NCBI GenBank assembly: GCA_947442065.1 | Contig: CANEUY010000002.1 | Span: 1-48,487, forward strand | DNA from: Verrucomicrobia subdivision 6 bacterium | Lineage (GTDB): Bacteria > Verrucomicrobiota > Verrucomicrobiia > Methylacidiphilales > Verrucolacustridaceae | Length of the DNA: 48,487 bases | Reading direction: 5' to 3' | Part shown: positions 1 through 48,487 of the stretch, in pieces | Layout: the number at the start of each line of letters is the position of its first letter | How positions within the stretch are numbered: the stretch's first letter is position 1 | Made by a program: the position numbers and the translations under genes | Notes under the pieces: model-generated | The model's input: only the letters and a program-made list of their open reading frames with translations | Database searches by the model: none | Told to the model about the DNA's origin: nothing

Positions 1-1517
1 CCCCGGCGAAACAAAAGACTCTCCAAGGCGACAGCGATCGTTGACTTTCCCGAACCGGAAAGACCCGTCAGCCAGATCACCGCACCTTCGTGCCCAAAAT
101 GTGAGGCCCGTGCTTCTGTCGAAACCCTTCCCTCGGTCCATGTGAGATGCTCGCCGGTGACCGCTTTGGCCAAAGAAGCCGGGTAGTCGGCTTCAGTGAT
201 GATTCCGCCTCCTCCGATGCGTGGTCCCCTTTGCAGCGCAAAACGGCCGGTAGCGGCCACTTTTTCATGGGAATCGTAAACCAACGGCCTGCGACAGCGG
301 AGCCGGACCTCAGCCACTTCAAATCGCCCCACTTCCTCCCGAGCCTCGTTCGCTGCCTCCAGTTTTTCCGCGTCCACCACCCGTTCGATCGCCACAATCC
401 GGGCTTCGACGGATTGTGTTCCAAGCCGAAGTTGGACCGGGGCCTGGAGTCGGAGCGGTTCTGGGTCGAGCCAGAAGATCCGAGCCCGAACCTCCCGGGA
501 CTCCACCGGCGAATGGCCCGGCAATGAACCTACATGTCCTCGCTCCACAAAGATCTGCTCCTCGAGAGTGACGGCTACACTTTGTCCCGGTCCGACCTCT
601 GTCAGGGATTCATCTTCCCCCCAGGATTCAATTGTTTTGATCCGGCTGGATTTACGATCCGGGAAAAAGACAATAGGGTCGCCCACTTTGATCCGCCCGC
701 TTTCCAGTTTTCCTGCCACCACCCGCCGTTCATCGAAGCGGTAGACATCCTGAACACTGAAACGCAAAGGTCCTTCTGCCTGAAGGCCTTCTCGACCCGC
801 TGCGACAATTAAGGATTCAAGAAGGGTCGGTCCCTTCCACCACGAAAGGTTTTTCGAGTCCCTTCTCATCACATTGGCGCCTTCTCTGGCAGAAATGGGA
901 ATGACCTCCCGTGGGGTTATCGCAAGACCCCCTAGATATTCACGAATCTCCTGCTCCAGTGTGCGGAAACGGTCCTCCTTCCAGTCGACCAGATCCATTT
1001 TATTGACCGCAACGATGACCCGGGAAACCCCAAGAAGTGAAAGCAGCAATCCATGTCGCCGGGTTTGTTCCTTCAATCCCTCCTTGGCGTCGATCAGGAG
1101 GATCGCTTCTTCGGCTGCGGCCGCACCCGTCACCATGTTTTTAATGAATTCGCGGTGCCCTGGTGCATCAATGATCTCAAAAGACCGTCCGTTGTGGCGG
1201 AACCCAATTCGGGTTGTGTCGATCGTGATATTCTGCGCCTGCTCCTCGAGCAGCGCGTCCAGCAGAAAGGCGTACTCCAAGGGCATTCCCTCTTCCCGAG
1301 ATGCTTTTTCAGCCGCCTCAAGTTTTCCTTCCGGAAGGGATCCTGTGTCGGCCAACAGGCGCCCGATCAAAGTGGACTTGCCGTGATCAACATGCCCGAC
1401 CACCACGATACTGGTACGCGGCTCTTCAGGCCCCCCTGCCGCGCGTGCCCCTCCCTGTCTTTTCGGAAAAAAGACGGGTACATAATCGGCCGGCACGGGT
1501 TTAGGTGCCGGAGGCAT
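1..1517 (-). CDS. cysNC: Bifunctional sulfate adenylyltransferase subunit 1 / APS kinase (CysNC, NodQ-like), 3' end outside window
   Basis: This is the GTPase subunit of ATP sulfurylase fused to APS kinase, which makes APS and then PAPS from sulfate. About 505 codons are visible. The EF-Tu-like G domain has GHVDHGKST near residue 45, DAPGHREF near 125 and NKMD near 180, followed by beta-barrel domains. Close to the window edge the frame reaches a second P-loop, GLSGSGKST, which is the APS kinase (CysC) signature, so the protein is a CysN-CysC fusion. The gene is open at position 1. The ATG at 1517 is preceded by GGGAG and lies 14 bases after the cysD stop, so the two genes form one operon. 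A PAPS-type reductase (cysH) lies next door, which fits the presence of an APS kinase domain. Confidence 0.93.
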
Positions 1518-1531
1518 GACTACTCCCTGGC

Positions 1532-2335
1532 TCACATGAATCCTTTCGCCCGAAGTTTCTGCATGGCGTTTCGTTCGTGATGATCCTGCGCCCGCCCCGC
1601 TCTTTCCGATGTCTTGGTTGTTTTTAGCTCCTCCACAATCCCCTCCAGAGTATCGACCGAACTTTCAATCGATTTTGTAATAGGCCAACAGCCTAAGGAG
1701 CGATATCGGCGGCCATTTTGGGCGAAATACATTTTGGGGATCGGAATTCCTTCCCTTCGCACATATTCCCAGATATCCAGTTCCGTCCAGTCCAGCAGGG
1801 GTTGGACTCGCACATGCTCCCCTGGTTTGACGGCCGTGGTGAACTGCCCCCAAAACTCGGGAGGTTGATCCCGGTATTCCCACTCATTGTCTGCGGTGCG
1901 AGGCGAGAAATACCGTTCCTTGGCCCGGGTTGAGTCCTCATCCCTTCGGATTCCGGTGACCAAGGCATCCCACTTGTACTTGGCCAGTGCCTGTTGCAAT
2001 GCGGCTGACTTTAGCTCATGGGTCACCGTAACAGGATCATGGGTTTCATAACCGATCCCCCGTTTTCTGGCCTCTTCATTAACCATCACGATCAAATCGA
2101 TTTCGTAGTGCTTTCTAGCCCATTCCCGGAATGCCAGCATTTCAGGGAACTCATAGGTCGTATCAATATGGAGCAATGGAAATGGAATTTTTCCGGCAAA
2201 GGCCTTTTTCGCCAGCCAGATCAAAGTGTTCGAATCCTTACCCATGGACCAGGGCATGGCCATGTTTTTGAAATTCGCGAAGGCTTCGCGAAATATATAA
2301 ATGCTTTGATCTTCAAGATGTTGCAAATATGACAT
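1532..2335 (-). CDS. cysD: Sulfate adenylyltransferase subunit 2 (ATP sulfurylase small subunit)
   Basis: CysD catalyses adenylation of sulfate, driven by GTP hydrolysis in CysN. The 267-residue product begins [19 protein letters not shown], which matches the usual family N-terminus. It carries the PP-loop ATP pyrophosphatase motif SMGKDSNTL near residue 36, followed by the family pattern [12 protein letters not shown]. The C-terminal third contains [16 protein letters not shown], characteristic of CysD. An in-frame extension to 2467 exists but would run through the divergent cysH start, so the Met at 2335 was chosen. The gene is the first of the cysD-cysNC operon and is divergent from cysH, with only 40 bases between the two starts. 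Confidence 0.93.
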
Positions 2336-2341
2336 AAACGA

Positions 2342-2369
2342 TAGACTTTGTATGGTTTTGTCGTACAAT
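2342..2369 (+). promoter_or_regulatory. Candidate sigma70-type promoter of cysH, leaderless geometry
   Basis: TAGACT (2342-2347) and TACAAT (2364-2369) are separated by 16 bases and match the -35 and -10 consensus at 4/6 and 5/6 positions. The -10 box ends six bases before the ATG at 2376, so transcription would begin at or next to the start codon. No Shine-Dalgarno sequence precedes that ATG. The element sits in the 40-base gap shared with divergent cysD. Confidence 0.45.
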
Positions 2370-2375
2370 GCAAGC

Positions 2376-3053
2376 ATGATTCCTGAAGTGGCGCAAATCG
2401 TAGAGAGGTCACCACAGGAAAGGCTCCGTTGGGCGATAGAAGCTTTTCCAGGACAGGTCATTCTCACAACCTCATTTGGGGCCCAGTCAGCGGCTTTGCT
2501 TCATTTGGCCACCCGAATCCAGCCAGACTTCCCCATTGTTTTCATCGATACCGGTTACCATTTCCCGGAAACCCTTGATTTTGCGGCGACCCTAAAGAAA
2601 AAGCTGAATCTAAATCTATCCACGTATCAGCCCGTATTGTCCCCCAACGCAATCGAGGTGACTCATGGTCGTCTCTGGGAAAAGGGTCAGGAAGGACTGG
2701 AGAAGTTTCACGAAATCATCCGGGTAGAGCCCTTGCGCCGTGCCCTGCAGGAACTAAATCCAAAAGTGTGGGTGGCTGGGCTTCGGAAAAGCTCATCCGA
2801 ATCTAGAAGCAAACTTGCCGTTCTCTCGAAAAATGAATCCCGCCTCAAACTTCTTCCGATTCTCGACTGGACGGACCGAGATATCGGGAACTACCTAAAG
2901 AAACACTCCCTCCCCTACCACCCCCTTTGGGAAAAAGGGTATATTTCGATCGGGGACCAGGTCACTACGAAGAGACTGGATGAAGTTTCCGATGCATCAC
3001 AACTCCGCCATTTTGGCTTGAAACGGGAGTGCGGAATTCACGAAAGAGTCTGA
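2376..3053 (+). CDS. cysH: Phosphoadenosine phosphosulfate (PAPS) reductase
   Basis: CysH reduces PAPS to sulfite using thioredoxin or glutaredoxin. The 225-residue product has the PP-loop-like TTSFGAQSAALLHL near residue 31, DTGYHFPET near 58, and GLRKSSSESRS in the phosphate-binding region. It ends with KRECGIHERV, whose Cys (about 219) is the catalytic nucleophile. The paired cysteines that bind a 4Fe-4S cluster in APS reductases are absent, so this is the cluster-free PAPS type. An upstream ATG at 2352 would add eight residues but lies between the proposed -35 and -10 boxes, so 2376 is preferred. It is divergent from cysD and 54 bases upstream of infA. Confidence 0.9.
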   Translation: MIPEVAQIVERSPQERLRWAIEAFPGQVILTTSFGAQSAALLHLATRIQPDFPIVFIDTGYHFPETLDFAATLKKKLNLNLSTYQPVLSPNAIEVTHGRLWEKGQEGLEKFHEIIRVEPLRRALQELNPKVWVAGLRKSSSESRSKLAVLSKNESRLKLLPILDWTDRDIGNYLKKHSLPYHPLWEKGYISIGDQVTTKRLDEVSDASQLRHFGLKRECGIHERV

Positions 3054-3107
3054 CTCCGTCCCAAAAAAGATTCCAATCCCCCCAAGATTCCATTATCTTG
3101 AACCTTC

Positions 3108-3365
3108 ATGGCTGGCGAAGTTGTTGAAGTCGAAGGAGTGGTGAAATCGGTGCTCAAAGGCACCCTTTTTCGCGTGGAGCTGATCAACGGCCATACCGTG
3201 CTGGCTCATATTTCCGGAAAAATGCGCAAGAATTATATCCGCTTGAATATCGGAAATAAGGTGAAGATGGAGATGTCCCCGTACGACCTGACGAAAGGGC
3301 GGATTACCTACCGGATTCCGCCCCCCTCCCCCGACGGCCAACCTGCCGCCCCTGTTCCCCTCTAA
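3108..3365 (+). CDS. infA: Translation initiation factor IF-1
   Basis: IF-1 is a single OB-fold that occupies the ribosomal A site during initiation. The 85-residue product covers the whole fold, including [33 protein letters not shown] and the end of the fold at [13 protein letters not shown]. Family members are usually about 72 residues. This one has an extra proline-rich tail of about 14 residues ([15 protein letters not shown]) after the OB fold. It is not in a ribosomal-protein operon here; it follows cysH and meets the GH1 gene tail-to-tail with a 6-base gap. Confidence 0.95.
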
Positions 3366-3371
3366 TTCCTC

Positions 3372-4877
3372 TTACTTTTCCCCGGCAATCAATTCCGCAT
3401 AGGTTTGCCAGGGAACGTCCCCGCCCTCATCGCGGGGCATTCTCGCCAAATCCGGAGACTTGAAATCCACACCAAATAATCCAAACCGGGGGTCATAAGT
3501 TCCCCACTCATAGTTGTCGGTCATGGACCAGTGAAAATATCCGACCAAAGGAAGGCCTTCCGCCCGCAATTTTTTCACCTCGCCGACGTGTTGTCGCAGA
3601 AAATAACTCCGGCTCTGTTGATCGCTCCTTCGTTCGCAGATTTCCTCGCTTCGACATCTCCGTTCTGCCATTCCGTTTTCAGCGATCACAATCGGAAGAT
3701 CAGGATACTCCGCAGAATATCTCTCCACAAAGAAACGAAGACCCCTGGGCAGTGCTTTCCAATCCCACCATTTTGTCGTCAGGCTCTGGGTCAACCATTC
3801 CCTTAACCCGGGCCGACCGAGTCGCAGATCCGCAAAGGTTGGCATCCGGACGGCATTTCCGACAAAAGGGTCGTAGTAATCGAAGCAGATGTAATCCACC
3901 ACCGGCTCATCCCTTCTCTCGCGAACCAAGGGAAGCAACCGCGAAAAGGTACTCTCATGGAGAAATTTTCGGCTTAACCCGTGCTGCACCTGCTTGATCA
4001 ACTCCCCCACTGCTTCGGAAAAAAGGCCGTGATGAGGAAAATCCATGGCCCGATAGGCTCTGGTGAATTCACGGTATCGGTCGGTTAAATAGGTCAGAAT
4101 CGGTTCACGGCCTTCGGTCACCCGTGCCCCCTCCAGAACATCGACGAGCATTTTATCCATCCAGTACAGGTCGCTCGCAAAATTATTGAATGTCAGCATG
4201 GGTGCTCCCCATTCGGGATGATGGGCATACAATCCATGAACCTCGCGATGAACCCGAACATGGGCCTCGAGGATTGTTTGCAGGGCACAAAGAGCGGCTG
4301 CCCACCAAGCCCGGCGCCCCGCCGGAAAGGCACCCACATTATAGGTGCACGCGGCCAACATGTTTGGCTCATTTAATGTGATAAACCAAGTCGGGGGCCG
4401 CACCCCCTTATCCGTCAGACGTTGATTGAGCTTTTTTAGCATGCTTCCGGCAAAAGCGGCGAACACCGCAGGAGTGTTTTCATCCAGCCATGGATCCGTG
4501 CCCAACCATTGCGGAGTGGTAAAATGACAAAGGGTAATCAACGGTTCCAAGCGCCTGACCCGGAGTGCGGCAATCATGTCGGCATAACGATCGAGAGCCG
4601 CTTCATCCATTTCCTTTGGCGGAGGCTCCGGCTGGATCCGCGTCCAATCGAGCCCGATGCGATATGCCGAAAGCCCCATCATTTCCGCGCGGTCAAAATC
4701 CTCCTCATAGCGGTTCCAAAAATCAGCCGCCTTTCCGGAACGTTCCACCTTCCCGGTATTCTCCCATGAGGCCCAGTTATTCAGGGGCTGTCCCGGACCA
4801 TTGTAACCCCCTTCGTGTTGATAAGGGGAACTTGAGACCCCCCAAAGAAAGTTTCCCTTTTCAACGCCGTTTTTCAT
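3372..4877 (-). CDS. Glycoside hydrolase family 1 beta-glucosidase-like protein
   Basis: The 501-residue protein spans a full GH1 TIM barrel. It starts with FLWGVSSSPYQHEGG, the substrate-pocket region of the family. It carries the acid/base Glu in TLNEPN near residue 166 and the nucleophile Glu in IVIAENGM near 398. HWSMTDNYEWG near 455 matches the conserved aglycone/glycone-site segment. No signal peptide is visible, so it is probably cytoplasmic. Its ATG overlaps the stop of the upstream glycosyltransferase by four bases, implying translational coupling. Members hydrolyse beta-glucosides or beta-galactosides; the substrate cannot be fixed from sequence. Pairing with a diacylglycerol-glycosyltransferase-like enzyme raises the possibility of turnover of a lipid-linked sugar. 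Confidence 0.88.
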   Translation of the reverse strand: MKNGVEKGNFLWGVSSSPYQHEGGYNGPGQPLNNWASWENTGKVERSGKAADFWNRYEEDFDRAEMMGLSAYRIGLDWTRIQPEPPPKEMDEAALDRYADMIAALRVRRLEPLITLCHFTTPQWLGTDPWLDENTPAVFAAFAGSMLKKLNQRLTDKGVRPPTWFITLNEPNMLAACTYNVGAFPAGRRAWWAAALCALQTILEAHVRVHREVHGLYAHHPEWGAPMLTFNNFASDLYWMDKMLVDVLEGARVTEGREPILTYLTDRYREFTRAYRAMDFPHHGLFSEAVGELIKQVQHGLSRKFLHESTFSRLLPLVRERRDEPVVDYICFDYYDPFVGNAVRMPTFADLRLGRPGLREWLTQSLTTKWWDWKALPRGLRFFVERYSAEYPDLPIVIAENGMAERRCRSEEICERRSDQQSRSYFLRQHVGEVKKLRAEGLPLVGYFHWSMTDNYEWGTYDPRFGLFGVDFKSPDLARMPRDEGGDVPWQTYAELIAGEK

Positions 4878-6070
4878 CGCTTCCTTGCCTGGTCTGCCAT
4901 CTCCTCCTGTTGGTCTTGATTCACCTCAACCGGTTCGTGCTCGGTTTCCGTCAACAGGGTCTGAACGACAGTCTCGGCGGCCTGCGGTCTCCCCATTTGA
5001 ATGGCGGCCTCCCGCATTCGTCCCAAGCGAGCCGGATCCCCTAAGAGCTGGCCGACCTTGTAGCCAAGAATCGAGATTTCATTGCATTTGATCGCCACGC
5101 CCTTCTCCAGCAATTGATCGCTATTCCTCTCCTCCTGACCCGGAATCGGATCGTAAATCGCCATCGGTAAACCCATCGCCATGGCCTCGGCGGAAGTCAT
5201 TCCACCCGGCTTGCTGACCAGTAAATCAGCGGCCCCCATCCACTCCGGCATCTCGTTCACATAGCCGAGGACCTTAAAATCAACCTTGCCCTGACCCCCC
5301 CGCGTCAATTCCTGCATGACCCTCTCCTTGGCTTCCGGTTTTTTTCCGCAAACGACGACGACTTGGGCTTTTTGAGGAAGCTGACGAAGAGATTTCACCA
5401 CCTGCTCGGCCGGATTGACCCCCAACGCGCCCGCGCTCACCAGGATCACCGGAAGATCCTGAGCCAATCCAAGCTTCCTACGCAGGTCGGCTTTGACTGT
5501 GGGAATAGCAAAAGCAGGATCCACGGGAATACCGCTCACCGTGATCCTGTCGGCAGGAAGACCAAGAGTGGTCAGGTAAGCTTTCGTCTCGTCCAAAGCC
5601 ACAAAGTATCGGTGGAAGGCCCGGGAAAGCCACATGGCATGAAAATCGAAGTCGGTCACCACAATCGATAGCTTGGCCTGAATTTTCTTCTGGGTGATCA
5701 GATGGGAGATGATCTCGGCCGGCATAAAGTGGGTACACACCGTGATATCCGGCTGGAGTTTGGAAATCAGACGAACGAGTGGACGAGTGTTCAACCGGTC
5801 GAGAAGAAGCCTCATCTTGTCCGTTTTCCATGGCTCATCACTCCGCTCATACCACCACCCCAACAAAGTGGGGGCATCCTTCACCAAGGTCAGATAAAGC
5901 TTCGAGTAAAAGTCGCGGAACAACTTATTGGTGAAAGAAAGGGCATCCACGTTCACTACCTCACCGACACCGGAACTCCTCCGGCAGACCGTTTCGATCG
6001 CCGAAGCCGCCCTCAGATGTCCCGTTCCGGCACTGGCCGAAAGGATTAAAACTTTTTTCGCATGCTTCAC
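4874..6070 (-). CDS. MGDG synthase / UgtP-like glycosyltransferase (GT28 family)
   Basis: The 398-residue protein begins with VLILSASAGTGHLRAA, the N-terminal signature of monogalactosyldiacylglycerol synthases and processive diacylglycerol glucosyltransferases. It has VCTHFMPAEII near residue 111 and VTDFDFHAMWLSRAF near 136. The C-terminal nucleotide-sugar site contains KPGGMTSAEAMAMGLP near 286 and DPIPGQEERN. It likely transfers a hexose from UDP-sugar to a membrane lipid on the cytoplasmic face. The start at 6070 has a good ribosome site (AAAGGTGA, 4-base spacing). It lies 38 bases downstream of mutS and overlaps the GH1 gene. The acceptor and sugar are not determined. Confidence 0.85.
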   Translation of the reverse strand: MKHAKKVLILSASAGTGHLRAASAIETVCRRSSGVGEVVNVDALSFTNKLFRDFYSKLYLTLVKDAPTLLGWWYERSDEPWKTDKMRLLLDRLNTRPLVRLISKLQPDITVCTHFMPAEIISHLITQKKIQAKLSIVVTDFDFHAMWLSRAFHRYFVALDETKAYLTTLGLPADRITVSGIPVDPAFAIPTVKADLRRKLGLAQDLPVILVSAGALGVNPAEQVVKSLRQLPQKAQVVVVCGKKPEAKERVMQELTRGGQGKVDFKVLGYVNEMPEWMGAADLLVSKPGGMTSAEAMAMGLPMAIYDPIPGQEERNSDQLLEKGVAIKCNEISILGYKVGQLLGDPARLGRMREAAIQMGRPQAAETVVQTLLTETEHEPVEVNQDQQEEMADQARKR

Positions 6071-6108
6071 CTTTGCGACTCTAGCCGAACCCCAACGGTC
6101 TTAAACTC

Positions 6109-8622
6109 TTAAAACTTCTTCGGCTTGCCCGAAAAAAGATCCATTTGCTTTCCATCTCCTGATCTTTTCGTTGATGTGGCCCGGGGCTTGATGCGTGCCG
6201 GCTTGCCGGCGGCGTCCGTTTCCCCAGCCTCGAGTCCCGAAAGAATCTCCTGCGCACGGCGAAGCACTTCGGAGGGTAGTCCCGCCAGTCGGGCGACTTG
6301 AATTCCGTAACTCCGGTCTGCTTCCCCCTCAACGATTCTTCGGAGAAAAACGACCCGATCTTTTTCCTCCCTCACATCGACCCGATAATTCCGAACCCCT
6401 TCTCTCGTTAAGGCCAATTCAGCCAGCTCATGATAGTGGGTGGCAAAGAGAGTCTTCGCCTTCACTTCATCATGAAGGTACTCCCCCACTGCCCAGGCGA
6501 TGCTCAAGCCGTCCAGAGTGCTGGTTCCCCTTCCGATTTCGTCGAGAATTACCAGACTATCAGCCGTGGCATTATGCAGAATCATGGCCGTCTCGTTCAT
6601 CTCGACCAAGAAAGTGCTCTGCCCGCGGGCTAAGTCATCTCCGGCCCCGATTCGAGTGAAAATCCTGTCCAAGATCGGGAGTTCGGCTGAACTGGCCGGC
6701 ACGAAGGAACCGGCCTGTGCCAGTAAACAGATCAGGGCGGTCTGTCGAAGATAGGTGCTTTTCCCCGCCATATTCGGACCGGTCAAAATCATCAGAGTTC
6801 CCCTCTCCCCGCCAAGATTCAGGTCATTCGCCACAAAGGCCTCCGCACTGCCCGCAAGAATCTGCTCCACCACGGGATGTCGTCCACCCTGAATGGCAAT
6901 CCTTCCGTTCTGTTTCATGGTCGGTCGCACATACCCCCAACGTCGGGCCGTCACCGCCAGACTAGCCAGAGAATCCAAACAGCCGATCGCTTCTGCTGTT
7001 GCTTGAAGAGTGGATATTCTGGCAAGTACTCTTTCCCGCAACTGTCCGAAAAGTTTCACTTCCCTTGCCAACGCCTTTTCTTCAGCCCCAAGAATCTTCG
7101 ATTCCATCTCTTTCAGCTCCTTCGTCACATAGCGTTCGGCCTGCGCCAAGGTCTGCCTTCGCTCATACTCCTTGGGGACTTGATCGAGGTTGGTCTTGGT
7201 GACTTCAATCCCATAACCGGAGACTTGGTTGAAGCGGATCTTTAGGCTTTTGATTCCCGTCCGCTCAATTTCCCTGGCTTGCAGTTCCGCAATCCAATTG
7301 CGTCCTTCCCGCATGGCCTTTCGAAATTCATCGAGCTCCACATCATAGCCATCGCGGATCATTCCCGCATCACGGGTTAACGCCGGAGGTTCATCGGCCA
7401 CGCCCCGGAGGAGTTCTTCCGCCAAACTTTTCTCAACTTCAATGCTCCGGGAAAGCTCTTGATTTAGTTTCCCCGGAATCTTGGCTGCGATCCTCTTTAA
7501 TTCTGGCAAACCCTCCAGGGAGATTCGTAGAGACAATAGATCCCTCGCCGAACCCGCTCCTCCCGCCAACCGCCCGACCAATCGGGACAAATCCCGGACC
7601 TCTCGAAGGGAATCGCGAAAATCATCGAGGCATCCGGCATCTTCAAGAAACCCCTCTACCGACTCGTGTCTGGCCGTAATCTCCTGAATGTTCCGAAGAG
7701 GTCGGATGAGCCATGACCGGATTTCCCTCCCTCCCATCGCGGAAACCGTCTGGTCGATCGCGCGAATCAAGCTGGTGTTGGCGCCTGACGAGGTGGAATC
7801 AAGGAGTTCAAGATTCCGCTGGGTAGCCGGATCAAGCCGTAAGGTGTCCTCACTCGAAAATGGACGTGGCACCTGAAGATGTTGAGCCGCCCCTTTCAGG
7901 GTTTCGGTCCAGTACCGCAATAGAGATCCTGCAGCTCCCACGGCCGGCCCCATTCCCCCGCAACCAAATCCGTCCAGACTCTGAACCCGGAAATGTTCAC
8001 ACAGGATTGTCTTCCCGGAGTCCTCCTCCAACGTCCATTCGGGAACCCGCGTCAAAGCCGTGCCGGCCTCGACCCAATCCCCCACCCCCTTTTCCTCTTC
8101 GGCAAGAAGAACCTCCGCCGGGCAGGCGCGCCGAAGTTCCTCCCGGCAAGCCGCTTCGTCGACCGGTTCCGACAAACGAAGTTCCCCGGTACTTGCATCA
8201 AGGAGGGCAAATCCCCATTTCCGTTTTTTTTCGTCGCCCCGACGAACAGCAGCCAGCCAACGGGGGAGCTTCGGATCGGAAAGCTCGATCCCCACGGCAC
8301 AACCGGGACTTAAAATCCGGCGAATGGATCTTTCGACCATTTGTCCGCTTCGTACTTCTCCGACCTGCTCGCAGAGGGCAACCCTTCGACCTGCAGCCAG
8401 GATCTTGGTCACGTACCCCTCTGCCGCATGATAGGGCAAGCCACACATGGGAACTCCATTTCGCTTGGTCAACGTCAGGCCCAACAACCGCGCCCCCTCC
8501 TGGGCATCCTCAAAGAAAAGCTCATAGAAATCGCCTAAACGAAAAAAGAGTAATGCATCTTTGGGTGCCTGCGCACGGAGCCCCTGATACTGCCTCATCA
8601 TCGGGGTGACTGTTTCCGCCAT
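6109..8622 (-). CDS. mutS: DNA mismatch repair protein MutS
   Basis: MutS recognises mismatches and recruits MutL. The product of about 837 residues has the mismatch-binding Phe-X-Glu in GDFYELFFEDA near residue 33, connector and lever domains in the middle, and the ATPase Walker A TGPNMAGKSTYLRQ near 615. VILDEIGRGTSTLDG (Walker B and signature) and FATHYHEL follow. The length is typical of MutS1. An upstream GTG at 8640 would add six residues; the ATG at 8622 places TPMM at the family's usual distance from the start, so it is preferred, but both are possible. The gene follows the LuxR-type regulator on the same strand and precedes the GT28/GH1 pair. Confidence 0.96.
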   Translation of the reverse strand: MAETVTPMMRQYQGLRAQAPKDALLFFRLGDFYELFFEDAQEGARLLGLTLTKRNGVPMCGLPYHAAEGYVTKILAAGRRVALCEQVGEVRSGQMVERSIRRILSPGCAVGIELSDPKLPRWLAAVRRGDEKKRKWGFALLDASTGELRLSEPVDEAACREELRRACPAEVLLAEEEKGVGDWVEAGTALTRVPEWTLEEDSGKTILCEHFRVQSLDGFGCGGMGPAVGAAGSLLRYWTETLKGAAQHLQVPRPFSSEDTLRLDPATQRNLELLDSTSSGANTSLIRAIDQTVSAMGGREIRSWLIRPLRNIQEITARHESVEGFLEDAGCLDDFRDSLREVRDLSRLVGRLAGGAGSARDLLSLRISLEGLPELKRIAAKIPGKLNQELSRSIEVEKSLAEELLRGVADEPPALTRDAGMIRDGYDVELDEFRKAMREGRNWIAELQAREIERTGIKSLKIRFNQVSGYGIEVTKTNLDQVPKEYERRQTLAQAERYVTKELKEMESKILGAEEKALAREVKLFGQLRERVLARISTLQATAEAIGCLDSLASLAVTARRWGYVRPTMKQNGRIAIQGGRHPVVEQILAGSAEAFVANDLNLGGERGTLMILTGPNMAGKSTYLRQTALICLLAQAGSFVPASSAELPILDRIFTRIGAGDDLARGQSTFLVEMNETAMILHNATADSLVILDEIGRGTSTLDGLSIAWAVGEYLHDEVKAKTLFATHYHELAELALTREGVRNYRVDVREEKDRVVFLRRIVEGEADRSYGIQVARLAGLPSEVLRRAQEILSGLEAGETDAAGKPARIKPRATSTKRSGDGKQMDLFSGKPKKF

Positions 8623-8711
8623 CCTCCCGTTTTCCCTCACTCCCGCCTGAATCTCAATGCGCAGGGATCAAGTTGTCCACAGCACCCTCCGCTCCAAGGG
8701 AAAGAACCGAA

Positions 8712-9359
8712 TCAATCGATCGCAGGAACACCATTTCCCATAGCCCAAGGGAGTTGGGTTGCCCGAACAATGCCTAGTTTGCGATAGACCGACTTTCGCT
8801 GGTTTTTAATTGTGCCCTCAGTAGTTCCAAGTTTTTTGGCTACCTGTTTTGCGGAAGACCCCTTGACCAGAAGTTGAGCCACTTCCATCTCCCTTCGGGT
8901 AAGGGCCTGCAAGCCCACATCCACTCGGGCCTTTCGAAGAGCCTCTTTAACCGATGGGGTCTCTGCCGTGTGACCATCGAAAAGTCGCTCCAATGATTCC
9001 TTCCAATCCCCGGGACTATCCTGCCAATCCAACAACCCATGGGCCCCGCGCTCTCGCCACCAAAGAACCGTTGTTGGGCTAAAAGAATCTCCATACACCA
9101 CGGGAGTGATATTTTTTTTATTTGAGACGATTTTTTTATCGAAAGGAAGCAAACGGGAAGAAAGAAGAACCACACACCCCTTGTTCGCTACAAGATTCAA
9201 CTTCTCATATTCAAAGATATATTGAGCTTCACATTTAAGCTCCCGAGACAACCAGTCCATCAAAAGAGAACGAATCAACGCGCGCTCTTCAAGAACAACC
9301 ATGGAGTTAGCCCTCGAATTCAGATCCATCGCATTTTCTTTTGAGGCCAAGGCGTCCAT
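8712..9359 (-). CDS. LuxR-type DNA-binding response regulator-like protein
   Basis: The 215-residue protein ends with a clear GerE/LuxR helix-turn-helix: LTRREMEVAQLLVKGSSAKQVAKKLGTT, then TIKNQRKSVYRKLGI. The N-terminal 130 residues could be a degenerate receiver-like domain, but no phosphoacceptor pattern (DD...D...K) can be read, so signalling may be non-canonical. The coding strand is visibly richer in A+T than the flanking genes, with runs of T/A around 9108-9140. No good ribosome site precedes the ATG at 9359; internal Met codons at 9329 and 9305 are alternatives. It is divergent from the tail-specific protease, with about 270 bases between the starts. Its targets are unknown. Confidence 0.78.
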   Translation of the reverse strand: MDALASKENAMDLNSRANSMVVLEERALIRSLLMDWLSRELKCEAQYIFEYEKLNLVANKGCVVLLSSRLLPFDKKIVSNKKNITPVVYGDSFSPTTVLWWRERGAHGLLDWQDSPGDWKESLERLFDGHTAETPSVKEALRKARVDVGLQALTRREMEVAQLLVKGSSAKQVAKKLGTTEGTIKNQRKSVYRKLGIVRATQLPWAMGNGVPAID

Positions 9360-9630
9360 ATAGATATATTTGCGTTTCTAGTTAATTAGTAAAACATAAT
9401 ATATCAATCGGTCGTTTTTTTTTGTGGCATAATTGAATGCATGTAATTTCCAAAGGGGAACTAGACGATTCAGAAACAGAGACATTGACTCGGAGCCAGG
9501 AAAACAATGTATGTGACTAACAGTCAGTCGGATAGGATGCTCAGAAATGAATACGACCAGGTTCCCAAAAGATTTTCCCTCTTAAAGATGCATTTTCTCT
9601 ACGATGCCCTATGCTAGCAAGGTGCTTACA
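9360..9630. other. Divergent intergenic region between luxR-type gene and prc-like gene
   Basis: This stretch of about 270 bases is A+T-rich on its left side (about 9360-9430, with a run of nine to ten T). TTGACT at about 9485 is a possible -35 box for the protease, but no good -10 is spaced correctly. A small perfect hairpin, TGACT-aac-AGTCA, lies near 9512-9524. I see no gene or convincing operator here. Confidence 0.35.
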
Positions 9631-12036
9631 ATGGTAACTCGATCCATGGTCCTTGTGCTTGGAATGATGCTGATGCTCGTCAATTTTTCACGGGCCGAGG
9701 CTCTCCACCCAAGCCCAGCATCCCAGTCCACAGCGATTCTCGTTCAGAAATTACTTCAAGATCATCACTTTGCCGGAAAACCTCTTACCGAGGACAAAGC
9801 CAAGGAATGGATCAAGAACTACATGGAGTCCCTCGACTACAATCACGCCTTCTTTCTGGCCAGCGACCTTCAGGCATATCAAAACACCTACGCCCCCCAA
9901 TTGGCCCAATTGACCCAACAGGGAAACATTCTCCCTGCTTTTGAAATCTTCGCTGGGTTCAATGAACGGGTCCGGGATCGCCTCTCCTGGATCAAGAAGC
10001 GACTCCTCCTGCCCTTTGATTTTACGGCCGATCAAAGTTATGAAATCGATCGGACCAAAGTGGGCTGGCCAACTGACCGAGCTGCAGCGGATGAACTCTG
10101 GGAACGTCGCCTGAAATTCGATGTTTTACGCGAAAAACTCGCAGGCAAAACAAAGGTCGCCAAAGAAAAGAAAAAGACGGACGAGGATCCGTTGATCACC
10201 GTGACCAAAAGGTACGAGCGCCTCATCAAGAATCTTGAGGATTACGACAGCGAGGAAATCACCCAGATGTACCTTACATCCCTCGCCTCCCTCTATGACC
10301 CTCATTCCAGCTATATGAGCCCGGCAACCCTGGAGGATTTTTCCATTGGAATTAAACTCGCCCTTTGTGGAATCGGCGCAGTCCTCTCCTCGGAGGATGG
10401 CTACTGCGTCATCAAGGAACTTGTGCCGGGTGGTCCTGCCGATCTGGATGGGCGATTGAAGGTGGGGGACAAAATCATCGGCGTGGCGCAGGGTGAAAAC
10501 GCTTTTGACGACATCGTCGACATGAAACTACGCAACGCCGTAAAGAAAATCCGGGGCCCCAAAAACACCCTTGTCCGCCTTCAGGTCATCCCGGCTGGAA
10601 GCAATGCCGGAGAACAGAGAGAGGTTCAAATCACCCGGGATGAAGTAAAGCTAGCGGCCCAACAAGCCACCGCATCCGTCTACGATATCCCCCGCTCAGG
10701 AGGTGTGACGATGCAGTCTGCCCCGGCTACATCAGAAGCCTCTCCAGCCCCGGAAAATCAAAATAATCTGTGGCTACAAAAAATACTCGATCGTGTGCTC
10801 GCAAAGAAAAGCACCCCTGAAACTCCGGCCCCCGCCAAGGACACTCCCCTCCTCCCTGTCCACCCACCCGAATCATGGAGAATCGGAGTGATCGATCTTC
10901 CCAGCTTTTACGGAGAAGTCGGAGGATCGGAATCGTCGGCCAGCGGGAACGGAGCCACGCCCCGTTCCACTTCCCAAGATGTCGAGGTTCTACTCAAAAA
11001 GTTGAATCAGGCAAAGGTCGATGGTGTGATTCTGGATCTCAGAAAAAACGGGGGCGGACTTCTGGATGAAGCGGTGACGATGACAGGTCTTTTCATCGAC
11101 CAAGGCCCCGTCGTTCAGGTCCGGGACAGCAAAGGAACCGTGATCCAGAGGACGGATGACACCCCTGGACAAGTTTATCAGGGGCCACTCCTTGTGCTCA
11201 CAGGGCGAAGAAGCGCCTCGGCATCGGAGATTGCGGCCGGTGCCCTCCAGAATTATGGTCGCGCCCTGATTGTAGGAGAAAAAAGCACCCACGGGAAAGG
11301 CACGGTGCAAGCCGTCGTCGAGTTGGGGAGATTTTTAAAACAGAACTTCGACAAGACCCAACCTCAGGCCGGGGCCGTCAAACTCACGATCCAAAAGTTT
11401 TATTTGCCTAATGGACATTCCACCCAGAACCGAGGGGTGGTCCCCGACATCTCCATCGCCTCTCCCCTGGATTACATGAAAATCGGAGAGTCGGATCTGC
11501 CGAATGCCCTTCCCTGGGACGAGATCGGCCCGAGCCGGTTCCGGGCCTCATCCATCGATCCGACCTTGAAAGGTATTCTCGCTGAAAAGTCCAAGGAAAG
11601 AGTGGCGGAAGACAAGGCGATGGAGTTCCTCAAAAGGGACATTGAAAAGGTCAAATCCCGAATCGAATCCGGAGTTATCTCACTGAATGAATCCAGTCGT
11701 CTTGAGGAGAAGAAAAAAGAAGACACCCGAAACGAGGAGCGTAAGAAGATCGAAGAAAGCATCAGCTCGTCAGCAAAGCCCAAGGCCCGTCTAGTTATTG
11801 ATGATAAAAAGGGAGTCATTCTTTCTGAGAAAGATCCCAAAAAGAAAAAACCCACTCTTGAGGAGTCAGCCGACGGTGAGGCGGAAGACATCACGGATGC
11901 GGTGGATCTTGCCGAGGCATTTGAACTTGAGGAGGCACTTCGAATCATGGGAGATTGGCTGAATCTTCAGTCAACCCGGGAACGAACAACGGTGGCCAAG
12001 GATCACCCCAATGCCCCGGCAAACAGCGTGAAATAG
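9631..12036 (+). CDS. Tail-specific (C-terminal processing) peptidase, S41A family, Prc/CtpA-like
   Basis: The exported protease is about 801 residues long. It has a clear signal peptide: MVTRS, a hydrophobic stretch to about residue 19, and a cleavage region around SRAEA. The Prc-type N-terminal helical domain is followed by a PDZ domain near residues 225-320 (SSYMSPATLEDFSIGIKLAL, then VPGGPADLDGRLKVGDKI). The catalytic S41 domain contains GRRSASASEIAAGAL near 525-540 and the general-base Lys in HGKGTVQ. The C-terminal 150 residues are rich in Lys and Glu, as in Prc. An upstream ATG at 9604 has no ribosome site, whereas 9631 has AAGGTG six bases upstream, so 9631 is preferred. The protein would trim periplasmic proteins or envelope enzymes. 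A thioredoxin-fold gene follows after three bases. Confidence 0.9.
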   Translation: MVTRSMVLVLGMMLMLVNFSRAEALHPSPASQSTAILVQKLLQDHHFAGKPLTEDKAKEWIKNYMESLDYNHAFFLASDLQAYQNTYAPQLAQLTQQGNILPAFEIFAGFNERVRDRLSWIKKRLLLPFDFTADQSYEIDRTKVGWPTDRAAADELWERRLKFDVLREKLAGKTKVAKEKKKTDEDPLITVTKRYERLIKNLEDYDSEEITQMYLTSLASLYDPHSSYMSPATLEDFSIGIKLALCGIGAVLSSEDGYCVIKELVPGGPADLDGRLKVGDKIIGVAQGENAFDDIVDMKLRNAVKKIRGPKNTLVRLQVIPAGSNAGEQREVQITRDEVKLAAQQATASVYDIPRSGGVTMQSAPATSEASPAPENQNNLWLQKILDRVLAKKSTPETPAPAKDTPLLPVHPPESWRIGVIDLPSFYGEVGGSESSASGNGATPRSTSQDVEVLLKKLNQAKVDGVILDLRKNGGGLLDEAVTMTGLFIDQGPVVQVRDSKGTVIQRTDDTPGQVYQGPLLVLTGRRSASASEIAAGALQNYGRALIVGEKSTHGKGTVQAVVELGRFLKQNFDKTQPQAGAVKLTIQKFYLPNGHSTQNRGVVPDISIASPLDYMKIGESDLPNALPWDEIGPSRFRASSIDPTLKGILAEKSKERVAEDKAMEFLKRDIEKVKSRIESGVISLNESSRLEEKKKEDTRNEERKKIEESISSSAKPKARLVIDDKKGVILSEKDPKKKKPTLEESADGEAEDITDAVDLAEAFELEEALRIMGDWLNLQSTRERTTVAKDHPNAPANSVK

Positions 12037-12039
12037 ACC

Positions 12040-12615
12040 ATGGCCCGAACCCCATCCACCCAACGCCTGCCCATCGGGTCTCCAGTCCCATCCTTCAGTC
12101 TTCCGGATGCCCTAGGCAAGGTCCGGACGCTCAGCGAACTGGCTTCTGGAAAACCCTTGGTGGTTGTCTTTGCCTGTAATCACTGCCCGTATGTGGTCCA
12201 TGTCCGAAGTGCTCTTGGTGTTTTGGCCGAGGAGTTCCAAAAACGTGGTGTCTCCTTTGTCGCCATCAATTCCAATGACTCTCTTCAGTATCCGGACGAT
12301 GCGCCGGACAAAATGCCTGCTTTTGCGAAAGATGCAGGATGGAATTTTCCCTATCTCGTCGATGCCACCCAGGAAGTGGCTCACCAATGGCATGCTGCCT
12401 GTACGCCCGATTTCTTTCTGGTGGATGGCACGGGAAAACTTGCCTATGCAGGACAATTTGATTCAAGCCGTCCGAAAAGCGAAATTCCCGTTACCGGGGA
12501 GGATTTGCGGAGGGCGATCGAATCGGTGCTATCCAATAGCCCTATCCCCTCACCCCAAATCCCGAGTTTAGGCTGCAATATCAAGTGGAAGCCGGGAAAC
12601 GAACCCAATCTCTAA
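12040..12615 (+). CDS. Thioredoxin-fold (redoxin/AhpC-TSA family) protein
   Basis: The 191-residue protein begins with the redoxin N-terminus (PIGSPVPSFSLPDALGKVRTL). It carries FACNHCPYV near residue 47, an active-site Cys-X-X-Cys of the NHCPYV subgroup, and VDATQEVAHQWHAACTPDFFLVD further on, including the cis-Pro segment. This subgroup is annotated as thiol-disulfide or peroxiredoxin-like protein, but no substrate is firmly established. There is no signal peptide, so it is probably cytoplasmic. It starts three bases after the protease stop and is probably co-transcribed with it. It converges with the lycopene cyclase gene. Confidence 0.82.
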   Translation: MARTPSTQRLPIGSPVPSFSLPDALGKVRTLSELASGKPLVVVFACNHCPYVVHVRSALGVLAEEFQKRGVSFVAINSNDSLQYPDDAPDKMPAFAKDAGWNFPYLVDATQEVAHQWHAACTPDFFLVDGTGKLAYAGQFDSSRPKSEIPVTGEDLRRAIESVLSNSPIPSPQIPSLGCNIKWKPGNEPNL

Positions 12616-12651
12616 TCGAATCGACCAAGCGCCCACCATGGCGCCCTTCCG

Positions 12652-13386
12652 TCATCTCAAGCCGACAGGAAGTAAGATCAAAAATGTTTGAGCTACCAAG
12701 AGACTCGTAAGGTAGAAAAAAGCCGCCTCCTCCCAAGGCATCACTCCCCCAAGCTTCCATCCCGTAATCTGCATTTCATCGAAGAACCAAATCCCCCTCC
12801 CGATGGCGTACCAGTCTGCCACACACAGATATGTCCCAACCCCCAATGTCGGGACCAAAACCTGCAGCCAGTAGGCCTGAAGCATGGGGCCAGCCACGAT
12901 CCACTGAAGAAGGACAACGGGCGTAAACCAGAAAAACAGGTGCCAGGCATAATGAACCCGGCGATCGCGATTCGGCCACTCCTTAAAGGCAAGACCCCAC
13001 GCCGCCCAGGCGATAAAAAGAACAGCCAAATGCCGTAAAACTTGTGGCTCCCCGACCCAGCGGGGAGGAGGAGCCCCTTGCGGGGGAGTCACCCAACGGA
13101 GAAAAGTCCAGCTAAGGAGGATGACCTCAACAGACTGGATCACAAAAAACGCATACTCTTCAACGGGAAGCTTGCCGATTCGAAACCAAACCCGTTCAGG
13201 TGGAAAATCCCAGATGCCCTTCGCAACAGCCCAGTTGTCCCATGGTGAAGTAAAGGCCACGACGATCCCCAGAATCCCCACCATGGCCAGAAGCATCTCC
13301 CCTGGCCAGACCCCTCTCCCGGACAGAAAGAAAAGAAGAACGAGGAGCGGGAGATTAAAGATTAAATGGAACCCAAAATAACTCAT
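12652..13386 (-). CDS. Lycopene cyclase-domain protein (fused CrtYc-CrtYd type)
   Basis: The 244-residue polytopic membrane protein contains two copies of the heterodimeric/fungal-type lycopene cyclase repeat. Repeat 1 has PWDNWAVAKGIWDF and GKLPVEEYAFFVIQS near residues 40-75. Repeat 2 has ADWYAIGRGIWFFDE and LGGVMPWEEAAFFYLTS near 190-230. Each repeat carries the paired acidic residues (PxEE/PWEE) thought to act in cyclisation. It would convert lycopene to a cyclic carotene in the membrane. The Met at 13386 (MSYFGFHL) matches the family N-terminus, and AGGAGGGAGG lies upstream. No crtE, crtB or crtI is in the window, so the gene is isolated from the rest of the pathway. Confidence 0.82.
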   Translation of the reverse strand: MSYFGFHLIFNLPLLVLLFFLSGRGVWPGEMLLAMVGILGIVVAFTSPWDNWAVAKGIWDFPPERVWFRIGKLPVEEYAFFVIQSVEVILLSWTFLRWVTPPQGAPPPRWVGEPQVLRHLAVLFIAWAAWGLAFKEWPNRDRRVHYAWHLFFWFTPVVLLQWIVAGPMLQAYWLQVLVPTLGVGTYLCVADWYAIGRGIWFFDEMQITGWKLGGVMPWEEAAFFYLTSLLVAQTFLILLPVGLR

Positions 13387-13471
13387 ATGACACCTATCGG
13401 TTTCCTCCCTCCTTGCTTCAAGCGCAAGCATGTTATTTCACCCGCCCTGACTTTCCCCTAAAAAGAGGTTG

Positions 13472-14110
13472 ATGAATGTACTTGTGATTAGCGGTCCAGC
13501 CTCGATCCCCTTGGATCCTGCCCGGAATATTTTCAACCAATCCACGGGAACAACCGGAGTGACAATTGCCGCTATTCTTCAGGAAAACGGGTTCTCAACA
13601 ACTCTCTGGCAGGGAAAAGAGGCGTCCTGCCCTTTACCCTCTGGCATCCGGATTTCCGCCGAATTCCGGACAGTTCCCGAACTTCAGCTCCTTTTGGAAA
13701 AAAGTAATCTGGCCCAATTTCATGCCATCCTCGTTCCTGCGGCGTTGCCGGATTATGCCCTGAAAAGCGCCCGGGACCTTCAAGGCGAAGTATTGCCGGA
13801 AGGAAAATGGCCTGGATCCCTGCCTGGATTACAAATCGAGCTCACCCCGGGCCCTAGAATTCTTCCCACACTTCGGGATTATGCCCCAAAAGCCAAAATC
13901 ATCGGTTGGAAGTGGGAGACACACGGGGACATTCAGCAGCTCAAGAAAGTCGCTGAAAAGCAGATCCAAACATGCCGGACAGACGGATGCGTGCTCAATG
14001 GGCCAGCCTACGGGAACGGTTACCTCTTAATGACGGTTGGTGGCGATTCCTTGCCATGCCCCTCGCCTGCTGAGCTCGGACATGCCTTGGCCCGATACCT
14101 GAAGAACTGA
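13472..14110 (+). CDS. CoaB-like (DNA/pantothenate metabolism flavoprotein domain) protein
   Basis: The 212-residue protein resembles the phosphopantothenoylcysteine synthetase (CoaB) half of Dfp. The N-terminus VLVISGPASIPLDPARNI, then NQSTGTTGVTIA, parallels the CoaB nucleotide-binding segment (TxGGTREPIDPVR, NxSSGKMG). LPDYALKSARD and a TPGPRILPTLRDYAPKAKIIGWKWE segment parallel the later CoaB motifs. The CoaC flavin decarboxylase half is absent, and the Lys-rich CTP-site motif is not obvious. It may be a stand-alone CoaB, but a diverged paralogue is equally possible. AGAGG precedes the ATG at 13472. It is flanked by convergent and divergent genes and seems monocistronic. Confidence 0.6.
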   Translation: MNVLVISGPASIPLDPARNIFNQSTGTTGVTIAAILQENGFSTTLWQGKEASCPLPSGIRISAEFRTVPELQLLLEKSNLAQFHAILVPAALPDYALKSARDLQGEVLPEGKWPGSLPGLQIELTPGPRILPTLRDYAPKAKIIGWKWETHGDIQQLKKVAEKQIQTCRTDGCVLNGPAYGNGYLLMTVGGDSLPCPSPAELGHALARYLKN

Positions 14111-14117
14111 TTCGTCG

Positions 14118-14771
14118 CTACAAGACGTACAAGATGGAATAGAGAAAAATCCAGACCACATCGACGAAATGCCAGTAATATCCGGTCAATTCCTCAAAGG
14201 CATGCGAAGGATTTGGAGCCTGGCCTGAGAAAAGCTTCATCTGGCGCAAAACTGCGCGAGCGACAGTCACAAGAATCGCAAGGAATCCCAGAAACACGTG
14301 AAGGCCGTGAAAACCGGTCATGGTGAAAAAGCAGGAACCATAGATCCCGTATGAATTAAACCACATCCCCTCTTCCTTGAGGTGCATCCATTCCCAGCCT
14401 TGAACACCAAGAAAGATCAAACCAAAGAGAGCGGTCAAAACATAACCGATCAGCCCGCTCCCCCCCTTCCGCATCCTGGATTCACCCCAATGATAGGTCA
14501 GACTACTGGATAAAAGGATGACGGTATTGATGATCATCACCCAATTCAGGAAGGTTGGCGGAATTTTTACGCCGATTTCAGGAGCTCCGGGGGGTGGCCA
14601 GCTCCCGGCCCCTTGGGCGATCCGCAGAACGATGTATCCACCAATCAACCCGGCAAAGAGCATGGCTTCAGAGGCCAGGAAGACGAGCATCCCAAACTGG
14701 GCCAGAGTAAAGCGAGGGCGACCGGTCGAAACTGGAATCTCTCCATGGGTTGCAATGGCGGATGTGCTCAT
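14118..14771 (-). CDS. coxC: Cytochrome c oxidase subunit III
   Basis: CoxC is a haem-free structural subunit of aa3 oxidase that stabilises turnover. The 217-residue product has about five membrane helices. It carries the motifs GYIVLRI in the first helix, WMHLKEEGMWFNSYGIYGSCFFTMTGFHGLHV in the middle, and the C-terminal signature LTGYYWHFVDVVWIFLY. It is the last gene of the coxBA-ctaAB-small ORF-coxC series, 13 bases after the small ORF stop. Confidence 0.95.
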   Translation of the reverse strand: MSTSAIATHGEIPVSTGRPRFTLAQFGMLVFLASEAMLFAGLIGGYIVLRIAQGAGSWPPPGAPEIGVKIPPTFLNWVMIINTVILLSSSLTYHWGESRMRKGGSGLIGYVLTALFGLIFLGVQGWEWMHLKEEGMWFNSYGIYGSCFFTMTGFHGLHVFLGFLAILVTVARAVLRQMKLFSGQAPNPSHAFEELTGYYWHFVDVVWIFLYSILYVL

Positions 14772-14784
14772 AAGAGAAATTTAT

Positions 14785-14907
14785 TTAGGGTTGTATCGGT
14801 TCCTTGGCGATAATGAAATACATCCAGTAGGCCGTCATGGCCACAGTAACCAGAACAAGAATCGCCAGTAACCGTAGATTGGATTTTTGCAGAGGGGTCA
14901 TACTCAT
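14785..14907 (-). CDS. Small membrane peptide (40 aa), probable oxidase-associated subunit
   Basis: This short gene encodes MSMTPLQKSNLRLLAILVLV and a further 20 residues, with a single transmembrane helix at about residues 12-33. Its ATG overlaps the ctaB stop by four bases, and its stop lies 13 bases before coxC, so it fits the operon and is translationally coupled. Small one-helix proteins sit at this position in other cox operons (CoxIV/CyoD-like or unnamed). No motif assigns a function. A longer in-frame extension to 15120 would overlap ctaB heavily and is rejected. Confidence 0.68.
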   Translation of the reverse strand: MSMTPLQKSNLRLLAILVLVTVAMTAYWMYFIIAKEPIQP

Positions 14908-15812
14908 CTTGAATCCGCCACCAGAAGGATCAAAAGTAGCGGCAGATAGAAAATGGATCCTAGAAATAGATTCCGAGCCGAACTCATCGTGGGTCTCCAA
15001 GCAAACCCCGCCGCAAGCAAGGCGTAACCCGCACCAAGGAGAACGGCTCCCAATCCATAGATGGGTCCCGCTGCTTGAAGGAATACGGGCCAAATGGACG
15101 CGGCAATCAGAGCCAGGCAATAAATAAGGGAAACAAGCCCGGTGATCCTTCCCTTCTCATCCGAGCAAGGCAACATTCGAAAGCCCGCGCGCCGGTAGTC
15201 CTCCCGATGCCTCCAAGCAATGGCCATGAAGTGAGGGATTTGCCAAAGAAACAAAATCAAAAAGAGGGCTAAACCTTCGCTCCCGATTCTTCCGCGTCCG
15301 GCCGTAAACCCGATCAGAGGAGGAATCGCCCCAGGCACAGCCCCCACCAAGGTGTTCAAAGCCGACCATCGCTTCATCGGCGTATAAACAAAAAGATACA
15401 AGGCGATCGTGGCTGCAGCCAAAAAAGCCGCCGGAGCATGAACCCCGAAAAAAAGAACGGCGAGTCCCAGTCCGGCCATACCCGCCCCACCCACGAGAGC
15501 TTCATCTGGACCGATCCTTCCCCCAGGAAGCGGACGCTGTGCCGTTCTTTTCATTTTCCCATCCAAATCCCTCTCGATCCACTCATTCAGGGTTGCCGCC
15601 GACGCCGCCACCAAGGAGGTCCCCACCAGCGTGAAAAAAGTTCTCCATGGATCGAGCTTCCCACCTGAACCACAGTACAACCCCACCAAAGTCGTCAGCA
15701 AAACAAGAAGACTTAACCTGGCTTTACATAATTCGGACCAATCCTGAAGCCATGCCCGGAATCCCGCCCGACAGGAAGCCGAAGGGATAACTGCTTCCTC
15801 CATGCGGTTCAT
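14904..15812 (-). CDS. ctaB: Protoheme IX farnesyltransferase (haem O synthase)
   Basis: CtaB farnesylates haem B to haem O for the aa3 oxidase. The protein is about 302 residues with nine or so membrane helices. It has the UbiA-family Asp-rich sites: NEWIERDLDGKMKRTAQRPLP near residue 80 and a second cytoplasmic loop, WRHREDYRRAGFRMLP, near 205. The long hydrophobic stretch TPMKRWSALNTLVGAVPGAIPP lies between them. The start at 15812 (MNRMEEAV) overlaps the ctaA stop by four bases; 15803 is an alternative. The stop overlaps the small membrane gene. Confidence 0.94.
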   Translation of the reverse strand: MNRMEEAVIPSASCRAGFRAWLQDWSELCKARLSLLVLLTTLVGLYCGSGGKLDPWRTFFTLVGTSLVAASAATLNEWIERDLDGKMKRTAQRPLPGGRIGPDEALVGGAGMAGLGLAVLFFGVHAPAAFLAAATIALYLFVYTPMKRWSALNTLVGAVPGAIPPLIGFTAGRGRIGSEGLALFLILFLWQIPHFMAIAWRHREDYRRAGFRMLPCSDEKGRITGLVSLIYCLALIAASIWPVFLQAAGPIYGLGAVLLGAGYALLAAGFAWRPTMSSARNLFLGSIFYLPLLLILLVADSR

Positions 15813-16861
15813 GCCACCCCCAGGGGTTGAATTCGCTGAATGAAAGAGCTCCGCGCCATATCTCCTGAGTCGCGACTGACCGTTCGATATGATGCCAAGC
15901 CCAACAGCCAACCTGTTAGGGTTAATCCTGCCCCGACCAAAACATGCAGAGTGGCCAACTCAGGCAAACGACCGCTCCAGATGATGGAAACCCCCAAAAG
16001 CACCTGTGTTAAGGCCAGAAGAACCAAAAAAACGACTCCCCGCTTCCACCATGAGGGCGTCGAAGATGAGCGAACACTCCAAACAGCCCCCCCCAAGATG
16101 CCGACCGCTGCAAGAATCCCCAAGGAACGATGCAAGATTTGGCCAAGGATCAGGACCGGGGTTGTCGCGGGCCATTGAAGCTTTTCGGCACGAAACTGGT
16201 TGATATGCGAAAGAGTCACGGAATCCCAAAAGGGTGGAAACCATTCGCCATAGACTTTTGGAAAGTCGGGAACAGAAAGAAAGCCAGGCCCTCCATGCCT
16301 CATCCACGCGCCAAGCACGGTCTGCAGAAAAACAACCCCTGTAAAAAACCAGATCATCCGGCTCCGGTTCAATGCATGGTCATCCCCTTTCCCGGGATTT
16401 CCCCAAAAATTGGAAAGGACCAATGCCAGACTTCCGGCCGTCAGTAAAAAAAGCTGGGCCAAACACCCGTGAAGGAGCCCAAGGATCCAGGAAGCTTGAA
16501 TCACCCGTTGCCCCCCCAAAATCCCCTGCAAAACAACCAGAAGGGATGCAGCGAAGGCAAGCCGTCGAGGCAAGCCAGAAGGCTGGATCATCCATACGAG
16601 AACAGAAACGGCTAGAGTGATCAGTCCTACGCCAGATGCCACCAGTCGGTGAGAGTGCTCAAGAAAAACCATAGTGGAAGCCGTCATCTTGGACCACGGA
16701 TAAATGAACATGTTGTGCCCGAAAGTGGACGGCCAATCCGGGACAGCCATGCCGGCCACTTTTGTTGTAACCTGCCCTCCCAAAGTAATCAGAAAGAGTA
16801 TCGACCCGACAAGGAAGCAGGCCGCCCGAAAATCAGGTCGCAACGCCAGTCGGGAAGTCAT
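15809..16861 (-). CDS. ctaA: Haem A synthase (COX15/CtaA family)
   Basis: CtaA oxidises the C8 methyl of haem O to give haem A. The 350-residue protein has eight predicted helices and the conserved haem-binding histidines in LEHSHRLVAS near residue 70, LLHGCLAQ near 130, TLSHINQFRAEK near 215 and LHRSLGILA near 245. The opening segment GGQVTTKVAGMAVPDWPSTFG matches the family. Start and stop each overlap neighbouring genes by four bases (coxA and ctaB), so the three genes are translationally coupled. Confidence 0.93.
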   Translation of the reverse strand: MTSRLALRPDFRAACFLVGSILFLITLGGQVTTKVAGMAVPDWPSTFGHNMFIYPWSKMTASTMVFLEHSHRLVASGVGLITLAVSVLVWMIQPSGLPRRLAFAASLLVVLQGILGGQRVIQASWILGLLHGCLAQLFLLTAGSLALVLSNFWGNPGKGDDHALNRSRMIWFFTGVVFLQTVLGAWMRHGGPGFLSVPDFPKVYGEWFPPFWDSVTLSHINQFRAEKLQWPATTPVLILGQILHRSLGILAAVGILGGAVWSVRSSSTPSWWKRGVVFLVLLALTQVLLGVSIIWSGRLPELATLHVLVGAGLTLTGWLLGLASYRTVSRDSGDMARSSFIQRIQPLGVA

Positions 16862-18633
16862 CCCGTCGGAACCGATCGTCGCGCCGGTGCCGCACCATGC
16901 ACCGATTCCGATGTCGGAGGTTCATTCTGCATGATGAAATCCCGGGGATGTCCGGGAACGCTGTAATCGTAGGCACCCCGATAAACGGTGGGGGTTACGG
17001 CAAAATTCCCGTGCCCGGGAGGTGAAGCCACAGTCCATTCCAAGGTGGTGCCCTCCCATGGATTGTTCCCCGCCGGAGCACCATGCTTCAGGCTACGGAA
17101 AAAATTCCAAAGGAAGATTAACTGGGAAAAACCGAGACCAATTGCCGCCAGGGTGATGAACTGGTTGATCGGTTGAAGAGCTCGTAGATGTTCATAGGCG
17201 GTTGGGTCAGCGATTCTTCGCATCATGCCTCCAAGGCCCACATTATGCATGGGAAAGAAACACAGGTTAAAAAAGACGAAGGTCAGGACAAAATGAATTT
17301 TCCCAAGAGTCTCGTCGAGCATCCGTCCAAACATCTTCGGGTACCACGTGTAGATCGATGCAAAGATGGCAAAGATACTTCCCCCAAAGAGGACGTAGTG
17401 AAAATGCGCCACAATGAAATAAGTGTGGTGGACAAAGATATTTACCGGCGTGGAAGCCATAAAGATTCCGGAGAATCCGCCGATCACAAACATCGCAACG
17501 AACGCCAAGGCATTGAGCATGGCGGAAGTAAATCGGATGGAGCCTCCCCAGATCGTACCGAGCCAGTTAAACGTCTTGATCGCAGAAGGCACGGCTATCA
17601 CCATCGTGGATACACCGAAGGCGGCCGAAAGGACCAAGTTCATTCCCGAAACGAACATGTGGTGCCCCCAGACGATAAATCCAAGAAAACCAATGGCGAA
17701 CATCGCAAAAACCATCGCTTTATAACCAAAGACGGGTTTGCGACTAAAAATACTGAGCACGTCGCTGGCCATACCCATGGCAGGGAGGATCAGGATATAC
17801 ACCTCGGGATGGCCGAAAAACCAAAACAGATGCTGCCACAACAAGGGCTGCCCCCCCTTGGCCGGATTAAAGAAGCTGGTGCCAAAATTCAGATCAAGAA
17901 TCAACATGGCCCCGGCGGCGGAAAGAACAGGAACGGCCAAAAGAAGCAGAAAAGCCGTGATAAAAAGCGCCCAAATCGTGAGAGGAAGCCTGAAAAATCC
18001 CATTCCCGGCGCCCGCATGTTCACGACTGTGGTGATATAATTGAAAGCACCCATGATGGAAGCGAGTCCGTTGATGAAAATCCCCGCCGCCCATAGCGTT
18101 TGCCCCAGCTTGGTTCCATTGTAGGCGGCGACGCTACTGAGGGGCGCATAAGAGGTCCATCCCCCTGCAGCTGCCCCACCTGCAACAAAAAAGCCGGCCA
18201 GCATGACCAGTCCGGAAAGCAAATAAACCCAGTACGATAACTCATTGACCAAAGGGAAAGCCATATCCCCTGCCCCAATTTTGAGCGGGATGAGGTAGTT
18301 ACCAAAGGCTCCAATCAGCAACGGCATGACCACCAAAAATACCATCACGGTGGCATGCATCGTAAAAAGAGCGTTATAAAACTGGGGATTGATGAAAGGA
18401 AGGGAGATGGGGTTCCCCACATCCCCGCTCGGCATCACCTGAGTCGAGGGGTAAGCCAACTGCCAGCGAAGCAAAAGAGCCATGCCTCCACCGATAAAAA
18501 GAAAAGCCAAGGAGGTGAAGAGATACTGCAAACCGATGATCTTATGATCCAGCGACCACAGATACTTCTTCCAACCGGAGGGTTCTTCATGCCCATGGAC
18601 GTGAGTTGCTGAATGTACGGTTGCGGTGCTCAT
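16858..18633 (-). CDS. coxA: Cytochrome c oxidase subunit I (aa3 type)
   Basis: CoxA is the catalytic subunit that reduces oxygen at haem a3/CuB. The 591-residue product has twelve helices and every expected ligand: FTMHATVMV (haem a), FFGHPEVYILILP (CuB His and the proton-path Glu), VWGHHMFVSG (CuB pair) and VAHFHYVLFGG (haem a3 and haem a). FGYKAM supplies the K-channel Lys, and GAGDMAFP supplies the D-channel Asp, so it is an A1-type oxidase. A strong ribosome site (AAGGAGGA, 6-base spacing) precedes the ATG. It follows coxB by 12 bases and overlaps ctaA by four. Confidence 0.97.
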   Translation of the reverse strand: MSTATVHSATHVHGHEEPSGWKKYLWSLDHKIIGLQYLFTSLAFLFIGGGMALLLRWQLAYPSTQVMPSGDVGNPISLPFINPQFYNALFTMHATVMVFLVVMPLLIGAFGNYLIPLKIGAGDMAFPLVNELSYWVYLLSGLVMLAGFFVAGGAAAGGWTSYAPLSSVAAYNGTKLGQTLWAAGIFINGLASIMGAFNYITTVVNMRAPGMGFFRLPLTIWALFITAFLLLLAVPVLSAAGAMLILDLNFGTSFFNPAKGGQPLLWQHLFWFFGHPEVYILILPAMGMASDVLSIFSRKPVFGYKAMVFAMFAIGFLGFIVWGHHMFVSGMNLVLSAAFGVSTMVIAVPSAIKTFNWLGTIWGGSIRFTSAMLNALAFVAMFVIGGFSGIFMASTPVNIFVHHTYFIVAHFHYVLFGGSIFAIFASIYTWYPKMFGRMLDETLGKIHFVLTFVFFNLCFFPMHNVGLGGMMRRIADPTAYEHLRALQPINQFITLAAIGLGFSQLIFLWNFFRSLKHGAPAGNNPWEGTTLEWTVASPPGHGNFAVTPTVYRGAYDYSVPGHPRDFIMQNEPPTSESVHGAAPARRSVPTG

Positions 18634-18645
18634 GACAATTCCTCC

Positions 18646-19512
18646 TTAACGATCCGCCATCACCACAGGAACCGTGGAGGTCTCTTTGGCGGCGGTGGGT
18701 TGGGGTGCCTTTCCCTTGGCCCAAGTCTCATATTCTCCTTGAGGCACAACGGAAAGTTTTCCAAACATTTTGTAGTGGCCCTGACCGCAGAGTTGGTTAC
18801 AGGCCAGCTGAAATTGCCCAGTCTGCTCTGCCTTAAGCCAAACAAAGTCGTAAATCCGGCCGGGCACCATGTCCTGATACAGTCTGAATTCAGGAACGTA
18901 AAAGGCATGGATCACATCCTTGGAGCCGAGATAAAGACGGATGGGCCGGTCGACCGGGAACACAAGTTCGCCATAGGTCGTGAAATCATCCAGGCCCGCA
19001 GGATCAGCCGCATCGACTCCAAAGGGATTTTCCTTGGTGACGCTGGAGGCGGTCATTTTCGCAAGCTTACCGTCGGCTCCGGGGTAACGGACATTCCATC
19101 CAAACTGCTCTCCAATCACCGCCACAGGCAAGGCATCGGCGGGAGGAGTTTTTAGACGCATCTGGGTCCACTGCTCGTTCCCATAAATGGCCAAAGCCAG
19201 AAAAATGAACACAGGAATTCCCGTCCAGATGACCTCCAAGGTGTTGTTGCCATGACTATGGACAGCGGTAACACCCGGCCGAGCCCGGTATTTCACAATG
19301 AAGTAAATCATCACGGAAAAAACAGCCACAGCCGTTACTCCAGTCAGAATGAGGATCACATAGAAGATAAAGTCGATTTCATGGCCGAACATGGTCACGT
19401 TCCGGGGCAACCACCAGACACTTGTCTGTCGGATTTCAGCGTGGGCGGTCGATAGCAACCCCATCCCCATGCCCAAAAAGAACAAGGTTCGATGACGGAT
19501 CAGATTCAACAT
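18646..19512 (-). CDS. coxB: Cytochrome c oxidase subunit II
   Basis: CoxB accepts electrons from a cytochrome c or directly from ACIII and passes them through CuA to subunit I. The product is about 288 residues. An N-terminal signal-like segment is followed by two helices (near residues 40-70 and 85-105). The periplasmic cupredoxin domain has DVIHAFYVPEF and CNQLCGQGHYKM, giving the CuA ligands (His, two Cys, His, Met), with Gln in place of the usual Glu between the cysteines. No haem c domain is fused, so it is aa3 rather than caa3. An upstream TTG at 19527 is possible, but the ATG at 19512 is preferred. It is first in the cox operon and divergent from actA. Confidence 0.94.
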   Translation of the reverse strand: MLNLIRHRTLFFLGMGMGLLSTAHAEIRQTSVWWLPRNVTMFGHEIDFIFYVILILTGVTAVAVFSVMIYFIVKYRARPGVTAVHSHGNNTLEVIWTGIPVFIFLALAIYGNEQWTQMRLKTPPADALPVAVIGEQFGWNVRYPGADGKLAKMTASSVTKENPFGVDAADPAGLDDFTTYGELVFPVDRPIRLYLGSKDVIHAFYVPEFRLYQDMVPGRIYDFVWLKAEQTGQFQLACNQLCGQGHYKMFGKLSVVPQGEYETWAKGKAPQPTAAKETSTVPVVMADR

Positions 19513-19773
19513 CACCCTAGTGTCCAATGCTTTTGGAGGATTTCAACCCCATAGCTCATTCCGCAGACTTCCTCCGGTGAGGGAAAACCACAGTTTCCTG
19601 ATGTTCAGAGGGAAAATCCATATGTTAAGAAAACTAATGACTACCCCCCTACCCTTAATACTTCTAATGCTTTCTTGAAGCCACTGCCGGAAATCTCCAA
19701 TTTCAAAATCCAACTTAAACAAAAGATAACCTGCCCTATTTTTATCCCATTTTATCCATCCCCTCTTTAACTC
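19513..19773. other. Divergent control region between cox operon and ACIII operon
   Basis: This 261-base region must hold the promoters of both respiratory operons. It contains a C-rich stretch (about 19643-19656) and, just before actA, two tandem TTTTATCC segments (about 19740-19758). Neither a clear -35/-10 pair nor a strong palindrome is visible. No gene is seen. actA lacks a Shine-Dalgarno sequence. Confidence 0.4.
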
Positions 19774-20427
19774 ATGGCCAATATTTTCCCCCGCTACACC
19801 AACTGGTTGCCCATCAAGATCCTTGTCTGTTTGGCAGTGGTGGCGGCTAGCGTCGTTTCCGGGATGGCCTACTACTTCACTCCAAAATACACCCGGGTGG
19901 GATACCAGCCCACCCAGCCCGTCGCTTTTGATCACTCCCTCCACGTGAATCAGCTAGGCATGGATTGCCGTTACTGCCATACGGGAGTGGAAAAATCCTC
20001 CCATTCGAATATTCCCGCCACCCAGACCTGTATGAACTGCCACACGCAAATCAAATCCCTCAGTCCAAAACTTGCCGCCGTTCGGGAGTCTTGGAAATCC
20101 GGCAACCCGGTTCCTTGGGTCCGCATTCACAAGGCCCCGGACTACGTTTATTTCAACCACGCCGTTCATGTGAACCGGGGGGTCAGCTGCGTGGCCTGTC
20201 ATGGTCATGTGAACCACATGGAGGTCGTCTACCACGCCAAACCTCACAGCATGGGATGGTGCCTGGAGTGCCACCGGGCTCCGGAAAATCATCTCCGCCC
20301 ACTCGATCAAATCACGAATCTCGATTGGGAACCTCCAGCTGATACCACCCAGCGGGAAATCGGCGCAAAGTTTGTCAAGGAATGGAACGTCAATCCACCG
20401 GTAAGCTGCAGCGGGTGTCATCGCTAA
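19774..20427 (+). CDS. actA: Alternative complex III subunit A, pentahaem cytochrome c
   Basis: ActA is the membrane-anchored multihaem subunit of the quinol:cytochrome c oxidoreductase ACIII. The 217-residue product has one N-terminal transmembrane helix (about residues 13-34) and five CXXCH haem sites: CRYCH, CMNCH, CVACH, CLECH and CSGCH. FDHSLHVNQLGMDCRYCH and YFNHAVHVNRGVSC supply distal His ligands, as in the class III-like fold. It is the first gene of the act operon, four bases before actB, and divergent from coxB. Confidence 0.93.
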   Translation: MANIFPRYTNWLPIKILVCLAVVAASVVSGMAYYFTPKYTRVGYQPTQPVAFDHSLHVNQLGMDCRYCHTGVEKSSHSNIPATQTCMNCHTQIKSLSPKLAAVRESWKSGNPVPWVRIHKAPDYVYFNHAVHVNRGVSCVACHGHVNHMEVVYHAKPHSMGWCLECHRAPENHLRPLDQITNLDWEPPADTTQREIGAKFVKEWNVNPPVSCSGCHR

Positions 20428-20431
20428 AAAA

Positions 20432-23400
20432 ATGAAACGCATCCTTCATCATCCCGAATCGAATGCAAACGGCCGCACCTACTGGCGTAGCCTGGGAGAA
20501 TATTCGCGCACCCCCGACTTCGAAGAGTGGCTCCACCGGGAATTCCCCGCGGGGGCTGCTGAATGGGAGAATGATCCTCTTTCTCGTCGGAGCTTCCTCC
20601 GCCTGATGGGGGCTTCGCTGGCGCTGGCGGGACTAAGCCTGACCGGTTGCCGCCGCCCGGAAGCCCATCTCGTGCCCTTCACGCAATCTCCCGAGTGGGT
20701 CGTTCCGGGGAAAAAGATGTCCTTCGCAACGGCACAACCTCGTCGCCGCGGCTCGATTCCTCTTTTGGCTACAACGTTCGACGGTCGGCCCGTGAAGATG
20801 GAAGGAAATCCACTCCACTCCGTCAGCCAAGGTGCGAGCGATAATCACGCTCAGGCGTCGATACTAGATCTTTACGACCCTTCTCGTCGCCAATTCATCA
20901 CCCGCCGTGGCCAGAAAGCCTCTGCCCAAGCGACCGAAGAAGAACTTCAAACAGAAATCAACCGTATCCGCACGGAATCGGCCTCCACCGCAGGGGCTTC
21001 CTTGGCGATATTGGCCGATGAAACTCTTTCCCCTACCCGGGAAAGGCTTCGCACCGAACTCCAGCGTCAATTTCCCCAAGCGACTTGGGCCACGTACGAA
21101 CCCCTAGCCCCAGGGCGCGACCTGGAGGCTTCCGCCTTGGTTTTCGGAGCCAACACTGAATTCCGCCCGAACCTTTCCGCTGCCTCAACTATCCTGTCCG
21201 TGGATTGTGATTTTCTCGGATCGGATGAAGGAGATCTTATCGATACGCGGGGCTTTGCGTCGGGACGGCGGACACGCAATCCGGGCGACAAAATGAACCG
21301 ACTTTATGTCGTCGAACCAAGATTTTCCCTGACAGGAACCATGGCCGACCATCGACTCTCGCTCCGGGCAGGTGCCGCGAGCGCCTTCCTTCTCGAACTG
21401 GCGCGACAGATCCGGGCCATTCGTCCTAGCGCGGAACTCAACAACATCCTCTCTCAGGCTCCCGACCTCCCTCTGCCTTCCGGAATTGATCCTGCGTGGA
21501 TTCGTGAATGTGCCGCTGATTTGGTAACCAACGGTAGCCATTCCCTCATCCTGGTTGGTCGCCGTCATTCCGTCGGTCTCCAGGCTCTGGCTCTTGCCCT
21601 GAACTCTTCTCTTGGATCGATCGGGACAACTCTTTTCGTTCAACCAAGATTAAGCGCGACTTCTTCTTCCATTGACTCACTCGCCCAAAAGATCCGTGGT
21701 GGATCCATCCGGACTCTGGTGATTCTTGGGGGAGACCCGGCTTATAATGCCCCGACCGATCTCGATTGGTCTGGATTGCAGTCTTCCGTCGAAACATCCA
21801 TCCACCTCTCCCCTGTTTTTAACGCGACTTCAGCTCGGTCGACTTGGTTCGTTCCGGGGACCCATTATCTCGAATCCTGGGGGGACACCCTTGCAAGGGA
21901 TGGCTCCTATCTTTCCATTCAACCGGCGATCCAACCTCTCTGGGCGGGCGAAAGCCAACTGGATTTCCTTTCTCGTCTTGCCGGCCGTCCCAAGCCGGTC
22001 GGACCGGCTTTGATTCGCGAGACCTTCGCGACCAAGACAAATCTGGGCGGAGAAAAACTCGATCAGGCGTGGAACGATTTCGTTCGGGAAGGATTTTTAC
22101 CTTCCCCGACAACTACATCCTCGATCCGCACGGGCAATCTAGCCCCCGTGGCCGGTCTGCTTTCACAAATGGAGGCCGCTTCACACGAAGAGCATGGATC
22201 CTTGGAGGCCGTCTTCATTCATTCCAGTGCCGTGGATGATGGTCGCTACGCCAACAACGGTTGGATGCAGGAATGGCCAGACCCCATGACCAAACTCACT
22301 TGGGATAATGCCATTCTTCTTTCCAAGCAGACCGCTGAATCCCTGAACCTGAAAAACGAAATCATTAAAGGAATCCTCGTCGCCGACGTGGTCCAAGCCA
22401 CCCTGGCCGGACAAACGGTCGAGGCTCCCGTAGTCATTGCCCCGGGACATGCAAATTTTGCGGCCAGCCTCCCTCTTGGATACGGACAAGACATGCTGGG
22501 CCCGGTGGCCAAAGGATCCGGATTCAACGCCTATCGACTCCGTTCATCCAATACGGATTACCTGGGACAAGGACTCCAACTCAAGAAGACGGGCAGAACC
22601 ACCCAACTGGCCGTCACACAAGAGCATCAGGTCATGGAAGGGCGTGATCTTGTCCGTGAAGCCACAGTGGGTGAATTTAACGAAAACCCCGGATGGGCCA
22701 AAAAAGTCGGCATGGATGCCCACATCCCTCCGAATCAGACTTTTTACCCGAATCCAAAACTCGACGGCCAGCACCAGTGGGCCATGGTCGTCGATCTATC
22801 CACCTGCACTGGTTGCAACGCATGCGTCACAGCCTGCACCGCCGAAAACAATATCCCCATCGTCGGAAAAGATCAGGTCATGAAAGGTCGCGAGATGCAC
22901 TGGATCCGCGTTGATCGCTACTACACGGGCGAGCCGGAAGCCCCCGAATCAGTCTCTCAACCGGTTGCCTGCATGCAGTGCGAAAACGCCCCGTGCGAGA
23001 CCGTCTGCCCCGTCAATGCCACTGTTCATAATGAAGAAGGCCTCAATGTCATGGCTTATAACCGTTGTATCGGCACGCGCTATTGCGCCAACAACTGCCC
23101 GTACAAAGTCCGACGATTCAACTTTTTCGACTACAACCAACGGGCCCTGGATAAACTGTATTTGGGCCCGATCGCTCCGAAAGAAACCGCAGAAACCATC
23201 AAGCTGCAGAAAAATCCGAATGTCACCGTCCGGATGCGCGGTGTGATGGAAAAATGCACCTTTTGCGTCCAACGGATTGAGGAAGCAAAGATTGGCGCCC
23301 GTGTCCGAGCTCGGGATTCTGCAGACACTAGGATCCCTACCGGGACTTTGCAGACGGCCTGCCAGCAAGCCTGTCCTGCAGACGCCATCGTCTTTGGTGA

Positions 23401-23641
23401 TCTCAAAGATGAAAAGGCAGAGGTCGGCAAGCTCCGCGCCCTCCCGCAGAACTACTCTCTTCTGGAATATCTGAACGTACGCCCGCGTCTCACCTATTTG
23501 GGTCGCATCCGAAATCCCAATCCTTCCATGCCCGGAGCCAAAATGAACTACATCCCTTCCCACGGCCACGGAGAAAATCATCAAGAGGCAAAAACTGGGC
23601 ATACTCCCGCAGAGAAACACAGCGAAGAGAGTCATCCATGA
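20432..23641 (+). CDS. actB: Alternative complex III subunit B (molybdopterin-oxidoreductase-like plus iron-sulfur domain)
   Basis: ActB is the large periplasmic subunit of ACIII, a fusion of a CISM-type large domain (no functional molybdenum site is expected) and a ferredoxin-like domain. The 1069-residue product carries an internal Tat motif, [10 protein letters not shown] (residues 51-60), and a lipobox LTGC with Cys73. The C-terminal third has four cysteine clusters: [11 protein letters not shown] near 790, [15 protein letters not shown] near 849, [14 protein letters not shown] near 879, and CTFCVQRI with CQQACPADA near 940-985. These fit three 4Fe-4S centres and one 3Fe-4S centre. It ends with a His-rich tail and overlaps actC by four bases. 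Confidence 0.95.
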
Positions 23642-25092
23642 GAGCGGATAACTCCTCAGCACAAGCCGCTTTTTCCCAAGCGTCCGAATATCTGGAACGG
23701 CGCCCGCTAGTCGCCAATGACAGGCCCCTAAGCTGGATCACCGATCACGTCTGCCGAATTGTCGAGCAGCCCGCCCCTAAGTGGTGGTGGATCCTGACCA
23801 TCGTCACAGGCGGTGTTGCGACGCTGGTTCCAGCCATGCTGACCTACCTTGTGTCAACTGGAGTCGGCGTATGGGGTTTGAATGTTCCTGTTTGCTGGGC
23901 ATGGGATATCACCAACTTCGTTTTCTGGATCGGGATCGGTCACGCCGGAACCCTGATTTCCGCCATTCTTTTTCTAACACGTCAGAAATGGCGGACCTCG
24001 GTCAACCGATCGGCCGAAGCGATGACAATTTTTGCCGTGATCTGCGCCGGGATCTTTCCCGCTTTCCACGTGGGTCGGGTCTGGATGGCCTGGTTTTTGG
24101 CTCCTATCCCAAACGCCAACGCCATTTGGCAAAACTTCCGCAGTCCTCTTCTTTGGGACGTTTTTGCGGTATCGACTTACTTTACGGTATCCCTCATTTT
24201 TTGGTACTTGGGTCTTATCCCCGACCTAGCCTCTCTTCGGGATCGTGCCACGACCCGTTTCCGTCAAATGGCCTACGGTCTCCTTGCTCTGGGTTGGCGT
24301 GGATCCAACCGGCAATGGACGCATTACGAAAAGGCGTATCTCGTTCTTGCCGGAATCTCGACTCCCCTTGTGCTTTCGGTTCATAGCGTGGTGTCCTTCG
24401 ATTTTGCGACATCCATTGTTCCCGGATGGCACACAACCATCTTCCCGCCGTATTTCGTCGCTGGAGCGATCTTTGGTGGGTTTGCGATGGTCCTCACACT
24501 CCTGATCCCTTTCCGGGAAATTTACGGGCTCCATGACCTTGTCACCGACAAGCACATCGACAACATGTGCAAAATCATTCTCCTGACCGGTTCGCTCGTT
24601 GGCTACGCCTACTCGATGGAATTCTTTATCGCTTGGTACAGCGGGAACCCATTTGAAATCTACGCATTCACCAACCGGGCCTTCGGTCCCTACTGGTGGG
24701 CCTACTGGTCAATGATCACCTGCAACGTCGCCGCCCCTCAGCTCTTCTGGTTCAAATACTGCAGGCAGAACCCCTGGGTGGTGCTCGCGATTGTCATGTT
24801 CCCAAACACTGGAATGTGGTTTGAACGTTTTGTGATCATCGTCACCTCCATTCATCGGGACTTCCTCCCATCATCTTGGGGTTATTTTTCCCCGACTTGG
24901 GTCGACATCACCCTTTTCATCGGAACAATCGGACTCTTTGTCTTCTTGTTTCTTCTATTCGTCCGGTTCCTTCCGATGATTACCATGTTTGAAGTGAAGA
25001 ATGTCACCCCTCAGGCGGATCCACATTCTGACGGTTCCACCCACCATGGCACTTCCCTGGGCCACACCCAATCAGCCCAAGCCCACGCATGA
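23638..25092 (+). CDS. actC: Alternative complex III subunit C (NrfD/PsrC-like quinol-oxidising membrane subunit)
   Basis: The 484-residue protein has about ten membrane helices with the NrfD-family pattern: [23 protein letters not shown] near residue 90, [10 protein letters not shown] near 142, and [11 protein letters not shown] near 220. ActC holds the periplasmic-side quinol site that feeds the ActB clusters. The C-terminus is His- and Ser-rich. Both ends overlap the neighbouring act genes by four bases. Confidence 0.94.
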
Positions 25093-25682
25093 ACCATCCC
25101 ACCAAAACATTGCATGGCTTGGGTGCCGAGTTTTCTTCGGCAGGTGCACTCCTTCATGCTGCCCAAAAAATCCAAAGCCTCGGATTTCGGCGTTGGGATG
25201 TCTATTCCCCTTTTCCGATACACGGAATGGACCAAGCCATGAACTTCAAGCGGTCCAAGGTATCTCTTTTCTCGCTTCTGGGAGGTTGCACGGGTTTGAC
25301 GACCGGCTTTGTCCTGATTTATTACACGTCGGCCATCAACTATCCCTTGATCGTGCAGGGGAAACCCTACTTCGCCCTCGAGCCATCCCTCCCAATTTTC
25401 TTTGAGCTAACGATTCTTCTCACCGCTTTTGGAACCATCCTGGGACTACTGCTTCTCACCTTAATGCCCCGCCTTCACCATCCTGTATTTAATTGGGATC
25501 GGTTTAAAAAAGTTTCAGATGATGGTTTCTTTCTCGTTCTGGAATCAGCAGATCCCCGATTTGATGCCCAGGCCTCCAGAAAACTACTTCAGGAAATTGG
25601 CGGAGATCACGTGTCCGAGATTTATCAGGATCCCGAGGAAAATCCTCACCCTGCCCGCCCTGAATCGGAGATTACCCAGTGA
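25089..25682 (+). CDS. actD: Alternative complex III subunit D (DUF3341)
   Basis: ActD is a two-helix membrane subunit with an N-terminal cytoplasmic domain. The 197-residue product shows the family opening [20 protein letters not shown] with [16 protein letters not shown], two helices at about residues 58-80 and 98-122, and a C-terminal cytoplasmic segment with [12 protein letters not shown]. It carries no cofactor motif. ATGA overlaps occur at both ends. Confidence 0.92.
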
Positions 25683-26299
25683 AAGGCTTTATCCGGACCT
25701 TCTTGGCCCTCTTTGGAGCCCTGGGTATCGCCGTAATTGCGATTGCCGGCTTCCGTGGAGATTTTACCCGCCGAACCCCGATTGAGATTTTCCCGGATAT
25801 GGATCGCCAACCAAAATACAAATCCCAGACACCGGACACCTTTTTCCCTGAAGGCCGGGTCGACCGGATCCCACCCTACGGCACCATCCCTTTTCATGTT
25901 CAAACGGATCAACCCTATCTGCTGACGGGAAAAATGGGCAATATGTGGGGAACGGGAATTCCTGTAACGATCGACCAGAAACTTCTAGCTCGTGGACAAG
26001 AACGCTATCAGATCAATTGTCAGGTATGCCACGGCGAAACGGGGGCTGGCAACGGAATCACATCACAATACGGCCTAGTCGGGGCGGCCAGCTATCATAG
26101 CGACAAATATCGCCAGATGGCGGATGGGGAAATATTCAATACCATCACCCACGGCAAAGGACAGATGGGGCCCTATCACCATATTGACGTCAAAGATCGC
26201 TGGGCCATCGTCGCGTACATCCGGGCTTTGCAGCTCTCTCAGAATGCCCCCGCCAATCTTCTTCCGAAAGAAGCAGTCCCAACCCCAAATAAACCATGA
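25679..26299 (+). CDS. actE: Alternative complex III subunit E, monohaem cytochrome c
   Basis: The 206-residue protein has an N-terminal membrane anchor or signal segment (residues 1-22), the PDMDRQPKYKSQ motif that is common in ActE, and one haem site, CQVCHG (about residue 119). Met in GKGQMGPYHH (about residue 163) is the likely axial ligand. It carries electrons from the ActA/ActB hub toward the oxidase. Start and stop overlap actD and actF by four bases. Confidence 0.92.
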   Translation: MKGFIRTFLALFGALGIAVIAIAGFRGDFTRRTPIEIFPDMDRQPKYKSQTPDTFFPEGRVDRIPPYGTIPFHVQTDQPYLLTGKMGNMWGTGIPVTIDQKLLARGQERYQINCQVCHGETGAGNGITSQYGLVGAASYHSDKYRQMADGEIFNTITHGKGQMGPYHHIDVKDRWAIVAYIRALQLSQNAPANLLPKEAVPTPNKP

Positions 26300-27540
26300 G
26301 CCACCACCCAGCCCCTCTCCCCCCTGCTGAAAAGCTGCGGATCGAAAGACTTGGAATTCTTCCGGTTCTATTTCCTGTTATGGGGATTCTCGGTCTGTCC
26401 GGCACGTTCATCTGGGGATTCCTGGGACATCGGGATCAACTCGCATTCTCCTACCTGTTCGCTTTCGCCGTTGGATTCACCGTCTGTGCCGGAGCTCTCT
26501 TTTGGACGCTCCTACACCACGCCTTGGACGCCGATTGGTCGGTTATCGTTCGTCGCATCCTCGAATCCATCGCCTCCTGCTTCCCCGTTCTCTTAGTACT
26601 CTTTCTCCCGATTGCGTTCCTATTCCCACACGATCTGTGGCATTGGATGACGACAGATTTGGCCGAGGATCCCTTGCTCGCATGGAAACGCCCTTTCCTG
26701 AATGAGCCATTTTTCTATATCCGTTGTGCCTTCTATCTTCTCTTTTTCTCACTGGCCGGGTTGCTCTACCGAGGGCTTTCGGTCCGGCAGGACGCTGACG
26801 GCGATCCACGGCTAACCCTTCGACTCCGCCACACGGCCTATGGTTTTATTCCGCTATTTGTTCTCTGCCTCACGTTTGCCGGATTTGATTGGTTGATGGC
26901 ACTCGATCACCATTGGTACTCCACCATGTGGGGCGTCTATCTCTTCGCCGGATGCGCCCAGTCCTCCATGGCACTCCTCATTTTAATCAGTAACGGCCTT
27001 GTTCGGACCGGACATCTTAAGGGCCTTTTCACCGTGGAACACAACCACCTGATGGGGATGCTTCTTTTTGCTTTTACTGTTTTCTGGGGCTACATTTCAT
27101 TCAGTCAATATTTCCTCCAATGGTATGCAAATATTCCGGAGGAAACCTGGTTTTTCGTCTACCGGAACACGGGCACTTGGTTTTGGTATTCCATTTTTCT
27201 GGTCGTCGGACATTTCTTTGTGCCCTTCCTTCTCCTTCTCACACAGCCCGCCAAACGGACCCCTTGGCGAATCTGCACTGCGGCGGGTTGGGTCATTCTG
27301 ATGCATTTTGTGGATATTTATTGGATCATCATGCCCAACCTCCAATTACAACAATCCAGACATGCCGGGCATGTTGCAGCAACAACAGGTTTTCATCCAC
27401 ACATCCTCGACCTTCTCGCCTTGATCGGCGTTATCGGCGTTCTGGGTCATGCGTTTCTTTGGCTGTTCTCCCGAAACTCAATTTTTCCGGCTCGTGATCC
27501 CCGTTTGCGGGAAAGCCTGTCCGTGACCAACTGGTTATGA
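26296..27540 (+). CDS. actF: Alternative complex III subunit F (NrfD-like membrane subunit)
   Basis: ActF is the second PsrC/NrfD-like membrane subunit of ACIII. The 414-residue product has about ten helices. Recognisable segments include WHWMTTDLAEDPLLAWKRPF near residue 115, FDWLMALDHHWYSTMWGVYLF near 196, HNHLMGMLLFAFTVFWGYISFSQY near 250 and NTGTWFWYSIF near 288. It is thought to contribute to the proton path. ATGA overlaps occur at both ends, including with the non-canonical downstream module. Confidence 0.93.
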   Translation: MSHHPAPLPPAEKLRIERLGILPVLFPVMGILGLSGTFIWGFLGHRDQLAFSYLFAFAVGFTVCAGALFWTLLHHALDADWSVIVRRILESIASCFPVLLVLFLPIAFLFPHDLWHWMTTDLAEDPLLAWKRPFLNEPFFYIRCAFYLLFFSLAGLLYRGLSVRQDADGDPRLTLRLRHTAYGFIPLFVLCLTFAGFDWLMALDHHWYSTMWGVYLFAGCAQSSMALLILISNGLVRTGHLKGLFTVEHNHLMGMLLFAFTVFWGYISFSQYFLQWYANIPEETWFFVYRNTGTWFWYSIFLVVGHFFVPFLLLLTQPAKRTPWRICTAAGWVILMHFVDIYWIIMPNLQLQQSRHAGHVAATTGFHPHILDLLALIGVIGVLGHAFLWLFSRNSIFPARDPRLRESLSVTNWL

Positions 27541-28022
27541 GCGAATCCTCACATTCCTTAAGCCAACGCAACCATCCTTATCTCCCGGGGGTTTGGCTTG
27601 CCGTCGGGTTCCTCGGTCTGGCGAGCCTTGCCCTCCTTCTGCGCCCTTTGGGAGTCACGCCCAACACGATCACCGAGTCGGATGCAAAAGTCCGTTTAGA
27701 GAAACTTTCGAAACTCCGAGCGGAACAGGATCAATTGGCCTCCAGCTATGGCTGGGCCGATAAGGAAAAAGGCATTGCTCGTATCCCGATTGCAAAGGCG
27801 ATGGAGATGACCATCACCAGCCTACGAACGAACGCCCCTCATGCGGCCTATCCAATCACCACCATCCAACCTTCCGCCATTTCGGCAGCTGGAGCCCCTC
27901 TCTACCCCGAGATTCCGCCGGTTGAACCCGCAAAAGTTGCGGCAGCGGTTGCCGCGGATGGAGGGTCCTCATCCAAGGCTCCTGTTTTGACAAAAACCAA
28001 CCAACCGACAATCAAGCCATGA
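27537..28022 (+). CDS. Small membrane-anchored protein of the ACIII/pseudo-cbb3 module
   Basis: The 161-residue protein has one helix (about residues 20-40), then a short extracytoplasmic domain with a YGWADKEKGIARIPIAKAME motif near residue 72 and a low-complexity Ala/Pro-rich tail. Similar W-D-x-x-x-G-x-x-x-I-P-I-x-x-A-M segments occur in unnamed small proteins next to cytochrome oxidase genes in other bacteria, but I know of no assigned function. It starts inside the actF stop and ends inside the next start (four-base overlaps). It is probably an accessory subunit. Confidence 0.65.
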   Translation: MSESSHSLSQRNHPYLPGVWLAVGFLGLASLALLLRPLGVTPNTITESDAKVRLEKLSKLRAEQDQLASSYGWADKEKGIARIPIAKAMEMTITSLRTNAPHAAYPITTIQPSAISAAGAPLYPEIPPVEPAKVAAAVAADGGSSSKAPVLTKTNQPTIKP

Positions 28023-29437
28023 CCTTTCCCCTACCCTCCCAATCCAAAGCCTCCAATGCGGCAGTTGTGATGATCACAAGTTCAGCTATTTGGGGACTTC
28101 TCGCCGCGGGTCTGCAGACCCTCAGCACCATTCAACTTCTACTACCCGTACTTTCCTACTTTGCTCCAATACCCGTCTTGGACTACGGCCACCTTGCTCC
28201 GGCGGTTAGTTTTCTTCTGATCTATGGCTGGATTACCTCAGGACTTTTGGGGGTCCTCATGATTCTGGTCCCACGCTTTTCAGGAATTCCCTTTCGTTAT
28301 GGCAGACTTCTAACAGGAGGGGCCATTCTTTGGCAGGTTGGTGTTCTTTCCGGTCTTACTGGAATTCTGGGAGAGGGGGGAACCGGAATTCCTTTCCTTC
28401 CGTTTCTACGCCCTGTCACATGCATTTTTCTGGTTTCATTTCTTGTTCTCGGAACCGGAATCACTCGCGGGTTGGGGGGATCATGGAAAAGTGGTCCCCT
28501 CCTTCCCCGTCTTTATCTCTTGGGGGCATTAATCTCATTCCCCTTGGGCCTTGGCACAGCCGAATTGCTCCTACGCGGTGGAACAACCCCCGGTGCCGTC
28601 CAGATTATCGTCCAGCTCGTCTGGGCTTCGGTACTCCAACACCTTTGGCTGTCTCCGCTCGCTCTTGTTTTGCTCTTCCAACTCATCCCTGCGATGACAG
28701 GAAGGGCAACATCCAGCCTTTCTCTTGGAGTTCTTGCCTGGATCACGACCCTTGGTCTAGGTGGATGGTTATCCAATACACTCGCAAGCGAGGGTCCTCT
28801 TCCTTCTTGGCTACAAAGTGCTGGCGTGGTGGCAACCTTACTCCTGTTCGTTGCCGTTCTGGGAAACGGAATCCTCTTGCAGCCACTGCTGGAAGGAAAA
28901 ATGGAGGAAATCAAACGGAATGTGGCTCTCCGCTTTATGTCCGTGGGGGCATGGTCGTATTTGGCTGCCTATGGGTGGCTCGCCTTTTTAGCCCTTCCTG
29001 GAGTACGACAAACTACGGTCTTCACCATGACAAGCAACACGACGCAGACCCTCCTGATTTTCCTTTTTTGGGGCAGTGTCCTTTCAGGCTCTGTTTATGC
29101 CCTTCTACCTGTGGCTCGCAACATGGGTTGGCCGAGTCATCCTGCATTGACCTGGCATTTCTGGTTCACCACGATCGGGGCAGGAATGATGGTATCCGGA
29201 TACGCTCTGGCGGGAATCTTTCAGGGGTTGGCACTCAATGATCCGGGAGTTCCGATGGGAACAGTCGCAAGTTATTTGCGCCCGTTTCTAGTGGTGGTTT
29301 TGATTGGGCAGATTGTGTGGTGGGTAGGACAGATGGCTTTTTCATCTCTTCTTTTCTCGAGCCTTCTGAAACTTTTCCCCTCAACCGCTCCAATGGCTGT
29401 TTTCCCATCTGAAAATCCAGCCTCCACAACTCGTTAG
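28019..29437 (+). CDS. CcoN-like (cbb3 oxidase subunit I) protein lacking all haem and copper ligands
   Basis: The 472-residue protein has about twelve helices and aligns with CcoN of cbb3 oxidases at several places, most clearly TWHFWFTTIGAGMMVSGYAL near residue 378 followed by IFQGL. All six metal-ligand histidines are missing. The low-spin haem His after GRLRPL corresponds to Val63. The CuB His of WYGHN corresponds to Ser204, and the CuB pair HH to Ser252/Asn253. The HVH haem ligands correspond to Thr344-Leu346. Only four His remain in the protein (58, 208, 374, 380). The frame is intact and is tightly coupled to actF and the small gene upstream, so it is expressed as a protein rather than being a decayed gene. 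It cannot be an oxidase; a structural or quinone/proton-related membrane role is inferred. Confidence 0.85.
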   Translation: MTFPLPSQSKASNAAVVMITSSAIWGLLAAGLQTLSTIQLLLPVLSYFAPIPVLDYGHLAPAVSFLLIYGWITSGLLGVLMILVPRFSGIPFRYGRLLTGGAILWQVGVLSGLTGILGEGGTGIPFLPFLRPVTCIFLVSFLVLGTGITRGLGGSWKSGPLLPRLYLLGALISFPLGLGTAELLLRGGTTPGAVQIIVQLVWASVLQHLWLSPLALVLLFQLIPAMTGRATSSLSLGVLAWITTLGLGGWLSNTLASEGPLPSWLQSAGVVATLLLFVAVLGNGILLQPLLEGKMEEIKRNVALRFMSVGAWSYLAAYGWLAFLALPGVRQTTVFTMTSNTTQTLLIFLFWGSVLSGSVYALLPVARNMGWPSHPALTWHFWFTTIGAGMMVSGYALAGIFQGLALNDPGVPMGTVASYLRPFLVVVLIGQIVWWVGQMAFSSLLFSSLLKLFPSTAPMAVFPSENPASTTR

Positions 29438-29441
29438 ACTC

Positions 29442-30044
29442 ATGAAATCCACTCAAGCACTCGCCATCGTTCTTCTTTCCCTGCTCCTAACATGGGCAGG
29501 CCAAGTGGCCTTGGGCTATTTCCAGGTGGGTAAGCTTGAGCCTGTCATCAATGAAGAAACTAACCTCAGGGAACCTCCGACTCCCTCAGGCCTGGCTCAA
29601 ACTGGAGCAAGGGTTTTTGCCTCCGAAGGATGTCTTGAGTGCCATAGTCTCTCTGTACGTGGTCCGAGCGGCTCCCCTGATCTCACTCGGGGATGGGGAG
29701 AGCGCCGATCCGTTTCCCGCGACTACCTGTTTCGTGAACCGGCACTTGTCGGTTTTTCGCGAATCGGCCCCGACCTTTCCAACATCGGCAACCGGATCAA
29801 GGAGCCGAAGGACTTGATGATGCATCTCTACAATCCAAGGAATCTAAAAACAACTTCGACCTGTCCCCCTCATCCATGGCTTTTCGAGATGAAACTGGCT
29901 GGCCCAAAACATGAATCAGAATCCCTTCCTATCCCCCGGAAGGATTGGAAACAAGTGATCCCTACCTACCAAGCCAAAGCCTTGGTTGCCTACCTTCAGT
30001 CCCTCAACTTGAATTATTCACTCCCGGAAGCCCCTCTCAAATGA
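29442..30044 (+). CDS. CcoO-like membrane-anchored monohaem cytochrome c
   Basis: The 200-residue protein has an N-terminal helix (about residues 6-26) and the CcoO pattern: EGCLECHS (Cys64, Cys67, His68), then SRIGPDLSNIGNR near 106 and HLYNPRN near 128. In CcoO the next segment, ESxMPxYPWL, supplies the axial Met. Here it reads TSTCPPHPWL, so the Met is replaced by Cys141 and the Tyr by His144. A His/Cys (or His/His) haem of low potential is therefore expected. It lies four bases after the CcoN-like gene and overlaps the next cytochrome gene by four bases. Confidence 0.85.
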   Translation: MKSTQALAIVLLSLLLTWAGQVALGYFQVGKLEPVINEETNLREPPTPSGLAQTGARVFASEGCLECHSLSVRGPSGSPDLTRGWGERRSVSRDYLFREPALVGFSRIGPDLSNIGNRIKEPKDLMMHLYNPRNLKTTSTCPPHPWLFEMKLAGPKHESESLPIPRKDWKQVIPTYQAKALVAYLQSLNLNYSLPEAPLK

Positions 30045-30667
30045 ACCCACACGAAACCCCATCCCTCTCCCAAGCCCCCGCCGAACGCCATGCGCCCATC
30101 CCGGGTTGGTTGGTCGGATTAGGAGTCGTTCTTTCGTTCTGGGCCGGTGGATACCTTTTCTTTTATAGCGGTGGATTCAGGGGTGATGTGTTCGACCCCG
30201 GACAGATCACATGGGGGCCCGTCTCAACCGGGCCCGTCGCCCCACCCGACCCTAAAGTCATTGGGAAAAGGCTCTACGTAGCCAACTGCGCACAATGTCA
30301 TCAAACCAGTGGCCTTGGACAGGCAGGGGTTTACCCCCCGTTGGCCGGATCTGAGTGGGTCACGGGTTCCAAGAACAGGCTTATATCGATTCTGCATAAA
30401 GGCATAGCCGGACCGATCACCGTCAATGGAAACCTATATAATAATAACATGCCGGCTTGGGGTGACGGGGCTCCTGTAGCCCTCAAGGACGAACAAATCG
30501 CCGCGATCCTTACCTACATCCGCAGCGAATGGGGGAATAAGGCAGATGCAATTCAGTTTGCTGATGTTGCCGCCAAGCGAAAGGAAATCGCTTCCCGCAC
30601 CTCGCCCTGGAGCGAAAAAGAACTACTGGCGCTTCCCTCTGATCTTCCTCCCGCCTCAACTAAGTAA
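30041..30667 (+). CDS. Membrane-anchored monohaem cytochrome c (class I, CcoP/ActE-like)
   Basis: The 208-residue protein has one membrane helix at about residues 23-45 and one class I haem domain with CAQCH (Cys83, Cys86, His87), YPPLAGSEWV and an axial Met137 in NNNMPAWG. A GDVFDPGQITWGP segment links the helix to the haem domain. CcoP normally has two haems; this has one. It starts within the stop codon of the CcoO-like gene (ATGA), ends the plus-strand operon, and converges with the DUF2723 gene across 54 bases without a convincing terminator. Confidence 0.88.
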   Translation: MNPHETPSLSQAPAERHAPIPGWLVGLGVVLSFWAGGYLFFYSGGFRGDVFDPGQITWGPVSTGPVAPPDPKVIGKRLYVANCAQCHQTSGLGQAGVYPPLAGSEWVTGSKNRLISILHKGIAGPITVNGNLYNNNMPAWGDGAPVALKDEQIAAILTYIRSEWGNKADAIQFADVAAKRKEIASRTSPWSEKELLALPSDLPPASTK

Positions 30668-30721
30668 GAGAGGATTTTTTTCGGAGCCTTACACCCGGCC
30701 CTCAATTTAAAGGGACTCAGC

Positions 30722-33559
30722 CTACTGCGCTGGTTGAATTAGCTTCTGAAAATCCGGTTCTCCTTGAATCCTCTGAAACAAGGGTTCGGAACCAACCTTC
30801 TCCCGCATTGGCAATCCGCCGAGTCGGATCGCTTCCCTGAGGTATTGATAAAAGTCCGCTCGTTTCCCGGAAACCATGAAGAATTTGGCCATACCAAACT
30901 TTAATTCAGAATCGTCCGGAAGAATCTTCTCTAACTTGCGCGCATATTCTATGGCCTCAGGAACTCTATTCTGGATTGCGAAATAGTTCACAGTATCCCG
31001 CAGAACATCTGCGTTGGTGGGAAATGCCTTGGAGGCCTCAGAAACTAATCGGTCTGCATTCTCACGATTCCCCTGTTCGGCATATTTCGCAAGCAACTGC
31101 TGCAGGAGATTGGCATCTTTTGGATTCTCAACTCGTTGGGACTCCAGAGCATTGATCTCGGCTTTTAGTGCAATTCTTCGTTCCGAACTGGATAGAAGAG
31201 AAGTTAAAAGTCCATTATTCGGGTCTGCTTTGGAAGCTTTTGCCAGGATATCCCGTAACTCTTCAGCTCGGTTCTGTTGCATGAGGAGATCACTAAGATT
31301 GTTCAGGGTTTCAGAGTTTCCGGACCAGAGTTCCAGAGCCTGCCGATAGGCTTGTTCCGCTGCCTCCGGCATTTTCCTCCATTTGTAGATGTTCCCCCCG
31401 GTATTCCGGAGCTTTGAAAAAGATCGTTGGGCATCAATATCCTCTGCAAATCGTGGATTTTTTTTCAAGTGATCGATGTAATCCCTCCAATATTGCATGT
31501 CTCCCTTGACGATTTCAGGAGATAAAACCGGCACGGGATCTTTTTTAATCTCATAACAAAGCCCATGGGGAACCGCATTTGGGTACGACCATTCCATGGG
31601 AAAACTTTCTTCGACAAAGAAATGGCGCTGATCCTTATTACGCTGCCAGATCCATTCCCCCACCATCGAATTTAAGACGGTAGGATCCGCATTTGGATCC
31701 GGTGCTGCTGCGTTTTTCTGCCGGTTTTCAATTGCCGACTGATAAATCGCCATAATGTCCTCTTGTCGGGGCAATACCAAAGGGGCATTGGGATACTGCT
31801 TGTCACGACCGAGCCAACGTTCAATCCAGCTTTTTGGCTCCGGGCGGTCCGTTGAATAATGATTCCGAATATACTGATTGTAAAAGGCGTCTGCCAATGC
31901 GTTCTGGGTGATGATATAGAGGTCCCGCCGGTCAAAGTTGGGATCTCGTTTAAATTTCTTGGGTTCGAAACTTTCCGACAAGATCATGTACGTCGGGACA
32001 AATCGCCCCGGATCGGTTCCTCCAAAGACAAAACTGTTTTTGGGGAGATCGGCCAGCATGTCCCGACCATACATCCAGCCGAACCAGTGTTCTCTTTGGC
32101 TGCAAAAGTTGAGATTCTGCCTGAAAGAAAAGCCAGCTAGCCCAGCACCAAGAAGAAATGCGGCACCCCATCCAATCCTTTCCTTTTTTGTACAACGTTG
32201 GAGTGCCCATCCAGATCCAAATCCTGCCAGCAACACAAAGAATGCATGGGAGTAACCCAGATAAGGCATCTGAAGCAGCCAGGTCGCCTCGTCTGCACCA
32301 ACCTCGGCAAAGGCCGGCTGAAGAAAACCAGAGAGAAGCAATCCGAAACCACAAATCCCAAGCCAGTCACGTACCGCTCTGGGAACTGAACCCAATGCAG
32401 CCACGGTTGCAACCAAGGCCAAGATTCCTAATGGGGAAAAATTAGCGACGATCTTTCGCCAGTATAGTTGCGCAAACTTTAAAAAGTTTTCCCGGAAAGA
32501 GTTTGGTATCGCCACACTAGCAGAAGGGGCTGGAGGATTCACCATTTCAGCTGGCGCAGATCCCATGGCGCGTCCGACTGTTTTAAGAAGCTGATCGGAT
32601 AACTTCCCGTCATACTGACTGCGATTAAAAGAATAAAAGAACCCCTCCTTGGTGCTGGCAAAGCCCCAATTCATCGGGGGGTTCGTTCCGGATGCCAAGG
32701 GCATGTAAATATAAGGAGAAAGACCCAAGATGACTGCACCTAAAATTGCCACCCCAACTCTCCAATTCTGGAAACGGCGTTTCCACAAAAACCAAAAAAA
32801 GAACCCAGAAAGCACGCAAAGCAAAAAACGGACCGAAGCATGCCAAGAAGGGGGTTCTTGGGATAGATATCCGAAACCGAGATACACCAATGCTGCCGTT
32901 CCGCTTAGATAAAGAAGTCCTTCAGCCAAAAAGTCACGACGCCGAAGAAGCATCACCAAAACCGGAAGACAACTGAGCGCAATCGTAAGGTGGTGGTTAC
33001 TCATTCCTAAGGCAAAAAAGAACACACCCCACGCCAACCCCATCGTCCATGCAGGATTCCTGACCCATCGGTAAATGACCCAAAGAAGCAACATGACACA
33101 TAACACATGGGTGCCATACACCTCCGCAATTACGGCCTGAGACCACATCGAAACACTAAAAGCGAGAGCCAGAGACCAACCCACCGCCAAGATCTGTGCC
33201 AACCGGTCTGCTACGCCTGACCAGCGCATTGAGTTACAAAGGATCAGTGAGACCAATGCTGCAGCAACCGCCGTGCAAAATCCGGAGAAAAGATTCACCT
33301 CCCACGCTCCGTTCCCAAAAGGAAAGAGAGTAAAAAGATGAGAAAAGATCGTCCAGAGTGGGTACCCAGTCGGATGAGGGACTCCAACATGGATGGATGC
33401 AGCTAAAAACTCTCCGGAATCCAGCAACCCAACATTAGGTTGTGTGGTAAAAAAATATGTGCTTTGAGAAATAATCCAAACGATTCCAGCCGCTAGCCAG
33501 TCCTTCCGGTCGAAAGGCCATGCCCAAGATTCTGACTCCTTTCGGATTTCTAGGTTCAC
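30722..33559 (-). CDS. DUF2723 polytopic membrane protein with C-terminal TPR repeats
   Basis: The protein is about 945 residues. Its N-terminal part has the DUF2723 signature (GLLDSGEFLAASIHVGVPHPTGYPLW near residue 45), which resembles protein O-mannosyltransferase/GT-C folds, with about twelve helices up to residue 480. A soluble region follows and then TPR-like repeats over the last 200 residues (for example AAEQAYRQALELWSGNSETLNNL). A role as a membrane glycosyltransferase using a polyprenyl-phosphate sugar is inferred from the family. The GTG at 33559 overlaps the upstream stop by four bases (GTGA) and is chosen by analogy with other junctions; ATG codons at 33598 or 33691 are alternatives. 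Confidence 0.82.
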   Translation of the reverse strand: MNLEIRKESESWAWPFDRKDWLAAGIVWIISQSTYFFTTQPNVGLLDSGEFLAASIHVGVPHPTGYPLWTIFSHLFTLFPFGNGAWEVNLFSGFCTAVAAALVSLILCNSMRWSGVADRLAQILAVGWSLALAFSVSMWSQAVIAEVYGTHVLCVMLLLWVIYRWVRNPAWTMGLAWGVFFFALGMSNHHLTIALSCLPVLVMLLRRRDFLAEGLLYLSGTAALVYLGFGYLSQEPPSWHASVRFLLCVLSGFFFWFLWKRRFQNWRVGVAILGAVILGLSPYIYMPLASGTNPPMNWGFASTKEGFFYSFNRSQYDGKLSDQLLKTVGRAMGSAPAEMVNPPAPSASVAIPNSFRENFLKFAQLYWRKIVANFSPLGILALVATVAALGSVPRAVRDWLGICGFGLLLSGFLQPAFAEVGADEATWLLQMPYLGYSHAFFVLLAGFGSGWALQRCTKKERIGWGAAFLLGAGLAGFSFRQNLNFCSQREHWFGWMYGRDMLADLPKNSFVFGGTDPGRFVPTYMILSESFEPKKFKRDPNFDRRDLYIITQNALADAFYNQYIRNHYSTDRPEPKSWIERWLGRDKQYPNAPLVLPRQEDIMAIYQSAIENRQKNAAAPDPNADPTVLNSMVGEWIWQRNKDQRHFFVEESFPMEWSYPNAVPHGLCYEIKKDPVPVLSPEIVKGDMQYWRDYIDHLKKNPRFAEDIDAQRSFSKLRNTGGNIYKWRKMPEAAEQAYRQALELWSGNSETLNNLSDLLMQQNRAEELRDILAKASKADPNNGLLTSLLSSSERRIALKAEINALESQRVENPKDANLLQQLLAKYAEQGNRENADRLVSEASKAFPTNADVLRDTVNYFAIQNRVPEAIEYARKLEKILPDDSELKFGMAKFFMVSGKRADFYQYLREAIRLGGLPMREKVGSEPLFQRIQGEPDFQKLIQPAQ

Positions 33560-35919
33560 GAGTTTTGAATCTCCTGCCCTATCCACCAAGAATTCCATGT
33601 GGCGGGACTCCGCCCGCAGCAGAGACATACAACTCCAGTCAAAACTAGAATCCAGGCAGCAATTCCAAAGCCCAACGAGATGGAAACCCAAATAGGCGGC
33701 GCAAACCAGAAAAAAGCCTCTTTGGCTCCTGCAGGTATTCTTGCAGAAGAAAAAGCTAGCGCCGCCGGATGAATTTCAGCTTGTTGACCGTCAATCGAAC
33801 AATGCCAATCCGGATGCCACGCTTGGGTCAAAGTTAACCAACCTGATTCACCTTGGAGCAGAATCCGCCACTGATCTGGCCCCTCCCTTTTATAACTATT
33901 CGGATTCGGTATTCGAAAAGGATTTCCTAGACGATCCCGAAAGGCTGCCGTCAATTCCACCTCTCCATTCGTTGGATTCATGATTCCAGCCAAGGTTGAA
34001 TCCTGCATTTCAACGCCCGTCATCTCAACCGGAAGAAAATAGAGCCGAACGAGGCCCAGGTCAGCCCCAGCGAATTCATATTTGCGTGGAGGCACCGAAA
34101 CGTAGTTTTTGGCAAAGAAATACGGAGCCAGGCAGTTGGGGTTCTCCAAAACCGTGAAGAATTCATTTTCAAAACAAACGGGGAAGATTTGCCGGAACGA
34201 GTTTTGCAGGGCTTCCGGGGTGTCCACATCTTTTCGGTCGATAAAGATGTACCTGACTCCTTGAAGGCTAAGGGATGTTTTCATTAACTCCACATTTCCG
34301 CCACCTGCATCTTGAATTGATCGAATCCCCTTGGACATGAAATACGCCTGAAAAGCTTCGGTTGAGATCGGCCGGCCAGACAACTGAGGAAGTTGCATGT
34401 AAAAATACCTTCCAGATAAAGGGAAGATCCCCCCCTCTTTTGTTTGGAACTGCAGAAACCGGGCAGTCTCTTGATAGGCTTCATAGGTTCCCGCCTCCAA
34501 TTTGTTTTGAAAAAAACGACTGTAGTATGGCGCAAAATCCGCAACCGCCAAAAGTATCGTCACCCAAGTAATCCAAGGCCAACGTCGCTCCTTGGCTAGG
34601 ATCGCAACGGAAATTCCAGCCAAGGCCGCAAGACAGAAGATCCCTCCTACCTGCCAAAAGGACCAAGGGCCCCGGATTGTACCTAGGACCGGAAGCATGG
34701 CGACCAGTTGGAATCCTGGAACCAAAAGTAAGACTGCCAAGGCAATCGCTAAGGTGGGCCACTTCCACCGGCCTTCAGGCCAAATCATGACAAGCAGCGT
34801 GACAGGCAGGGCTGTACTAACCCAAAATAGAGGCAAGACCCAGTCCTGAATGCCTTGTGCAGATTTAAGGAATTCGTTTACCCCGCCCACCATGCTTCGC
34901 GGACCGAGTGAAAACCAATGAACCATCAACAGCAGGCCCGCAAAGATTCGGAAAACAGGAAGTAGATTCGATTCGTCATTTCGGGGAAGTCGTAATCCCA
35001 CCAACACTCCTGACACAGCAAGAACTGCACCGATATAGAACCCCCCTTCCTCCACTGTAAAATTTGGTGGCATCCCCATAAAGAGGAATCCATCCCGATT
35101 GAACCAGGAAAGTGCTGCTTTGATGGAAAAACTGGACTGCCACCCAACGAGTGGATCACTTGAAAAAAGGGTCATCCATGTGGCATCGCGAAGCCCCGGC
35201 AACTGCGGAAGAATCCCCAGCATCCCCCAGACTCCCACAGACACTCCGACGATTGGCGCAAATAACGCACGGGAATGCGGATTTCTGAAGTAGAGCCACC
35301 CCCCAAAACCCAGTGCCACAGGCAAAAAAACAAAGGTCAGCTTGTTGAAAGTCAGGCTCATGCCCGCGAGGGCCAACCCGAGGATAACCCCTCCCCTCCC
35401 GGATCCCCTCTTCGCAATTTCGATCAGGGCCCATCCTATTAATGGAGGATAGGGCATACAGAAGATGGCAGGCATATGCTCATTCCCTGCAAGACGAAGG
35501 GCTGCTTGGGGGCCCAAGGCATAAAATAGGGCACCGACCCAAGCTGCGCGGCGATCACCAGTGAGTTTACCCAAGAAGGCGGCCATCAATGATCCGGACA
35601 GGGCCAAGGAGAAAATACCCATGATCTTCCCGCCCACGATTGGACCAAATACTGATGCACCGATCAGTAGCCAGATATAGACAAGGGCGTTGCCCGCCTG
35701 AACTGCCGTGGGGGATCCTCCCAAATAATTCGGTGTCCACCAGGCAAAACCTTTCTTCATCCATATCAGATCTGCCAAGTCTTTTGCCTTCGCATAATTG
35801 GCCAAGAGTTCCTGATTTGACGGACCAATACCCAGCCATCCGAAAGACAAGACCCCCAAAAGGAAGAAAAACAATCCCGCCTCTGCGGGAAAATTCAGAT
35901 TCTTTGCAGGCGTATACAT
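33556..35919 (-). CDS. Large polytopic membrane protein (YfhO-like/GT-C-type)
   Basis: The 787-residue protein has about 12 helices within residues 1-460, a soluble extracytoplasmic domain of about 250 residues, and a final helix near residue 755. The helical part has PNYLGGSPTAVQAGN near 64 and LAGNEHMPAIFC near 142, a layout seen in YfhO-type and related GT-C membrane proteins. The late segment LTLTQAWHPDWHCSIDG near 700 matches the region that follows the helices in YfhO-like proteins. The family is linked to glycosylation of surface polymers (teichoic acid in Firmicutes), but the function here is inferred. It is coupled to the DUF2723 gene. Confidence 0.6.
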   Translation of the reverse strand: MYTPAKNLNFPAEAGLFFFLLGVLSFGWLGIGPSNQELLANYAKAKDLADLIWMKKGFAWWTPNYLGGSPTAVQAGNALVYIWLLIGASVFGPIVGGKIMGIFSLALSGSLMAAFLGKLTGDRRAAWVGALFYALGPQAALRLAGNEHMPAIFCMPYPPLIGWALIEIAKRGSGRGGVILGLALAGMSLTFNKLTFVFLPVALGFGGWLYFRNPHSRALFAPIVGVSVGVWGMLGILPQLPGLRDATWMTLFSSDPLVGWQSSFSIKAALSWFNRDGFLFMGMPPNFTVEEGGFYIGAVLAVSGVLVGLRLPRNDESNLLPVFRIFAGLLLMVHWFSLGPRSMVGGVNEFLKSAQGIQDWVLPLFWVSTALPVTLLVMIWPEGRWKWPTLAIALAVLLLVPGFQLVAMLPVLGTIRGPWSFWQVGGIFCLAALAGISVAILAKERRWPWITWVTILLAVADFAPYYSRFFQNKLEAGTYEAYQETARFLQFQTKEGGIFPLSGRYFYMQLPQLSGRPISTEAFQAYFMSKGIRSIQDAGGGNVELMKTSLSLQGVRYIFIDRKDVDTPEALQNSFRQIFPVCFENEFFTVLENPNCLAPYFFAKNYVSVPPRKYEFAGADLGLVRLYFLPVEMTGVEMQDSTLAGIMNPTNGEVELTAAFRDRLGNPFRIPNPNSYKREGPDQWRILLQGESGWLTLTQAWHPDWHCSIDGQQAEIHPAALAFSSARIPAGAKEAFFWFAPPIWVSISLGFGIAAWILVLTGVVCLCCGRSPATWNSWWIGQEIQNS

Positions 35920-35967
35920 TTGATGTTGAGGGTAAAGGCTGCCCCCTCATGAAACAAGGAATGACCG

Positions 35968-35990
35968 TCCATGATGAACGAGATCATGGA
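35968..35990. repeat. Inverted repeat in divergent promoter region (8-base arms)
   Basis: TCCATGAT (35968-35975) and its exact reverse complement ATCATGGA (35983-35990) are separated by seven bases. Further ATCATGAT (about 36059-36066) and ACCTCA-a-TGAGGT (36035-36047) palindromes lie in the same 204-base gap between the YfhO-like and GT39-type genes. These could be operator half-sites for an unidentified regulator. Confidence 0.4.
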
Positions 35991-36083
35991 GTTCCAATCC
36001 CATATTTATATCCCACCCGCCGATTCTTAAGACAACCTCAATGAGGTAAACCCAACCCATCATGATTGAGGAGTTAAATAGAA

Positions 36084-36114
36084 TTGGAAGCAATGCCTTT
36101 AACTGCTTTATAAT
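36084..36114 (+). promoter_or_regulatory. Candidate promoter of the GT39-type gene, leaderless geometry
   Basis: A perfect TATAAT (36109-36114) is preceded by TTGGAA (36084-36089) at a long 19-base spacing. The start codon at 36124 is nine bases after the -10 box, so the mRNA would have only a few bases of leader. No Shine-Dalgarno sequence is present. Confidence 0.5.
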
Positions 36115-36123
36115 AAAAGGGCT

Positions 36124-37653
36124 ATGAAAGCAAAAATGGGCCTAAATCAGAATTTCAAAAGGCATGGTGCCCAGTGGGGACGAAAAAAAACCTGCCGTAT
36201 TTTTTTATGTATTGCGGCGATCGTTTGGGGTCTTCTTTACCTACCAAATCTATCAACCACACCAAGATGGTACAGTGACGAAACGCAGACGTTGGGATGC
36301 GGACAGGATCTGGTTGAGGGAGTTTTCGCCAACCGAGCCGTTTTCAATACCTATATAAATCCACAGTTTTGCTATCAACCGGGTTACGTGTTTATTGTGG
36401 GTCTAGCCAGCAAATGGGGGGACCGCCAGATCGGTTGGCCAAGATTGATAAACTCCCTTTTGGCTCTTGGAATCGCTCTTACATCCATCACGGTCCTAGG
36501 TCGCCGAATCGGTTATACTTGCGGACTATTGATTGCCCTGATTTTTCTATCCTACGACCAGACCGTCATTCATTTTCGCTGGGTTTATGCCCACAATGCG
36601 GCCGCCCTTGGGGTTTTCATCTGCTTTGCATGCCAATGCCTAGGTGCCAGCCGAAAAAGAAGCTGGCAAAGTGGTTGGGGTTTAGCAATTGCTGCAGCAT
36701 CGCATCCCCTAGCTCTCCATGCGGGTCTGGCGGCCATCTTAAATCGACTGAAAAAACCATCCACATGGCTGCCAACATTCCTACCCCCTCTTTTGGTCGG
36801 AGTTTTATGTCTGAGCCCTATTCTTGCCTGGAATTTTCATTGGTGGTGGGCCGATTTGCATGATTTAAAAGACTTCTACGAATCCTATTCCCGTGAAAAT
36901 GGTTCAGGTTGGCAATGGCCGTTAAATTTGTACCGCTTCCTAACACAGGATGTACTTCATCTGTTCGCCGCTTTGGCTCTCATTCAATGCTTTTTCACAC
37001 CTATCAGGCCGATTGCCCTTGGCGCCTTAGTGATTCTGGCTCTCCTAACCAAGAACCGCCAGAATCTCACCCTTTTTTATTATCAAGCAGTGGTGGTCCT
37101 TCCCCTGCTCATCAGTTGCCTAGGACACGGAATAGTTTTAATTCAAAGGAAGTTTCTTCGCCACCATCGATGGACTCGCTGGGTGCCCTTTCTATTGCCC
37201 TTTTTTCTTTTCATAAATGTGAGTCCCAAGGTTTGGGGAAACAGATTAGTCTCAAAAAATGATCCTTGGGTTGTTCAATCAGTTCAAGATCACCAAAATT
37301 CAGCTGATTGGTTAAATCAACACACAACGAAAGACGACCTTGTGATTTGCCACTGGAATATCGGGTGGCTTCTCCGATGCAAGAATGCGGACCCATTGAT
37401 GTGTGTGGCCTGGGAGGGAATGACGACATCCACCTACGAAAAGGGATTACCCCGTGAACGCTTCCGATATGATGCAGATATTCGTCAGGCCAGATTTCTT
37501 GTTTTAACAGACATCGACCGAATCTGGTCCTTAGGGCAGCCAAACGTTCAGTCGATCTTTAATGAGAAGAATCTGTCCGGTTGGAGACCTGTTTTTCAGA
37601 GTGGGACATGCCTGATTCTGGCTCCTCCAAACATTTCGGTTGAAGGACGATAG
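36124..37653 (+). CDS. GT39/ArnT-like membrane glycosyltransferase
   Basis: The 509-residue protein has about eleven membrane helices and the GT-C acidic motif early in the first extracytoplasmic loop (WYSDETQTLGCGQDLVEG near residue 49). YQPGYVFIVGLASKWG near 84 and the next loops follow the PMT/ArnT layout. A soluble tail of about 120 residues follows the last helix. It probably transfers a sugar from a polyprenyl-phosphate donor on the periplasmic side. It is the only plus-strand gene in this glycan cluster and has its own promoter. Its last 95 bases overlap the convergent GT2-methyltransferase gene. Confidence 0.72.
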   Translation: MKAKMGLNQNFKRHGAQWGRKKTCRIFLCIAAIVWGLLYLPNLSTTPRWYSDETQTLGCGQDLVEGVFANRAVFNTYINPQFCYQPGYVFIVGLASKWGDRQIGWPRLINSLLALGIALTSITVLGRRIGYTCGLLIALIFLSYDQTVIHFRWVYAHNAAALGVFICFACQCLGASRKRSWQSGWGLAIAAASHPLALHAGLAAILNRLKKPSTWLPTFLPPLLVGVLCLSPILAWNFHWWWADLHDLKDFYESYSRENGSGWQWPLNLYRFLTQDVLHLFAALALIQCFFTPIRPIALGALVILALLTKNRQNLTLFYYQAVVVLPLLISCLGHGIVLIQRKFLRHHRWTRWVPFLLPFFLFINVSPKVWGNRLVSKNDPWVVQSVQDHQNSADWLNQHTTKDDLVICHWNIGWLLRCKNADPLMCVAWEGMTTSTYEKGLPRERFRYDADIRQARFLVLTDIDRIWSLGQPNVQSIFNEKNLSGWRPVFQSGTCLILAPPNISVEGR

Positions 37654-39004
37654 CCGCTTGGATCCAAAGATCACTCGGGCCGTACTCATATGAAATAACC
37701 CCCAATCCGGCCAAGCTTGCAATCTCTTCGACCTCTTGACGCGAAGATAACAAGCTTGGTTCAGGAGGATGAAGTGCCTCGTTTCGCCCAAAGAACCCGC
37801 GAACAACTGTCGCCAGACGCAAAATAAATACAGATGGCGCTCTCCGGTGAGGCCAAAAAACAACTACTCTCCCCGAAGCGGCAATACTTGCCTTCATGTT
37901 TTTCAAGATCGCAACAATTTCCTTTTTGGAGAAGTGCTCCACAAGACCCAGGGAGTAGATACCCGCCATTTGAGGACTCAAGGATGTCTTGAGTATGTCC
38001 CCAAATCGAACCTCCGAACTTGGAAAGTTCTTTTGGTATAACCGCCGCGCCTCGTCTGATATATCCACACCCACAATGTGAAAAGAGCTAGCAACTAGGG
38101 CATCCACTTCGCCCCCGCCACATCCGACATGATAGAGCTCGTCCCCCGCATTAAAATGACTCTGCAAAATGCGACTCAATCGCTTCACGATAAAATACTT
38201 ACGATAAATCGAAGCCAAATAAGCATACCAATGTCGCCCCCTGCTTTCACCAGCTTTCCAATAGTGATCCCAGCCGCTGGCATCATTCGAGGCGCCTTCG
38301 ACTGAATATGGCCGCAAGTACAGTTGGATTAGAACCCTCAGGCTTCCGAGTGCCTGTTGCAGATTTAGTTTGGATTCTCCGTACACACGTTTGGGCAGAT
38401 GAATGGCGATTTCCCTGCAGGCAAGGGCAGACCTGCGCGCAACCACGAGGCTCTCAAAAAAGAATGCATAACCGTCGGATTCAACTTGGCGCCATATTTC
38501 TCGGGGTATCAGATTAAGTCGATACAAACGGAAAGCCCCTGTGGCATCCATCGGAAGCTGAAGAAGTCGAGACGTCAACCAATGGCCAAAATGGGTAAGA
38601 AACTTTCTCTTAAGGTTCCACTCGGACAAGGAGTGAGAATCAAGGAAACGTGAGCCCACCACTAGGGGTATGTCAATGGACTCCGAGAACAGGCGAGGAA
38701 TATCTTCTGGCTGATGAGAAAAGTCACAATCGAGTGTGACAAGTGCCTCATAAGAATGTTCATATGCAAACCGAAGAATGTCCTTGTGTGCGGATCCGAT
38801 ACCCAGTTTCGATGGACGATGAATCACTTTGATAGATGAATATTGAGCCGCAATCCGATTCAGGACCTCTTTTGTGCCGTCATCCGAGTTGTCATCCACG
38901 AAAAGCAGATCAAAGGAGAGTGGAAGTTTAAGGAGCCTCTCCACCATGGGTTCCACATTCCTGACTTCATTCAGGGTGGGTATGCCTACCAGAAATCTGT
39001 TCAT
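37559..39004 (-). CDS. GT2 (dolichol-phosphate-mannosyltransferase-like) / SAM methyltransferase fusion
   Basis: The 481-residue protein has an N-terminal GT2 domain (residues 1-240). IPTLNEVRNVEPMVERLL, FVDDNSDDGT and LDCDFSHQPEDIP are the signatures of polyprenyl-phosphate sugar synthases (DPM1/DpgA type). A class I methyltransferase follows (about residues 275-470) with the SAM motif HVGCGGGEVDALVASS and VDISDEARRLY. Fusion suggests that a lipid-linked sugar is made and then methylated, or that an adjacent moiety is. The ATG at 39004 overlaps the stop of the epimerase-like gene by four bases. The 3' end overlaps the convergent GT39-type gene by 95 bases. Confidence 0.85.
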   Translation of the reverse strand: MNRFLVGIPTLNEVRNVEPMVERLLKLPLSFDLLFVDDNSDDGTKEVLNRIAAQYSSIKVIHRPSKLGIGSAHKDILRFAYEHSYEALVTLDCDFSHQPEDIPRLFSESIDIPLVVGSRFLDSHSLSEWNLKRKFLTHFGHWLTSRLLQLPMDATGAFRLYRLNLIPREIWRQVESDGYAFFFESLVVARRSALACREIAIHLPKRVYGESKLNLQQALGSLRVLIQLYLRPYSVEGASNDASGWDHYWKAGESRGRHWYAYLASIYRKYFIVKRLSRILQSHFNAGDELYHVGCGGGEVDALVASSFHIVGVDISDEARRLYQKNFPSSEVRFGDILKTSLSPQMAGIYSLGLVEHFSKKEIVAILKNMKASIAASGRVVVFWPHRRAPSVFILRLATVVRGFFGRNEALHPPEPSLLSSRQEVEEIASLAGLGVISYEYGPSDLWIQAAIVLQPKCLEEPESGMSHSEKQVSNRTDSSH

Positions 39005-39909
39005 GATATCTCCCGAAAGTCTCGTACCAAGCGCTCCGCCAATTCCGGGAGACATAAACTCGGTCGACAACCTGTTTTCTTGAGCAGTTTCGATGCATCT
39101 CCCACATATCTTCTTTTCGGCTTGGTAAGCAAATCAGGTTTCGAGACCACATGTCGTTCCCAGTCCAAGCCAAAGCAGTTAAAAACTGCTTTGGCAAAAT
39201 CACGCACACGAGCCTGATGACCGGTTGCCACGATAAAATCATCCGGCTCATTTAGTTTCAGAACATTTCGCATGCTTTCCGTGTATTCAGGTGCGTACCC
39301 CCAATCACATATCGACTCAGGGTCCCCAATTTGAATTGAGAAACCTGGATCTATGGCAGCCGAGTGAGCTGCGAGAAGAAGCTTTTTAGAGAGAAAGGTT
39401 GGCGAACGAAAGATAGACTCATGTGGGTATAAAATGAGATGAGAAACATGGAGTTGATGCTCCTGGCGATAATACCGCCCAGCCTCCATTCCAGCCAACT
39501 TACTGCATCCGTAAGCACAGGTCGGACACATTGGTGTATTTTCGTTTTGAGGAACAACGGATGGATCTCCAAATACATGTGCTGAGGAAGCGTAGAGAAC
39601 TCGTGCCCTTGGAAGGTGATAGCGCACAACTTCAAGAACATGTACCCACCCTTCCAGATGAACCCGAAAACTTTGGATCCATTCCGAGGAAATGGAAGTC
39701 GGTTTCTCCTCACTCGAACGATGGTGTGCAGCGAGATAATAAATTTCATCCGGCTGTTCTTTTACTAGAAAAGAACTCAAGTCCCCACCTGAAAGCGGAC
39801 TACTAGGATCCAGACGATTAACCCGCATGACCTGCTGTCCAGAGGACTCAATCTGCGCAGCCAGAATTCTGCCATCCTGCCCCCCTGCCCCAAAAATAAC
39901 GGACTTCAT
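39001..39909 (-). CDS. GDP-mannose 4,6-dehydratase-like NAD(P)-dependent epimerase/dehydratase
   Basis: The 302-residue extended SDR has the GMD-type nucleotide motif GAGGQDGRILA, the YGCSK catalytic pair (Tyr133, Lys137), HESIFRSPTFLSKK like the GMD NHESPxRG loop, and DWGYAPEYTESM like DWGFAxDYVEAM. In GMD the active site STSE supplies Thr and Glu for dehydration. Here the segment is SSAH, with Ser109 for Thr and His111 for Glu, so a classical 4,6-dehydratase reaction is doubtful; a reductase or epimerase role is possible. It is shorter than GMD (about 345-370 residues). It sits between the methyltransferase and GT2 genes with one-base and four-base overlaps. Confidence 0.8.
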   Translation of the reverse strand: MKSVIFGAGGQDGRILAAQIESSGQQVMRVNRLDPSSPLSGGDLSSFLVKEQPDEIYYLAAHHRSSEEKPTSISSEWIQSFRVHLEGWVHVLEVVRYHLPRARVLYASSAHVFGDPSVVPQNENTPMCPTCAYGCSKLAGMEAGRYYRQEHQLHVSHLILYPHESIFRSPTFLSKKLLLAAHSAAIDPGFSIQIGDPESICDWGYAPEYTESMRNVLKLNEPDDFIVATGHQARVRDFAKAVFNCFGLDWERHVVSKPDLLTKPKRRYVGDASKLLKKTGCRPSLCLPELAERLVRDFREIS

Positions 39910-41168
39910 CAGGCCGTCACGATTTCAATCTCCGGCATGGGAAAGATCATTCTCCCCCCTCGTGCCAAATAACCCGCTTCTTTCCTAAGGATGAAATCTC
40001 GGAAATGCCAAGGCAGAACCAGATAATAGTCCGGATTTCTCCGAACACCTTCATCCTCCGAGATGATGGGAATATGACTACCGGGAGTGAAACAGCCGTA
40101 TTTAAGAGGATTTACATCCACAATGGCTTCTATGTCACGAGGACCAAGGCCACAGAACTGCAATATGACATTTCCTTTCGTTGAGGCCCCGTAACCAAAG
40201 ATTTTTTTTCCGTCCGCACGAAGGGATGAAATCAGCCGTCGAAGAGATTCGCGATGATGGAAGACCCGATCTTCAAAGGCCCGAAAAGGTGCTGGCGAAC
40301 AAAGCCCAAGGCGATCTTCCTCAGCTAACAGCCAATCAATCATCCGTTGGTCTCTCGACAGATTGGTTTTCCCCTTAACTGCAGTGACGGCAAAACTACC
40401 TCCGTTCGTAGAATTCATTAACACCTCGATGGGCGTCAATTCTGCTTTTTGAAGAATTTTAAGAACAGGCTGGAGCGAGTAGTATTCAAGGTGTTCATGG
40501 CAGATCGTATCATAAGAGTTTTGGCGCAACATTGTAGGCATGTAGGATTGCTCAAAGTGCCATACCCCTCCCTCTGGGAGCAGATCAGCGACTTCTTGTG
40601 CAAATTGATTCGGATCCTCAAGATCGTAAAACATTGCAATTGAAGTGATGAGTCGAGGACGCTTGTTCCCAAGCTCCTTCTGCAATGCTTCTTTAGAAAA
40701 GAAATCGGATACCAGGCGTATGCCTGAAGTGTAAAAATCACGGTACTTTTCTGCAGACGGATCAATTCCAATCCTTTGAAGACCGGAGATTTGGTAAGCC
40801 TTGAGCAGTGTTGCATCACTACTTCCAATGTCCACGACTACATCGCCGCCCTGCAAATCCACCATCCGCTCCAACCGCCTAGCTTTGGCGTTAAGATGCT
40901 CAACCATAGAGGCATTAAGCCCTGAGCGATACCCGTATCCTTCGCCATACATTTCGGAGGGATTAAAAGAGTGGTGCAATTGAAGCAGTCCGCTCGTAGG
41001 ACACCATACAAGCTCCAAAGGAGCACAGGTAACGGCTGTCTGCGTTGTCTTTGGGAAAACGCCTGTAAGGGCCTGATTCCCGAGATTCAAAACAGATATA
41101 AGATTTGAATCTCCCGATATGCGACATCGCGGAATGACCCGACAAGCAGCTGAATTGATAGAATTCAC
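39909..41168 (-). CDS. NDP-sugar C-methyltransferase-like protein (TylCIII-type family)
   Basis: The product is about 419 residues and follows the layout of NDP-hexose C-methyltransferases: an N-terminal zinc-finger-like domain (CRISGDSNLISVLNLG), SEMYGEGYGYRSGLNASMVEHL, the SAM site VVDIGSSDATLLKAY near residue 110, EQSYMPTML with CHEHLEYYSL near 215, and a C-terminal domain with GYGASTKGNVILQF near 325. Both zinc knuckles, usually CxxC, read CRIS and CPTS here, losing half of the Cys ligands. The GTG at 41168 overlaps the aminotransferase stop by one base and is chosen over a longer reading from 41225. It likely methylates a keto-sugar made in this cluster. Confidence 0.78.
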   Translation of the reverse strand: MNSINSAACRVIPRCRISGDSNLISVLNLGNQALTGVFPKTTQTAVTCAPLELVWCPTSGLLQLHHSFNPSEMYGEGYGYRSGLNASMVEHLNAKARRLERMVDLQGGDVVVDIGSSDATLLKAYQISGLQRIGIDPSAEKYRDFYTSGIRLVSDFFSKEALQKELGNKRPRLITSIAMFYDLEDPNQFAQEVADLLPEGGVWHFEQSYMPTMLRQNSYDTICHEHLEYYSLQPVLKILQKAELTPIEVLMNSTNGGSFAVTAVKGKTNLSRDQRMIDWLLAEEDRLGLCSPAPFRAFEDRVFHHRESLRRLISSLRADGKKIFGYGASTKGNVILQFCGLGPRDIEAIVDVNPLKYGCFTPGSHIPIISEDEGVRRNPDYYLVLPWHFRDFILRKEAGYLARGGRMIFPMPEIEIVTA

Positions 41169-42310
41169 TAAATCAAAGGAGCAGAAAAGCTTCCAGACAA
41201 AGGAAGCGCCATGGTCTCCATGCACAGTTTCTCGGATATTGGATAGGCTCCATCAACATGATCAAAGCAGGCCTGTTCATGCATCGCTCGCGGGTAATAA
41301 ACCTCGGTCTGAATGCTGACTGCGGCCAACTTCTCTTTTAAGGCATCGCGATTCCCAGGTCCTGTGACCCGAATCACAAACTGATTCCAAGTGTGCTCAC
41401 CCTCTGCGGAGTGACAGGAAAAAGGCAGAAGAACAGTGCCCGGCTTCACATCCTTGGCCCCACCAGTTCCTCGGCATACACATGAATCAAGAGGCATGAT
41501 GGCGCTCCACTTATCCCGCAACCCCGCAAGAAGCTTTTCCGCACTCTGCCTTCTTTTCCTTAAGGCTGAATTCAAATGCCTCAACTTGACTCGAAGAAAT
41601 GCCGCCTGAAGCTCATGAAGCCTAAAATTCCCGCCGATCATTTCATGGAAGTATTTCTGCTTGGCCCCGTGAACACGCAGTTTACGAATCTTTTCGGCGA
41701 GTGAGGCATCCTTCGTGGTGATCAACCCTCCTTCCCCCAGTGCCCCCAGATTCTTTGTGGGGAAAAAGGAAAAGGTTCCTATGGTGCCCATGGTCCCCGC
41801 CTGACGCCCCTTATCTTTAGCCCCAAGAGCCTGGGCTGCATCCTCAATCACCGGAATCCCGTGCTTTTGGGCTGCAGTCAGAATCGGATCCATATCCGCA
41901 CACTGACCAAAAAGATGAACAGCAATGATGGCTTTGGTTTTCGGCCCGATTTTCGCCGCAACCTGATCCGCCCGGAGGTTGTAACAACACTCCGCGCTAT
42001 CCACAAAAACCGGCTTGGCACCCAAGCGGGCCACCGCGCCAGCTGTGGCAAAAAATGTGTAGGTCGGACAAATAACCTCATCCCCGGGCCCCACTCCCAC
42101 CGCTTGGAGAGCCAACAACAAGGCGTCTGAACCATTCGAAACACCGACCGCGTGCGGCACCCCAATCCATGCCCCAATCTCACGCTCAAAGCCCTCCACT
42201 TCAGGCCCTAAAACAAAGCGTCCGCTATCCAGAACCCTTTCAAAGGCAGACTGCAACTCCCCCCGGTAAGGAGCATGTTCGGCAACCAAGTCCAACATCG
42301 GAACTTTCAT
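41168..42310 (-). CDS. DegT/DnrJ/EryC1-type nucleotide-sugar aminotransferase
   Basis: The 380-residue fold type I PLP enzyme has SNGSDALLLAL near residue 58, the Asp and Gln of EDAAQALGA near 155, and the Lys in FSFFPTKNLGALGEGG (about residue 186) that binds PLP. It would transaminate a 3- or 4-keto sugar nucleotide to an amino sugar. An unusual 25-residue Cys-containing insert (DSCVCRGTGGAKDVK) sits before the HTWNQFVIRV segment. Its stop overlaps the C-methyltransferase start by one base. No ribosome site is obvious. Confidence 0.9.
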   Translation of the reverse strand: MKVPMLDLVAEHAPYRGELQSAFERVLDSGRFVLGPEVEGFEREIGAWIGVPHAVGVSNGSDALLLALQAVGVGPGDEVICPTYTFFATAGAVARLGAKPVFVDSAECCYNLRADQVAAKIGPKTKAIIAVHLFGQCADMDPILTAAQKHGIPVIEDAAQALGAKDKGRQAGTMGTIGTFSFFPTKNLGALGEGGLITTKDASLAEKIRKLRVHGAKQKYFHEMIGGNFRLHELQAAFLRVKLRHLNSALRKRRQSAEKLLAGLRDKWSAIMPLDSCVCRGTGGAKDVKPGTVLLPFSCHSAEGEHTWNQFVIRVTGPGNRDALKEKLAAVSIQTEVYYPRAMHEQACFDHVDGAYPISEKLCMETMALPLSGSFSAPLI

Positions 42311-42367
42311 AAACTTCCTATTCTACCTTTTTGACCCAAGAATTCGACCCCTAAAACAACCCAAAGC

Positions 42368-43615
42368 CTAGTAAAGATACGGGGTTGCATTATTGATGGT
42401 TTGATATCGTATCGCCGGATCATTTCTCAGAATTCGCCGAGCAAAGGAGGAGACGGTTGATGCGGGAATGGCTTGAAGACACTGATTATCCGAACAGTCA
42501 GAACGTTTGTGGTTATACGCCATGATACAAGGACTGCATTGGTAAAAGCTATAAAGGATAAGGCACTTCCCCAGAGATCCATAGACGAACGGGGAATCCG
42601 TGCTGTAGAGGGCCAGAGTTGGTGTGTCGGTCATGGCAGCAAAATGAACCGGTCCGTTATCGTTACTGATCAAAAGCTTTGCCCCGCGGAGTAGCTCGAA
42701 AAGTTCATCCATCGTCGTGCGGCCCGCCAGCGAAACCAATCGGTCGCTCTGAACGAGGTGCGCCAACTTCTCACAATTCGGGATATTGTCCCTCGTACCG
42801 ATCATTCCCACGCGATACCCGGGAAATTCATGAAGAATTTCCTTAAGCGTCTCTCCCAACCGATCCAGCGGATAATTCCGGACGGATAGATTTGGACCCA
42901 CATCCGGTGCCACCAAAAGATAAGGGTTGGACATGAATTCGGGGATTTTCATCCTTAATTCCGCCAAGACATTCGGTTGAGGTTGATACGGGGCAAGAAC
43001 AAGCTCCTCCACGGTGAGGTTGTTTTTGTACTGCGGAAAATCCCTTGAATCACCCAAAACAGTCTTCGTCAACGCCAGGAAGTTTTTGGCGATGTGGGTG
43101 TTTTGATTGAAATGACATCCCGAATTATAAATGGATCCCCGATATAGCCCCTCGAGGTGATATCGTAAAAAACCACCCTTTACTCCTGCCTTGATAAAAA
43201 AACTGAAGATGGCGGTGATTCTAAAAAAAAGCTCAAAATCGATCACGGCATCGATTGGAATCCTGTTGAGAGTCCGCAGAACCTGCAGATACGACCATAA
43301 GAAGGAAAAGACCCCATCCTCCTTTAAGGCCAAAACCCTGGAAGGTTCCAATTCCCCGATTTTCATCCAAGAAGAACGGATGCTTTGCGTCGTAAGAACG
43401 AAAATCTTCGCCTCTGGGAATCGGCTCCGAATAAACCGGATAGACGGAGTCGTCATGATCGAGGCACCCATCTCAAAGAGTTCAATCAAGAGGATGTTTC
43501 TGAGGGGCATCCGCTTGGTTTTCTTGACAGATAGTCGCCCTAAAATGGATAAAATCAGGCACGCAAAGGAGCCAATATAGCGATCCATCCATCGTATCGA
43601 GGGAGAAGAGGTCAT
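42368..43615 (-). CDS. Glycosyltransferase family 9 (heptosyltransferase-like) protein
   Basis: The 415-residue protein shows the GT9 two-domain Rossmann layout: NILLIELFEMGASIMTTPSIRFI near residue 40, LVSLAGRTTMDELFELLRGA near 300, and ISNDNGPVHFAAMTDTPTLALY near 323, which is the ADP-heptose-binding region. It begins with a hydrophobic segment (residues 12-30) that may tether it to the membrane. It probably adds a heptose-like sugar to a core or surface glycan. It is divergent from murA across a 101-base gap that holds a palindrome. Confidence 0.82.
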   Translation of the reverse strand: MTSSPSIRWMDRYIGSFACLILSILGRLSVKKTKRMPLRNILLIELFEMGASIMTTPSIRFIRSRFPEAKIFVLTTQSIRSSWMKIGELEPSRVLALKEDGVFSFLWSYLQVLRTLNRIPIDAVIDFELFFRITAIFSFFIKAGVKGGFLRYHLEGLYRGSIYNSGCHFNQNTHIAKNFLALTKTVLGDSRDFPQYKNNLTVEELVLAPYQPQPNVLAELRMKIPEFMSNPYLLVAPDVGPNLSVRNYPLDRLGETLKEILHEFPGYRVGMIGTRDNIPNCEKLAHLVQSDRLVSLAGRTTMDELFELLRGAKLLISNDNGPVHFAAMTDTPTLALYSTDSPFVYGSLGKCLILYSFYQCSPCIMAYNHKRSDCSDNQCLQAIPASTVSSFARRILRNDPAIRYQTINNATPYLY

Positions 43616-43638
43616 GACCGGTTAACAATAACTCTAGG

Positions 43639-43656
43639 CAATCCTTTCAAGGATTG
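43639..43656. repeat. Palindrome in the GT9-murA divergent promoter region
   Basis: CAATCCTT (43639-43646) and its reverse complement AAGGATTG (43649-43656) are separated by two bases, giving an 18-base near-perfect palindrome. It lies about 23 bases from the GT9 start and 60 bases from the murA start. This is the size expected of an operator for a dimeric repressor. A short RNA hairpin is another reading. Confidence 0.45.
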
Positions 43657-43716
43657 AACCGTAAAAATACATACACGCGGGATTGCTCTTCTGGTTGCCT
43701 CGGGGCATTTTGCGGT

Positions 43717-45021
43717 ATGTCTGGAACATCCAATGGCCGCTTCTTGGTTCACGGGGGAAACCCTATCCGTGGAGAAATCGAACCCCAAGGCAACAAGAAC
43801 GAAGCCATGCCACTGATGGCCGCAGTTTGCCTGACGGAGCAACCTGTCACCCTTCAAAACATCCCCCAAATCGACGATGTCAGATTAATGGAGAAGATTC
43901 TCAATGACCTCGGACTTGTTTCGAAGGAATCGGAGTCATGCAACGTCCGACGTAGCCTGACCCTTCAGGCAAAAGAAACCCCTAAATCGACCATTCATCC
44001 TGAACTAGGTTCTCGTCTGCGAGGGTCGGTCACATTGGCTGGCCCCCTTCTCGCGCGCACAGGCGAAGTCACACTTCCACGCCCTGGCGGAGATCGAATT
44101 GGACGCCGTCGCCTCGACACCCACTTACAGATTTTCTCCGCCTTGGGCGCCCAGATCACCGACATACGGGACGGGATTCAGATCAAAGCGAAAAAACTCA
44201 AAGGAGCCGATATCCTGATGGATGAAGCCTCCGTTACCGCTACGGAAAATGGCCTATGCGCCGCTGTTATGGCCGAAGGAGTTACTGTCCTTCATAATGC
44301 GGCCAGCGAACCCCATGTTCAGGCTCTCGGCAATCTCCTCAACGCGATGGGCGCAAAAATCTCAGGCATCGGAACCAACACCCTGACGATTGAGGGCGTG
44401 AAATCCCTCAAGGGTGCCACTCACCGGATCAGTGCCGATTACCTGGAAGCCGGATCTTTCCTCGCCTTGGCCGCCGTCACCGGGGGTGAACTGAAGATCA
44501 AGAACACTGCCCCCCAAAACATGCGGATGATCCTTCAGACCTTCAACCGGCTGGGAATTCGGACCGAAGTAAAGGGCGAAGATATTCTTGTCCCAAAAAA
44601 TCAATCCCTCGAGGTTGAGAAAGAGTTTGGCGGGGCAGTTCCCCATATTGCTGATGCTCCTTGGCCCGGTTTTCCCGCCGACATGACCTCTGTCGCAGTG
44701 GTGACCGCCACTCAATGCAACGGAACGGTCCTGATTCACGAGAAACTATTTGAATCCCGACTATTCTTCGTCGACGGCCTGCTCGAAATGGGAGCTCGTA
44801 TTATTCTTTGCGATCCTCATCGTGCGGTCGTCCTTGGATCCGACAAACTTCGTGGGGCAAAATTGGCCAGCCCCGATATTCGGGCCGGAATGGCCCTTCT
44901 GATTGCCTCTCTTTGTGCCGATGGAGAATCCGAAATCCGAAACATCAGCCAGATCGACCGCGGCTTCAGCCGGATTGAAGAGCGCCTCAAGTCCCTTGGA
45001 GCTCAAATCGAGCGTCGGTAG
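43717..45021 (+). CDS. murA: UDP-N-acetylglucosamine 1-carboxyvinyltransferase, Asp-type MurA
   Basis: MurA catalyses the first committed step of peptidoglycan synthesis. The 434-residue EPSP-synthase fold has [10 protein letters not shown] (Lys27, PEP site) and [16 protein letters not shown] near residue 103. The active-site loop normally reads PGGC; here it is [14 protein letters not shown], with Asp126 in place of the fosfomycin-reactive Cys115. The C-terminal [19 protein letters not shown] and [17 protein letters not shown] segments match the family. A TTG at 43654 would extend the protein by 21 residues; the ATG at 43717 fits the family N-terminus. It is convergent with the PHP phosphatase gene (5-base gap). 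Confidence 0.93.
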
Positions 45022-45026
45022 AAAAC

Positions 45027-45821
45027 TCACCCCAACGGGACCGCTACCCTTTTTCGACCACGAAAACAGCTCACCTCCCGATACCCCACTTCTTTCACGA
45101 GGGATACCGCGCGGTCAAACTCATATCCTACTTCCTGGGGGGCGTGAGCATCGGAAGAAATTAAAACAGGGATTTTCCTCCGAAAGGCCTCTTCGATGAA
45201 AATCTTGGATGGATAAATCTCCATCACCTCTTTTCGAAGGCCTGCCGTACTTACTTCCATGGCAACTCCCGCCGCCTCGATCGCATCCAGGGTTTCCCGA
45301 TAATAGGGGCGCAAATCCCCTTTGGGGCGATGCCCAAACTTCTTCACCAAATCCGGGTGAGCCAGGAAATCAAAAAGTCCGCTTTGAGCGGCTTGAGTCA
45401 TCGCCTTGAAGTACTTCGCCCATACCTCCTCCACGGGTTGATCTTTCCATCGGGCCAGTTTGAGGGGGTTATCCACGTCCCAATCGGGTGTGATGTAATG
45501 CACCGCACCGATGAAGTAGTCGAAATCGGCCATTTGTGCCAATTCGCGAATCCACCCCTCTTTTCCAGGCAAATAATCGCACTCCAATCCAAGCCGAATC
45601 GGCAATTTTGGAAATTCTGCACGAGCTTCCCCCACGAAACGCAGATACTCAGGAAAATCGGATAAATCCATCCGCCAATCATCAAATTTTGCGGGCATGG
45701 GGTTATGTTCGGAAAAGCCAATCTCCTGGAGGCCTTTTCGGACGGCTTCTGCCGCATACTCCCGAGGATGCCCCGTCGCGTGACCGCATAAGGGAGTGTG
45801 CATGTGATAGTCAAAAAGCAT
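45027..45821 (-). CDS. hisK: Histidinol-phosphatase, PHP family (HisJ/HisK-type)
   Basis: The 264-residue PHP-domain protein begins DYHMHTPLCGHA, which supplies the first metal ligands. It has GFSEHNPMP near residue 36, GLECDYLPG near 78, YFIGAVHYI near 101, FLAHPDLVKKF near 150, and SSDAHAPQEVGYEFD near 223. These are the ordered motifs of Firmicutes-type histidinol-phosphatases. No other his genes are in the window. A related PHP phosphoesterase role remains possible. The start is preceded by an A+T-rich leader. Confidence 0.83.
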   Translation of the reverse strand: MLFDYHMHTPLCGHATGHPREYAAEAVRKGLQEIGFSEHNPMPAKFDDWRMDLSDFPEYLRFVGEARAEFPKLPIRLGLECDYLPGKEGWIRELAQMADFDYFIGAVHYITPDWDVDNPLKLARWKDQPVEEVWAKYFKAMTQAAQSGLFDFLAHPDLVKKFGHRPKGDLRPYYRETLDAIEAAGVAMEVSTAGLRKEVMEIYPSKIFIEEAFRRKIPVLISSDAHAPQEVGYEFDRAVSLVKEVGYREVSCFRGRKRVAVPLG

Positions 45822-46050
45822 TCCTCATTACTAACTGCTTCCCGATCTTCACCAAAGCCCGATTTCACTTTTTAATCCACTTCCCAAAAGCAAATCATAA
45901 GCATATGTCTATTAGAGGCTTGCACATTTTCTTTGGTATTCTGGAATATTCATACCGAATCGTTTAACGGGTGTTTTCAAATTTTTGGCCAGAGATCAGG
46001 GGAGATAGGGTAGCGTTGATCACAGCAGCATGTTTTGGCATCATCTGTCT
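45822..46050. other. Divergent intergenic region upstream of heptose kinase
   Basis: This gap of about 229 bases is A+T-rich. TTGCAC (45920-45925) is a weak -35 candidate. An imperfect inverted repeat, TTGGTAT...ATACCGA (45933-45958), encloses the palindrome GAATATTC (45944-45951). No gene is seen. Neither downstream start has a clear ribosome site. Confidence 0.35.
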
Positions 46051-47061
46051 ATGCCTTCCCACACAAAGCTTCGTATTTCCCCGGACCTGCTCCGTCCCGC
46101 GCTTAGGCGCTTCCAACAACTCCGAATTCTTATCGTGGGGGATTTGATGCTGGACGAATTCATCTATGGCCGGGTTTCCAGGATTTCCCCGGAAGCTCCA
46201 GTCCCAGTCGTCCACGTGGAGAAGGAAAGCGCCTACCCCGGAGGGGCCGCGAATGTGGCCAGAAATCTGGCCTCCCTTGGCATTCACGCCGAATTAAGCG
46301 GCGGCATCGGCCAAGATGAAACGGGCCAACAACTCCTGCATCTTCTTCGTCACGGAAAAATCGGCGTCTCCGGGATATGCCGTTCGGGCAAATTCCCGAC
46401 AATCCGAAAAACCCGTATTCTTGCACGTCAACAGCAAGTGGTTCGAGTGGATCGGGAAGAACCCAACCGACTCACCCCAAAGGAACGGGACGCTGTCCTC
46501 CGGAAGGCTCTGCAGGTCCTCCCCCGGTGTGACGCCATGATTCTGGAGGATTACGGAAAGGGGCTCTTTGACCAACCCTTGGTGGATGCCCTCCTCAAAG
46601 CGGCCCATGCAAAAAAAATCCCGACAGCCATCGACCCCAACATTAACAATCCACTGCAATGGAATGGGGCCACCTTGGTAAAACCCAACCGGACAGAGGC
46701 ATTTGGGGCGCTGGGACAGCCCGATTCTGCCAATCCCAAAGATTGGATTGCCGCAGGGGAAGAACTTCTTCTCAAATGGTCCTGCGAACATCTTCTTCTC
46801 ACCCTGGGGGAACACGGGATGATTCTCTTCCAACCCCACCAAAAACCCTATGCCATCCCGAGCCGGGCCCGCGAGGTCTACGATGTTTCTGGTGCGGGAG
46901 ACACGGTCGTCTCCCTTCTCGCTGCCGGATTGGGCGCCGGCCTTCGTGGGGATCTCTCGGCCGAGATCGCCAACCTCGCCGCCGGGATTGTTGTAGGGAA
47001 ACTGGGGACTGCGACGGTCACGTCCCAGGAAATTATCGAGGCGTCCCGGAATCATGGGTAA
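46051..47061 (+). CDS. rfaE1: D-glycero-beta-D-manno-heptose-7-phosphate kinase (HldE kinase-domain type)
   Basis: The 336-residue PfkB-family kinase opens with ILIVGDLMLDEFIYGRVSRISPEAPVPVV, the HldE signature. It continues with YPGGAANVARNLASLG and the anion-hole and catalytic segment SGAGDTVVS near residue 285. It phosphorylates heptose 7-phosphate at C1 for ADP-heptose synthesis. It lacks the cytidylyltransferase half of the E. coli HldE fusion, so a separate rfaE2 is expected elsewhere. The start could also be 46030 (seven more residues); neither has a good ribosome site. It overlaps the GmhB-like gene by eight bases. Confidence 0.92.
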   Translation: MPSHTKLRISPDLLRPALRRFQQLRILIVGDLMLDEFIYGRVSRISPEAPVPVVHVEKESAYPGGAANVARNLASLGIHAELSGGIGQDETGQQLLHLLRHGKIGVSGICRSGKFPTIRKTRILARQQQVVRVDREEPNRLTPKERDAVLRKALQVLPRCDAMILEDYGKGLFDQPLVDALLKAAHAKKIPTAIDPNINNPLQWNGATLVKPNRTEAFGALGQPDSANPKDWIAAGEELLLKWSCEHLLLTLGEHGMILFQPHQKPYAIPSRAREVYDVSGAGDTVVSLLAAGLGAGLRGDLSAEIANLAAGIVVGKLGTATVTSQEIIEASRNHG

Positions 47062-47605
47062 AGGAGCCGTTTTTCTCGATCGTGACGACACTCTGATCGA
47101 AAACGTGCCTTATCTGGGGGATCCTTCCCTCGTTAAACTTATGCCAGGCGCGATGGAGGCCATAAAGGCACTTCGCCTTAGCGGCTTCCCTTTGGTCATC
47201 GTTTCCAACCAATCCGGCGTAGGCCGCGGTTTGATCACCAAAGAACAGGTTCGATCCGTCGATGCGAGAATGGAGGAACTCCTGGGCGGACGAGGAATCT
47301 TCACGACCTACAAACACTGTTATGCTGCTCCGGGCGACCCGTACGACGAACACAGAAAGCCCTCCCCCCTCATGTTGCAGGAAGCTGCCGAAACCCATGG
47401 GTTTGATCTTCTCCAGTCCTATATGGTGGGAAACCGTCTGAGCGATATACAGGCAGGCGACCGAGCTGGATGTAAAACCATCCTTCTACATCTCCGGGTG
47501 CCGCCCGATGAAGAACAAGAGTCAATCCGCCTAGCCTCCTTCACCGCCAAGGATTGGCCCTCCGCATGTGATTGGCTTTTGCAGTCAAAACGAGCCGATC
47601 AATGA
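47054..47605 (+). CDS. gmhB: HAD-family phosphatase, GmhB-like (heptose 1,7-bisphosphate 7-phosphatase)
   Basis: The 183-residue HAD protein has FLDRDDTLIE (Asp9 nucleophile, Asp11 acid/base), VSNQSGVGRG near residue 50, and EHRKPSPLML near 99. The next motif reads VGNRLSDIQAG, with Asn127 in place of the usual first Asp of motif IV; Asp131 is retained. The zinc-loop cysteines of E. coli GmhB are absent apart from Cys89. It overlaps the heptose kinase by eight bases and kdsB by four. That context strongly supports a role in ADP-heptose synthesis. Confidence 0.84.
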   Translation: MGKGAVFLDRDDTLIENVPYLGDPSLVKLMPGAMEAIKALRLSGFPLVIVSNQSGVGRGLITKEQVRSVDARMEELLGGRGIFTTYKHCYAAPGDPYDEHRKPSPLMLQEAAETHGFDLLQSYMVGNRLSDIQAGDRAGCKTILLHLRVPPDEEQESIRLASFTAKDWPSACDWLLQSKRADQ

Positions 47606-48339
47606 ATTCCCCCAAAGTCATCGCGGTGATTCCAGCCCGCTATCACTCCACGAGGTTCCCGGGAAAGCCCCTCACCCTGATTTCCGGGAAACCCCTTCTG
47701 CAGTGGGTCTGGGAGGAGGCCAAAAAGGCAAAATCCATTCAAAGAGTCATCATCGCAACGGACGACGCCCGGATCGCGGAAGCCGCTAAAAAATTCGGCG
47801 CTGAGGTCAAAATGACAAGAACGGATCACCCCTCTGGTACCGACCGCATCGCCGAGGTCGCGAAAGGGTTCGAGTCGGACTGGATTCTAAACATTCAGGG
47901 AGATGAACCCCTCATTGAAGGAACCTTTCTCGACCAGTGGATCAGCGGTTTGAATCCTTCTTTTGGGATGGCTACGGTGGCCACACCTCTTCCCGAAGTC
48001 TTGGATTTACAGCGCCCCGATGTTGTCAAAGTTTCCTTTGATACTCATGGGCGGGCTCTGGGCTTCCAACGCAAAGTTTCCATGGAAAAGGCTCATGAAT
48101 GGGCCCACCAACATGTAGGCCTCTATGCTTACACACCAGCTACCCTACGAACATTTGTATCCCTCCCCCCTAGTCCGGGTGAAAAAAGCGAACGATTGGA
48201 GCAACTCCGCGCACTCGAGAACGGGATTGCGATTCAAGTGCTGGCGCTTACCTTCGTCTCCGTTGGTGTGGACACGCCGGGGGACGTGACACGCGCGGAA
48301 CGGGCCCTGGCAGAACGCGCCAGAACTGTCTCCAAATGA
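47602..48339 (+). CDS. kdsB: 3-deoxy-manno-octulosonate cytidylyltransferase
   Basis: KdsB activates KDO as CMP-KDO for lipid A/core assembly. The 245-residue product begins [22 protein letters not shown] and has [11 protein letters not shown] near residue 52, [12 protein letters not shown] near 76 and [15 protein letters not shown] near 97. [13 protein letters not shown] lies near 173, and [14 protein letters not shown] is near the end. The ATG at 47602 overlaps the gmhB-like stop by four bases and matches the family N-terminus; an upstream TTG at 47572 is not needed. It is coupled to pyrG by another ATGA overlap. Confidence 0.95.
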
Positions 48340-48487
48340 AATACATCTTTATCACAGGCGGGGTAATCAGTTCCCTGGGGAAAGGCCTAACGGCCGCAGC
48401 CTTGGGAACTTTACTGGAAAGGCGTGGCCTAAAAGTCGGGCTCATGAAATTCGATCCCTACCTCAACGTCGACCCCGGAACGATGAG
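48336..48487 (+). CDS. pyrG: CTP synthase, 5' part only
   Basis: PyrG makes CTP from UTP and glutamine, which also supplies the nucleotide for CMP-KDO. The visible 50 codons begin [20 protein letters not shown] and continue through [13 protein letters not shown], the invariant P-loop-bearing N-terminus of the family. The reading runs off the right end of the window. The start overlaps the kdsB stop by four bases. Confidence 0.94.

Follow-up and report, generated by a model that had tools for sequence, protein, structure and literature searches.

A CcoO-like cytochrome encoded by a Verrucomicrobia subdivision 6 bacterium carries a cysteine in place of its axial methionine, and comparison of sequences identifies this replacement as a conserved lineage trait within a repurposed, catalytically dead oxidase module at an ACIII operon. 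The stretch of DNA analysed (the window, 48,487 nucleotides) belongs to a 1.33-Mb MAG of 119 contigs that is 82% complete. The cytochrome is encoded on the forward strand at 29442..30044, in an open reading frame with an ATG start and no internal stops that translates to a membrane-anchored, mono-haem cytochrome c of 200 residues. It matched Pfam FixO (PF02433) with E=4e-16 and 59.5 bits against a gathering cut-off of 29.6; its score against the equivalog TIGR00781 was 49.7 bits, below the cut-off of 200.65, and a homologue with a live CcoN alongside (L041) was likewise below it at 78.7 bits. The AlphaFold2 model (pLDDT 93.5) found five chains at E<=0.001 in a Foldseek search, all of them CcoO. 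Sequence and fold homology both place the protein in CcoO/FixO, whose hallmark axial Met (MPxYPWL) it lacks. As the sequence-only reading had noted, the ESxMPxYPWL segment of CcoO reads TSTCPPHPWL here, while the haem motif CLECH (residues 64-68) and the GPDL and NPRN segments are all intact. TSTCPPHPWL paired without gaps with ESKMPxYPWL of the solved CcoO chains 8smr_F, 3mk7_B and 9g6b_B (phmmer), so that Cys141 (codon TGT, 29862-29864) lies at the axial Met position. The protein thus has in common with CcoO/FixO of cbb3 oxidases (PF02433, TIGR00781; 3mk7_B, 8smr_F) the fold, an N-terminal TM anchor, a single CxxCH, the GPDL and NPRN segments and the N-O-P gene order, but differs in its axial Cys, its TIGR00781 score far below cut-off and its ligand-less CcoN partner.

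The gene stands ninth in a run of forward-strand genes, most of them overlapping, that comprises ActABCDEF, a small protein, and CcoN-, CcoO- and CcoP-like genes. The ACIII gene set is complete in the window; Pfam recognises ActD, while ActA and ActF are assigned from their position and from homology to their counterparts in relatives. ActA (19774..20427), identified from its operon position, contains five CxxCH motifs but lacks a sixth-haem domain; the iron-sulfur subunit ActB (20432..23641) matched Pfam 4Fe-4S families, ActC (NrfD; 23638..25092) matched Pfam NrfD (E=2e-17), and ActD (25089..25682) matched Pfam ActD (E=1e-58). ActE (25679..26299) is a mono-haem cytochrome with an axial Met in 100 of 100 homologues. 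The membrane subunit ActF (26296..27540) had no Pfam matches at E<0.1 and was assigned by operon position; relatives have homologues in the corresponding position. ActF is followed, ahead of the CcoN-like gene, by a small protein of 161 residues with one apparent TM (27537..28022) that many relatives encode at this point of the operon; in several of the loci L051-L055 and L061 an extra CcoP-like cytochrome c replaces it. The CcoN-like gene (28019..29437) encodes a degenerate multi-TM protein of 472 residues, and the CcoP-like gene (30041..30667), whose start codon overlaps the CcoO-like stop, encodes a mono-haem cytochrome c with its axial Met intact (NNNMPAW). Divergently transcribed from this operon, on the reverse strand, are CoxA (16858..18633) of an aa3-type oxidase, with canonical His motifs, and CoxB (18646..19527), which has the CuA motif CNQLCGQGHYKM but lacks a cytochrome c domain. 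The operon order recurs throughout the class. Of 388 genomes searched across the phylum, 117 had CcoO-like matches, and scanning named genomes revealed relatives in Planctomycetota as well, e.g. Zavarzinella. Two loci (L062, L063) are stand-alone CcoO-CcoP fusions of about 340 residues with Met and no ACIII genes nearby, and two others (L121, L122) have record titles of Akkermansia muciniphila and Paceibacterota that look wrong, as the loci group with the window's own genus.

The CcoN-like partner retains none of the residues that would bind metal. Its six His ligand positions (haem b, CuB, haem b3) read V,S,T,L,T,T (0 of 6), the cross-linked active-site Tyr is G, and the four His of the whole protein are all elsewhere. 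With all six haem- and copper-ligating His and the active-site Tyr lost, the protein cannot reduce O2. The CcoN fold is nevertheless present in the AlphaFold2 model (pLDDT 89.6; TM 0.86-0.88 to CcoN of 3mk7, 8smr and 9g83), and the CcoN-, CcoO- and CcoP-like genes all have a pairwise dN/dS of about 0.1 within the genus, indicating that all three are being kept. The predicted CcoN-like fold is therefore maintained under purifying selection despite total loss of the metal ligands. In relatives the lost ligands are replaced by different residues clade by clade.

Across relatives, CcoN-like proteins with all six His and the Tyr were found in 48 of 158 scored loci; beyond these, one locus had five ligands and seven truncated loci showed the motifs, and the remainder keep at most three His ligands. 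Among non-redundant loci (near-copies removed), the CcoO axial Met was present in all 46 with a live CcoN and in 43 of the 72 with a degenerate one, the other 29 having Cys (17), His (4), Lys (3), Arg (3), Ala (1) or Val (1). The difference between live and degenerate loci has a Fisher p-value of 7e-8, uncorrected for kinship. The axial residue changes about 8 to 11 times on the trees, with every non-Met form on the degenerate side; phylogenetically independent pairs linking axial change to CcoN death were too few (0-3 of 9 informative). The other mono-haem cytochromes of these operons served as controls: the CcoP-like protein has its axial Met in 179 of 179 readable sequences and ActE in 100 of 100. 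Only the subunit with the haem that would lie opposite the dead CcoN shows the ligand change. Adjacency to aa3 genes was considered as a marker of a degenerate CcoN and rejected, being too weak (21/46 versus 6/21 loci) and clade-bound.

Rooting on true CcoN suggests that the live state is ancestral. The ActC tree, built without wrongly picked or odd long-branch ORFs, required 11 changes between live and dead states, at least 8 of them forced by well-supported branches, while the CcoN tree required 3, with most degenerate forms clustering. Either the active site was lost repeatedly, with rapid evolution pulling the degenerate sequences together, or lineages exchanged a degenerate module. In one genome (G420, L088) the CcoN-like positions read Y,H,Y,Y,H,H and its congeners (G419, G421; L086, L087) are live, a pattern that may represent recent loss through His-to-Tyr changes. 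Genomes of one family of the order (f83; L100, L101, L160, L171, L174) have an ACIII-linked CcoO with His at the axial position and, away from the ACIII genes, a second degenerate pair of CcoN-like and CcoO-like (Met) genes, which is divergent from a true CcoNO fusion.

Within the genus of the window, Cys141 was observed in all 13 full-length orthologues, the window included; the other 12 are 70-79% identical to it and come from separate MAGs, which excludes an assembly error at this codon. The relatives that carry names are freshwater 'Verrucomicrobia subdivision 6' MAGs, in an order that appears to include Methylacidiphilum. All 13 follow the consensus S-[T/N]-C-P-[P/T]-H-P-W-L-F at the axial segment, with Cys141, Pro142, His144, Pro145 and Trp146 invariant, as is His128, while 52% of sites vary overall. 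The only invariant Met is the start codon. Met150, the example that the sequence-only reading gave of another Met whose consistent conservation would speak against it, is variable among the orthologues and was rejected as a ligand. Variation at residue 141, which the sequence-only reading had taken as the sign against its proposal, was found only outside the genus, where the axial residue of the wider family is Met, Cys, His, Lys, Arg, Ala or Val. An axial Cys is also present in a distant family (f5; L053-L055, L059-L061), where it is kept in 6 of 6 sampled genomes with the f5-type gene, and in one other MAG (L134); Cys evolved independently at this position in at least one family besides that of the window. 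Of 36 Cys-type loci across all clades, 33 encode no cysteines beyond the CxxC pair and the axial residue, and the three with a fourth (at 180) form one lineage. With almost all Cys-type proteins having no other free Cys, a role for Cys141 as an intraprotein disulfide partner was rejected.

One alternative is that the cysteine reflects nothing but release from constraint, being merely tolerated after the death of CcoN beside a haem that is now structural. The range of axial residues across degenerate clades is what such a release would produce, as is the Opitutaceae-and-relatives clade, which mixes several axial residues and has a shortened loop. The invariant Cys141, Pro142, His144, Pro145 and Trp146, among orthologues in which about half of the sites vary, do not fit it, nor do the retention of Cys in every sampled carrier genome of the second family and the low dN/dS. 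We consider this explanation unlikely; the conservation of Cys141 and His144 is stricter than pure release predicts, which suggests that the altered haem has some further role.

A second alternative assigns the sixth ligand to His144, giving a bis-His haem, and a different role to Cys141. His144 is invariant in the genus, and a bis-His haem may be accessible in this fold, as several relatives (L090-L092, L102, L139, L162, L165) carry a His at the axial position itself. In the other Cys clades (f5 and L134), however, Cys is constant whereas the third residue after it varies among His, Phe, Met and Gln, a pattern that speaks for Cys141 rather than His144 as the ligand. Met-type relatives likewise have Tyr, Phe or His at position 144, and Cys141 sits exactly at the Met position. 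We therefore regard His144 ligation as improbable. Cys141 is a putative sixth haem ligand, and the haem is probably of the His/Cys type with a potential well below that of CcoO. The low potential is a reasonable expectation by analogy with TsdA, in which His/Cys ligation gives -185 mV, His/Met +172 mV and engineered His/His about -100 mV (PMC6879331).

We also considered a haem for sulfur chemistry of the SoxA or TsdA type, in which the Cys would bind a sulfur substrate and pass electrons into ACIII/aa3. SoxAX chains are found among the weak Foldseek neighbours of the CcoO-like model, but these chains (B, D) are presumably SoxX-type and not SoxA. The weak NCBIfam match is likewise to SoxX (26 bits, cut-off 61); SoxA and TsdA families were absent from the NCBIfam and Pfam matches of this ORF, and the homology runs to CcoO. 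The His/Cys haems of known enzymes do perform sulfur chemistry (PMC4423706, PMC6879331), and a His/Cys pair is possibly shared with these cytochromes, but no homology beyond the cytochrome c fold and no Sox genes were found. SoxY and SoxA had no matches in 11 genomes of the genus, where the SoxA part is weak since its control matched nowhere. This explanation is accordingly given little credence. That the module is still an oxidase or another enzyme with a rebuilt active site, as its retained fold, purifying selection and operon position might allow, is hardly credible given four His that all lie away from the ligand positions and relatives that substitute the six ligands differently in each clade.

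In cbb3 oxidases the CcoO haem donates electrons to haem b of CcoN (3mk7). Because the CcoN-like partner has no haem or copper ligands, the CcoO-like haem has no haem b to feed; it lies off the path and a high potential is no longer required of it. The sequence-only reading had proposed a different place in the electron path, and this holds mainly because the canonical path is gone; the part that saw a retuned CcoO within a cbb3 path does not stand beside a partner without haem or copper ligands. Our main reading, to which we assign a probability of roughly 0.6, is that the ACIII-linked cbb3-type module is no longer an oxidase in this lineage, that the Cys141 haem is low-potential, and that electrons exit through His/Met haems to the aa3 oxidase.

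Besides the CcoN-like gene, CoxA was the only haem-copper oxidase gene found in the 82% complete genome. Nine of nine genomes of the genus contain two genes of the haem-copper family, the aa3 CoxA with canonical His and the degenerate CcoN-like gene, and one of the nine has a cytochrome bd oxidase. ACIII feeds aa3 in the ACIII-aa3 supercomplex of Flavobacterium johnsoniae (PMC8552683), and is proposed to do so here. No CcoNOP-like module is described for F. johnsoniae, and its ActA has a sixth haem where that of the window has five (PMC8552683). With five haems in ActA and no haem domain in CoxB, a linking cytochrome is likely needed. The candidates are ActE and the CcoP-like protein, both with an invariant axial Met; judging from gene content, menaquinol electrons would pass through ActB/ActA to the His/Met haem of ActE and/or the CcoP-like protein and then to CuA of aa3. 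In F. johnsoniae, ActE is dispensable for aa3 reduction and lies off the essential path (PMC8552683). A soluble carrier encoded elsewhere may be an alternative exit, the genome being 82% complete. The putatively Cys-ligated haem is itself unlikely to be the main carrier from menaquinol to aa3, given the His/Cys and His/Met potentials in TsdA, and it would instead be a side-branch or a tuning or structural cofactor. The CcoN-like protein would serve as a haem-less membrane scaffold that holds the cytochromes on ACIII, a putative association to which the conservation of the operon points. A broader scenario, which we put forward as possible rather than probable, is that the ACIII of Verrucomicrobiota gained a cbb3 oxidase as a fixed neighbour whose active site was then lost more than once, the haem-less remnant staying on as a part for structure and electron wiring, with the CcoO haem recruited as a low-potential His/Cys centre (elsewhere His/His or His/Lys) that regulates or branches ACIII electron outflow.

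Methylacidiphilum and Opitutaceae have an ACIII-linked C-type oxidase, described in print as a functional high-affinity cbb3 (PMC6688271, and PMC8498564 where it cites Refojo 2010); in its operon, as in that of the window, the CcoN-, CcoO- and CcoP-like genes come after ActABCDEF. In verrucomicrobial methanotrophs the ACIII-adjacent cbb3-type oxidase has been linked to high O2 affinity (PMC6688271, PMC8498564). Six of our genomes look like Methylacidiphilum and its sister genus, an inferred identity (L045-L049, L098; G152, G042, G054, G072, G266, G409). In these, five of the six CcoN ligands are lost and the CcoO Met is kept, whereas the genus of the window has Cys. Genomes with three or four pmoA-family copies read S,E,S,H,F,V at the CcoN ligand positions and had no other CcoO match, and their other haem-copper family genes look aa3-, ba3- and NorB-like (ba3 from score class and review). 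The published ACIII-linked 'cbb3 oxidase' of Methylacidiphilum thus appears similarly degenerate. In the open literature we found no description of a ligand-less CcoN beside ACIII. In one of the six genomes (L048:10843-16533) NosD- and NosZ-like genes adjoin the module and apparently separate it from the ACIII genes, and a nos cluster beside the same kind of module is described for M. caldifontis IT6 (PMC11102522). In another (L045, G152) ActC is split between two ORFs, and a TGA interrupts the CcoO-like match, through frameshift, error or decay.

The catalytic subunit of a haem-copper oxidase has here been retained after losing every metal ligand, and the haem ligand of its neighbour has changed in linkage with that loss, which makes the CcoN/CcoO pair a natural experiment on the purpose of the axial Met. 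The explanation of O2 affinity offered for Methylacidiphilum (PMC6688271) is at odds with corresponding genes that lack most of the haem and copper ligands. Annotation pipelines and trait surveys that take CcoN and CcoO as evidence of microaerobic respiration could be misled across much of Verrucomicrobiota.
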